Positions 1-44,049 of a stretch of 44,049 nucleotides of DNA are shown here, in pieces. Position 1 is the first letter of the stretch; each line of letters begins with the position of its first letter. Both the position numbers and the translations under genes were made by a program. The notes beneath the pieces were generated by a model. It did no database searches. It was not told the origin of the DNA and saw only the letters and a program-made list of their open reading frames with translations. Source of the stretch: a virus; IMG/VR virus record IMGVR_UViG_3300020473_002212, positions 1 to 44,049 of that record. The stretch is one strand, 5' to 3'.

Positions 1-1215
1 ATGCTTACAGACAGACAACTCAAAAGCTGGACAAAGAACCCACCAAGTAAAACTCAAGAAGTCTCAGTTGGAAACCGTCTTTATGCCAGGGTCTCAGATA
101 AGGGAACCATTTCGTTTCAATTTCGATATCGAATAGGTGGACGTAACACCCGTATCACACTAGGCGCATACCCTTTACTGTCCCTTAAATCAGCTCGAGA
201 TGAGGCTACACGATTGTCCGTAGTGCTGCAAGAAGGGGGCGATCCTAAAGTCGCCGCGCGTTCACGTTACTCGGGTGGTGAATGGACACTTGATAAGTGC
301 TTAGACGAGTGGCTGAGCAAACACGTAGCACGGCAACTTAAAGATAGCACACGGATTAATTATATCAGCATTGCGGAGAAGCATTTAAAAGGACGCTACT
401 CGATACCAGTCGAACGCATACGCATGGATGAATGGTTAACGTTATTTGATGGTATAGCAGAAAAGACCTCACCTTATAACGCAGGTGTCGTGCTTAAGGT
501 AACCAAACGAGCCCTTGGTTGGTGTATGCGCCGCGAGTTGATTAATCCACCATCGGTGATGAATCTTGAAGTTAGCACTATAGGTACAAGCAAGAGTCAA
601 AGAGACCGAGTCCTTGAGTTACATGAGGTCGGTTTAATATGGATGGCGATCGAGAATACGAAGCTTTCGTTGGCTGTTCGTAATTGCATTAAACTAATTT
701 TACTAACAGGGGCAAGGAACGCTGAAGCGAGAGAGGCGAAATGGAGTGAGTTTGATTTCGATAACCGCATTTGGACGGTCCCTAAAGAGCGTAGTAAGAC
801 AGGTGTCGTCATTCGAAGGCCGCTCAGTGACCGCACCCTTGAGCTCGTCAGCGCCATGAAGTCGACCCCGAGCCCTAACTATGTGTTTGGCTCGATGGAT
901 AATGATTTTCAGAAGCCAATCACAACACATGCTGTGCAGCGAGCTGTTAGGCGATTAAGAGCAAAACTCAAAATGGAAGACTGGCGAGTCCATGACTTTC
1001 GTAGAACTATTGCTACACGATTGTCAGAGAAGGGCGTACAACCTCATGTCGTTGAGAAAATGCTAGGACACAGCCTTGGCGGTGTATTAGCTGTATACAA
1101 CCGCCATGACTGGATTAATGAACAGAAAGAAGCTTATGACTTGTGGTATCAACTCGTTATTGAGGCCGCTCAGTCGGCTGCCGCAAAACTCACTGAAGAC
1201 CTGCGAACTTTCTGA
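1..1215 (+). CDS. int: Tyrosine-recombinase integrase
   Basis: Site-specific recombinase that inserts and, with an excisionase, excises the phage. The N-terminal ~90 residues look like the arm-type DNA-binding domain (DUF4102-like) of P4-family integrases, followed by a core-binding domain (~95-190) and a catalytic domain (~205-380). Visible catalytic residues are R239 (in TGARNAE), K267, H331 and R334 (in HDFRR), H357 (in GHSLGG) and nucleophile Y366 (in AVYNRHD). At 404 aa it is full length and the start fits the family, although the window begins exactly at its ATG so promoter and RBS are not visible. The 3' end overlaps the convergent excisionase gene by 26 nt. The attachment site should lie just left of the window, as usual for this family. 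Confidence 0.95.
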   Translation: MLTDRQLKSWTKNPPSKTQEVSVGNRLYARVSDKGTISFQFRYRIGGRNTRITLGAYPLLSLKSARDEATRLSVVLQEGGDPKVAARSRYSGGEWTLDKCLDEWLSKHVARQLKDSTRINYISIAEKHLKGRYSIPVERIRMDEWLTLFDGIAEKTSPYNAGVVLKVTKRALGWCMRRELINPPSVMNLEVSTIGTSKSQRDRVLELHEVGLIWMAIENTKLSLAVRNCIKLILLTGARNAEAREAKWSEFDFDNRIWTVPKERSKTGVVIRRPLSDRTLELVSAMKSTPSPNYVFGSMDNDFQKPITTHAVQRAVRRLRAKLKMEDWRVHDFRRTIATRLSEKGVQPHVVEKMLGHSLGGVLAVYNRHDWINEQKEAYDLWYQLVIEAAQSAAAKLTEDLRTF

Positions 1216-1390
1216 CCTCTTTCGCTGGGTATAAAAAGCGTGTTCCGGTGCCAGGGATAGGCTTTGGAAATTGGTCATGCTTTTGTGTAACCCGACAAAA
1301 GGTGCTTCGTGAAATCCGAAGCAAGTCACAAATTTCTTTTATCGTCATTACCTCAATATTTCGATTGTCTTGTACTGTTTGTTGCATCAT
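1190..1390 (-). CDS. AlpA-like excisionase / HTH regulator
   Basis: A 66-aa protein whose central segment (MTIKEICDLLRISRSTFCR, then FPKPIPGTGTRFLY) is the MerR-like winged helix of AlpA/excisionase proteins, which bind att-site DNA and bend it for excision or regulate int. A TTG further upstream (1405) would add five residues, but the AGAGG Shine-Dalgarno lies 5 nt before the ATG at 1390, so I choose that start; the next codon is also ATG. It is the last gene of the leftward early operon, after ssb, and overlaps the 3' end of int tail to tail. This is the right place for a recombination directionality factor. The family is clear; the excisionase role is inferred from position. Confidence 0.8.
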   Translation of the reverse strand: MMQQTVQDNRNIEVMTIKEICDLLRISRSTFCRVTQKHDQFPKPIPGTGTRFLYPAKEVRKFAGLQ

Positions 1391-1416
1391 AGCTACCTCT
1401 TTCAAAAACCGGACTG

Positions 1417-1923
1417 CTAAAAAGGAAGATCGTCGTCAAAGTCATTTGTATCTGGGTCAAAAGCTCGCGTTGGTTCGCCTGGCATCGTCGTGCCAAGACC
1501 ACTTTGTTGAGGCCGACGTGAGTTCGACCCGTTGTTTGCTCGTGGCAAAGTTGTTCGCTGGCCATTGTTTTGAGAATCGCCCGTTGAGCTATCGAGCATT
1601 TGCAATTCATTCACCACAATTTCAGTGGTGTATCGCTCTTGACCATCCTGTGCTTGCCACTTGCGTGTTTGAAGCCGACCCTCGATGTAAACTTTAGAGC
1701 CTTTCTTCAAGTATTCGCCGGCTATCTCGCCAAGGCGACGATACGCTACACAACGGTGCCATTCCTTTTGCTCTCTCGGCTCACCAGTTTGCTTGTCTTT
1801 CCATGTTTCGCTGGTTGCGATTGAGAGATTAGCAATAGCGGTACTGTTCTGTGTGTAACGAACCTCAGGGTCAGAGCCGAGGTTACCGATGATGATGACC
1901 TTATTAACTCCGCGACTTGCCAT
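1417..1923 (-). CDS. ssb: Single-stranded DNA-binding protein
   Basis: A 168-aa SSB. The OB-fold covers about residues 1-110 and starts with the typical [20 protein letters not shown]; later family blocks include [19 protein letters not shown] and [17 protein letters not shown] glycine/asparagine/glutamine-rich linker leads to the acidic C-terminal tip DDDLPF that recruits replication and repair partners. It coats ssDNA during phage replication and recombination and should cooperate with the RecT annealing protein and the YqaJ nuclease of the same operon. Its ATG overlaps the upstream stop codon (TAATG), indicating translational coupling. It is phage-encoded, so the host will have its own copy. 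Confidence 0.95.
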
Positions 1924-2126
1924 TATGCGACACCTCGCTCACGAAGCTTTTCCCAGTCGCGCGCGCAATCCTTATCGCACCAACGGCGTTCGCCTTCGAC
2001 TTCCTCGCCACAGTTTAAACAATGGCCCGAAGCTGTGGGCCAGTCCCTGCTTGAACGCGCATCAGCAACCGCAAGTTCGGCCAGGTATTCTGCTGTGGCA
2101 TTCGCGTTATCGACTAAATCACTCAT
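1923..2126 (-). CDS. Small phage zinc-finger protein (67 aa)
   Basis: A 67-aa protein with a four-cysteine cluster, CxxC (CLNC) followed by CDKDC, in a short basic C-terminal half (about residues 36-60). This pattern is typical of small treble-clef-like zinc-binding proteins common in phage early operons. The first half is alanine-rich and helical. The start has only a weak SD (GGTGA). It is coupled to ssb through TAATG and lies 20 nt after the PapB-like gene. Function unknown; a nucleic-acid-binding accessory role in the recombination operon is plausible but not shown. Confidence 0.7.
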
Positions 2127-2145
2127 AAATCACCAAGATATTGTT

Positions 2146-2421
2146 CTATTTGTTATCGCTTAACTGATTTGGCATTTTGATGTGCCGCCAATCAATTTCT
2201 TTAATGCGCTCTACTGATGCCGCAACTTTGTTGAGTTTCTTAAATGCTCGATTAAAGTTGGACATCGAAACACCATTCATGATGGCCGCTGAGCTCTCTG
2301 GTGCGCCCTTGACCAAATGATCGAATAGAGCGGCGACAACTTCATCGCTATTAATGCGTGTCAGGCTCAGAAGCAACTCGAAACGCTCGTTCGACTGAGA
2401 GCCGGCGAAGAGGTACTTCAC
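2146..2421 (-). CDS. PapB/KorA-like HTH regulator
   Basis: A 91-aa protein. The segment FELLLSLTRINSDEVVAALFDHLVKG, followed by a helix-turn-helix-like stretch (SSAAIMNGVSMSNFNRAFKK), resembles the PapB / TrfB-KorA family of small DNA-binding regulators. The start is GTG at 2421, which overlaps the upstream TGA (GTGA) and is preceded by GAGGAGG at 7 nt. It could autoregulate the early operon or act on adjacent modules. The family assignment is by pattern memory of a short protein and is moderate. Confidence 0.6.
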   Translation of the reverse strand: MKYLFAGSQSNERFELLLSLTRINSDEVVAALFDHLVKGAPESSAAIMNGVSMSNFNRAFKKLNKVAASVERIKEIDWRHIKMPNQLSDNK

Positions 2422-3065
2422 GACACTTCCTCCTCATCGGCTAAAAAGCTATGTTTGCGTAAGCGATGCTCAATCAAATCTCTGGCGCTTCTACCGAGAT
2501 TGAATATAAGTAGAAGCTCGTCAACGGAGAGCTTCGTTAACTCAGAGTCTGCGCCAGTTTTGGGGAGCATGATAAAGTCGCTGTCGTCGGAGCATTTGGG
2601 TGACACACTGTTATTCTGCGATTTTGAAGCGGTATTGGACTCATGTTCTGAAACAGATTTAGTTTTTGACTCCTTAACCCGAGCATTGTCAGCAATTTGA
2701 TTGTTCGTCATTAAAGGTTTGCGCCAAGGGTGCTCTGATGCAGGCTTTGAAGATGCGAGCTTTTCAGGCTCATCAGTCGACTCTGACTCAGCTTTGTCTT
2801 CTGGTAGGTCCTCAGAGCATTGTTCATCACTTAGAGCATCGTCCAAGAAAGACAGGCCTTCATTGATAGCTTCTTTCCCCGCTGGGGTGATTTGATACTG
2901 GCCGTTGTTGTGGCGCTTAACAAAGCCGGCATCGATAAGCTGAATAGCAAGTTCTTTCCAGTCAGAAAACGCCATAACCGGATAGCTCTCGTCCAAAATT
3001 TCCATTACAGGCCGCAAACCACAAGGCTGAACTTCTTCCAAAGTTTTTAAAAAGTCGAGTTTCAT
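2418..3065 (-). CDS. Phage hypothetical protein, winged-helix-like N-terminus
   Basis: A 215-aa protein of unknown function. Residues ~1-70 (MKLDFLKTLEEVQPCGLRPV to QYQITPAGKEAINEG) have the helix-helix-wing look of a winged-helix domain, with the 'G-x-Y-x-I-T-x-x-G' wing seen in many small regulators. A long polar, Ser/Glu-rich, probably disordered linker (~75-165) follows, then a conserved-looking C-terminal helical block starting KLSVDELLLIFNLG. The ATG at 3065 overlaps the upstream TGA and has GAGGTGCGTT before it. It sits in a run of four-nt-overlapping genes, so it is co-translated with its neighbours. Confidence 0.65.
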   Translation of the reverse strand: MKLDFLKTLEEVQPCGLRPVMEILDESYPVMAFSDWKELAIQLIDAGFVKRHNNGQYQITPAGKEAINEGLSFLDDALSDEQCSEDLPEDKAESESTDEPEKLASSKPASEHPWRKPLMTNNQIADNARVKESKTKSVSEHESNTASKSQNNSVSPKCSDDSDFIMLPKTGADSELTKLSVDELLLIFNLGRSARDLIEHRLRKHSFLADEEEVS

Positions 3066-3418
3066 AACGCACCTCGTTCAAATCTGTTTAAAAAAGCTTT
3101 ACAGCTTTTCCAGTAGCTGCGGCCTGTGAATTTGGAGAGCTTAAAGAACGTCTTGATTACGTACTTTTTATAGGCAAGCAATCCAGTTGAAGGCAGTGCC
3201 ACTGGAGAGCCAGTGCTATCAGTCCAAACATTCCCTTTGCCATCGCACTCTTCACACTCCATTTCCTGGTTGCAGTGGTAACAAATACCTGTGGCGGTAC
3301 CGTCACAGTCAGGGCACTCTTGCTTGCTGTGCTGCGCTTCAAAGTCATCAATCACTGCCGTTTGCCAATCTTTATAATTCAGGACTAAAGTCCCTTCGCC
3401 CGGAAGTTGATTCTTCAT
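3062..3418 (-). CDS. DnaJ-type zinc-finger phage protein
   Basis: A 118-aa protein with a cysteine-rich centre: CPDCDGTATGICYHC and then CEECDGKG, i.e. CxxCxG-like repeats related to the DnaJ zinc-binding domain (about residues 35-65). The C-terminal third is basic and aromatic (KSCKAFLNRFERG). SD GGAGGT lies 7 nt before the ATG, which overlaps the upstream gene's stop (ATGA). Likely an early-operon accessory protein; no function can be assigned. It ends in RGAL, the same four residues as the upstream 103-aa protein, because the two junction sequences are near-identical. Confidence 0.7.
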   Translation of the reverse strand: MKNQLPGEGTLVLNYKDWQTAVIDDFEAQHSKQECPDCDGTATGICYHCNQEMECEECDGKGNVWTDSTGSPVALPSTGLLAYKKYVIKTFFKLSKFTGRSYWKSCKAFLNRFERGAL

Positions 3419-3627
3419 GCGGGACCTCCGGCAATAATAAGAAACCTTTGCGGTGAGTTTTGACAGGTTCGTAAATAACCGTTGTCCAGACCGTAGCGAG
3501 CCAATTCATTAGCTTCCACATAACCAAGCCTTGTGACTCTCTGGATGCGTGTGATACCAAATGACAGCGATGGGTCGAGAGCCTTTTGAAGTGCTTCGCA
3601 CCCCTCCCGAAGTCTTACTGTATTCAT
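3415..3627 (-). CDS. FtsK-gamma-like winged-helix small protein (70 aa)
   Basis: A 70-aa protein. Residues ~22-53 (SFGITRIQRVTRLGYVEANE and LARYGLDNGYLRT) match the pattern of the FtsK gamma winged helix, in which 'S-x-x-x-L-Q-R-x-x-x-I-G-Y-N-R-A' is followed by 'L-E-x-x-G-I-V'. In FtsK this domain reads the KOPS DNA sequence; here it would be a free-standing DNA-binding unit. Start codon and stop are coupled by 4-nt overlaps on both sides. The resemblance is judged by eye, so moderate; the gene itself is well supported by operon context. Confidence 0.6.
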   Translation of the reverse strand: MNTVRLREGCEALQKALDPSLSFGITRIQRVTRLGYVEANELARYGLDNGYLRTCQNSPQRFLIIAGGPA

Positions 3628-3935
3628 AACGCACCCCGCGCAATTCTCATCATGCCTTCAAATTCATCCCAGTTGGCGATATCACCGTTAAGGTGCCAGC
3701 CGGCGACGCCAGTCGACTCTTCCGTTAGCGCAATAAGGTCTTTGCTGAGTAAGCGAAGTGATGCTTCCAGCGACTTGCACTTCCTTTTTAATCGGTTTAC
3801 CTCAGCATCATTACGGCTCTCGTCAAGTAACCCAATCGCCTGGCGGAGAGTTAAAGCCTGCTGAAAGCCCTCCATATTTTCATAATGACTGGCCATGCAA
3901 GCCAGTCGTTGAATTAAATTGTCTTTTAAGTTCAT
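3624..3935 (-). CDS. Phage early hypothetical protein (103 aa)
   Basis: A helical protein, coiled-coil-like around residues 40-75, ending in the block LTEESTGVAGWHLNGDIANW, which recurs in small hypothetical proteins of many tailed phages as 'ES-x-GVaGxHLNGDxAxWdE'. I recognise the block but know of no function. Two ATGs are available (3941 and 3935); the second is preferred because GAGG is 8 nt upstream of it and only 2 nt from the first. It follows the nuclease gene by about 10 nt and overlaps the next gene by ATGA. Confidence 0.65.
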   Translation of the reverse strand: MNLKDNLIQRLACMASHYENMEGFQQALTLRQAIGLLDESRNDAEVNRLKRKCKSLEASLRLLSKDLIALTEESTGVAGWHLNGDIANWDEFEGMMRIARGAL

Positions 3936-3945
3936 GGCCATTACC

Positions 3946-5658
3946 TCACGCTACGTTTCGCGTTACTGACTTCTGCGCGCGATAGGAAGTCTGTAGCGCC
4001 TCGTAGTCTGCTTCGGATAAATAGCCACGTTCTTTGGCTTTACTGACCTCTTTACCAACCGATTCTAAATCGCGCTGATTAGTTGAGTCAGAAATACAGT
4101 CGATGAGAAAGTTAGCCAGGGTCGAGACCTCGCTATCACTTTCTTGGTGCATTTTCATTCCCGCAATCCAAAGAGCCGCCTTTCCCTGAGATACATTGAA
4201 CTGATGAGCCACCGCCTGGATAATTTCGTTATCCGTGGGCGTATTGCCACTTGAAATAGGGTTTTGCACTGGTGCTGGCGCCGCTTCGGTATCATCTAGT
4301 TCACTGGTCTCAGCTTGAGGCTGTTGTTCTGGCTCTGGCTTTGACTCTGCTTGCTTACGCTTCTGTTCAGCCAACTCGTGTTCCGTCAGGCGCTGTTTTA
4401 CGATAGCGGCGAAGCTGTCGCTTTCTTTGAGCGCCAAGTCATTGAGGTCGGGGAATAGGAACTTAAGGTCCTTGTCGACCTCTTTCAAAAAGGTCTGCCA
4501 GTTGGTCATCACTCGAACATGCACGTCGTTAAGTTCGATTTTCACTTTCGCGAGTTGGTCATCCACCGCACCTTGCAAGCTATCGACTGTTTTCTTGCCT
4601 TTCATCACTGAAGCAAAGTCGACTTCTGGCATCGGTACTTTGAATTCGCCTAGTCCATCATTCAGACCATCAACGTGCTTTTGCAGGTTATCGAGCGCGG
4701 CCTTTTTGATGTCACCGCGGATCTCGTCTTTGCGTGACTTAACGAGCTTATCCAGCTGTAAACGTTTGCCACGTAACTGTTCTTTTAGATCATCGATAGT
4801 ATTGAATAACGTATCAATGCTCTGCGTTTGTGCCAGAGCATGCTTCTTTGCGTTATCCAGTTCACCCTCAGCTTTTTTGCAAAACTTAACCAGCTCTTCG
4901 GCATTGGCAAAGTCCTGGTCAGTCTGTAATTCAGTGCTGATGCTTTTCACGAACGCCAGCGCAGTGTCTTTATAAGTAGCTAGGTTGCTGCTCTTAACTT
5001 CGCCGTCAACGTTGATCATTAATGTGGGCAATTCACTTGGTTTTTCAGCAACCACTTCTTCTTTGGCTGGCGCGGGTTTAAACTCCGCCAAGTCAGCTTT
5101 GAACTGCTCCCAACCTTTGATGAGTTTGTTGCGGCGTCCACGCACTGGCTTGTACCACATATATTCGAAGTTATCTTTAGTACCATCCGATACCACAAAG
5201 ATGACTTGATCGGCTTCATCTGCGACCATCAACTGGTGCTCAAGCTGCCAATAGTATTCAGGCGGTAGCTTTTCTTTACGCACCGCTTCAGCGAGGGTCT
5301 CGTTCCACATCTTATGTTCAAATAAGACGTCACCTAGCATTGTCATTCCATCGAACGAGGCGAGATAGACACCGTCTTCAGTTTCTGCCGTCGTTGGGAA
5401 AAGCTCTTCGCCTATGATTTCCTCAACTAATGGACGCGCCGAAGCCTCCATCTCATGGCCTTTGTCGAACAGAAACTTCTGCACGTATTCGCTGACTTCT
5501 TTCTCGGTACCGAGCGACTTAGCTTTTAGTAACTCGTTACGCGACATTTTCTTGGTTGCAGACATCATCGCTGGCGCTTCTGATGCCGTCATTCGGGTTG
5601 CACGTGCCGCATGCCACTCGGGTGAACCTTGGACTAGATTTAAAATATTCATGATCAC
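3946..5658 (-). CDS. YqaJ/lambda-exonuclease-family viral recombinase nuclease, long form
   Basis: A 5'-3' exonuclease of the PD-(D/E)xK type that would generate ssDNA for the RecT annealing protein encoded upstream. The first ~210 residues carry the YqaJ fold: QGSPEWHAARATRMTASEAP, helix ELE71-type acidic residue (GHEMEAS), D103 in SFDG, E114-x-K116 in FEHK, and QLEHQ at 138-142. Unlike typical family members of ~200-320 aa it is 570 aa: residues ~220-450 are rich in K/E/L and probably coiled coil, then a proline/glutamine-rich linker and a helical C-terminus. Start is GTG at 5658 (overlap GTGA with recT) or ATG at 5652; AAGGAG is 4 nt from the GTG and 10 nt from the ATG, so both are possible. 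Confidence 0.9.
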   Translation of the reverse strand: MIMNILNLVQGSPEWHAARATRMTASEAPAMMSATKKMSRNELLKAKSLGTEKEVSEYVQKFLFDKGHEMEASARPLVEEIIGEELFPTTAETEDGVYLASFDGMTMLGDVLFEHKMWNETLAEAVRKEKLPPEYYWQLEHQLMVADEADQVIFVVSDGTKDNFEYMWYKPVRGRRNKLIKGWEQFKADLAEFKPAPAKEEVVAEKPSELPTLMINVDGEVKSSNLATYKDTALAFVKSISTELQTDQDFANAEELVKFCKKAEGELDNAKKHALAQTQSIDTLFNTIDDLKEQLRGKRLQLDKLVKSRKDEIRGDIKKAALDNLQKHVDGLNDGLGEFKVPMPEVDFASVMKGKKTVDSLQGAVDDQLAKVKIELNDVHVRVMTNWQTFLKEVDKDLKFLFPDLNDLALKESDSFAAIVKQRLTEHELAEQKRKQAESKPEPEQQPQAETSELDDTEAAPAPVQNPISSGNTPTDNEIIQAVAHQFNVSQGKAALWIAGMKMHQESDSEVSTLANFLIDCISDSTNQRDLESVGKEVSKAKERGYLSEADYEALQTSYRAQKSVTRNVA

Positions 5659-6557
5659 TCGTCTCCTTGCGCTGGTGCTTGCTCGTCTTCGGCTGGCTGA
5701 GCTTCAACCGCCTTAATTTGCGCTTGCTGTTCATCCGTCAGGTCAGCTTTAGAGCTCACCATATCGATGATTTGCTGGGCTGTGCGTTTTCCCGACTCGA
5801 TGGCTTTCTTCCATTTGGGGAAGTTCTGTTCAAAGTCAGCATCGGGATAAAGCTCACGCTCCGGACGACCACTAGAGGTCTCTTCACGCGGATTGATTTC
5901 ACGCTCGGTAGCAGGTTGCTCCTGCAATTCATCCGAGCTGTAAACGCCAAGGATGACATCCGGCGCATAAAGGCGAGCCCAACGTTTAACGGCAAGGTAA
6001 GCAAGCTGTTGTTTCGGGTCAGATGCCCATAGTGTGGAGTTACGAACCTGTGCTTGTGAGAGCAATAGCTCGATAACACGAGGCTCTGTTTCACCCTTGA
6101 GAGTCGCCCATACGCGAACGCCCAAGCCTTTCTCATCAGCCGCGTTCCAATTGGGTGCCTGATACTGATTGCCTTTTTGAGAGGTCTTAGTGACAAAGTT
6201 GCCAATGACCTTGGTCCAGTCGCCAAACCAATCGTAATGGAACGAGTCTTTTACTTTGGTTGAGGAGCATACAACGGCATTAACTAACTGGGCCTCGTAG
6301 CCTAAGGTGCCTTGCACAACGTGTGTCTTTTGCGCAACAGCAAACGGATTCATACGCCACTGGGCCGCTTGCATGACAACGGCCATACAGTCAGCAGGGT
6401 TGCCTTGTAAGTGTTGAGGCACGGTTGCGCGACCGTTGGCCATCATTTCTGCCAAGTTGCTCATTTGTGCCATAGCTTGATAGTCGAGCACCATGTCTGT
6501 GGTATTGCGATGCTCGGCCGGCGCTTGGTTCTGGAATTGTGCTAGTTGCTCGCTCAT
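5655..6557 (-). CDS. recT: RecT-family ssDNA annealing protein
   Basis: A 300-aa recombinase that anneals complementary single strands, the partner of the downstream exonuclease. Family blocks seen: MANGRATVPQHLQGNPADCM with VVMQAAQWRMNPFAVAQKT (the conserved 'A-x-x-W-x-MNP-FaVAqkt'), LGYEAQLVNAVV, and QLAYLAVKRWARLYAPDVILG near residue 200. The C-terminal ~80 residues are acidic and glutamine-rich, as usual. It overlaps the upstream orf97 and the downstream nuclease by 4 nt each, giving a compact RecT-nuclease pair under the leftward promoter. Confidence 0.93.
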   Translation of the reverse strand: MSEQLAQFQNQAPAEHRNTTDMVLDYQAMAQMSNLAEMMANGRATVPQHLQGNPADCMAVVMQAAQWRMNPFAVAQKTHVVQGTLGYEAQLVNAVVCSSTKVKDSFHYDWFGDWTKVIGNFVTKTSQKGNQYQAPNWNAADEKGLGVRVWATLKGETEPRVIELLLSQAQVRNSTLWASDPKQQLAYLAVKRWARLYAPDVILGVYSSDELQEQPATEREINPREETSSGRPERELYPDADFEQNFPKWKKAIESGKRTAQQIIDMVSSKADLTDEQQAQIKAVEAQPAEDEQAPAQGDE

Positions 6558-6847
6558 GCTGCACCTCCAACGATGAATGCTGCAGACGCCGGCATAAGAT
6601 GTTGCATGGTTCCAATGATGGATTTCATGCGTTCAATGGCGAGCGGATCGTCAAATTCGACGCTACGAACTAACAGTACGGCATCGTCTTCTTCAATTTT
6701 GATGCGGAATGCATATTCATCGATTAGGATTTGCCCGCAGAACTGGCGCGAACGTAGTAGGGCGGCGTGATGGTTCTGCGCCTGAGTGATAAGGTCATTC
6801 AATGTACTCTGACGGACGTCAGGTAATTGTTGAGCGGTATTAGGCAT
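6554..6847 (-). CDS. First gene of the early operon, hypothetical (97 aa)
   Basis: A 97-aa protein starting MPNTAQQLPDVRQST. An open frame continues 22 codons upstream to 6913, but that extension would read through the structured leader; GGAG lies 9 nt before the ATG at 6847, so this start is preferred. Predicted alpha/beta, with the segment DEYAFRIKIEEDDAVLLVRS possibly an edge-strand pair; no membrane segment and no motif that I recognise. It is the first gene after the hairpin-rich leader and overlaps recT by 4 nt. In phages with a C4-type leader RNA the first downstream gene is often a lytic switch protein, but nothing in this sequence itself indicates that. Confidence 0.65.
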   Translation of the reverse strand: MPNTAQQLPDVRQSTLNDLITQAQNHHAALLRSRQFCGQILIDEYAFRIKIEEDDAVLLVRSVEFDDPLAIERMKSIIGTMQHLMPASAAFIVGGAA

Positions 6848-6856
6848 GTTGCTATA

Positions 6857-7042
6857 CTCCAGTTGTTGTTGAGTCGGCGCTAGCCGAGTTAATGACAGTT
6901 GTTTGGTTGGCAATCGCCAACGTCTTGTTGGTGACTCTTGCCTCCCTAGGCTTTTCCGGTTTGCCGACCGGTCCAGCTGAAAAACATGTTGCTAAACCCA
7001 GCTTGCTGGGTATCGCCCCGTTAGGTTGCCGCCTGCGGGGCG
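6857..7042 (-). ncRNA. Hairpin-rich leader of the leftward early operon (C4-like candidate)
   Basis: The 450 bases between the early operon and the first lipoprotein gene hold a structured leader read leftward. Stems seen (plus-strand coordinates): 7014-7020 with 7036-7042 (CGCCCCG/CGGGGCG, plus an inner AGG/CCT pair); 6996-7002 with 7005-7011 (ACCCAGC/GCTGGGT); 6957-6961 with 6967-6971; 6907-6912 with 6917-6922 (GTTGGC/GCCAAC); 6874-6878 with 6883-6887. The 6917-6922 arm can instead pair with 6928-6932, giving two exclusive structures. A 22-codon GTG-started leader peptide (7064-6996 approx., 'RPAGGNLTGRYPASWV' at its end) spans the first two stems; it resembles the Ash-type leader peptides seen where C4-like antisense RNAs occur. 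RNA identity is inference. Confidence 0.45.
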
Positions 7043-7110
7043 TTTTCGTTTCAGCGCCACTACACTCCTTTCATATTCTCTTTGTTTCTTTCTGTGTCGC
7101 TGTGTGTTTT

Positions 7111-7139
7111 AAGTTAGTTTATCTCTAAAAGCAAGTCAA
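7111..7139 (-). promoter_or_regulatory. Candidate leftward early promoter (PL-like)
   Basis: Reading leftward, a -35 TTGACT (7134-7139) is followed after exactly 17 bp by TAACTT (7111-7116) as -10. The -35 is near consensus, the -10 is weak. An 8-bp inverted repeat, GTTAGTTT (7113-7120) and AAACTAAC (7154-7161), brackets the -35 element and overlaps the -10, as an operator would. It would give a leader of about 250 nt before orf97. This is the only good promoter I see for the whole early operon. Confidence 0.5.
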
Positions 7140-7298
7140 TAAAAAACAAAGAAAAACTAACAATAAATTTTCATACTAGTTCCTACACGATTTTTTTAGT
7201 TATCTGTATGCCTTTGGACAGACAATATACTTTCAATTTTTGTAAGCGTGGGTCATTATTGATTTGTTGATATTTTGTAAAATATAAAGAGGTATGCA

Positions 7299-7610
7299 AT
7301 GCGCATTTTGGGGCTAGCGGTGTTAGCCACGCTGATATCTGGCTGCAATTTTTGGCATCAATCAGAAATTGATTCATGCCACGATAGGATACATAGCAAA
7401 GCGAAGTACCAAGCTGAAATTGTATCTACCGAAGTTCGCGATGCTCGCTATGCATATGGTGCTGATCCGAGCAACAAATTAGTTATCGAGGGGCAAGCGA
7501 AACTTCAAAACGGCTATGGTGCCTGGACAAACTACAGCTATTCATGCGCGGTGATGGAATCGGGAATGATCTCCAAATTCAAGTTTGAAGAAGGTTATAA
7601 GAAGTTTTAA
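7299..7610 (+). CDS. Small phage-encoded lipoprotein (103 aa)
   Basis: Begins MRILGLAVLATLISGCNFWHQ: a short hydrophobic signal ending in the lipobox LISGC, so Cys16 would be acylated and the mature ~88-aa protein anchored to a membrane facing the periplasm. Asn after the Cys does not match the inner-membrane retention Asp, so outer membrane is likely. Two further cysteines (C25, C86) could form a disulfide. GAGGT lies upstream of the ATG. It is transcribed away from the early operon and followed 23 nt later by a second lipoprotein. Phage-encoded lipoproteins near the immunity region commonly block superinfection at the receptor; that role is inference. Confidence 0.75.
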   Translation: MRILGLAVLATLISGCNFWHQSEIDSCHDRIHSKAKYQAEIVSTEVRDARYAYGADPSNKLVIEGQAKLQNGYGAWTNYSYSCAVMESGMISKFKFEEGYKKF

Positions 7611-7633
7611 CAAGCCATAAAAGGGACTATAAA

Positions 7634-8311
7634 ATGAAACAATACGGATTACTTTTTACTGTTTGCTCGGTTTTAGGCTTAGCGGGTTGTGCATCTCCAA
7701 CTTATAATTATATGCCAGAAACTACTAATCTGAGTTTTCCTGAAGTGGATAGCATAGCAACTGCCAGAGTCGGAGATGAGTTGCTGTCGCAGGGAAAATA
7801 TATCGAGTCAGAAGCGATTGAAGTTATAGAGCAAGAGCAGATCGGACTAGCGTATACGATTTATCCAGGTCACTTCCTCAAGCAGGGGGAGGATAATGAA
7901 GCAACTTATTACCGTCTTAGCTCTCAGTCTGGTGCTGCACGAATAGAAAAATCTGCTTTAGCCGACGCTTATAAGGGAGTGATGGTAGATAAAAGCGATT
8001 TAGAGTTTTGTGTCATCACTTGGACAAACGCATATACTTGTGATGATGATGTCATCTATGAGAAAACAATGCTGCCCGTCATTGCTGAGGACTCATTTCA
8101 ACAAACGCTCATATACAACGGTAAAGTGGGTGACAAGATAAATATTGGTTACCGGGAGTTTCAATCAAACAGAGCGCGTGCAGCGTTCAGTAATGAAGTC
8201 GAGTATGACTTATCCGATTCCAATATTATAGGTTATAAAGGTGCTCAGCTTGAAATTATCAAGGCAACTAACCAAAGCATTGAGTATCGAGTGATCAGTA
8301 ACTTTAATTAG
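7634..8311 (+). CDS. Phage-encoded lipoprotein (225 aa)
   Basis: Starts MKQYGLLFTVCSVLGLAGCA with lipobox LAGC (Cys19) and Ser-Pro after it, predicting an outer-membrane lipoprotein of ~207 mature residues. The body is mixed alpha/beta with no recognised domain; two cysteines (in EFCVITW and YTCDDD) are close together and may be disulfide-linked. AAAGGGA precedes the ATG. It forms a two-gene unit with the lipoprotein at 7299 and neither is required for phage growth by any family logic I know, so both look like lysogenic-conversion genes. Confidence 0.75.
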   Translation: MKQYGLLFTVCSVLGLAGCASPTYNYMPETTNLSFPEVDSIATARVGDELLSQGKYIESEAIEVIEQEQIGLAYTIYPGHFLKQGEDNEATYYRLSSQSGAARIEKSALADAYKGVMVDKSDLEFCVITWTNAYTCDDDVIYEKTMLPVIAEDSFQQTLIYNGKVGDKINIGYREFQSNRARAAFSNEVEYDLSDSNIIGYKGAQLEIIKATNQSIEYRVISNFN

Positions 8312-8321
8312 TTTCAAAAAG

Positions 8322-8345
8322 ACCGGCGCCCAAACGGACGCCGGC
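8322..8345 (-). terminator. Rho-independent terminator for the 63-aa gene
   Basis: Read leftward, a GC-rich stem CCGGCG-y-CC with loop of four (GTTT) and the matching arm is followed by TCTTTTTG. It lies between the converging stop codons of the lipoprotein at 7634 and the small gene at 8353. The T-run is on the leftward side only. Confidence 0.7.
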
Positions 8346-8352
8346 ACTCCAT

Positions 8353-8544
8353 TTAAAGAGCTGAGTGGGGTATACCCACGTCGATAACTTTAGTGACATA
8401 AACATCGTGATAATGCCAATACCTTCTCAACACATCTGCTTCAGCAACCGCTGTTTCATAATCAACGCAGTTGATGGCACCGACCAGGCCTGTTTTCTTA
8501 TCGGTAAACACGACGTAATAAATTTCAGGTTTTACTTCACTCAT
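8353..8544 (-). CDS. Small hypothetical protein (63 aa)
   Basis: A soluble 63-aa protein rich in Tyr/Val (PEIYYVVFTDKKTGLVGAIN) predicted as a small beta-alpha unit, similar in feel to small conserved phage proteins but not one I can name. AGGGA lies 10 nt before the ATG, and a strong terminator follows immediately, so it is a stand-alone transcript. Two 12-bp perfect palindromes lie 28 and 87 bp upstream of its start, so it may be a regulated single gene. Confidence 0.6.
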   Translation of the reverse strand: MSEVKPEIYYVVFTDKKTGLVGAINCVDYETAVAEADVLRRYWHYHDVYVTKVIDVGIPHSAL

Positions 8545-8834
8545 TAACTCAATCCCTAGTCTAGTGAGCGCTTATCCGGATAATTAACCAGGGGGCCAGT
8601 CCTGGCTTGCTCGGTTTCGATGAATGCGCAGGACTATAGTCCCACGTAAGTTATCGTCATCTACTTTTTTACACGGTTAATTTTCGATGACGGCAACACT
8701 ATGAAACCATATTTTCAGATTGGCGCTACTGATTGGGATTAAAGCGTTTTACTATTGGCACTAGCACATTTTTAAAATCTGGCTACTGATTGCGAAGCTA
8801 TTTACTGGCAAGCGGTCGAGCGTTTTCAATAAAA
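8545..8834. other. Gene-free stretch with two 12-bp palindromes
   Basis: No convincing gene. It contains TTATCCGGATAA (8572-8583) and GGACTATAGTCC (8631-8642), both perfect 12-bp palindromes, and a short imperfect inverted repeat around 8590-8605. A leftward promoter can be drawn with -35 ATGACG (8655-8660), 16-bp spacer and -10 TATAGT (8633-8638), the latter lying inside the second palindrome, as in an operator-controlled promoter for the 63-aa gene. An 11-bp direct repeat GCTACTGATTG occurs at 8725-8735 and 8782-8792. Confidence 0.35.
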
Positions 8835-9152
8835 TTACACTGGCTCGAATATTGCGCGTTGCAACTGGTGAATGAGGAAGTGAAAACCGATGACCTGGGG
8901 CCAGTCATGGTTATTGAAGTGATGCTCGCAGATTTTGCATATATCGGCAAAGTAATTGACCTGTTCATCGCGCGATATAGATAGGAAGTGGGTAAGAGAC
9001 TTTTGCTGTCGTTGGAAGACTTCTTCAGCTGAATAGATCGCCGCAATTACCGATGCCTGCTCAGCATCGGGCAGGGCGTTTATCTGCTTGCGAATGTCGG
9101 CAAAGTCTATGAGTTCCTTGTATGCCTGTTCGCTCAGTTCCTTGAGCTTCAT
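8835..9152 (-). CDS. Hypothetical helical protein (105 aa), third cistron of the YejK-like operon
   Basis: An all-helical soluble protein: KLKELSEQAYKELIDFADIR, then ADICKICEHHFNNHDWPQVIG with two cysteines and two histidines close together (CKICEHH), which could hold a metal. GAAGGT precedes the ATG, which begins about 10 nt after the stop of the membrane-protein gene, so it is co-transcribed with the two genes upstream. Its base composition is closer to the phage average than theirs. No family recognised; it may belong to the accessory system or be an older phage gene downstream of it. Confidence 0.6.
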   Translation of the reverse strand: MKLKELSEQAYKELIDFADIRKQINALPDAEQASVIAAIYSAEEVFQRQQKSLTHFLSISRDEQVNYFADICKICEHHFNNHDWPQVIGFHFLIHQLQRAIFEPV

Positions 9153-9161
9153 AACGACCTT

Positions 9162-10295
9162 CTAAAATGTCCCAAATATAATAGCTGCCAAAATATACAA
9201 AATTGTCACACAACAAATAATTGCGCCAACTCTAGAAACCTCTGAAAGGCTTCTTTTCTTTATACTGCAGACCTGTTGTATTGAGTCTTCTATTATTTCC
9301 AGTAGAGGGTGGTCTGTATTACTGGTTTCCTCTGATAATCTCCGGCGATATACTTGAAGACTTTTGACGCTAGAGGATGTTGAAGTTTTTATTGCATCTC
9401 TTTTGCTTTTAAATGACCTCCATAACAATAGGCTGGCTAATATAAAGCCAAATATCAGCGCTAAAGTCATCTTTTTTTCCCCTGTTCGTGCAATTGATGA
9501 CAAAACTACCACAACAGGCACTGCAAAAGACTGGAGTTGAAAGCTATGCACCTGCTCGGTACATTTCTCGATGATTTTTCTCAATTCATCGTCAACTCGC
9601 TCGTTAAACTCTTTGAAGGAGAAAGCTCTTAAGTAAACCTCGTAATCTTGGCGATAAGCTTTGTCTAGCTCTTCTGCGTTGCAAAGAAGCCATGCAAGGT
9701 CTTTGTTGCCAATATCTTTGAAACACTCGACTAATGATTTTTTTAAAGTCGCCTTTCGCTCGTTACTGTGAGCATCCTTTTCATTAAGTATGTCGATTAA
9801 GACATGCGGAGAAGATATCGATTTTAAGAGGTCTTCTATTTCATCGTCTTTAAAGCTAATTACATCGTTTAAATTGAAAACTTCAGAGCCATCAACTGAT
9901 GACCAAGGGTTTACGACTAGATATTCCTCACAAGTCTCGCTCCCAAATTTTTTGTCGCAAAGAATTGAAAACAACTTTTTCCATTCAGTTATACATTTAT
10001 GGAGCCATGAGAAGTCGATAACTTTATTTTTGGAGATAATGAATAGCTCATTGTGCTCTGGACTTTCGGAGGAAATGATATAGTCAAGAGAGTGATTAAA
10101 GTCTGGATAAATGAAAGGCAACTCATCAATTATAAAAGAAACCTGATCGTTGCCATATTTTTCAGTTTCGTACTCGTCATAGACAGTTGAGCCAACAAAT
10201 GACTCTATTCGCCTAGCTGTCTTTATATCAACTAAAACGTAGTTTTGATCTCTATCTACTGAAGAGTTTTCGAAAATTTCTTTTAATTCTGCCAC
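9162..10295 (-). CDS. Membrane protein with large cytoplasmic N-domain, partner of the YejK-like protein
   Basis: A 377-aa protein. Residues 1-250 are soluble, acidic and mixed alpha/beta with no family that I recognise; three hydrophobic segments follow at about 256-270 (SFAVPVVVVLSSIA), 276-292 (MTLALIFGFILASLLLW) and 357-375 (GAIICCVTILYILAAIIF), the first two forming a hairpin. Start is GTG at 10295, overlapping the previous stop (TAGTG) with no strong SD, so translation probably depends on coupling with the YejK-like gene. AT-rich relative to the phage core. A soluble sensor or DNA-associated protein coupled to a membrane protein is a common design of abortive-infection systems; that role here is inference. 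Confidence 0.7.
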   Translation of the reverse strand: MAELKEIFENSSVDRDQNYVLVDIKTARRIESFVGSTVYDEYETEKYGNDQVSFIIDELPFIYPDFNHSLDYIISSESPEHNELFIISKNKVIDFSWLHKCITEWKKLFSILCDKKFGSETCEEYLVVNPWSSVDGSEVFNLNDVISFKDDEIEDLLKSISSPHVLIDILNEKDAHSNERKATLKKSLVECFKDIGNKDLAWLLCNAEELDKAYRQDYEVYLRAFSFKEFNERVDDELRKIIEKCTEQVHSFQLQSFAVPVVVVLSSIARTGEKKMTLALIFGFILASLLLWRSFKSKRDAIKTSTSSSVKSLQVYRRRLSEETSNTDHPLLEIIEDSIQQVCSIKKRSLSEVSRVGAIICCVTILYILAAIIFGTF

Positions 10296-11389
10296 TATTC
10301 AATCGCTTTTAATATACTGGCTATCGTATTAGAATCCGTTATCTGAGTTTTTATTGTTAGGTTGTTTGACTGTTTATCAAATGTCGCAGAGTCTATTTTT
10401 CCTGCAGATTTCTTCGCAAAAAAAGATGGCCTGATTTTTAATTCGCCAACAGGGCTGCTAACAGGAACAAAGTCTAGTTTATCTCTGAATGATTTGGTAC
10501 CGAAGAAAGTTTCGTTTACTTTATAATTGCCATGAACTATATGATCCTCAAAAGATGAGCGAGTAAAGTTCTTCGCTGTTTTTGGAGACATTGAGTTATA
10601 TACTCTGTGACTAACGTCTTCTACGGTTGTTGCAATGCCTTCCTTGTCATGTTTTTCAAGCAGATCGGAAAGGTCTGACTTCACCTTATTTTTTTCCGAT
10701 GGTTTTATTTTGTGCGTTTGCAAAAAGTCGTCTAAACCTGAAAAAAGTTCGTTTACGCTCTCTGTATTCTGTATCAGTCCTTCAGCGTCTAGAAAGTCAA
10801 TGAAATATTTTGAACTTCCATTAATGAAGCTGACGTCAAAATTAGAGTTTGCCGATAGACTTAATTTAAAGTCATTCACATCTATCATGGCTGCATGCAA
10901 AATGTCGTCAAAATCAATTATTTCAACGCTACTCGGTTTGTTTTGTTGAATGCGTAAAACGGTTTTATCCTTTAAAAGGATAATCAACAACCTTTCAGTT
11001 GCCGAGAAACTACCCGTCGACTTATCATATTGGTCACATTTGTAGTTAAGAAATGTGAGCATTAATCGATCATAACTTCTTGATTTGCTCAACTGCAAAC
11101 CGGCGTGAGTAGCAATCTTCTCAGCCATTGCTTTAAAATCTAACGAACCTTTTAAGTGTTTATTAAGGAAGTCGGCAAAGGAATTAGTTTTAAAAGGATT
11201 AGGGATTTCAGCATGATTTTTTGCTCTATTACCAACTTTTAAGTGAGCCTCTTTGGCGAATTGGGTTGTACTATTTGATGAAGACCAAAGGTTTCCTGAG
11301 TCGTGGCTCCACTTTTTTGTATTTTTATCTTGTGTATAAGTGATGCTATATCCTGCTTTATATACAGCACTGTTGCTACTTTTTGGCAC
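10295..11389 (-). CDS. YejK/NdpA-like nucleoid-associated protein
   Basis: A 364-aa protein resembling the 37-kDa nucleoid-associated family (YejK/NdpA). Matching order of blocks: DRLMLTFLNYKCDQYD and LLIILLKDKTVLRI (barrel core), IIDFDDILHAAMIDVNDFKL (family 'H-y-L-D-I-N-H-A-D-I-x-A-x-I-D-L'), FINGSSKYFIDFLDAEG (family 'FLKGRxGRKVxDFFmDFLGaxEG'), then FRDKLDFVPVSSPVGELKI and FDKQSNNLTIKT at the C-terminus. Family members bind DNA and co-purify with the nucleoid. It begins with GTG and a strong SD (GGGAGG, 6 nt). It is AT-rich, coupled by 1 nt to the membrane-protein gene, and divergent from the AbiC-like gene. Family call moderate to good; role in the phage unknown. Confidence 0.7.
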   Translation of the reverse strand: MPKSSNSAVYKAGYSITYTQDKNTKKWSHDSGNLWSSSNSTTQFAKEAHLKVGNRAKNHAEIPNPFKTNSFADFLNKHLKGSLDFKAMAEKIATHAGLQLSKSRSYDRLMLTFLNYKCDQYDKSTGSFSATERLLIILLKDKTVLRIQQNKPSSVEIIDFDDILHAAMIDVNDFKLSLSANSNFDVSFINGSSKYFIDFLDAEGLIQNTESVNELFSGLDDFLQTHKIKPSEKNKVKSDLSDLLEKHDKEGIATTVEDVSHRVYNSMSPKTAKNFTRSSFEDHIVHGNYKVNETFFGTKSFRDKLDFVPVSSPVGELKIRPSFFAKKSAGKIDSATFDKQSNNLTIKTQITDSNTIASILKAIE

Positions 11390-11533
11390 AACGCCTCCCT
11401 GGCTTATTATTTTTAGTCCTCAAATTTACCGCGTTCCGGATCCCGTGACAAGCGCGGTGGTGGATCATATTATCGAAAGTTCACAGAACACTATGATAGA
11501 TGTCATTAAACATTTGATTGAAAAGGGGAAGTT

Positions 11534-12271
11534 ATGGGGAAGGGAAAGCAGGATAAAGCTAGCAATGAAAAGCATCCAGAAGAAAAGGTTTTTTGGATAG
11601 TGGGTTTGGGAATGTTAACCATGGCTATAGTGCCTGGGGTTTTCGCGTTCTTTTTCCATAGTCTAAACTGGGGAGGCCCCAAGGGCTGGGCGACGTTTGC
11701 CACTTACTTTTCAGGTATAGCGACGCCGGTAATTGCATTTTGTTCAGCACTTTTGTTTTACCGCTCAATAGTCGTTCAACGGGATGAGTTCAAAAAAACT
11801 CGCGAGGAGATGGAGTTTGCAAGTGAGCTTCAGCTTGATTCTGAACTCTCAAGAATCAAGTTAACACGACAAACTCAATTAGAGAGAGCGTTGCCTAATG
11901 CCAGAGCTCTGCAAAAGTCCCTGTTTAACAATCTAGCTGCTTATGAACTGGAGTCTTATAAATACGTTAGAGATAAAGAGATTCAAAACCGTTTTGAATC
12001 ATACGTATCACGCAGTCTCAGCGTAGTTGTAATGATCACCGAATATTTAAGTTGCGGTGGAGATATTTACTTAGTCCTGAATTACATTGATGAAATCACG
12101 TCAGAGAATAAACAACTCAGGGCTTTAATTTCTGAAAGCCCGTTATCCGAATCTTCAGAAGCTAACAACTATTTTATAGCCTTAGCCGAATTGTGGCATC
12201 GAAGAAATAAGGAATTAAAAAAATACGCCAGCAAAATCGAAGACATAATCACAAAGCCCCAGTCCGCATAA
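11534..12271 (+). CDS. Two-pass membrane protein, putative abortive-infection (AbiC-like) type
   Basis: A 245-aa protein with a basic N-terminus, TM1 at ~19-42 (VFWIVGLGMLTMAIVPGVFA), TM2 at ~56-78 (FSGIATPVIAFCSALLFYRS), then VVQRDEFKKTREEMEFASEL and a long helical cytoplasmic domain. The pattern 'W-x-T-F-x-x-Y-F-x-G-I-x-x-P-x-x-x-F-x-x-x-L-L' followed by 'QRxEl-x-x-TReE' is that of the putative phage abortive-infection membrane family (putAbiC-like). SD GGGGAAG precedes the ATG. The gene lies beside the repressor and overlaps its 3' end by 23 nt, convergent. A prophage-borne exclusion function is likely by family and location, not proven. Confidence 0.65.
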   Translation: MGKGKQDKASNEKHPEEKVFWIVGLGMLTMAIVPGVFAFFFHSLNWGGPKGWATFATYFSGIATPVIAFCSALLFYRSIVVQRDEFKKTREEMEFASELQLDSELSRIKLTRQTQLERALPNARALQKSLFNNLAAYELESYKYVRDKEIQNRFESYVSRSLSVVVMITEYLSCGGDIYLVLNYIDEITSENKQLRALISESPLSESSEANNYFIALAELWHRRNKELKKYASKIEDIITKPQSA

Positions 12272-12941
12272 CTACACGGCCAGCAATCGTGTATTGCGCC
12301 CATTCTCGATCGCTAATCGTGGCCGCTTTATGCTGGCCACGAGAGTCAGTCCACATTAGCTTGCCCAAAGCATCTTCCTCAACTCGACAAATAACTAGCT
12401 TGGTTTTGTCTTTGACTAAGGCATAAATGCGTTGCTTGTCGCGCTCGATATCCGTAACACTGGTATCCACTAACAACATATCGCCTTTGGCAATCGATGG
12501 CTCCATCGATGTATCAGGCATGATTAGAGCGCCCAGGCTTCGTGGCTGGAGGCTATACAGCTGCAGCAACTCTTTGCGTACCGGGAACAGCTTTTTATAG
12601 TTCGGCTCGCCCAAATAGTTGTCCTGGGACACTTGGTCTAGGCGGGGGACCATGATGTCGCGGTATAGCTCGCTCGATAAGTCCACATCGTTTGATAGCT
12701 CCCACGCATTCGCCGGCGGGATGTACTCAGGACCGGTATTCTTATCACCATGCTCGAGCCAGTCGATGGATACGTTCAGGGCATTGGCTAGTTTACCTAA
12801 GTTTTGAACACGCGGCGTAGTTAACCCTTGTTCCCACATCGAAATATTGCCATGCGTTACCCCAATCGCTTTTGCGAGGGTTATTTGGGTATGCCCGGAT
12901 TCCCGTCTTGCGCTTCGTATTCGATCACCGATCTTAGACAT
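12249..12941 (-). CDS. CI-like repressor with degenerate S24 peptidase domain
   Basis: Maintains lysogeny by binding operators in the adjacent control region. N-terminal HTH (residues ~4-62: IGDRIRSARRESGHTQITLA, GVTHGNISMWEQGLTTP) is followed by a linker and an S24/LexA-like C-domain: MPDTSMEPSIAKGDMLLVD with Ser145 in the usual place. The catalytic lysine, expected in a 'V-K-R-L'-like strand about 37-43 residues later, is replaced: the strand reads LVICRVE, with Cys185 in the Lys position. No Ala-Gly or Cys-Gly bond is present in the expected hinge (~100-115). So RecA-stimulated self-cleavage seems unlikely. Divergent from the rightward early genes. Confidence 0.9.
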   Translation of the reverse strand: MSKIGDRIRSARRESGHTQITLAKAIGVTHGNISMWEQGLTTPRVQNLGKLANALNVSIDWLEHGDKNTGPEYIPPANAWELSNDVDLSSELYRDIMVPRLDQVSQDNYLGEPNYKKLFPVRKELLQLYSLQPRSLGALIMPDTSMEPSIAKGDMLLVDTSVTDIERDKQRIYALVKDKTKLVICRVEEDALGKLMWTDSRGQHKAATISDREWAQYTIAGRVVMRTGAL

Positions 12942-13133
12942 ATCAAGACCTGACTGTAGTTAATATTAGTTAGCTTATATTCTGTCACTGAGATACTAAG
13001 AAATTCTGTAACATGAACTCTTTCATCAAAAAAATGTTGATCATAAAATCGAGATGATCTAACAATAGACTGCTTTGAAGGCATCGAGCGGCAACTCGAT
13101 TAACACGCAACATGTATACAGGGAGTCTACAAA
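12942..13133. promoter_or_regulatory. Immunity/control region between repressor and rightward early genes
   Basis: A leftward promoter for the repressor can be drawn: -35 GTGACA (12983-12988 on the other strand), 17 bp, -10 TATTAA (12960-12965). Two related 14-mers, TTCTGTCACTGAGA (12980-12993) and TTCTGTAACATGAA (13004-13017), occur in the same orientation 24 bp apart and fit TTCTGTnACnnGAn; the first covers the leftward -35. These are candidate operators. A weak rightward promoter is possible with TTGATC at 13037-13042 and an AACAAT-like -10 near 13061. GTG at 13134 has GGGAG 8 nt upstream. Confidence 0.5.
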
Positions 13134-13736
13134 GTGTCACGAACAAGACGAACGTCCGACCAAGTACAAATCCACGAGCAGGGGTTAAGCAGGCCTCAAG
13201 TTATCCGCTATTACGTCAGTATGGCGATTAATCGTCGTGGGCTTTTATTCAAGCACTATGTTGAAACCGTTGTGTTGAATTACAACACGTCGGTATTGGA
13301 ACGAAATCAAGAGCTCAAGCCTTTTGATGTGGATTCGGTAAAAGGGCTACAAGCAGCGCATAAGCGCATTCAACGCATCGTGCATACGCCACATGGCGAA
13401 CACCCGTTGTTTATACCCAGTGAGCTTGAAGAGGCGTTAGTTAAAGCTTTACCAGAGCCAGAGCGTTCAATTTGCGCGAAAGTGTTATGTGAGCGGTACG
13501 GGTTTATTCCGATGGAAAAGCCAACGGATGCAAATCGACTGGCTGACTTGGGGAGCTTCGTAAAGGAAACGGGAGAAGCAATTCAAAAGCTCAGTGAAGT
13601 ACTCGCTGATAACAAGCTGAGTGAATCTGAACTGACGCAAGCGCACGAAACACGCCTTGAGCTGATGGATGTAGTCAGTACCGCGATGTGCTTAATTCGA
13701 CAGCTTGATGAGTTTGAGAGTGGAAAACGGTTATGA
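13134..13736 (+). CDS. Phage CII/CP76-like early regulator
   Basis: A 200-aa protein in the cro/cII position, first gene rightward from the control region. The C-terminal part (DLGSFVKETGEAIQKLSEVL, then ADNKLSESELTQAHETRLEL) matches the tail of the phage CII (CP76-like) family, where 'GE-x-x-x-A-L-x-x-A-L-A-D-G-x-x-x-x-x-E' is the usual pattern. The basic N-terminus and middle (DVDSVKGLQAAHKRIQRIVH) may hold the DNA-binding helices, although I cannot place a standard HTH. Start GTG with GGGAG at 8 nt. It overlaps the replication gene by 4 nt. Likely a transcriptional regulator of the lysis/lysogeny decision; assignment moderate. Confidence 0.55.
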   Translation: MSRTRRTSDQVQIHEQGLSRPQVIRYYVSMAINRRGLLFKHYVETVVLNYNTSVLERNQELKPFDVDSVKGLQAAHKRIQRIVHTPHGEHPLFIPSELEEALVKALPEPERSICAKVLCERYGFIPMEKPTDANRLADLGSFVKETGEAIQKLSEVLADNKLSESELTQAHETRLELMDVVSTAMCLIRQLDEFESGKRL

Positions 13737-14611
13737 ACCCATCAGAGTTTGATGAGGTGATGCTGTCAGACGTGTGCCATGCGTCAAAACTACTCTATAG
13801 CTATTTGCGTCGGCACATGGACTATAGCACTGGTTTAGTGGGTACGCCTCGGCGTATCAGCTATCAGTCTATCAGAGAATTTCTTGAGTACGTGCCTCCA
13901 AGAGGATCGAGAGCAGTTGAGTATAAACCGAGCAATCAGCAGATAAATCGGCTATTACGCAAGCTTGAGAACTTGGGCGCAATCGAGCGAGTACACGGTA
14001 ATCACCTAAAAGAGAGCATGGTTTTCAGGCTTGTTTTCGCGACCACAGACTTAAACCGTCCAGATGAGGAGCGACAAGGGAGCGACACGAGAGCACCGAC
14101 ACGAGCACCGACACGACAAAACCCAATAAACACGAGGGTTGAACCCACCAACCCCGACACGATGAGCGACAAGGGAGCGACACGAAAGGAGCGACACACC
14201 TCCGTTACTTCCGATATAAAAGATCTCTCTCTAACGCGCGCGAGCGCGACGACGGGGTCCCATCTTGAATTCAGCGATCAGTTTTTGAACGTGGCCCGAA
14301 TGAATGGTCCCGCTCAAACCACCGACGAAGAGATTGAAGCCATATTCGATCACTTCCGATTCCACTCTAAACATCACAGTACGCTTCGAGAACAACCCCA
14401 GTGGTTAGCTGAATGGCGCGCTTGGATGGCAAGGGAGAAAGTCTATGCAACCAAACAACAACGCAACACCCGTAACGGAACTGGCGGCAACCAGCGTCCG
14501 GAAAATCCAACAGCAAAGCTTTTGCGCGAGTCCAAAGCCCACTCAGAGCAACTCGCCCAAAGCGGATATTACGACTCGGCAGAAGAACCTGATGGCGATA
14601 CTCAATTCTGA
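13733..14611 (+). CDS. O-like replication initiator with DnaT-type C-terminal block
   Basis: A 292-aa replication protein. The N-terminal ~105 residues are winged-helix-like (DVCHASKLLYSYLRRHMDYS to QINRLLRKLENLGAIERVHG). The middle (~110-160) is a low-complexity Thr/Arg/Asp-rich linker encoded by tandem repeats that look like origin iterons. The C-terminal part contains FDHFRFHSKHHS and QPQWLAEWRAWMAREK, the DnaT/primosomal signature found in many phage O-like proteins. By analogy with lambda O it would bind the iterons in its own gene and recruit the P-like loader that follows. It overlaps that gene by 167 nt. Confidence 0.8.
   Translation: MNPSEFDEVMLSDVCHASKLLYSYLRRHMDYSTGLVGTPRRISYQSIREFLEYVPPRGSRAVEYKPSNQQINRLLRKLENLGAIERVHGNHLKESMVFRLVFATTDLNRPDEERQGSDTRAPTRAPTRQNPINTRVEPTNPDTMSDKGATRKERHTSVTSDIKDLSLTRASATTGSHLEFSDQFLNVARMNGPAQTTDEEIEAIFDHFRFHSKHHSTLREQPQWLAEWRAWMAREKVYATKQQRNTRNGTGGNQRPENPTAKLLRESKAHSEQLAQSGYYDSAEEPDGDTQF
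14069..14199 (+). repeat. Iteron cluster inside the replication gene (candidate origin)
   Basis: GAGCGACA occurs five times (14069, 14080, 14164, 14175, 14189), and GAGCACCGACACGA twice in overlapping tandem (14091-14104 and 14103-14116). A 22-bp block made of two GAGCGACA units is repeated exactly at 14069-14090 and 14164-14185, 95 bp apart. A less GC-rich stretch (14200-14235) follows. Iterons within the initiator gene directly before an AT-richer segment are the layout of the lambda origin. Confidence 0.6.
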
Positions 14612-15227
14612 ATTGGTACCCGTCCTCAGCACTTGCTGTCCGGATTACGCCTCACGCTTTGGCGAACACTCACAGGACATCATGCGCTTATACGCAGAGC
14701 AGTTGCTTAAAAACGAAATTGGTCGAAAAGGACTCAATCGAGGCATTGAGCGCTTGAAAGCGGGAAAAGCGCCGAGCCGCTTCACGCCAACGCCTGCTGA
14801 GTTTGTAACGCTATGCAAACCCTCAGCTGAAGAACTTGGTATTCCAGACCTAGACCATTGCATTCACGAAATTACCGAAGCTCGTGGACGCTGGCGCTTT
14901 GATAAATACCCGTTTGCACATGATCTCGTTCGGCACATGAATGAGCGCGTTGGACCCCAAATGTGTCATTCAAGCATTAACCAATTTCGTAAGCTCTGTG
15001 AGCGTGAGTACAACCGTTTGATTGAATTAGCTCGAAACGGCAAACTTCCGAATTTTTCAGAGCGTCTACCGCGCCAAGCGGATGAGCGTAGCTACATCGA
15101 AAAGTCAGGTAAGCAATTGAATATCGATGAAGCGAAAGCCTTCCTTCAGCGCTTTGGAATTAACCCGTTTAAACGACATAACCAATCGGTTCACTCATCC
15201 AGTGAACGGACAACAGGGGGCGCGTGA
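14445..15227 (+). CDS. Lambda-P-like helicase loader
   Basis: A 260-aa protein of the lambda P type, which brings the host DnaB helicase to the origin bound by the O-like protein. Recognisable: ILNSELVPVLSTCCPDYASR, GLNRGIERLKAGKAPSRFTP and TPAEFVTLCKPS (the 'P-s-P-a-x-F-V-x-W/L-C' block), then a helical C-terminus with HMNERVGPQMCHSSINQFRK. AAGGGAG 7-9 nt before the ATG at 14445 supports this start, giving an unusually long overlap (167 nt) with the O-like gene in a different frame. A shorter start at 14592 would leave a 20-nt overlap but has no good SD. Confidence 0.8.
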   Translation: MQPNNNATPVTELAATSVRKIQQQSFCASPKPTQSNSPKADITTRQKNLMAILNSELVPVLSTCCPDYASRFGEHSQDIMRLYAEQLLKNEIGRKGLNRGIERLKAGKAPSRFTPTPAEFVTLCKPSAEELGIPDLDHCIHEITEARGRWRFDKYPFAHDLVRHMNERVGPQMCHSSINQFRKLCEREYNRLIELARNGKLPNFSERLPRQADERSYIEKSGKQLNIDEAKAFLQRFGINPFKRHNQSVHSSSERTTGGA

Positions 15228-15405
15228 CACGTCGCGCTATACGGCCGTGGATGGCAGGTAGCAGCTCACACGCACTACGTGGGCAACTGACGCGGAATGA
15301 CCGTGAGTAACGTGTAACAGCAATGTGGATAGAACGATACCTGGAGAGGCGGCGCCAGGGCTGGAAATGCCGCCACACCTATTAAACAAAACAAGGAGCG
15401 ATACA
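15228..15405. promoter_or_regulatory. csrA leader with GGA motifs and hairpin
   Basis: A 178-bp gap before csrA. Near its 3' end a hairpin is formed by GGCGGC (15348-15353) and GCCGCC (15369-15374), whose 15-nt loop contains GGA (15363-15365). Another GGA lies just before it (15343-15345), and a third is in the AAGGAG Shine-Dalgarno of csrA (15393-15398). CsrA proteins bind ANGGA, especially in loops and over SD sequences, so autoregulation is plausible. I see no promoter that stands out. Confidence 0.35.
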
Positions 15406-15594
15406 GTGTTATTACTAACTAGACGGATTAATGAAACCATCAATATTGGCGACAATATCACCGTGACCGTATTGGGTGTGAAAGAAAACCAAGTTCGGTT
15501 GGGGATTACTGCACCGGATAACGTCAAAGTCTACCGTGAGGAAATCTACCTTCGCATTCAGGAAGAGCAGAGCAACCCCGATGACGCCGCTTAA
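15406..15594 (+). CDS. csrA: Phage-encoded CsrA/RsmA RNA-binding regulator
   Basis: A 62-aa CsrA homologue starting at GTG 15406 (AAGGAG at 7 nt); a longer frame upstream is not needed. [20 protein letters not shown] followed by [20 protein letters not shown] and [14 protein letters not shown] is collinear with bacterial CsrA over its full length. The two RNA-contact regions, the first strand (L4, T5, R6, R7) and R44 in YREEIY, are kept. CsrA dimers bind GGA in mRNA leaders and block or stabilise translation, so the phage copy could retune host metabolism or motility, or phage genes. It sits between the replication genes and rusA, overlapping rusA by 14 nt. Confidence 0.93.
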
Positions 15595-15955
15595 TCTCAA
15601 CCTCTCATTCCCTCCAAGCGTCAATACTTATTGGCGCAATATCGTTTGGCGAGGAAAGCCCCGGACGCTCATTAGCAAGAAGGGGCGCGCCTACCGTGAA
15701 GAGGTCATTTGGCAGTGCCGCGCTCAAAAAGCTTGCATCGGACTCAGTCAACACCTAGCAGTCAACATTACGCTGAACCCTCCGAGCAATCATAGACGGG
15801 ATATCGACAACTACAACAAGGCACTTCTGGATGCGCTCACACACGCCAATGTGATCGTTGATGACAGCCTGATTAAGCGCCTCACCGTCGAATTCGGTCC
15901 AGTCACAAAGACTGGCAACGCCTCAGTAACCATCGAGCCCTATCCAACCAGTTAA
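15581..15955 (+). CDS. rusA: RusA-family Holliday junction resolvase
   Basis: A 124-aa endonuclease that cuts Holliday junctions during phage recombination and packaging. Family features: [20 protein letters not shown] near the N-terminus, and the catalytic acidic cluster in [20 protein letters not shown] plus [11 protein letters not shown] (two aspartates in RDID, two in VDD). ATG at 15581 is chosen over the upstream open frame because RusA proteins begin just before this 'L-x-L-P-x-P-P-S-x-N' block. It overlaps the end of csrA by 14 nt. Works downstream of RecT and the nuclease. Confidence 0.92.
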
Positions 15956-15968
15956 GGAGAAATATCCC

Positions 15969-16322
15969 GTGACAACGACGAAAACAAACAGCGTGTGGGA
16001 ACAGGACTTAATTGAAATCATCGGAGAAACCGCACTACTTAAGCTCGAATCAAAGTTTGGCGGCGCATACATTCATATTCACGTTGACCCGCGGGATGAC
16101 TTAATCGAAGCAATAGGGCGCCATGCTGCGGATAAGCTAAGCCATGCCTGTGGTGGGCTTGATGTCTATGTGCCAACAGTGCTTTGGCGCATTAGACGTA
16201 ACGAGGCGATTGCAAGGGAACAAAACACGGGTAGAACAATCACTGAGCTCGCTTCAAAGTACCGCCTACACGCAAAGCATATTAAAAAGATTTTACGCGA
16301 GAGGCACGGTTACCATGTTTGA
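15969..16322 (+). CDS. Mor-family late transcription activator
   Basis: A 117-aa protein of the Mu Mor/C family (Mor transcription activator). The dimerisation part is LIEIIGETALLKLESKFGGA and its imperfect second half DLIEAIGRHAADKLSHACGG with the beta-strand segments YIHIHV and DVYVPT; the HTH is GRTITELASKYRLHAKHIKK near the C-terminus. Starts with GTG. In Mu, Mor turns on middle transcription. Here it directly precedes the lysis and head genes and is the best candidate for the late activator. Part of its coding sequence (16217-16234) is identical to a repeat found at the end of a cassette at 32768. Confidence 0.85.
   Translation: MTTTKTNSVWEQDLIEIIGETALLKLESKFGGAYIHIHVDPRDDLIEAIGRHAADKLSHACGGLDVYVPTVLWRIRRNEAIAREQNTGRTITELASKYRLHAKHIKKILRERHGYHV
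16217..16234 (+). repeat. Copy 1 of the GGAAyAAAACACGGGTAG repeat (inside the Mor gene)
   Basis: The 18-bp sequence GGAACAAAACACGGGTAG within the mor coding region is identical to 32768-32785 and differs by one base from 22783-22800. The downstream TCACC shared by the other two copies is absent here. Confidence 0.7.
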
Positions 16323-16998
16323 AACGGATGTGTTGTTGAAAGTAGGCGAGCAATACGGGTGGTTGGCGGCGGTTGCCGTTGCGCTCGTCACTGTGGGTGG
16401 TAAGTTCGTTAATCGCTGGTTAGATAGCCGGTTTCCACCCAAAGAAGCGTGTGAAGCTTCTGAATTACAATACATTCAAGAGGGTAGCTCCCTCGATGAG
16501 CATCGATTATTTCTCGTCTGCAACTACTGGATACGCCTGGGCATTGACCGCATCCCATTTCCGGAAAAGTTTCCCATTCGTAGCGAAATGTATCGCGATA
16601 TGCTCAAAATCCTGATCAGCACCATCACTGAGCATTTGCAAGGCAACCTTAAAGAGCTGTCTAACGCCGACAGCAATGCAGACTGGCAACGCAAGGCCAC
16701 TGACGCACTCAGCCAAGCCGTCTCTGACTACGAGCACAAGTTTCGCGACCAAGGCATTCCCGAGGTGGTTATCGAGCGATTCCGCTCATGGAATGTGCCT
16801 GCCTTGGGCTTCATCACACATACAATTGGCACACTCGAAGAGAGCCAGATAGCCACTGACCACCGATACAAGACCAGTGCGATGCTCTCGACCGTATTAG
16901 GCGCTCTCAAAACCGCGTTCTACGACGCTGAGCGGACCCTAATTGGCTTAAATGGCCAGTTGACTGGGCAGGTCTACCGAGGTCAGGAGGTTGAGTAA
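16315..16998 (+). CDS. Phage membrane-anchored protein at the start of the lysis cassette
   Basis: A 227-aa protein with one N-terminal TM (~15-32, GWLAAVAVALVTVGGKFV) and a large helical soluble domain. The frame is open further upstream but the ATG at 16315 (GAGAGG upstream, 8-nt overlap with mor) is the sensible start. It stands directly before the endolysin and holin genes, where accessory lysis or membrane proteins occur, but is too long for a classic spanin and I recognise no domain. Call is positional. Confidence 0.6.
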   Translation: MFETDVLLKVGEQYGWLAAVAVALVTVGGKFVNRWLDSRFPPKEACEASELQYIQEGSSLDEHRLFLVCNYWIRLGIDRIPFPEKFPIRSEMYRDMLKILISTITEHLQGNLKELSNADSNADWQRKATDALSQAVSDYEHKFRDQGIPEVVIERFRSWNVPALGFITHTIGTLEESQIATDHRYKTSAMLSTVLGALKTAFYDAERTLIGLNGQLTGQVYRGQEVE

Positions 16999-17414
16999 TG
17001 GCGTTTAGTTTAAGCAACCGTAGCCTTTCAAACTTAAAGCAGTGTCACCCTCAGCTTTGCATTGTGGTCACTAGAGCCATTCAAATTAGCCAGGTGGACT
17101 TCATCGTCGGCGCTGGCATTCGCAGTATCGAAGAGCAACGTGAGAACGTGCGAAAGGGCGTATCCAAGACGATGGATAGCAAGCATCTGCCGCAAGAGGA
17201 TGGAATGAGTCATGCCGTTGACCTTTGGCCGTGGATGAATGGCGAAATCCCCTGGGATGAGTTTAGCGCGTTCCGGCGTGTTGCTGATGCGATGCTGCAG
17301 GCGGCTCGTGAACTGGATGTTGATTTGCGGTGGGGTGGCGACTGGGACCGTGACGGCGACTCCAGTGACCACCAATTTCTTGATGGACCACATTTTGAAC
17401 TGGTGAGCGTATGA
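16998..17414 (+). CDS. M15-family endolysin (peptidoglycan endopeptidase)
   Basis: A 138-aa zinc peptidase of the VanY/M15 type that cleaves peptidoglycan stem peptides. Family features: VGAGIRSIEEQRENVRKG (the 'GyRs-x-x-e-Q' block), SKHLPQEDGMSHAVDLWPW with the zinc-binding His and Asp, and DGPHFEL with the second zinc-binding His near the C-terminus. There is no signal peptide, so it needs the adjacent holin for release. It overlaps its neighbours by 1 nt (upstream) and 4 nt (downstream). Confidence 0.9.
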   Translation: MAFSLSNRSLSNLKQCHPQLCIVVTRAIQISQVDFIVGAGIRSIEEQRENVRKGVSKTMDSKHLPQEDGMSHAVDLWPWMNGEIPWDEFSAFRRVADAMLQAARELDVDLRWGGDWDRDGDSSDHQFLDGPHFELVSV

Positions 17415-17896
17415 GCCTTTTAAGCAAAGTAACGAATTTCTTTACCGGTGGGCTTGGCGAAAAGATTGTCGATGGCATTCAAGCCTACTTCCCCCCAGAT
17501 ATGACACCGGAGCAAAAGGCAAAACTCGAAATTGCCATCAAGGAGCAATCACATAAGCGAGAAGTAGAGTTACTCACTTTGGCGGCTGAGCAGGATGAGG
17601 AATTTAATAATCGCATCCGTGACCTCGAGGGCACAGCTAAGGACCTGACCCAGTTCGGTTGGCTCGGGCGCATTGTTGTATTCCTCCGTGGTTGTCAGCG
17701 TCCGGTGTGGGGCGGGCTCGTCATGTATATGGACGTTATGTGGTTCAGCGGTAAGTGGTCTGGGTTAACCGAGCAGCAAGAGTCAGCCCTTTGGGTTATC
17801 AATACGCTTGTGCTCGGCTTCCTGTTTGGTGAACGAGCGGTGAAGAACGTCATGCCGTTTATGACTCAGTTCATGAAGCAACGCGCGCAGAAGTAA
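17411..17896 (+). CDS. GTA-type 3-TM holin
   Basis: A 161-aa protein of the 'GTA_holin_3TM' kind: an N-terminal amphipathic part (KVTNFFTGGLGEKIVDGIQAYF), a charged middle helix (KLEIAIKEQSHKREVELLTLAA), the typical LTQFGWLGRIVVFLRGCQRPVW segment, and hydrophobic stretches around 95-112 and 128-145 (ALWVINTLVLGFLFGERAVK). It would permeabilise the inner membrane and release the M15 endolysin encoded just upstream. No separate antiholin or spanin pair was found. Confidence 0.85.
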   Translation: MSLLSKVTNFFTGGLGEKIVDGIQAYFPPDMTPEQKAKLEIAIKEQSHKREVELLTLAAEQDEEFNNRIRDLEGTAKDLTQFGWLGRIVVFLRGCQRPVWGGLVMYMDVMWFSGKWSGLTEQQESALWVINTLVLGFLFGERAVKNVMPFMTQFMKQRAQK

Positions 17897-17911
17897 AGAG
17901 GTAATCAGTTC

Positions 17912-18427
17912 ATGGCTGCAACGAAGCGTACACCTGACCAGGTAATGCGAGACCAGGCGAAGATTGCCGAGCGTTACCTTAAGGGCTTTAAGATGTTCGA
18001 GATTGCCGAAGAGCTCGAACTGTCGATGAATCAAATCAAGTACGATTTGCGGGAGATACGTAAGCGTTGGCGCCAGAGCTCAGTCCGTGACTTTGATGCG
18101 CATCGTGAAGAGCAATTGGCGCGCTTGGACTTGTTGGAAGCAAGGGCTTGGCATGAGCTTGAACGCTCGAGTGCTGATTACTGGAAACGTACTGTAGGGG
18201 AAACGGCTCAGGGTGATATTGATAAAGAGGAGACAGGTGTCCAGACTGGAGACCCACGCTACATGACTGTCATACTCAACATCATTGAACGGAGGAGCAA
18301 ATTGCTCGGGCTTGATGCGCCAACTAAGCTGGCTCCGACTAACCCAGATGGCGACGAACCATATAAGCAAATCGCACCCGATGAAATCGACGCACGGATC
18401 CATGAGTTACTGGCTAAGTTGGGTTAA
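17912..18427 (+). CDS. terS: Terminase small subunit
   Basis: A 171-aa DNA-recognition subunit. Residues ~18-50 (IAERYLKGFKMFEIAEELEL, SMNQIKYDLREIRKRW) form an HTH, followed by a long helical oligomerisation part with LEARAWHELERSSADYWK and the block YMTVILNIIERRSKLLGLDA, frequent in this kind of small terminase. GAGG precedes the ATG; the stop overlaps the large-subunit start (TAATG). Confidence 0.85.
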   Translation: MAATKRTPDQVMRDQAKIAERYLKGFKMFEIAEELELSMNQIKYDLREIRKRWRQSSVRDFDAHREEQLARLDLLEARAWHELERSSADYWKRTVGETAQGDIDKEETGVQTGDPRYMTVILNIIERRSKLLGLDAPTKLAPTNPDGDEPYKQIAPDEIDARIHELLAKLG

Positions 18428-20013
18428 TGTCGCTGGCTGCAAAGCAGGAGTTATTAGCGCTACTTGAGCGCAAATTAGCATTGAGAGCGCATGACGACCT
18501 CAATGCTTACTGTCGTTATATCGATGTTCCGGGAGCACCGCTTAACGACGATGAGGATTGTGACGAGTTTTATCCTGATAGTGTGACGCCGGCAGAGCAT
18601 CACGAGCTCATTAACAATACGATGATGGACCTCGAGGCAGGGCGTAAGAAGCGGGTCATTGTGATGATGCCGCCAGGCTCTGCCAAGTCGACTTACGGCA
18701 CCGTGGTGTTCCCAACATGGTATATGGGGCGTAACCCTGGCAAGTCGGTCATCAGTACCAGTTACGGCTCGAGCCTCTCGCTTAAGTTCTCGCGTAAGGT
18801 TCGCCAGGTTGTTAAGAGCCCCAAGTTCAGTGAGGTATTTAATACGGAACTGGTACCGGATAACCGGGCGCTTGAGTTTTGGTCGCTGAAGAACCAGTCC
18901 AGTTACATGTGCGGCGGTATTCTCTCAGGCATTACCGGTAACCGAGCTGATGGCCTGGTGATTGATGATCCAGTGAAAGGGCGTGAGCAGGCAGACAGTC
19001 AGACGATACGTGAGAAGACGTGGGAGGCGTACACCTCTGACCTGCGAACACGTTTAAAGCCTAACGGCTGGATATTGCTTATACAAACCCGCTGGCACGA
19101 GGATGATTTAGCCGGTCGAATACTCCCCGACGACTGGGACGGTGAGAGTGGTTATGTAACGGCGAAGGATGGTGAGGAATGGTATGTCGTATGCTTGCAA
19201 GCGCAATGTGAGCGAGAGGACGACCCACTAGGACGCAAGATTGGTGAATGGCTTTGGACTGATTGGTTCTCCCCGGAGCATTGGGCGCAGGAGAAGTTGT
19301 CGCAGGGTAGTCGTAACTGGGAATCACTCTACCAGCAGCGGCCGAAACCGCTTGAGGGGTCCATCATCAAACGCATCTGGCCTAAACGCTACAACACACG
19401 GCCGGCTGAATTTATGCGACTGGTTATGTCACTGGATACTGCGTACAAGCCAGAGCAGCACAATGACCCGAGCGTGTTGAGTATATGGGGTGAAGTAGAG
19501 CAGGGGCATTACTTGCTTCATGTATGGCGTGACCGGGTTGAATACCCCGAACTTAAGCGAATTGTGGCCAACTACTACATGAATTGGCGAGCCGATGCGG
19601 TACTCATTGAGGATAAAGCCTCTGGCCAGTCGCTTATACAGGAATTAAGACAGGGTGTAACGCTCTCACAGTACCCGAACAAGATAGTGATGCCGGTGAT
19701 AGCGATAGAACCAGAGGGCAGCAAGCTGAATCGTGCGATACGTGTGAGCTCGCAGTTTGAAGCAGGTCGTGTTTGGTTGCCAGAACATGAGCCGTGGCTC
19801 ATTGATTATGAGTCCGAGTTATTCGGTTTTCCGCTGGCGACACATGATGACCAGGTGGACAGTACAACGCAGTATTTGGAGTGGGCAAGTAACCGAACGG
19901 TTGATGTCGTATCCGCAAGCACCGGGCGCAGGGATACAAGCAATGCCGGTGATTTAGGTTTAGGTGATATGAGCTCCGGTGGTGGCCGTGGCCGTTTTGG
20001 AGGATTTTTATAA
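18427..20013 (+). CDS. terL: Terminase large subunit
   Basis: A 528-aa packaging motor. ATPase: Walker A PPGSAKST (82-89), Walker B GLVIDD (176-181), coupling motif region VISTSYGSSLSLKFSRKV (108-125). Nuclease: LSLDTAYKPE, VLIEDKASGQSLIQEL and HDDQVDSTTQYL carry the RNase-H-like acidic residues. Full length. It cuts concatemers and fills the prohead through the portal encoded next, to which it is coupled by TAATG. The C-terminal tail is Gly/Ser-rich. Confidence 0.96.
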   Translation: MSLAAKQELLALLERKLALRAHDDLNAYCRYIDVPGAPLNDDEDCDEFYPDSVTPAEHHELINNTMMDLEAGRKKRVIVMMPPGSAKSTYGTVVFPTWYMGRNPGKSVISTSYGSSLSLKFSRKVRQVVKSPKFSEVFNTELVPDNRALEFWSLKNQSSYMCGGILSGITGNRADGLVIDDPVKGREQADSQTIREKTWEAYTSDLRTRLKPNGWILLIQTRWHEDDLAGRILPDDWDGESGYVTAKDGEEWYVVCLQAQCEREDDPLGRKIGEWLWTDWFSPEHWAQEKLSQGSRNWESLYQQRPKPLEGSIIKRIWPKRYNTRPAEFMRLVMSLDTAYKPEQHNDPSVLSIWGEVEQGHYLLHVWRDRVEYPELKRIVANYYMNWRADAVLIEDKASGQSLIQELRQGVTLSQYPNKIVMPVIAIEPEGSKLNRAIRVSSQFEAGRVWLPEHEPWLIDYESELFGFPLATHDDQVDSTTQYLEWASNRTVDVVSASTGRRDTSNAGDLGLGDMSSGGGRGRFGGFL

Positions 20014-21497
20014 TGGCTGATACGAAAAAGCCGAAGTTTACTGAGTTATCGAAAGTTGACCATGGCAAGCAGATGGCCAAGGCGCTCATCGAAATCATGA
20101 TCGATAATCCCGACTCGATATTAAAGAGCAAAGGTAATGGTCAGCTCAATATTTACAAGGATTTACTGCGGGACGATCAGGTTAAAAGCTGTTTTCAGCA
20201 ACGCCGCACAGCTGTAACTCAGTCAGAATATCAGGTTACACCAGCTACAGAGAGTGCCCAGGATAAAGAAGCGGCATTATTCGTTGAGGATATGCTCAGT
20301 CGTATTGGCTTTGACCAACTGACCGATAAGATGCTTTACGCCATTCACTTTGGTTGGAGCGTGGCTGAGCTGATGTTTGCGCAGGAAGAAGGGCGCATTA
20401 CGTTAGACCAGATTAAGGTTCGTGACCGCGGGCGTTTTGCGTTTAGTGCTACCAATGACCTGCTATTGAAGAAAGACAGCAAGACCTTTCCCATGCCCGG
20501 TAACAAGTTTTGGGTGTTTAGCCACGGCGCAGACCACGATGATAATCCTTACGGGGAGGGATTAGCGCACTCACTTTACTGGCCGGTATTCTTCAAACGC
20601 AACGGTATTAAGTTCTGGCTCATATTCCTCGAGAAGTTCGGCATGCCGACTGCCACGGCTAAGCTCCCCAGTTCGCAGATAAAAGACCGTAAACAGCGTG
20701 ACCAGGCACTGGCTGTGCTTGATGCCATTCAGGCTGATAGCGGGGTGGTGATACCGGAAGACATGGTTATCGAGTTGGTGGAAGCTTCTCGCAGTGGCAC
20801 TGCCGACTACGCTCAATTACAAGGAGCCATGGATCGGGCTATTTCTAAAATCATCCTGTCGCAGACCATGACTACTGATGACGGCTCTAGTTTGTCACAG
20901 GCACAAGTCCATAAGGGTGTAAAAGACGACATCGTAAAAGCCGATGCTGACATGATATGCGATAGCTTCAATAAGCAGGTTATAGAGCCTTTAATTGCGC
21001 TTAATTTCGCTAATGCACAACCACCTAAGGTTTGGCGTAAAACGGAGCCAGAAGAAGACCTAGCGCAGATTGCAGAACGAGATAGTAAAATAATGCAGCT
21101 GGGTTATGAGCCAACAGAGGAATACGTTAAAGAAACCTATGGTCCCGGCTGGCGCAAGCGAACGACACCACCGCCAATGCCGTTTGGTAATCAGGTGGAA
21201 CCAATGGGCGCAGAGTTTGCAGAGGTCTCACCGCTTACTCAAAAACGAGTACAGCACCGTCGCGACCAACGGGATATAGTTGATGCTGGTGAATACCTTG
21301 CCAGCAATCCGGAGCAGGCTGTTGGGCCACTTGTGCGCAAAATCATTGAGTTCGCGCAGACAGCAGGTAGCGAAGAAGAGTTTGTTAAGCGACTTGATGA
21401 GTTAGCAGAGCAGGACCCGGATAACCAAGTCGTTGAGCGTGTACGCAATGCGAACATCATGGCGCGTATGCGTGGTTACACCAAGAACGCTGGGTAA
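20013..21497 (+). CDS. Mu gp29-like portal protein (DUF935)
   Basis: A 494-aa portal, the dodecameric DNA channel of the head. Family blocks: LRDDQVKSCFQQRRTAVTQS, MLYAIHFGWSVAELMF, LIFLEKFGMPTATAKLPSS, RAISKIILSQTMTTDDGSS and SLSQAQVHKGVKDDIVKADA. All belong to the DUF935 portals of Mu-like phages. Length is normal. The C-terminal region (~395-494) has a helical extension. It directly follows terL. Confidence 0.93.
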   Translation: MADTKKPKFTELSKVDHGKQMAKALIEIMIDNPDSILKSKGNGQLNIYKDLLRDDQVKSCFQQRRTAVTQSEYQVTPATESAQDKEAALFVEDMLSRIGFDQLTDKMLYAIHFGWSVAELMFAQEEGRITLDQIKVRDRGRFAFSATNDLLLKKDSKTFPMPGNKFWVFSHGADHDDNPYGEGLAHSLYWPVFFKRNGIKFWLIFLEKFGMPTATAKLPSSQIKDRKQRDQALAVLDAIQADSGVVIPEDMVIELVEASRSGTADYAQLQGAMDRAISKIILSQTMTTDDGSSLSQAQVHKGVKDDIVKADADMICDSFNKQVIEPLIALNFANAQPPKVWRKTEPEEDLAQIAERDSKIMQLGYEPTEEYVKETYGPGWRKRTTPPPMPFGNQVEPMGAEFAEVSPLTQKRVQHRRDQRDIVDAGEYLASNPEQAVGPLVRKIIEFAQTAGSEEEFVKRLDELAEQDPDNQVVERVRNANIMARMRGYTKNAG

Positions 21498-21500
21498 GCT

Positions 21501-22217
21501 ATGCAAATTAACGGCATCGTCAATTACTACGAGGCAGCCGCTCAATTCGAGCTGACCGCGGAAGAAGCGTTTGAATTCTTCCTGCAGAAAGGTCTTAGTC
21601 GTTCATTCCGTTGGGATGAAATGGTACGCAACGAGCATGATGTTGCATTTACCGTTGCCAAGCTGATGAACGGTGACCTGCTGGAGTTTGTTAAAAAAGA
21701 GCTGACTAAGGTCATCGATTCAGGCGCAACCTTCAAAGACTTTGCTGACAAGATTGCGCCAGCGCTTCAGCGCGCTGGCTGGTGGGGGAAAAGAGACCTA
21801 CTAGACCCTTATAGCGGTCAGGTTATTGAAGCGCGCTTAGGTAGCGCCAGCCGTCTTGAAACGATATTCCGGACTAACTTACAAAGCGCCTACGCAAAAG
21901 GTCAGTGGGAATCGATTGAAGAGAACATGAATACCATGCCGTACCTGATGTACGATGCGGTAGACGACTCTCGTGTTCGTCCGGAGCATGCCAGGTGGGA
22001 TGGCATTGTTCTGCCGGCTAATCACTCATTCTGGGAAACTCACTACCCGCCCAATGGCTACAATTGCCGCTGTGGCGTCGTTCAGCTAAGCTGGGAGGAC
22101 CTGCAGGATTACGGCTTACAAGTATCACAAACGCCGTCAATCGACTGGCAAGTATATACGGCTGCGGATGGGCGCGAGATAGCTCACCCACAGGGAGTGG
22201 ATCCGACTTTTGTTTAG
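21501..22217 (+). CDS. Mu F-like minor head protein
   Basis: A 238-aa head morphogenesis protein (phage Mu gpF-like / SPP1 gp7 family). The C-terminal half has the signature RLETIFRTNLQSAYAKGQWE, PYLMYDAVDDSRVRPEHARW and HYPPNGYNCRCGVVQLSWED. It is shorter than Mu gpF (about 420 aa) because it lacks a long C-terminal extension. Follows the portal by 3 nt. Confidence 0.9.
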   Translation: MQINGIVNYYEAAAQFELTAEEAFEFFLQKGLSRSFRWDEMVRNEHDVAFTVAKLMNGDLLEFVKKELTKVIDSGATFKDFADKIAPALQRAGWWGKRDLLDPYSGQVIEARLGSASRLETIFRTNLQSAYAKGQWESIEENMNTMPYLMYDAVDDSRVRPEHARWDGIVLPANHSFWETHYPPNGYNCRCGVVQLSWEDLQDYGLQVSQTPSIDWQVYTAADGREIAHPQGVDPTFV

Positions 22218-22224
22218 AGGGACT

Positions 22225-22593
22225 ATGAGCGGCTTTAAAGATAAATCTTCATATTTTTTCCGATTAGGGAATAAAGTTACTGAATGGGCGATAATTGAAA
22301 ACCTAACATCTGAAAAAACAGATTCGCTGAGAGATAAAGCTTTAATTTGGGGAGCTGTTCTGCTCTTAATAAAGGCTACTGGAGCAGAGGCAAATAAACT
22401 GTTTATATTAGAGTTTGATCCTCCTCTCACTACTAGTAGCCTTATTTTAGTAACTTTAGTTCTTACACTTTACTACTCAATTCAGTGGGCAAAAAACATA
22501 TGGGGAGACGTAGCTAGTTTTCAAATTGCTCAATTGTCAGACCCAATAGAGAAGTTAGAGTCGAGCTTGCGGGGGGGTTATGGCATCCCTTGA
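22225..22593 (+). CDS. Two-pass membrane protein in a cassette within the head operon
   Basis: A 122-aa protein starting MSGFKDKSSYFFRLGNKVTE (GAGGGA before the ATG; the frame is open slightly upstream). Two TM segments: ~38-53 (KALIWGAVLLLIKATG) and ~72-90 (SSLILVTLVLTLYYSIQW). It is not a head protein by any feature; it is more AT-rich than the flanking structural genes and separates the F-like gene from the protease. It ends just after a run of seven G (22571-22577) and overlaps the following small gene by 14 nt. Function unknown; membrane morons of this kind often mediate superinfection exclusion. Confidence 0.65.
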   Translation: MSGFKDKSSYFFRLGNKVTEWAIIENLTSEKTDSLRDKALIWGAVLLLIKATGAEANKLFILEFDPPLTTSSLILVTLVLTLYYSIQWAKNIWGDVASFQIAQLSDPIEKLESSLRGGYGIP

Positions 22594-22789
22594 AGGACAA
22601 GGTATACCAAGTACTCGCGCTCCTAGACAACATGCAAAATCTTTAACCGAAGCGATAGATAGTTATAAAAGCGAGCTTAACGCACTGAAGACAAGATCCA
22701 GTGTTAGGAATCTCCTCTTTTGGTGCTTTGACCTTTTACCTGTTCCCGTTTTATTTGTGATTAATTTATATCTTTTAATAGCGGAATAA
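22580..22789 (+). CDS. Small one-pass membrane protein (69 aa), same cassette
   Basis: A 69-aa protein with a polar, helical N-terminal half (HAKSLTEAIDSYKSELNALK) and one C-terminal TM (LLFWCFDLLPVPVLFVINLYLLIA). Its ATG follows a G-rich SD (the G7 run) and overlaps the preceding gene by 14 nt in another frame. Deletion of one G in the G7 run would fuse the two genes into one ~190-aa, three-TM protein. Its stop codon lies inside repeat copy 2. Confidence 0.6.
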   Translation: MASLEGQGIPSTRAPRQHAKSLTEAIDSYKSELNALKTRSSVRNLLFWCFDLLPVPVLFVINLYLLIAE

Positions 22790-22809
22790 AACACGGGTAG
22801 TCACCCAAC
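22783..22809 (+). repeat. Copy 2 of the cassette-boundary repeat
   Basis: GGAATAAAACACGGGTAG then TCACCCAAC: 25 of 27 bases identical to 32768-32794. It overlaps the stop codon of the 69-aa gene. It is followed 18 nt later by a hairpin, 22827-22833 (CACGGCA) with 22846-22852 (TGCCGTG), whose loop holds the AGAGG Shine-Dalgarno (22839-22843) of the protease gene. Confidence 0.75.
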
Positions 22810-22853
22810 CCCCATAGGTTGACAATCACGGCAGTCATAGAGGATTGCCGTGT

Positions 22854-24002
22854 ATGAAACGAATCAACATTTTTAAAACCGGGACGCATACCAGCTCCAA
22901 TGGTGCGACCCTAGACTTCTCCGAAGATAAGCTACAGGGCTCTGCCGAGTCCTACAGCCCATCCGTTCACGAAGCGCCAATCGTAATTGGTCACCCTAAA
23001 GATAATGGTCCCGCCTATGGCTGGATTAAGTCGATGGAGTTTGCCGAGGGTAGCCTTGATGCGATACCGGACCAAGTTAACGAAGACTTTGCCGAAATGG
23101 TTAAGTCTGGCGCATTTAAAAAGGTCAGCGCCAGCTTTTACTTGCCCGATGCACCGAATAATCCAAGCCCAGGCAACCTTTATCTACGCCACGTAGGCTT
23201 TTTAGGTGCTCAGCCGCCAGCAATTAAAGGTCTTGCCCCTGTCGACTTCTCCGAGTCAGAAGAGGGCGTGGTTGAGTTCGAGGAAGACTGGCGCACAGCT
23301 ATGGATATGTCGGCTATCGCCCGTGTTTTTAAGTCGATGCGCGAATTCATCATCGACAAATTCAGCAAGGATGAAGCAGATAAAACCCTCCCTGATTACC
23401 TCATTGACGAATTACGAACGTCAGCGGAAGAGCGCCGCAAGGTCGACAACTCTCCGGTGACTGATTTTAGCGAAAGCGAAACTGACCCGGAGCACGATAT
23501 GAAACTAGAAGACGCACTGGCCAAGGTCAATGACCTAGAGAGCCAGAAAACGCAACTTGAAGCGGATAAGCAGAAGCTAACTGATGAGAACAAAAGTCTG
23601 CAATCAAAGGTTGCCTCGTTCACTGAAGCTGAAAGCAAACGCCGTAAAGAGGCGCTGACCGCGAAAGTCGATGCGCTGATTAAAGAAGGCAAGGTAACGC
23701 CAGCAGAGCGAGGTAAAGTGCTTGCCTTTGCTGAACGATTGGGCGATCAGACCGTCGACTTTGGCGAGGGTGACGATGAAAAAGGTTTGAATGCTCAGGA
23801 CGAGTATTTGAAATCCCTTGAAGAGCGCAAACCTGCAGTGGATTTTAATGAGCACTCGGGTGACGAAAACGGTGGTGAACAACCCCAAACAGCTCAGAGT
23901 TTAGCTGCTAAAGCAGTTGAGTACCAGGAAGAGCAACGCAAGGCCGGCCGCAATATCTCTATTGCTGAGGCGGTTAACCATTTACACAAAGACGCGGAGT
24001 AA
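22854..24002 (+). CDS. Mu gpI-like head protease with C-terminal scaffold
   Basis: A 382-aa capsid maturation protease/scaffold fusion. The N-terminal ~150 residues (IFKTGTHTSSNGATLDFSED, APIVIGHPKDNGPAYGWIKS, FKKVSASFYLPDAPNNPS, LRHVGFLGAQPPAIKGLAPV) match the Mu gpI-type protease. From ~215 on there is a long coiled coil (LEDALAKVNDLESQKTQLEA and onward) typical of scaffold, ending in a helical capsid-binding tail. The ATG at 22854 has AGAGG at 10 nt; a TTG at 22845 is the alternative. An internal in-frame start at 23499 (see next entry) may release the scaffold alone. Confidence 0.88.
   Translation: MKRINIFKTGTHTSSNGATLDFSEDKLQGSAESYSPSVHEAPIVIGHPKDNGPAYGWIKSMEFAEGSLDAIPDQVNEDFAEMVKSGAFKKVSASFYLPDAPNNPSPGNLYLRHVGFLGAQPPAIKGLAPVDFSESEEGVVEFEEDWRTAMDMSAIARVFKSMREFIIDKFSKDEADKTLPDYLIDELRTSAEERRKVDNSPVTDFSESETDPEHDMKLEDALAKVNDLESQKTQLEADKQKLTDENKSLQSKVASFTEAESKRRKEALTAKVDALIKEGKVTPAERGKVLAFAERLGDQTVDFGEGDDEKGLNAQDEYLKSLEERKPAVDFNEHSGDENGGEQPQTAQSLAAKAVEYQEEQRKAGRNISIAEAVNHLHKDAE
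23499..24002 (+). CDS. Nested scaffold protein from an internal start
   Basis: Within the protease gene, GGAG (23489-23492) stands 6 nt before an in-frame ATG (23499) at codon 216, exactly where the protease ends and the coiled coil begins. This would give a 167-aa scaffold beginning MKLEDALAKVNDLES. Mu (gpI/gpZ) and lambda (C/Nu3) use the same nested arrangement. Well supported by position and SD, not proven. Confidence 0.6.
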   Translation: MKLEDALAKVNDLESQKTQLEADKQKLTDENKSLQSKVASFTEAESKRRKEALTAKVDALIKEGKVTPAERGKVLAFAERLGDQTVDFGEGDDEKGLNAQDEYLKSLEERKPAVDFNEHSGDENGGEQPQTAQSLAAKAVEYQEEQRKAGRNISIAEAVNHLHKDAE

Positions 24003-24008
24003 ACGCAG

Positions 24009-24368
24009 ATGAAAAACGCAGGTTTGATTAAGCAGTTTATCGCCGCCACGGCCATCCCTAAAAATCGAGTTGTAAAACTGGCCGCCGGCGATAACGAAGT
24101 CGCGCTCGCAACGGATGTTGCGGATCCACTAATTGGTGTTAGTGAAGAGCCACAAAATATTGCTGCAGGTCAGCGTATTGATGTGACGTTCTCGGGCATC
24201 GTTGAGGTTGAAGCTGGCGCTGCTGTTGCAAAGAACGCTTCAGTTACCGTTGACGCACAAGGTCGTGCGGTTGCTTCGTCTGCCGGCACGGACTCAACCA
24301 TCGGTCGTGCTTTAACGGCTGCTAACGCCGCTGGTGACATCATCAGCATCGAAATTCAGAAAGGTTAA
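24009..24368 (+). CDS. Capsid decoration protein (DUF2190-like)
   Basis: A 119-aa all-beta protein: IPKNRVVKLAAGDNEVALAT, DPLIGVSEEPQNIAAGQRID, VTFSGIVEVEAGAAVAKNAS and STIGRALTAANAAGDIISIE follow the pattern of DUF2190-like head decoration proteins that sit on the capsid surface and stabilise it. GGAG before the ATG; located between scaffold and major capsid genes, as expected. Confidence 0.85.
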   Translation: MKNAGLIKQFIAATAIPKNRVVKLAAGDNEVALATDVADPLIGVSEEPQNIAAGQRIDVTFSGIVEVEAGAAVAKNASVTVDAQGRAVASSAGTDSTIGRALTAANAAGDIISIEIQKG

Positions 24369-24382
24369 GGGGTAGCTAAGTC

Positions 24383-25303
24383 ATGAGCACACCATTTGTA
24401 CAACAGCCCAACCTGACAGCAATTGCGCTGGGCTATAAAAATGCGCAATTCATCGCTGACCAGGTGTCGCCACGTACACCGGTTGGCGCGACCAACTTTA
24501 AGTGGACCGAGTTCGAAGCTAAGGACACGTTCACTATCCCTAATACACTAGTTGGTCGGAAGTCACGTCCGAATGAAGTTGAGTTCAGCGCAACCGAGCA
24601 CACTGACTCAGTCGTTGACTGGGGTTTGGAAGATCCAATTCCAAATGCGGATATCGAAGAAGCGCGTAACAATCCGGCGATTGACCCGCAGGGCCGTGCG
24701 ACGATGAAGCTGTCCGAGCTGATTGCACTAAGTCGTGAAAAGCGTGTCGCTGACATGGTCATGAACGCCAGCAACTACAACCACACCGAAACCCTAAGCG
24801 GTACTGATAAGTGGAACGATGCAGGCTCTAACCTGATTGAACAAATCAGTGATGCGTTGGATACGCCGCTTGTGCGCCCGAATACCTTGGTGTTAGGTCA
24901 GAAAGAAGCAACTGCAATGCGTCGTAATGCAAGCCTGGTTAAAGCCTTTAACGGTTCAACCGGCGACGTTGGCATGGTGCCATGGGACTTCATCCGTCAG
25001 TTGTTCGAAATTCAGAACATCTTCGTCGGTGCCAGCCGCTACAACACCGCCAATAAAGGGCAAGATATGAGCCTGTCGCGTTTGTGGTCAGGCGGTGCGT
25101 CATTCCTATACATCAACCCAATCGCAGCGCTTCGTGATGACGTGACGTTCTCTCTGACCGCAGAGCACGGTGAGCGTGTTGCCATGACACGTGAAGACAG
25201 TGACATCGGTTTACGTGGCGGTGTTCGGGTTCGTGTCGGTGAGTCGGTTAAAGAAGTATTGGTGGCGAAGGAAGCCGGCTATTACTTCAACTCGGTGCTT
25301 TAA
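24383..25303 (+). CDS. Major capsid protein
   Basis: A 306-aa shell protein. MSTPFVQQPNLTAIALGYKN and QFIADQVSPRTPVGATNFKW, RPNEVEFSATEHTDSVVDWG, and IEEARNNPAIDPQGRATMKL are typical of the major capsid proteins next to DUF2190 and Mu-I-like genes; the C-terminal half has NTLVLGQKEATAMRRN and the beta-rich DIGLRGGVRVRVGESVKEVL. Predicted HK97 fold from its position. Codon use is biased to strong codons, as for an abundant protein. Confidence 0.9.
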   Translation: MSTPFVQQPNLTAIALGYKNAQFIADQVSPRTPVGATNFKWTEFEAKDTFTIPNTLVGRKSRPNEVEFSATEHTDSVVDWGLEDPIPNADIEEARNNPAIDPQGRATMKLSELIALSREKRVADMVMNASNYNHTETLSGTDKWNDAGSNLIEQISDALDTPLVRPNTLVLGQKEATAMRRNASLVKAFNGSTGDVGMVPWDFIRQLFEIQNIFVGASRYNTANKGQDMSLSRLWSGGASFLYINPIAALRDDVTFSLTAEHGERVAMTREDSDIGLRGGVRVRVGESVKEVLVAKEAGYYFNSVL

Positions 25304-25337
25304 GAGCGCCGTTCACTCACCTTAACCGGAGATGACT

Positions 25338-25619
25338 ATGAGTGATAGCAAAGAAAATATCGTGCTGGCTATGCCGGCACGAATTGACGGCAAGCTGGTA
25401 CCCGTGACTGGCGAGCCAGTGTCGGTTAGTGCAACCATCGCTGAGCAGTTACGCGAGGCGGGCGCAGTAAAACAACAAGAGCAGAAGCAGCGCTCGCTAA
25501 GCGACCTTAAAGTCGATGAGCTGAAAACCATTGCGACTGCTAAAGGCGTTGAAGGTGCCGACGGTATGAAAAAAGCTGAACTGGTTAAAGCGATTGAAGC
25601 GCTTGAGGCGGGCGAATAG
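25338..25619 (+). CDS. Rho-N/SAP-domain head-tail region protein
   Basis: A 93-aa protein. The C-terminal ~40 residues (SLSDLKVDELKTIATAKGVE, KKAELVKAIEALE) form a Rho-N/SAP-like helix-extended-helix motif that can contact nucleic acid. The ATG at 25338 is chosen over that at 25332 because GGAG is 6 nt before the former and adjacent to the latter. Located between the capsid and DUF1320 genes, where small Rho-N-containing proteins are frequent in phages with this head module. Role unknown, possibly DNA or connector contact. Confidence 0.7.
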   Translation: MSDSKENIVLAMPARIDGKLVPVTGEPVSVSATIAEQLREAGAVKQQEQKQRSLSDLKVDELKTIATAKGVEGADGMKKAELVKAIEALEAGE

Positions 25620-25621
25620 CG

Positions 25622-26029
25622 ATGTACGCACAAGTAACCGATATGCAAATGCGGTTTGGTCAGGAGGAGCTGGAGCAACTGGCTCCTTCTGATACCGATG
25701 CCGTTGACCAAAGCAAGGTGGAATCAGCGCTTAATGATGCCGCTGCAGAAATGGACACTTACCTTGGCTCGGTATATTCACTGCCGTTGGCAGACCCGAA
25801 TCCTTATTTAAAAACCATTTGTTGCGACATCACTCGATTTCGCCTTTGGGATGATGCTGTGAGTGAAGAAGTGCGGAAGCGCTATGAAGACGCTGTTGCG
25901 TGGCTTAAGAAAGTGGTTAAAGGCGATGTATCCCTGGGCATCGAGAACCAGGAAGAAGTATTTTATGCGACGACTTCGTCCAATGCCGGCAATCGCACGT
26001 TCACACGCAGTAGTTTGGATGAGTTTTAA
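25622..26029 (+). CDS. Head-tail connector protein (DUF1320, Mu gp36-like)
   Basis: A 135-aa protein with the DUF1320 pattern: MYAQVTDMQMRFGQEELEQL near the N-terminus, VESALNDAAAEMDTYLGSVY, SLPLADPNPYLKTICCDITR and RLWDDAVSEEVRKRYEDAVA. It would join the portal to the tail (head completion). Starts 2 nt after the Rho-N gene and abuts the gpG-like gene. Confidence 0.9.
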   Translation: MYAQVTDMQMRFGQEELEQLAPSDTDAVDQSKVESALNDAAAEMDTYLGSVYSLPLADPNPYLKTICCDITRFRLWDDAVSEEVRKRYEDAVAWLKKVVKGDVSLGIENQEEVFYATTSSNAGNRTFTRSSLDEF

Positions 26030-26554
26030 ATGAAGGTTCAGACCAAGTTTAACGAACAGGAATTAAAACGTATTGCTGATGCGCTTGATCGGCTTGGTAG
26101 CGATCAGCGCAAGGTCTTTTTTCGTCGCGTTGGTGCGGCATTAAAAACTGATTTTGAAATGGGTTTTCGACTGGGTCGTTCACCGAGGGGTAACCCTTGG
26201 AAACCGGTCCAGCGGGGCGGTCAGCCGTTACGTGATACGCGACGCCTTTTAAGTAGTCTGACAATGCGCGCGACGAGTGACAGCACCGAGGTCGGTACCA
26301 ACGTTGATTATGGTCCTGCACATCAGGACGGTGTTGATAAAGCGGTAACGGTACCAACCCATACACGCCTGATAAATCAAGCTTTTGGACGCAAACTGAG
26401 AACCGGTGTTTACCAGACGGTTAAAAGCCACACGCGAAAAATGAATATCGAAGCCCGTCCATTTTTGGGTATCGAACGACCACAGCAGCGCAAAATTGTC
26501 CGGGTGTTCGGTCAGTACATGCGGGAATTAGGAGCCGAAGGTAATGCTACTTGA
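26030..26554 (+). CDS. Virion morphogenesis / tail completion protein (Mu gpG-like)
   Basis: A 174-aa basic protein: DALDRLGSDQRKVFFRRVGA, FRLGRSPRGNPWKPVQRGGQ, LRDTRRLLSSLTMRATSDST, VGTNVDYGPAHQDG and IEARPFLGIERPQQRKIVRV are the hallmarks of the phage virion morphogenesis (gpG/tail S) family. Starts directly after the preceding stop (TAAATG) and overlaps the next gene by 11 nt. Confidence 0.92.
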   Translation: MKVQTKFNEQELKRIADALDRLGSDQRKVFFRRVGAALKTDFEMGFRLGRSPRGNPWKPVQRGGQPLRDTRRLLSSLTMRATSDSTEVGTNVDYGPAHQDGVDKAVTVPTHTRLINQAFGRKLRTGVYQTVKSHTRKMNIEARPFLGIERPQQRKIVRVFGQYMRELGAEGNAT

Positions 26555-26984
26555 GCAGATAGAACAGCGACTGGAAGCAATACAGTTTGAGGGCAAGGCA
26601 CTGTTCAGTGGTGTTGACCAAGTCATCGACCCACAGACGATTGTTGATGCCAATACGGTAAAGAAAGACGCCGCGTTTGTGGTGCCGGTATCGGATGGTG
26701 CTGAGCCTAACGAGCGCACAACGGGACGATTCAGTCAGTTGATGCGACCTCGTTTTGGTGTATTGATTGTGTGTCGAGCGGTGAACGATCGCATGGGTAA
26801 GGGCGTTACCAAACGTCTCGAATTCATGAAGCAACAAATACGAGCAGCGCTGATGGGATGGACGCCGGATGCGAACTACGAGCCCATCACTTTAGTCGAG
26901 GGCAACTTATTAGAATTTAAACGGGGTGGCGTGTTCTGGATGGAAGAGTATGTCACGGAAACTATGTACGAGGGGCAATCATGA
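26544..26984 (+). CDS. Tail terminator-like protein (gp37-like)
   Basis: A 146-aa alpha/beta protein (MLLEQIEQRLEAIQFEGKAL, AAFVVPVSDGAEPNERTTGR, RFGVLIVCRAVNDRMGKGVT, FWMEEYVTETMYE) that fits the Mu gp37 / minor tail completion family, which caps the tail tube and sets the interface to the head. GGAG upstream, 11-nt overlap with gpG-like gene, 4-nt overlap with the next small gene. Confidence 0.8.
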   Translation: MLLEQIEQRLEAIQFEGKALFSGVDQVIDPQTIVDANTVKKDAAFVVPVSDGAEPNERTTGRFSQLMRPRFGVLIVCRAVNDRMGKGVTKRLEFMKQQIRAALMGWTPDANYEPITLVEGNLLEFKRGGVFWMEEYVTETMYEGQS

Positions 26985-27145
26985 TCATTGTGACCGCCGA
27001 GAATAAATGCCGTCGCGCTGGCATTGACTTCAAAAAAGGCAAGAATGAATTTAAGCAGTTATCGGCTGCTCAACTTGCGCAAATCAATGCCGACGGCCGC
27101 CTGTCGGTGGAACACATCAAAGAAAAAGAGGACGCTGAGAAATGA
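26981..27145 (+). CDS. Short FluMu_N-like protein (54 aa)
   Basis: ATG at 26981 opens a 54-codon frame: MIIVTAENKCRRAGIDFKKG, followed by NEFKQLSAAQLAQINADGRL. The pattern 'I-x-V-t-a-k-x-x-g-f-R-R-A-G' then 'L-s-x-x-Q-l-a-x-l-x-x-D-p-r-L-x-V' is the FluMu N-terminal domain, common between tail terminator and tail tube genes in Mu-like prophages. It overlaps by ATGA/AATGA both neighbours, so the three genes are coupled. Confidence 0.75.
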   Translation: MIIVTAENKCRRAGIDFKKGKNEFKQLSAAQLAQINADGRLSVEHIKEKEDAEK

Positions 27146-28068
27146 GCCGCAGAACAAAGAAAAAGCTTATTGTCGGCCGCGCAAATGATGGCACGAACCC
27201 CTACGGTACAGACTTACTTGAGGGCGGTACGCCAGGGCAAGCGATTCAAACGACAGGCTTAGAAATCACCCCGCTCGAGGGGGAAGAGATTGAGCGTGAA
27301 CTTGATGACGGTAAATCGGGTGGCAAACCTATGATCATGTCGGGTATCCATGTGAAGCTGAGCGGAAGTGTAGAGGCGGCTGGCTCGGGTGAAGCTGTTA
27401 CCCCTGTAAAATACCAGTCCATTCTGCAATGCGCTGGGCGTAGCGTGGAGGTTGGCACAACCGAAGTTAAGTACAATCGTATTACTGACAATTCAGAGCC
27501 CGATGCTACGTTTTACTATTTTAATGATGGCTCACTTCATAAGCTCGTTGGCGCTCGGGCAACTTCGGGCGCATCACTGAAAGTCGGTGAGCTTCCTACT
27601 TTTACCTTTGAGATTACTGGCCTATACGGTGGCGTCGTTGAACAAGGAATGCCGGCGACACCGGACTTTTCTGGTTTTGAAACACCCCTAAAGGTGGGTC
27701 ACGAGAACACCACGTTTACCCTCGATGGTACCGAGTACCCGATGTTCGAATTCGAGTACGAAGAGAATGCGGAAGTCAGCTACTCGGAGAATACCATCGA
27801 TGAGGAAATCGATATTACCGATTGGAAGCCCGACGGCACCATGGTAATTGAAGCGCCGGCACTGAGCGACTTCGACCCATTCTCGATAGCTACCTCCAAC
27901 GCACAATTGCCTATCGCCATTACGCATGGGTTAACGGAGGGCAATATCGTCTCAATCACATCAAGCGCAATTCAGTTAGGCAAGCCTACCTATGGCGACC
28001 GCGAGGGCAAGCTAACCATCAGCATGCCATTTCGTTTTATTGATGACCCGGTCATCGAAACTAAGTAA
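27142..28068 (+). CDS. Major tail tube protein
   Basis: A 308-aa, beta-rich acidic protein: MSRRTKKKLIVGRANDGTNP, GLEITPLEGEEIERELDDGK, IMSGIHVKLSGSVEAAGSGE, and TFEITGLYGGVVEQGMPATP, then a second beta domain. Size, position after the tail terminator and before the G/GT genes, and the 'phage tail tube' style strands support the call. No tail sheath gene is present, so the tail is non-contractile. Confidence 0.85.
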   Translation: MSRRTKKKLIVGRANDGTNPYGTDLLEGGTPGQAIQTTGLEITPLEGEEIERELDDGKSGGKPMIMSGIHVKLSGSVEAAGSGEAVTPVKYQSILQCAGRSVEVGTTEVKYNRITDNSEPDATFYYFNDGSLHKLVGARATSGASLKVGELPTFTFEITGLYGGVVEQGMPATPDFSGFETPLKVGHENTTFTLDGTEYPMFEFEYEENAEVSYSENTIDEEIDITDWKPDGTMVIEAPALSDFDPFSIATSNAQLPIAITHGLTEGNIVSITSSAIQLGKPTYGDREGKLTISMPFRFIDDPVIETK

Positions 28069-28079
28069 GGAGAATTAGA

Positions 28080-28409
28080 GTGGCGTTTAAAATTGCAAAG
28101 CACCCGATTAAGTCAGATGCGACGGTTTCAGTGAAAGTACCAGGGCATAAGAAACCTCAAGAGTTCACGGCGAACTTTGAAGTGATGAAGCATGATGAAT
28201 ATCGGGAACGAACCGAAGGGCGCAGTGACGACCTAGCACTTCTAAAGAGCGTAGTTGCAGATTGGGATGGCGTTGTTGATGAAAATGGAAACGAAGTGCC
28301 TTTCAGTGAGAGTGCGCTTGAGGATATGTGCCAATATACATTTGTTCGAACGGCATTCCTGCGAGCATACAACGAACTGATGTTTGGGTATTCACCGGCA
28401 AAAAACTAG
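28080..28409 (+). CDS. Tail assembly chaperone G
   Basis: A 109-aa protein starting at GTG 28080 (GGAG at 7 nt). It lies between tail tube and tape measure genes, the position of lambda gpG. VAFKIAKHPIKSDATVSVKV and EFTANFEVMKHDEYRERTEG are typical of short G-type chaperones. Its last codons are GCA AAA AAC before the TAG, making a slippery heptamer (28400-28406). Confidence 0.85.
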   Translation: MAFKIAKHPIKSDATVSVKVPGHKKPQEFTANFEVMKHDEYRERTEGRSDDLALLKSVVADWDGVVDENGNEVPFSESALEDMCQYTFVRTAFLRAYNELMFGYSPAKN

Positions 28410-28768
28410 AAGCGGTGGCCCACTACTGGGCGCATGGTCCCACCGTCAATGATAAAGAGCGCCGAGAGCTGACAGCAGAAATGCGGGCTTTTGGCGCTTC
28501 AGATGAAGATATCGAGAACTACCTAAAAGCAAATACCACTGATAATGACTGTCTCGTTATTGAGGAAAACTGGCCTGTATTGCAGTGGTTTTTGGCGATT
28601 GACGACCAGTTTAAATATGAACAGGGCGTCTGCATTGGTATCGATATTGCGTCCATTAAGGCTGATGCACAGATGTCAGCCCGTGATTATACCCCCGAGC
28701 ATTACAAGCACCTGCGGTACCTAACGAAGTGTGTTACCCGAGAACTCAATAGCCGTTTGGAGAAATAG
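28080..28768 (+). CDS. Tail assembly chaperone GT by -1 frameshift
   Basis: Ribosomes slipping back one base at A AAA AAC (28400-28406) continue from CTA at 28406 into the -1 frame, adding 120 residues (LEAVAHYWAHGPTVNDKERR and onward) to give a 229-aa GT protein. The -1 frame has no proper start codon or SD of its own near the join. Six nt after the heptamer is a stem CGGTGG (28413-28418) / CCACCG (28440-28445) enclosing an inner GCCCA/TGGGC hairpin (28418-28431). In lambda, G and GT bind the tape measure during tail assembly. Confidence 0.9.
28400..28445 (+). promoter_or_regulatory. Programmed -1 ribosomal frameshift site
   Basis: Heptamer A AAA AAC in the zero frame (28400-28406), directly followed by the G stop TAG (28407-28409), 6-nt spacer, and a downstream two-level stem-loop (28413-28445). 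All three elements of a classical -1 frameshift signal are present. Confidence 0.9.
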
Positions 28769-28769
28769 C

Positions 28770-31415
28770 ATGCCGATGCGACTGTCCGTCCTGTTTACTG
28801 GTAATAACCGAGACTTAAAAAGAGCCACCCGCGAGGGGCGGTCAGAGTTGGATAAGTTCAAAACCACAGCGGTTAATGTTGCAGGCACATTAGCAGGCGC
28901 CTATGGTGCCGCTACCACCGCCCGAGCGATATTCGACACCACTAAAGAAGTTGAGCGTTTAAGCTCTCAGCTTGCTGTGGCTATGGGCGGGATGGAAGCC
29001 GGCAGCCGCAAGTTTGACCAGCTCAATAAGTTTGCATCGGATGTCGGTGTTAATGTCCAAGAGGTCACTCGCGCTTTCGTCCAGTTACGCAACGTAGGGT
29101 TGAACCCTTCAGAAGAAGCCATACTAAGCTACATGAACACAGCAGGGGCGACGGGTAAGAGCCTTGAACAGTTTGTAGAGGCTGTTGCTGATGCCACTAT
29201 GGGGCAGTTTGAACGTCTGAATGAGTTTGGTATCAAGGCCCAGAAAGAAGGTAGCAAAATTGCTATTCGCTTCCGTGGTACCACAAAGCTAGTTGAAGAC
29301 AATGCGTCAGCCATCGAGCAGTATATGATAGCACTCGGGCAGAACGAATTTGGTGGCTTCGTTATTAATCAGCTTGATGGCGTGAATGACGCGCTTGCAG
29401 ACTTGAATAACCAATGGACAGATAGCGTCAAGCGCATGAACGACGCAGGCCTTGGTGAGAATATCGCTAAGGGTATCGGCGTAGCTACGGACGCACTCGC
29501 AGGCCTTACCGATTTCATCGATGAGAACGGTGATCAGATCATAGATGTGGGTAAAGCAATCGCTGCTGTGTTTGCTGCTCGGGTAGCAGGCTCAGTCGGT
29601 AATGCCAGCTTGGCCTTTTTAGCTCACATGGCCTATCAGCAACAGGTAACGGCACGTTACGCTCGTATGAATGGCATAGCAGCCACTGCGGCAACGAGAA
29701 TGCGAGCTGTTGGTACTGCGGCACGGTTCGCTTCTCGCGGTATGGCGTTACTGGGTGGTCCTGTCGGTATTGCGGCATTGGCGGCTATGGCTATATATGA
29801 TTTCGCCACTGAGGCGGATAATGCAGTCCCACCGACAGAGTCACTTAAGGAGCAAGTGGACGGTATCACTGAAAGCTTCGACAAAATGACTAAAGCGCAG
29901 AGAGAAAGCGCTAGAATAAAAATTACAGGCCGAATAGCAGAGCTTCAGGAAGAAATAGCTGTAATGGAGCGTGTAAAAGGAGTTCGTCAAACACTGGCGA
30001 GTAACGAAGGTGAACGAGCAGCAGTAGAGAGTTTCCTCGGTATGAAGCCTGGCGATCTGAATAATATAGGAGACGCAGCGACTCACTCTCAAGCGAGTGT
30101 TGATAAGCTTAACGGAAGAATTGCTGAACTTCGTGAGAAATTAAAAGAATTGGCAAAACCAACAGAGCAAGGTTCCGAGACGGTCGATAACCTCAGCAAA
30201 TCGTTAAAAAAACAGGCCGAGGAGTTTGGAAAGGTAACCCTCTCGATAACAGATCAAATCTATAAGCTTCAAGAGGGCGAGGCGGCGTATGAACGTTTAA
30301 CGATGGCTCGTCAAATGGGTGTGTCGCTCGATAGCCTTGAAATGGAGCATCTTGAAAAGCTTATCGAATTACGTGATCGGTTGGTGAAGAAAAAAGAGGA
30401 AGAGATTGAGGCAGAGCGCCAGCGCCAAGCAATGCAGAATCAGTTGGGGGCGCTCACTCAACAGCTGATGCCTGGAATGTCCGCGACTAACCAACACGCC
30501 AATAACATGGGATACCTAAATTCAGCGTTCAACAATCCAGACTTAATGCCTTCGATGCAAGTCAGCGACGGCGAGGGTGGATTCAGAGAAGAATCTGAAG
30601 TTGAGAAGAAGATGCGCATAAACCAAATGATTGAGCTAGAGCAGCAACGTCACGCTCAAGAAATGGCGCGTATAAACGGCGATATGTCAGCACAAATCGA
30701 TGCGATGTGGTCAGAGACCTTTGACCGATTCGCGGCTGGTATTGGCGATGCGGTCGCTACGTCGATATTCGAAGCCAAGGACTTTGGCGAGGCAATGGAA
30801 AATATCGGTAAGAGTGCAATTAAGTCAGTAATTTCTGGGTTGGTCGAGATTGGTGTTAAGAAACTCGCTCTCGCTGCATTAGAAAAGTCAGCCATAATCT
30901 CGACTAACGCCACTGCGCTTAGCACAGGCACCGCAACTGCCTCAGCGCTTGCTGGCGCTTACATCCCAGCGGCAGGCGCTGCCAGCTTAGCATCGGCGGG
31001 TGCTAATGCTCCTCCAGCAATGAGTGGAATGAGTGCTGTCGCAGGCTTGGCTGGCTCGCTCTTTGCCGGTATGGCTCATGACGGCATAGGAAGAGTGCCG
31101 GCAGCGAACGAGGGAACATGGCTATTAAAACGCGGCGAGATGGTAATGAACCCATCACAACGGGAGAATTTCGAGTTTATGGTATCGGCCATGCGGCAGC
31201 AGCGAAACCAAGGAGCTGGGCACCAATCTGGTGCTAATGGCAGATCAGTCCAAATTGTCCAACACGTTCAAGTTGATGCTCGAAACGCTGAGGCAGGCGT
31301 TGGCACTGAAGTCGAAGAAGCCATGGACCGCGCTAACGAAAAGTTCAAGCAAGACCTATATGATGACTTTAGCAACGGTGGACCGCTTTACCAGCGGTTA
31401 AAGGCGTCGGGGTAG
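28770..31415 (+). CDS. Tail tape measure protein
   Basis: An 881-aa protein whose length sets that of the tail. The N-terminus (MPMRLSVLFTGNNRDLKRAT) and RAIFDTTKEVERLSSQLAVA, VQEVTRAFVQLRNVGLNPSE are typical of the TMP_2 type; hydrophobic segments occur at ~265-345 (LAFLAHMAYQQQ, MALLGGPVGIAALAAMAIYD), coiled coil at ~370-560, and a membrane-active-looking, Ala/Gly-rich C-terminal third (GTATASALAGAYIPAAGAAS). ATG 28770 with GGAG at 7 nt is preferred over the open upstream frame; it overlaps nothing and follows the GT stop by 1 nt. Confidence 0.93.
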   Translation: MPMRLSVLFTGNNRDLKRATREGRSELDKFKTTAVNVAGTLAGAYGAATTARAIFDTTKEVERLSSQLAVAMGGMEAGSRKFDQLNKFASDVGVNVQEVTRAFVQLRNVGLNPSEEAILSYMNTAGATGKSLEQFVEAVADATMGQFERLNEFGIKAQKEGSKIAIRFRGTTKLVEDNASAIEQYMIALGQNEFGGFVINQLDGVNDALADLNNQWTDSVKRMNDAGLGENIAKGIGVATDALAGLTDFIDENGDQIIDVGKAIAAVFAARVAGSVGNASLAFLAHMAYQQQVTARYARMNGIAATAATRMRAVGTAARFASRGMALLGGPVGIAALAAMAIYDFATEADNAVPPTESLKEQVDGITESFDKMTKAQRESARIKITGRIAELQEEIAVMERVKGVRQTLASNEGERAAVESFLGMKPGDLNNIGDAATHSQASVDKLNGRIAELREKLKELAKPTEQGSETVDNLSKSLKKQAEEFGKVTLSITDQIYKLQEGEAAYERLTMARQMGVSLDSLEMEHLEKLIELRDRLVKKKEEEIEAERQRQAMQNQLGALTQQLMPGMSATNQHANNMGYLNSAFNNPDLMPSMQVSDGEGGFREESEVEKKMRINQMIELEQQRHAQEMARINGDMSAQIDAMWSETFDRFAAGIGDAVATSIFEAKDFGEAMENIGKSAIKSVISGLVEIGVKKLALAALEKSAIISTNATALSTGTATASALAGAYIPAAGAASLASAGANAPPAMSGMSAVAGLAGSLFAGMAHDGIGRVPAANEGTWLLKRGEMVMNPSQRENFEFMVSAMRQQRNQGAGHQSGANGRSVQIVQHVQVDARNAEAGVGTEVEEAMDRANEKFKQDLYDDFSNGGPLYQRLKASG

Positions 31416-31588
31416 GTTGTGCATAACTGCACAATACACAAGTTTTAATGCACAATTTACTGCCTAATTGCTGATTCCTTGTGAGTAAAATAATTATTTT
31501 GTATATATGTTGGTAAAACACTATTGACTTGTTCATAATACGCATGCTTCAAATACGTTAGTAAAGTATTTAAACAAGGAGTTTATAC
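31416..31588. promoter_or_regulatory. Intergenic region before the HEPN cassette
   Basis: AT-rich, 173 bp. Directly after the tape measure stop is a perfect inverted repeat TTGTGCA (31417-31423) / TGCACAA (31428-31434), a possible weak terminator or operator; TGCACAAT recurs at 31451-31458. A rightward promoter can be drawn as TTGGTA, 18 bp, CATAAT ending ~31539. AAGGAG at 31576-31581 is the SD for the following TTG start. This suggests the cassette has its own transcription. Confidence 0.4.
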
Positions 31589-32386
31589 TTGCCTCAGGTT
31601 CAGACCAATTCAAAAAAGATCGTTGATGAGCTCGGATTATACTTACGAGAACAAAAACTACCAGATGAAGTTACTCAACAACGATTCATTCGTGAAATTG
31701 AGAAGTTACCGAGTGAGTTAGAGCGAGTCCATGCTCGAGGTGTTCTCGAGGCGGTTTGTCGTAATAAAGAGTCAGCGGTCGAGTTGCTAGAGCGAGCAAT
31801 GAGTTTACCCAACGGCTCTCGGGTGGCTCCAAATTATTGGGTAATATTAAAGACATTTGGAACAACTGCCGAAGTAGTCCGAAAAGGCTACCAGCTTGCG
31901 GATTTATCATGCTCATATTCGATTCAGAACGAGTTGCTTGTTCTATCTGGCATAATTTTGGATTTGGAAAATGTCGAAAGGATACATGATCTTTTATCAA
32001 AAGCGAAAAAGCTAGACGAGAGAGAGAATATCAGAGAAACAATGGCCGAGGCATCACTTATGAACGAGTTCATTAAGAGAGAGAAACTAACTAAAGAACA
32101 GTTAGCAAAAATCGGTGAACTGGTGTTACAGGTTGCTGATGATAGAGATGTGAAGACTGTTGGGAATTACATTGATCATAAAAAGCAACGTAATCACTTA
32201 TCAATCTCGTATGCTCTCGATGCTAATTCTGTTTCAGCGGAAGAACTCTTTGATATCAACTACGATCTTATCGAAAGGCTTGTAGAGAGTGATTTAGATA
32301 GATTGCCAGTTGTCGTGCAGTTTCATAGACAGCCAATCGAAAAAGTTTTAGCCGACGACATGGAGGATGCTGTTCATGCCAGTTAA
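31589..32386 (+). CDS. Hypothetical helical protein, partner of the HEPN-like gene
   Basis: A 265-aa protein starting at TTG 31589 (AAGGAG at 7 nt). Almost entirely helical with repeat-like pairs (RVHARGVLEAVCRNKESAVE, NELLVLSGIILDLENVERIH, LMNEFIKREKLTKEQLAKIG), so it may be a TPR/ARM-like scaffold; no known domain recognised. It has nothing in common with tail proteins and is AT-richer than the surrounding tail genes. It overlaps the HEPN-like gene by 11 nt. Its pairing with a HEPN gene suggests an antitoxin-like or regulatory partner, but this is inference. Confidence 0.65.
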   Translation: MPQVQTNSKKIVDELGLYLREQKLPDEVTQQRFIREIEKLPSELERVHARGVLEAVCRNKESAVELLERAMSLPNGSRVAPNYWVILKTFGTTAEVVRKGYQLADLSCSYSIQNELLVLSGIILDLENVERIHDLLSKAKKLDERENIRETMAEASLMNEFIKREKLTKEQLAKIGELVLQVADDRDVKTVGNYIDHKKQRNHLSISYALDANSVSAEELFDINYDLIERLVESDLDRLPVVVQFHRQPIEKVLADDMEDAVHAS

Positions 32387-32765
32387 AGCTGAAGATTTTA
32401 GAGTTGTCGCTGAACAAAACTATAAATTCGAAACCGAAATTGGTTATCGAAATTGCGTGAGCCGAGCCTATTATAGCATGTACCACAATGCTCTCGAATT
32501 AATAACGCAAGAAATCCCAAACTACACTCAGAAGGGAGTTCATGCTTGCTTATTAACCTATTTAGCCGAAGGTTCTGCTAGCGAGCCATATGAACCTAAA
32601 GAGTTGCGAAAGTTGTCATATGTCTTGCAGCAGCAAAGAAATAACCGTTTTAAAGCTGACTATGACCTAGATAGCGAACAAGTTGGGAAATTTATGGCAG
32701 AGGAAGCTCTCACAGCTTGTAATAGAGTTAAGCAAATCTGTATTGGCCTTGCAAAAGCAGCTTAA
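32376..32765 (+). CDS. HEPN-like (UPF0332-type) protein
   Basis: A 129-aa four-helix protein. ETEIGYRNCVSRAYYSMYHN (residues ~19-38) is the SRAYY-x-x-(F/Y)H helix of HEPN/UPF0332 proteins; the later RNNRFKADYDLDSEQVGKFM has the 'R-x-x-ADYD' block. The RNase-type R-x(4-6)-H motif is not clearly present, so catalytic activity is uncertain. ATG 32376 has GGAGG at 9 nt. HEPN proteins act as toxins or RNases in many defence modules. It lies in a two-gene cassette inside the tail operon. Confidence 0.7.
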   Translation: MPVKAEDFRVVAEQNYKFETEIGYRNCVSRAYYSMYHNALELITQEIPNYTQKGVHACLLTYLAEGSASEPYEPKELRKLSYVLQQQRNNRFKADYDLDSEQVGKFMAEEALTACNRVKQICIGLAKAA

Positions 32766-32767
32766 TC

Positions 32768-32794
32768 GGAACAAAACACGGGTAGTCACCTAAC
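32768..32794 (+). repeat. Copy 3 of the cassette-boundary repeat
   Basis: GGAACAAAACACGGGTAG then TCACCTAAC, starting 3 nt after the HEPN-like stop codon; 25 of 27 bases match copy 2 (22783-22809), and the first 18 equal copy 1 (16217-16234). A 9-bp hairpin follows 16 nt later: ATTCAGCCA (32810-32818) with TGGCTGAAT (32838-32846), whose right arm contains the start codon of the next tail gene (32845). Confidence 0.75.
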
Positions 32795-32844
32795 ACTAAA
32801 CTTCCCACAATTCAGCCATTGTCGTTTAACTACGGATTGGCTGA

Positions 32845-33447
32845 ATGCCTGCAAACTTTCCCGATATACCGAGAACGCGCTCCGGCTTTAAGATTCAGCC
32901 GGCCACTCGCCTTATCCGCTCGCCATACAACCAGGTTGAAGAAGTTTGGGAAGAGCCGGGGGACATGTGGCAGGCGCGTCTGGCGTTTTCATTCCTGACG
33001 AAAGCCGAAGCGCGAGAGCTGCGGGGTGTATTAACCGCGTTACGCGGCCATGTTGGCACCTTGTTCATCCACGATACCGCACACAGCAATGAGGGCTCAT
33101 GGAACGGTACGCCGGTTGTTGATGGTGTCGATGAGTACGGCGTTGTCCTTAATGCCAGAGGCTTTGCCGCATCTCAAACAGTGGCCAAACGCGGTGACCG
33201 CTTTCAGTTAAATAACCGCCTCCATGAGCTAACTGAAGACGCCGTTACAGACGGCAATGGTCGTGTTCAACTTCAATTCCAGCCCGAAATAAAAACTATC
33301 CCGCTTGATGGTGATTTCATCATTGGCGATAAGCCCAAGGGCTTATTCCGTCTAGCCAACCCCAGCCAGATACCCGACTGGTCCGGCAGTAAAGCCGGTG
33401 TCCGGAACGTACAGCTGGAGTTTGTGGAGGCGCTCAGTGAGGTTTAG
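32845..33447 (+). CDS. Distal tail-type minor tail protein
   Basis: A 200-aa beta-rich protein following the tape measure module. MPANFPDIPRTRSGFKIQPA, MWQARLAFSFLTKAEARELR, GVLTALRGHVGTLFIHDTAH and GVRNVQLEFVEAL fit small tail-tip proteins (DUF2460/Dit-like position). The order TMP - this - hub-like - NlpC/P60-like - large tip protein is that of gene transfer agents and related siphophages. No clear SD; the start codon is in a hairpin arm. Confidence 0.75.
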   Translation: MPANFPDIPRTRSGFKIQPATRLIRSPYNQVEEVWEEPGDMWQARLAFSFLTKAEARELRGVLTALRGHVGTLFIHDTAHSNEGSWNGTPVVDGVDEYGVVLNARGFAASQTVAKRGDRFQLNNRLHELTEDAVTDGNGRVQLQFQPEIKTIPLDGDFIIGDKPKGLFRLANPSQIPDWSGSKAGVRNVQLEFVEALSEV

Positions 33448-34060
33448 CGATGCATCCATACAGCAAATGCTGTCGAGCTATGACCCCAAGCGCCTATTAA
33501 TATTTGGTGAACTCCAGTTCCCGTCAGGCTGGGTGCGTGCTCATACCGGTGTGGGCGATCGAACTTATCAAGGACAAGTTTATAAAGGCGTTGGCGAGAT
33601 GGCCAAGATAGGTCAGTTCAAAGAAAGCGGCGGTCGCAGTAGCCGTGGCTTCGATGTCTCCCTGGTTGTTGATGATATAACCCTGTTTGCTGACACAGTG
33701 CAAGAAGACCCGACCAACGGCGTGGCCAGACTGCATCTCGTCGGTCTTGATGAGAACCGTCGAGTTACAGAGGGTGCGTTGCTATTCGATGGCGACATTG
33801 GCGCTGTATCGGTAAAGAAAGGACGCCCGTTTGTGATCACCCTTAAGCTGACAGATTGGTATGAGCGCTGGAGCAATCCTGTTCAGAACTTTCGAATGAC
33901 AGATGAAGCACAACAAGCAAAACATCCAGGAGACAAGTTCTTTAATCAAGTTGAGAAGCTAGCGAAGGGTATCGATAGCGATGTACCAGGACAAAGCGTT
34001 GGCGGTCCAGGTGGTCGCGGCAGTTCGCCTAAAACAAGAAGGAATCTTCAGCAGCGATGA
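33437..34060 (+). CDS. Tail-tip hub-like protein (DUF2163-like position)
   Basis: A 207-aa protein. The start is GTG 33437 (GGAGG at 6 nt) inside the end of the previous gene (11-nt overlap), giving VRFSDASIQQMLSSYDPKRL. Segments FDVSLVVDDITLFADTVQED and ALLFDGDIGAVSVKKGRPFV with LKLTDWYERWSNPVQNFRMT are like the baseplate hub proteins of siphophage tail tips. C-terminal ~30 residues are Gly-rich and flexible. Ends overlapping the peptidase-like gene (ATGA). Confidence 0.75.
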   Translation: MRFSDASIQQMLSSYDPKRLLIFGELQFPSGWVRAHTGVGDRTYQGQVYKGVGEMAKIGQFKESGGRSSRGFDVSLVVDDITLFADTVQEDPTNGVARLHLVGLDENRRVTEGALLFDGDIGAVSVKKGRPFVITLKLTDWYERWSNPVQNFRMTDEAQQAKHPGDKFFNQVEKLAKGIDSDVPGQSVGGPGGRGSSPKTRRNLQQR

Positions 34061-34458
34061 AACGAGTTAATGACTGGCCAACCGAGCTGGCAAAATTCTT
34101 ACTTTTTAAGCGCAATGAGGCATTCAAATGGGGCGAAAACGACTGCTGTTTGTTTGCGGCTGACGCTATTATTGCCATGGGCGGTAAGGATGTCGCAAGT
34201 GACGTAAGAGGGCGCTATAGAACAGCCATAGGTGCGCGACGCATCATGAAAAACTTGGGCGCGGCCAATGTCGTTGAGCTGCTGACTCAGCGTCTGGGTG
34301 AGCCGGATGGAAAATTAGTCCGTGGCGCTATAGTTGCTGTTGAGTCGGACGGTCAGCAGGTTGCCGGTGTGTTCTACCAAAAGCCTTGGGCGCTAACTGA
34401 GAGCGGCCTACAAGGTATGCCGCTTGAGTCTGTCATTCAATCATGGAGTCTTAGATAA
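34057..34458 (+). CDS. NlpC/P60-like tail peptidase (DUF6950-like)
   Basis: A 133-aa protein with FKWGENDCCLFAADAIIAMG (residues ~23-42), the 'W-G-x-x-D-C-x-x-x-x-A-D-x' motif that carries the Cys nucleophile (C31) of papain-like NlpC/P60 tail-tip enzymes. A later small hydrophobic block (KLVRGAIVAV) fits the usual 'GD-x-v/a-V' strand, though a clear catalytic His is not obvious. Such proteins locally open peptidoglycan during DNA entry. Position just before the tip protein is typical. Confidence 0.8.
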   Translation: MKRVNDWPTELAKFLLFKRNEAFKWGENDCCLFAADAIIAMGGKDVASDVRGRYRTAIGARRIMKNLGAANVVELLTQRLGEPDGKLVRGAIVAVESDGQQVAGVFYQKPWALTESGLQGMPLESVIQSWSLR

Positions 34459-37400
34459 TGCCTCCAGCAGTAGCAGCAGTAGCAGCAGGATATGCAGCTG
34501 GCGCAGGAGCTTTAGCGGCGGGATTAGTAACTGCTACCGGAGCAGCTTGGGCCATTGGAGCCGCTGTTGCCGTGGGTACCGCTGCGCTTCAGAATTCACT
34601 TAAACCTGACATGCCAGGCGTTGATGAATCATCTCGTGAAGCGCAGACGTTAACTACTGAGCCACTTCAACCTCGACGCGGTATCTATGGCGAAACCGTT
34701 GTGTCTGGCTCCATTGTTGGATACGGCAAGCGCAAGATGGGCGATAAGGAAGCTCATGTTGTCGTGATCACGTTAGCCGGTCACAACATAGAGTCAGCTG
34801 AGCTATACGAAGTCAATGGTAAACCGCGGCCCTCAGGTACTACCTATCAGATTTTCAAAGGTGATCAGACAACAGTTAGCCAGACAGCCCTACAGTATTG
34901 TGATGGGTGGACTAATGAGCACATCGGCTTTGGAGTCGCTTATGCGGTTGTCACGATTCCTATCGATCCAGAAGAAATGCCCTCAGGCCTGCAGAACGTT
35001 ACATTCAAAGCAAAAGGTAAACGGATTTACGACCCGCGTAAAGATACCACTGTGGGTGGTGATGGTCCGCATAGACCAAATGACGAAACCACGTGGGAGT
35101 GGAGTGATAACACCATTCTGTGTGCGTTAGATTATCAGCGCTTTCATGGGTACAAGAAGCTAGGCCTAAACAAGTTCGATATGGCGCACATCATGGATCA
35201 GGCGAACATCTGTGATGAGATGGTGACCTATAACGATACCGATGGCGAGCAGCAATCTGAAAAACGTTTTACCTGCAACGGCTCGTGGACGTTTGACCAG
35301 TCGCCTTCGCGGGTACTCGAGCGCATCATGAGTTCGTGCGGTGGTAAGCCTTATCGTCGTGGCGGCAAGATGTATCTGCAGACGGCGAGCTATCATGGCA
35401 TGGCTGAAATCACGCTGAATGATACGGATGCTGCTGGTGAAATCACGATCACTCCTCACCGTGAACTTAAAGAACGTTGCAACCTAGTACGCGCGTCTTT
35501 TCAGGATCCAAAAAAAGGTTTTCAACCAACCGATGCGCCTGTGATAACGAACAGTATTTACGTCGATCGTGACGGTATGGAGCTCGAAGACGATCTTCAG
35601 TTGAATTTTACGAACTCGTCCACGATGGCGCAGCGCTTGATGAAGTATCACCTTGAGCGCAATAGAGCGGGCATGCGCTTGGAGTTCCCGTGTAAGTCGA
35701 AGGGGCTATTAGCATTGGCCGGCACAACCGTCCGCGTGGACTTGCCGAACGAGGGTATCGATAAAGAGTTCATCGTCCAGGACTGGCAGTTTGATTTTAA
35801 GACAAAGAAAACCAAACTTTTGCTCGAGGAAGAATCGCCAGAGTTATACAGTGACAGCCTGGTGCCGTCTGAAGGTAATGTGACGCCAAACACTGAGTTG
35901 CCAGACTTTACACGCCCGGACGCGCCTGAATCAGTGAGCTTTGTTGTTGACTCGGTATCAACGCATCGACAGGGCTATGTCACATGGTCACATCCTACGC
36001 CGCGCGCCGTTACTGAATATCGCGTGCTCGTGCGCAAGGACGGTGACGACATTGTCGAGTACCCGGTTATCGCCCGCAGCGGCGTCCAACTCAAGCAGGA
36101 CATCAATGGCCTGGATGCCGGTCAGTACAGCATCGAAGTCTACGCCCGCAACCGCTACGACCGCACGTCTGTACCCGCAACCATATCGCTGACATTGAAC
36201 GAGCCGTCGCCACCGACGAGCTTAGGTGCGACCGCCGGCAACTGGGAAATCACCCTTGCCCCGCAGTTGGCTGGGATTGGCCTGGGCACCATGTTCGAGT
36301 TTGCTTACGGTACGCCGGATAACATCATTGGCCGTGGCGCGAGCATTGTCATTCCGAGTTTAACACCAGACACCGAACACGACGTTTATGCCCGCACGGT
36401 TAACATACTGGGCCAGTCGGCAATGCGGCATGAAACCATCAGAACAACGAAAGACACATCACAAATCGATCCTATTATTGACCAGTATACGAGCCGGCTA
36501 GACGAAGTTAACAGCAACTTCAAAAGCTTTGTTGAAAATGAGTTTACCGATTTGCAGCAACTGGTGAATGATAACGCGCAAGAAATTAGCGTCCGTTTCA
36601 GCAATGAACTTTTTGAGCGAGAGCGCAGTGATGCAGCTGTATTAAGTAGCATAATCGATGCAGCAGCATCGCGAGGAGAATTAAGGCGACGCATAGAGCG
36701 AGGAGAGGAGTTAATTGGTGCGGTTCTCGATGTGGATCCAGTGAGCGGTACCATAACTAATAAAGCGTTTAAGTACGCAGATGACCGATTCACTGAAGCA
36801 CAGTTGCGCCTGGATGGTGTTGCCAGTGAAATCAACGCCACTGTTGAACGGTTGACGTTCAATGAGCAGCGTGTGACACAGCTCGGCGCAGAAATTAACT
36901 TACTCCCTGGTGTTATCGACCAGAGAGCGACTGCCATTGTTGCGGACTCAATCGCGGCACTTGAGCCAGCTCATGCGTTTAACTTCTTCGACAGTGCCCA
37001 GGGTTGGACAGCTGTTACCGGGACTATAACGCCAGGCGTTAACCGTGTCTTACTTGAAATCGGCGACATAACAAACTCAGGGCTTGCTTATAACGGCCAA
37101 GAGTACCCGGTTATTCGAATGAGTGTCAGACGGACTGCTGGTGAAAACTGGCTTGGTAATGTCGAGGTGACGTTTACGGATGACACGACTGAATCTTATC
37201 CGAGCATCATCGAGCCGGTTGAAGTAGTGGATACCGATGTTATTCGGATCATCGACTTCACAGCGTTGAGCTCATACCACGGTGATATTAAAGCGCTGCG
37301 TATTACACTGGGTCAAGACAGTACAGATACCTTTGAACTTAAGTCATTAAGTATCGGCAAGCCAGATGCAGCGCTTCAGGATTTAACGAACATTCAAGCG

Positions 37401-39785
37401 CAGGTTGTGACGGCCAGCTCTCGCATTGATGCGTTATCAGGACAGATTGAAGATAAGGTCGACGTTGAGACCTGGACACAGGAAGGCGTGACACGAACCA
37501 ACGTCGAGAGTGTGCTGAACGGTATCGAAGCTTACGCGACCATGAAGGTCACTTATCAGGAAATAAATGAAGACGGGCTCATTGAGAAAGCAAATGATGC
37601 CGCCTTATTTATTGATGGCTATGAGGGGACGTTTACCAGCTATGTCGAGAGCCTGAACCAACGGCTCAATGAAGATGATGAAACCGTCAGTCAGCAATTT
37701 ACCACGGTAGAGAATAAGCTCGATGCGCAAGATGGAAGAATTCGCAGCCAGGCATTATCGACGTCCTCAACTCGTGAGGGCTTGGATTCCAACATTCTCG
37801 AAGACTTACAATCTGCTGTCGACTATGGCCTGTATCGATTTGACCAGCTCGATAAAGACGTCCGTTTCTCCTTAGCTATCGATGATCTACAAGCCATTAC
37901 AGGGCCCGAAGGGTCTATCGCGAAAAGCATCCAAAATTTGCAATCAATAACCCAGCAGGATGGTCAAGCGATTGAAGCACAGGCGCAACGTTTGGCATTA
38001 GCTGAGACAACGATTGATGGTTACGCGCGGGCATTACAGGTCATGAGTGCGCGTGTCGGTAACCAGGAAGAGTTTGCCAAAGCTCAGTTGGAACTTAATG
38101 CAAGCTATAACGAAACACTTGAAGCTTACGAAGCTTATGCTTTCTTAGGGGTTGAACAAGTGCAGAATGGCCGAGCGGTTCTGACCGGTGTGACCTTTGG
38201 CGGCTCACAGAATGCGATTAGTTTCCGCGGTGATGTGTTTCAGTGGGAAGACACGAAAGGCAACATGCTGCTTCATTACGATACGGATGAGGGTGTTGCC
38301 TACTTGAGAGCTAGGCTCGTACTTGGCGATGGTTTTACCGTCACGACTGAAGACGATATACGTGGTCTTGATGGTGAGCAAGGTCCACCCGGACCACAAG
38401 GACCTGAAGGTCCGGTTGGTCCGCAAGGCGTACCTGGTGAGCCTGGGGCAGATGGGCAAGTTTATTACACCTGGATCCGTTATGCCGATGGATCTTCCGG
38501 CCAGGGCATTAGCAACGACCCGACTGGCAAACTCTATATGGGGCTTGCTTACAACAAGACGAGCCCAACGGAATCGAACGACCCGGCTGATTACACGTGG
38601 ACACGCTTCCGCGGCGAAGATGGCACCGACGGCATTCAAGGCCCGCCCGGCGAAGACGGCCAGACAACGTACACATGGATTGCGTATTCTGATAACGCTG
38701 ACGGCTCCGGCATGTATCAAGTACCCACCAGCGACACGAAGTATATCGGTATCGCTACAAACAAGACGAAAGCCAGCGAGTCGAGCGACCCGTCAGATTA
38801 CACCTGGTCACGCTTTCGGGGTGAAGATGGGGCGCAGGGTCCACAAGGACCAGCCGGCAACGACGGTGCAACAGGACCAGGTTTTTTTGGTGCTCGCTAC
38901 GACACGATTAACTGGAGCCAAGGTTACTCCCGCTTTCATGCGTTAACAGGTCGCAACCCGATTCCGGGCGATATCTTTGTCCAAACGCTCACTGACGGCT
39001 CAGATTCATCTGCTCGTCAGCGCAACCACGAAAACAATGGTTGGGACCAAGTTGCTCTACAAATTAACGGTAGCATAGTTGCCACCGGAACCATTGCAGG
39101 TGACCGCTTTATTGCTGGCACTGAATTGAATTCACCTGTCATCAAATCGGGACGAGTTGAGCTCGTTGGTAGCAACTACATGAGCATACAAACAGCTACG
39201 CCATTTGGTCCTAACGAACTACTTGAGTGGAAAGGGCCGCGAAATAGCTACACGTTTGATGAAACAAATAAGCTAGTTAAATTTGACGGTCTTACCAAAG
39301 CCAACGCGCTTATGTATTTCAGCGAAGACGGCGACTACTACTTTGGCGGCTCAATAACAGCAGGCACACTCAAAAACGCGGTTCAGTCGACCCAGCTCGG
39401 CAATACGGATGTAACAGTTGGTCCCTTTGGTTCAAATGGTGGAATCATCGAGATTAAATGTTCAATAAATGCAGCCAAGAATACCGGGCTCATATCAGGG
39501 AACTGTCCATATCCAAGACCAACCGAACCTAGCGGAACGCTACGGCTTTATCGCCAAACCGCAGGCGGTGAAATACTAGTGGCCACAAAGAGTGTAAGTG
39601 GTTCTTACACGTGCTTGGAGGAAGGCTCAGAGCATATTGAGAATTGGCAATTAAGTGGCTCTTTCACATACACCGACAATCTTCAAACGACTTCGAATAG
39701 AACATATAGGCTCGAAGTTGAACACAATACCCCATTACTTCCAAACGGCTCACAAAGCCTGTCACTCATTACGGAGGAAGCATGA
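34458..39785 (+). CDS. Tail-tip / host-specificity protein with collagen-like repeats
   Basis: A 1775-aa lambda-J-type central fibre. N-terminus is Ala/Gly-rich and hydrophobic (~1-55), then the conserved baseplate part ([25 protein letters not shown]-type strand, [39 protein letters not shown]), hub domain to ~475, fibronectin-III-like domains (~485-670), a long coiled coil (~675-1220), and near 1305-1480 collagen-like G-x-y runs ([36 protein letters not shown]) alternating with two ~65-aa copies of a 'Y-T-W-I-x-Y-x-D' module. The C-terminus is a beta-rich receptor-binding head. Overlaps the next gene by ATGA. Confidence 0.92.
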
Positions 39786-41539
39786 GTACTCTTTGGACAG
39801 CTGCTTCGGTCACAGCGACCAACGGCTCTAATTTAATTACGGTTCAAAGCGGCGAGGACATCGCAGCTATTCGTGCGAACAGCTGGATAATGGTTGGCTC
39901 CGCACACATCATGGAAATTAAACGAACCTTCGTGACAGACTCAGGCGTTAAAACCATCGAACTATTCGATGACTGGGAGTTTGGCCCGGCAACTGGACAG
40001 CGCGCTACAGTCGCTCCGTCACTCGGCGAATTTAAAACGTTGGCCGATGATGTCCGTCGACTTATACAAATCGGAGAACAGCAGGTTAATACGGCCAGTG
40101 TTACACCAGAGCCAGGCTCATCAGTGAAGCGTTCGGAAAACGGCACAGTTAAGACCGCAGAGCCTCAGGATGATGCTGATGCAGTACGGTTACAGGATTT
40201 TGCGCCAGTAAAACAAAAAGGAGAAAGCAACGAACAGGCGATCTCATCTAACTCGCTGGCAATACTTCGCCAGAGAGCCATGGCCAAGTTAGAGCGTAAC
40301 GCTGTATTTCTCGGCAAATTTACCGAAGACCGAGTAGTTAAGTCAGCTGGCCTTTCAAAGATAGCCACCAGCGTTGCCGAAGGTATAACCTACACATCGC
40401 CCGACGGTATCACAGGTATTGCAGCAAACGGCACCATCGCGACGGCAGGGGTTAACGAACCGCCTATTGTTTACGACCCAGAAACGGGCGAATGTTTGGG
40501 GTTGCAGACTGCTCCGAATACGACGAACCTTTGGGAATACAGCGAGGATCTGACACAACCAGCCTGGAGTAAGCTAGGTGTGGCAAGCGCTGCCTTTTCG
40601 AGTTTAGATAGCCCTATAGTGAAAAATGGAACACCAGTAAAGTTTGGGAGGTTGGAAGCTGCCTCATCTGGGACGGGAGCATTGGCCGTCAGGCAGGCCA
40701 TTATTTTTTCAGATAGAAGTTCATTTCAAGTCGTTTTTAAGCCTGACCAAGCTACCAGTTTATTTTTTCGGTTAAGTGCAGCAAAGGACAGCCGAGTGGG
40801 CATAAATCCATTGTCTGGGGAAATCCAAAGCAACAACTTTATTGGCGATGTTGACATAAAACCACTACGGGGTGGGGCCTTTTTGATAACCGTTACTGAC
40901 TCCGGCCTCGGTAACTCGAATTATAACGCCGAGGTTTGGTTGTCTAAGTCAGGGTCAATCTCTACAGCCGGCGAGAGCTGGTCGGTGGGTGAAGGCGCTT
41001 ACTTGACTGGACTTCAAGCTGAGCAAGGTTACCCGTCCCCATACCAACCGACCGGTGCGAGTCAGCTTTCGCGTGGTGCCACTTACGGCCATTTTAGCAA
41101 TATTGAGCTTCCAAGCAGATTTTCGATCTACCTGGAAGCTGTCCTGACCACAGAACAGGAAAACTCTACTCCTTATATTTTTGGAATTTCAACCAATGAT
41201 GATACCACTAACTATGTTGGGGTTCTGCTCAGAACATATAACAGGCTAGATGCTCGGTCTAACGGCATCACTAGCTCCCCTAGTTTTGTTTTTCCCGAAG
41301 GCGATCCTTCAAGAATTTGCATAGCTTATGAAGGCGGCATGCTGTCGTTTTATGTAAATGGCGAACTGGTGGATTCTTTTAGTGTTGAGATCGACACTTC
41401 CGACATGACCCAAGTCACGCTCGGAGGACTCGCAAACAGTCTCGGTTTTGTCTCTAAGACAAAAATATATGAAGCTATAATTTCAGGTATGCGCCCGACC
41501 CAAGCGGAAGCTATCGCCCTAACAACGCTGGAGCAATAA
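39782..41539 (+). CDS. Tail fibre protein with lectin-like C-terminal domain
   Basis: A 585-aa protein coupled to the tip protein. The N-terminal ~110 residues ([40 protein letters not shown]) look like a virion attachment unit seen at the start of side-fibre proteins; ~115-215 is a polar stalk; ~225-420 and ~425-580 form two jelly-roll-type regions, the last with IELPSRFSIYLEAVLTTEQE, LSFYVNGELVDSFSVEIDTS and IYEAIISGMRPTQAEAIALT, similar to LamG/concanavalin-type lectin domains. Likely binds cell-surface glycan. Confidence 0.8.
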   Translation: MSTLWTAASVTATNGSNLITVQSGEDIAAIRANSWIMVGSAHIMEIKRTFVTDSGVKTIELFDDWEFGPATGQRATVAPSLGEFKTLADDVRRLIQIGEQQVNTASVTPEPGSSVKRSENGTVKTAEPQDDADAVRLQDFAPVKQKGESNEQAISSNSLAILRQRAMAKLERNAVFLGKFTEDRVVKSAGLSKIATSVAEGITYTSPDGITGIAANGTIATAGVNEPPIVYDPETGECLGLQTAPNTTNLWEYSEDLTQPAWSKLGVASAAFSSLDSPIVKNGTPVKFGRLEAASSGTGALAVRQAIIFSDRSSFQVVFKPDQATSLFFRLSAAKDSRVGINPLSGEIQSNNFIGDVDIKPLRGGAFLITVTDSGLGNSNYNAEVWLSKSGSISTAGESWSVGEGAYLTGLQAEQGYPSPYQPTGASQLSRGATYGHFSNIELPSRFSIYLEAVLTTEQENSTPYIFGISTNDDTTNYVGVLLRTYNRLDARSNGITSSPSFVFPEGDPSRICIAYEGGMLSFYVNGELVDSFSVEIDTSDMTQVTLGGLANSLGFVSKTKIYEAIISGMRPTQAEAIALTTLEQ

Positions 41540-41541
41540 TT

Positions 41542-41814
41542 ATGGATTTTGAGTATTCAGTAATCGGCCCTATGTATGACGTTAAGCCAATCCGCGACAA
41601 CGACGGCAACATCACTAACAGTCCGACCTACAAAGATGGCTGGCATGTTAATGCAACTGGAGAAGTGCCAGAATCATGGCTTCAATTTGAAATCGAGTCA
41701 CCAGCAACTCCATTGAGGAAAAACGCAGTTCAGGATACGCGGTATTTTGTGTTTCCTGGCCGAGAAGTATTTAGCAACCTTCTCGAAGATGAGCTGAGCT
41801 ATATGGGTTTTTAA
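41542..41814 (+). CDS. Small protein after the tail fibre (90 aa)
   Basis: A 90-aa acidic protein (GGAG at 8 nt from the ATG, 2 nt after the fibre stop). VIGPMYDVKPIRDNDGNITN, YKDGWHVNATGEVPESWLQF and RYFVFPGREVFSNLL are typical of short proteins following fibre genes, which may be assembly chaperones or capping pieces. No domain name that I can give with confidence. Confidence 0.65.
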   Translation: MDFEYSVIGPMYDVKPIRDNDGNITNSPTYKDGWHVNATGEVPESWLQFEIESPATPLRKNAVQDTRYFVFPGREVFSNLLEDELSYMGF

Positions 41815-41859
41815 ATTTTCTCAGTTACCCGAGTGACCTAAACTACTGCTTTTGATGAC

Positions 41860-42351
41860 TTATTTAGACAGCCGACTACTAATCGATTCTGCTAGTGAAA
41901 ATATCGTAGTCTTAGCTGCCGCGGCGCAGTTGTCAACGATAAACGAGGAAGATGAAGACTTTTTATCCCAAGATTTAAGATTTTCTGAGCTTCCATCGGG
42001 CTTTATAAGCGCGCCACTCAGTTCAACCTTATACGAAACATCGATAAACCCTGTTGCTGTGCAAGAAAAGCTATCTATTTTGAACTCTGCTTCAACGCTT
42101 TGAACTTTAGAACAAACAGCACCGGTCAATGAATCAGACAGCGGGGGAGCGATTGGAAAGGAATTAACTGTTGACCCGTGAGCATATAAATAACCTGGAT
42201 CTGCGCGTTTGTCGTCAACTGTAAAGCCGCAACTGGTGTTAGAGAAACCCGGCACTTCAAGTGTCTGAGTGCAAGCAGTTAAACCAAGTGACGACACACT
42301 GATTAATATAAAACTTAAATATTTAGGCGTGGCTTTATTTGTTAATGACAT
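41860..42351 (-). CDS. Lipoprotein at the right end of the prophage
   Basis: A 163-aa protein with signal YLSFILISVSSLGLTACTQ; lipobox LTAC places the acylated Cys at ~27, followed by Thr, so likely outer membrane. The mature part is Ser-rich with five more cysteines (e.g. TSCGFTVDD, VCSKVQ, SFSCTATGF, DNCAAA), suggesting disulfides. It is transcribed against the tail genes and stands next to the right junction, a typical place for lysogenic-conversion genes. Function unknown. It could be a chromosomal gene if the junction is to its left, but base composition argues for phage. Confidence 0.7.
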   Translation of the reverse strand: MSLTNKATPKYLSFILISVSSLGLTACTQTLEVPGFSNTSCGFTVDDKRADPGYLYAHGSTVNSFPIAPPLSDSLTGAVCSKVQSVEAEFKIDSFSCTATGFIDVSYKVELSGALIKPDGSSENLKSWDKKSSSSSFIVDNCAAAAKTTIFSLAESISSRLSK

Positions 42352-42675
42352 AGGTAATAGATAAATTAATTTTATTGTGATTGGAGCTTATCATACCAAT
42401 ACAGAGCTAATTAAGGGCTGAAAGTACAAAAATGTTTCTCATACTGCTCGTGCTAAATCTGTGCTATTAAATCTATCAAAAGATTTTAATTTTACGCAAC
42501 ACAGGATGGTTGCAGGTACTTAGCTCTTAATCGTGCCAGTAGAATGTGGGTTGAGAAGTTTGTTTTTTATTGTCTTCTGGAATGGATTGCATGTCTCATA
42601 CCGACTCAATTTAGTTGGTTTGGAGGCTACACCATTGTTTATGACCCTGCAATATGGGTTACCCAAGAGCGGCGC
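42352..42675. other. Right prophage/host junction region, no gene seen
   Basis: 324 bp, AT-rich for the first ~130 bp, then closer to host composition. I see no gene, no tRNA and no recognisable tRNA 3' end. The right attachment site must lie here or slightly to the left, but it cannot be defined without the left flank. The promoter of the lipoprotein gene is presumably in 42352-42450. Confidence 0.45.
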
Positions 42676-42695
42676 TTAAAGCCGCTCAATCTGGG
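42672..42695 (-). terminator. Terminator at the end of the 79-aa host gene
   Basis: GAGCGGC and GCCGCTC form a 7-bp stem with a 7-nt loop (GCTTAAA on the plus strand); the stop codon of the leftward gene is in the loop. No long T-run follows, so it is a possible terminator or mRNA end structure. Confidence 0.4.
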
Positions 42696-42915
42696 TGATT
42701 TTCAAATCGTATGCTTTGTAGAGTTTTTCCTCGAGGGTGCGATTGTCATCATGGTTGATTGCCAGTTCGGCATGGGGCAAAACACGTTCGGCGAGGCGGT
42801 GGGCGATTTCGTCGCGTAGTGCGCGGTCGCTATCCGAATGTTCAGCCGTGGGGACATTCAGTTGCACCTGCTCGGGTGCGCCGAGGTGATCATAGTTAAC
42901 GCGATAAGTGGGCAT
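42676..42915 (-). CDS. Chromosomal hypothetical protein (79 aa)
   Basis: A 79-aa acidic protein (MPTYRVNYDHLGAPEQVQLN, then LRDEIAHRLAERVLPHAELA) with an excellent SD (GGAGGT, 7-8 nt). Codon use and GC resemble the neighbouring asparaginase gene, to which it is divergent, so it is probably host DNA. No function recognised. The ~80-bp gap to the next gene holds both promoters. Confidence 0.6.
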   Translation of the reverse strand: MPTYRVNYDHLGAPEQVQLNVPTAEHSDSDRALRDEIAHRLAERVLPHAELAINHDDNRTLEEKLYKAYDLKITQIERL

Positions 42916-42996
42916 ACAGTTACCTCCAAAAACATTGCATTGTGGTTTCGATTACCCTGTAATGTGTAGTTCGAATCCCTCACTAAGGATAGAACG

Positions 42997-44049
42997 ATGA
43001 AAATAAAAACAACACTCACAATGCTTACGCTCGCATTAGCGGGAACGTTCACTACAGCGGCCGCGAATGCCGAAACGCACCAACAAACAGACCGTGAAAA
43101 ACCCATTGCACTGGTTATTCACGGTGGCGCAGGTACCATTACCCGAGCTAATTTGAGCGAGGAACAAGAGGCAGCGTACCACGCGAAACTCGAACAGGCA
43201 TTACAGGCGGGATACGCGGTACTTGAGCAAGGCGGCAGTAGCACTGATGCGGTGATTAGTGCGATTCAAGTGATGGAGGATTCCCCCTTATTTAATGCGG
43301 GCAAAGGCGCGGTGTATACCTGGGATGGCGAGCATGAACTTGATGCGTCTATTATGGACGGCGCAACGAGCAATGCAGGTGCTGTTGCTGGGGTTAAGAC
43401 GGTAAAAAGCCCGATTGAACTGGCGCGCACCATCATGGATAAGTCGGTGCATGTGATGCTCAGTGGCGATGGGGCGGCACAATTTGCTCAGCAGCAAGGT
43501 TTAGCCCAGGTTGATAATAGTTACTTTGATACTGACCATCGTTATCAGCAACTCATTGATGCAAAAGAAACGATTCGTAAAAGTGAGCAGCCCGAACAAC
43601 AAGCTTGGCGCTATCTCGATCTCGATTATAAATACGGCACCGTGGGCGCTGTTGCACTGGATCAGTCGGGTAACCTCAGTGCTGGTACATCAACCGGCGG
43701 GATGACCGCTAAGCGTTATGGTAGAATAGGGGATTCACCGATTATTGGCGCAGGAACTTGGGCAGACAATAGTAGTTGTGGTGTCTCCGCAACCGGTCAT
43801 GGCGAGTACTTTATTCGTTACCATGTAGCAGCGGATATCTGTGCACGAGTTAAGTACCAGAATCAAACGGTAGAAGAAGCGGGTGATGCAGTGATTCATG
43901 GTGTGTTAGAGCAAGCGGGTGGCACCGGAGGTGTCATTATCATGGATGCGCAAGGGCATATTGCTACACCGTTTAACACTGAAGGTATGTACCGTGGTTA
44001 TATTCGCAATGGCAACGTTCATACTGCGATTTACAAAGATGAGGATTAA
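42997..44049 (+). CDS. Isoaspartyl peptidase / L-asparaginase (Ntn hydrolase), exported
   Basis: A 350-aa chromosomal enzyme of the plant-type asparaginase family (peptidase T2). A signal peptide (MKIKTTLTMLTLALAGTFTT, cleavage after AAANA, ~25) sends it to the periplasm. Family motifs: ALVIHGGAGTI (37-47), SSTDAV, FNAGKGAVYTWDGEHELDAS, LDLDYKYG followed by T215, the residue freed by autocleavage at G214-T215 (YGTVGAVALD), and SAGTSTGGMTAKRYGRIGDS, which binds substrate. It hydrolyses beta-aspartyl dipeptides and L-asparagine. The gene is complete and ends at the window border. Confidence 0.93.
   Translation: MKIKTTLTMLTLALAGTFTTAAANAETHQQTDREKPIALVIHGGAGTITRANLSEEQEAAYHAKLEQALQAGYAVLEQGGSSTDAVISAIQVMEDSPLFNAGKGAVYTWDGEHELDASIMDGATSNAGAVAGVKTVKSPIELARTIMDKSVHVMLSGDGAAQFAQQQGLAQVDNSYFDTDHRYQQLIDAKETIRKSEQPEQQAWRYLDLDYKYGTVGAVALDQSGNLSAGTSTGGMTAKRYGRIGDSPIIGAGTWADNSSCGVSATGHGEYFIRYHVAADICARVKYQNQTVEEAGDAVIHGVLEQAGGTGGVIIMDAQGHIATPFNTEGMYRGYIRNGNVHTAIYKDED

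Follow-up and report, generated by a model that had tools for sequence, protein, structure and literature searches.

We found that two adjoining genes on the repressor side of a virus record very probably form an anti-phage defense module, judging from their sequence relationships. The best explanation overall, which we hold with middling confidence, is that they are a prophage-borne two-gene defense module and a divergent sister of DS-1. A role in defense is well supported by homology to DS-1A and DS-1B, by conserved gene order, by correlated trees of the two proteins, and by location in a slot with swapped content. The window that we analyzed is the whole of IMG/VR record IMGVR_UViG_3300020473_002212 (44,049 bases), which carries an integrase, RecT, a YqaJ-type nuclease, a CI-like repressor and a Mu-type portal. 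Its relevant features are as follows:

10295–11389 (−): P1, a YejK/NdpA-family (NA37), DS-1A-like protein of 364 aa without a zinc ribbon (PF04245, NF053868, PDB 9be2 profile)
9162–10295 (−): P2, a DS-1B-like membrane protein of 377 aa (NF053869, hydropathy, family alignment)
8835–9152 (−): P3, 105 aa, starting 9 bases past P2 (ORF)
8637–11392 (no strand): swap cassette, absent from sister phage L080 (blastn, L080 ORFs, PADLOC)
11423–11451 (−): promoter-like site 5' of P1, TTGTCA-17-TAAATT (consensus match only)
8322–8345 (−): terminator-like hairpin of 10 pairs, 3' of the leftward genes
12249–12941 (−): CI-like repressor (HTH_3 + Peptidase_S24, by Pfam), near the cassette and given for context only

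The two reading frames lie exactly where the first-pass annotation had placed them, sharing 1 nt on the same strand; both begin with GTG, and AGGGAGGCGTTGTG upstream of P1 is a good ribosome-binding site. The operon had also been described correctly as AT-rich: the P1–P2 region has 36.5% GC, compared to 48.0% for the record, which is the minimum among 837 windows of equal size. Promoter-like sites numbered 17 in the region, compared to 10.9 expected. P3 is conserved (72%) only in viral contig L004, which is the nearest relative of the window (66% identity in P1 and 78% in P2), and is absent from other DS-1-type loci. Thus, its membership in the cassette is uncertain, although it lies inside the swapped segment. 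One gene separates the pair from the CI-like repressor. The divergent neighbor at 11534–12271 (+) had been called AbiC-like; a Pfam search gave no match at E ≤ 1, so that this label rests only on the layout of an N-terminal membrane segment and a coiled coil, and we attribute a weak PADLOC match to JetB (E 0.004) to chance. The neighbor has a conserved membrane N-terminus and a variable C-terminal half, is possibly a second exclusion gene, and has counterparts at L004:3959–4759 (−) and L080:7052–8020 (+). The record ends on the right with an Asparaginase_2-family gene (42997–44049, +; E 2.4e-120), possibly host DNA or cargo.

Profile searches confirmed the proposed YejK/NdpA identity of P1, which matched PF04245 (NA37) over residues 68–347 (E 7.5e-16; 58.9 bits, above the cut-off of 24.6); the only other Pfam match at E ≤ 1 was a weak one to LPD7, below the LPD7 cut-off. 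By model NF001557, P1 does not qualify as an orthologue of chromosomal YejK (57.1 bits, under the cut-off of 341). P1 did match NF053868 (DS1_1_antiphage) across profile positions 41–368 of 369 (109.9 bits, E 1.3e-31) while missing the cut-off of 330, and it matched none of the known defense families in PADLOC. YejK itself is a double-stranded-DNA-binding protein with an effect on topoisomerase IV. An alignment showed that the N-terminal zinc ribbon (CxxC..CxxC) of the E. coli and Klebsiella DS-1A proteins is missing from P1 of both the window and L004; it was not evident in the remaining aligned P1 homologues either, and is thus probably not essential in the wider family. AlphaFold2 models of P1 and P2 were of too low quality to be informative (pLDDT 45 and 56), and CorA-like Foldseek matches of the P1 model (TM-score about 0.13) were disregarded.

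P2 matched the companion model NF053869 (DS1_2_antiphage) over profile positions 31–337 of 337 (79.4 bits, E 2.7e-22), again missing the cut-off (315). The first-pass description of a three-pass protein stands as regards the soluble N-terminal part and the C-terminal hydrophobic segments. The number of passes, however, is a prediction: hydropathy gave segments at 251–269, 277–295 and 356–374, or two to three predicted transmembrane segments, as the first of these is weak and falls below threshold in several homologues. The protein is laid out as a fast-evolving N-terminal part (about residues 1–160, predicted cytosolic), followed by a conserved helical core with DxHxxERK and FS motifs. Conservation in the family is strongest in the helical region leading into the first hydrophobic segment, where Pro260 is invariant (15/15). 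The lysine/arginine-rich stretch of 60 residues at 296–355 would be cytosolic if the N-terminus is cytosolic. We found no relative of P2 among solved structures (the best match, a 14-3-3 protein at E 0.056, was taken as chance); a weak PADLOC match to Cas5f (E 0.026) was likewise considered chance, and all Foldseek matches of P2 were disregarded.

The models matched by P1 and P2 describe DS-1, DefensePredictor system 1 (Science 2026), one of 42 validated systems (PMC13092281). Transcription units were tested in that study by cloning on a low-copy plasmid in E. coli MG1655; E. coli DS-1 conferred anti-phage protection when cloned, and the YejK nucleoid-associated domain is on the list of those newly implicated in defense (PMC13092281). 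We found no mechanistic experiment on DS-1 in the main text of PMC13092281. The first-pass annotation had proposed a novel pair acting in defense or exclusion, one member associated with DNA and the other with the membrane. What upholds the functional part of that proposal is the homology to a validated system, together with the recurrence of the pair, the defense neighbors, and the swap with a candidate defense pair. The description of the pair as undescribed is incorrect, since it is distantly homologous to DS-1 (PMC13092281; NCBIfam NF053868/NF053869). In the E. coli and Klebsiella copies, the first gene has a score of 451 bits (NF053868) and the second has scores of 375 and 370 bits (NF053869). 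In contrast, the scores of the window pair are 110 bits (cut-off 330) and 79 bits (cut-off 315), and its sequence identity to validated DS-1 is about 20%; thus, we consider it a homologue of DS-1 but not an equivalog. A near-identity search located DS-1 proper in 106 of 5426 complete E. coli genomes. In two chromosomal copies, an E. coli plasmid and a Klebsiella plasmid, it is oriented against the late genes, with holin/lysis genes on one side and the Q antiterminator on the other.

The pairing of P1 with P2 recurs, which had been proposed as a check on the defense reading. We found P1 followed by P2 in all 15 paired loci, with intergenic distances of −20 to +36 nt, on plasmids, prophages and phages of alpha- and gammaproteobacteria; NF053869 matched all 15 P2 members and NF053868 matched 14 of the 15 P1 members. 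The distant pairs include two contigs of a faecal phage collection, as well as plasmids of Acinetobacter, Methylobacter, Methylobacterium, Sphingomonas, Pseudomonas, Pseudoalteromonas and Xanthomonas. Moreover, an NA37 gene is directly upstream, on the same strand, of every full-length P2 examined, contig ends excepted. Thus, the identical gene order indicates that the pairing is not due to chance. Three P2 fragments of 208–307 aa on Pseudomonas and Cupriavidus plasmids (L071:5869–6792, L075:5821–6684 and L072:4526–5152) have no NA37 gene nearby. Solo NdpA genes without P2 occur in F116-like Pseudomonas phages, on Vibrio plasmids and on the E. coli chromosome; those of Pseudomonas phages that lack a membrane partner include L057:4908–5963, L058:4908–5915 and L059:1708–2730. 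A tblastn search of the phage collection with P1 and P2 gave no match, and scans of genome contigs with alignments A1 and E. coli-type A7 found nothing, a result whose meaning is limited by the short peptide patterns used.

The trees of the two proteins agree with a shared history. Patristic distances of P1 and P2 were correlated (r 0.87 for 15 pairs; 0.82 for 13 pairs, with near-duplicates left out), to an extent reached by none of 5000 permutations. Clades common to both trees are the window with L004, E. coli with Klebsiella, these four together, and three plasmid groups. The four-member clade is supported at 98/96 for P1 and 95/90 for P2; it unites long branches, and a sister relationship of the window clade to DS-1 is for that reason likely rather than proven. 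The paired P1 proteins separate from solo YejK/NdpA proteins, including E. coli YejK, with weak support (66/89).

The two halves of P2 have evolved at different rates. Among the E. coli, Klebsiella and L025 copies, dN was 0.083–0.118 in the first ~173 residues, compared to 0.035–0.044 in the rest, and every part of the protein is under purifying selection. In E. coli/Klebsiella-type copies, amino-acid-changing substitutions accumulated 2.2–2.7 times faster in the N-terminal half than in the membrane half, while synonymous rates were similar; a recognition domain attached to a fixed effector would be expected to show this pattern. Between the window and L004, identity was 57.5% in the N-terminal half and 93.5% in the C-terminal half, and the membrane half had a dN of 0.042 compared to a dS of 0.97, indicating strong purifying selection. 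Synonymous differences were also lower in the C-terminal half of P2 (0.55, compared to 0.77–0.82), which makes a recombination breakpoint within P2 likely. Given such a breakpoint, P1 and the N-terminal half of P2 are likely to have diverged together in these two viruses, and this joint divergence suggests that P1 works with the N-terminal half of P2.

The location of the pair is informative when compared to sister phage L080, which has ~80% nucleotide identity to the window over much of the shared region. In blastn alignments the similarity ends at window position 8636 and restarts at 11393, and a tblastn search found no match to P1, P2 or P3 in L080. The L080 slot holds two genes in the same orientation. 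Their products, of 342 aa and of 178 aa (the latter having four hydrophobic segments), matched the PADLOC candidate defense families PDC-M18A (E 1.2e-51) and PDC-M18B (E 1.3e-23). P1 and P2 have no profile similarity to PDC-M18A/B, and we reject homology of the two pairs. Since PDC-M18A/B replaces the window cassette, we infer that this phage lineage keeps interchangeable candidate defense cassettes beside its repressor. The PDC-M18A/B genes (L080:5464–7051, −) have a spacing of hydrophobic segments much like that of RexB, a Rex-like layout with no detectable homology; no mention of PDC-M18 was found in the literature searched. Adjoining the L080 repressor is a 308-aa ORF (L080:8211–9137, −) with N-terminal hydrophobic segments and no convincing Pfam or PADLOC match, which has no counterpart at that place in the window or L004.

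Some homologous pairs also adjoin defense genes. The Methylobacter pair adjoins GajA and GajB of Gabija (E 1.9e-230 and 2.2e-234), one Acinetobacter pair is near a QatA homologue of Qat (E 3e-266), one Pseudomonas pair is beside PDC-S06 (E 8.9e-292), and one P. putida pair has a NACHT protein in its vicinity. These neighbors support a role in defense but give no measure of enrichment, as ten chosen proteins were examined without a control set.

We considered how such a module might act. A mechanism in which a DNA-bound sensor triggers a membrane effector has, in our estimate, about an even chance of being correct. Specifically, P1, as a YejK-type DNA-binding protein, would detect incoming or replicating phage DNA, or DNA topology, and would then engage the cytosolic N-terminal part of P2; the helical/transmembrane module of P2 would in turn disturb the inner membrane and halt growth before phage release. 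This logic, argued by analogy, would resemble that of lambda RexAB without detectable homology; in RexAB-type systems a DNA-binding sensor triggers a membrane effector (PMC12894663). Homology of either protein to RexA or RexB was rejected (hhalign probability 0.1 for P1 and P2), although the lambda proteins were used as single sequences and a distant link could exist. Alternatively, the pair could act in the manner of Kiwa, in which a KwaA tetramer and KwaB dimers form a membrane complex that binds injected phage DNA without cleavage (PMC12904381): P2 would anchor the complex or sense injection, and P1, as the effector, would coat injected phage DNA at the membrane and block replication and transcription, such that the cell survives. 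We regard this as possible but doubtful. The pairing of a DNA-binding with a membrane component is common to Kiwa (PMC12904381), the binding of double-stranded DNA and the effect on topoisomerase IV known for YejK would fit a coating protein, and the helical and transmembrane region is the most conserved part of P2. However, P1 matches NA37 (and LPD7 weakly, below cut-off) in Pfam and nothing in PADLOC; Kiwa models in PADLOC were matched neither by P1 and P2 (E ≤ 1) nor by the P2 family (E ≤ 0.01); and the large, fast-evolving cytosolic half of P2 would be needless in a pure anchor. Although both kinds of logic fit the data here, we prefer the RexAB-like template because a variable cytosolic half joined to a conserved membrane module is what would be expected of a receptor for a sensor.

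Two further explanations dispense with defense altogether or in this host. The pair might serve prophage or plasmid maintenance or regulation, for instance by tethering the DNA of the element to the membrane or by counteracting H-NS-type silencing, in keeping with the relief of MvaT repression by NdpA2 on ICE PAPI-1 (PMC9927451), with the solo NdpA genes of Pseudomonas phages and Vibrio plasmids, and with the many plasmid-borne P1–P2 pairs. We consider this improbable: the characterized homologue DS-1 protects against phage, the sister phage has another candidate defense pair in place of the cassette, and solo and paired NdpA proteins fall on opposite sides of a branch, although its support (66/89) is not decisive. 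The pair might instead be an inert passenger, with intact genes that do not work as defense in this host. In several E. coli DS-1 copies (L007, L017, L019, L029 and L063), the YejK-type or the membrane gene has a split reading frame or is interrupted by IS1, which suggests that E. coli copies decay frequently. Since both frames of the window are intact and the membrane half of P2 is under strong purifying selection relative to L004, we think it highly improbable that the window pair is inert.

More speculatively, DS-1 might be one tip of a broad and deeply diverged class of immune systems on mobile elements, in which a YejK-fold sensor of invading DNA, possibly of its topology, activates a membrane effector whose hydrophobic helix contains a proline and is conserved; the window would then represent a zinc-ribbon-free branch, with a third gene that regulates the system or protects against it. 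The relationship of the window pair to DS-1 matters because it links the YejK/NdpA nucleoid proteins, which are widespread but little understood, with immunity on many mobile elements, and extends the newly reported DS-1 to a distant branch without the zinc ribbon. Moreover, natural variants (the fast N-terminal half and conserved membrane half of P2, and the PDC-M18 slot) make the mechanism testable.

Compared to known systems, the window pair is closest to DS-1: both are prophage-borne and have a YejK-family gene followed by a gene for a transmembrane protein on the same strand, and the DS-1 models cover most of the length of P1 and P2. In contrast, the DS-1 genes are separated by a 2-nt gap while the window genes overlap by 1 nt, DS-1 lies between Q and holin while the window pair lies beside the repressor, the window cassette has an additional small third gene, and the N-terminal zinc ribbon of E. 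coli DS-1A is lacking in P1. The family of P1 aligns by profile over the full length of housekeeping YejK/NdpA (PF04245; a profile of 15 relatives against solved E. coli YejK 9be2, E 2.5e-67), but YejK stands alone on the chromosome, whereas P1 is tied to P2 on mobile elements. RexAB (lambda; RexABpp) is likewise a DNA-binding and membrane pair near a prophage CI repressor, and in lambda rexAB similarly adjoins cI; RexB has four hydrophobic segments in a hydropathy scan, while P2 has a large soluble half and two to three transmembrane segments. Kiwa also has two components, one DNA-binding and one membrane-embedded, with different gene content, and PDC-M18A/B is a two-gene cassette with one membrane protein in the identical slot. 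This kind of system has been known, as DS-1, since 2026; what is new is a distant, zinc-ribbon-free branch that scores under the equivalog cut-offs and occurs in phages that have a slot for candidate defense cassettes.
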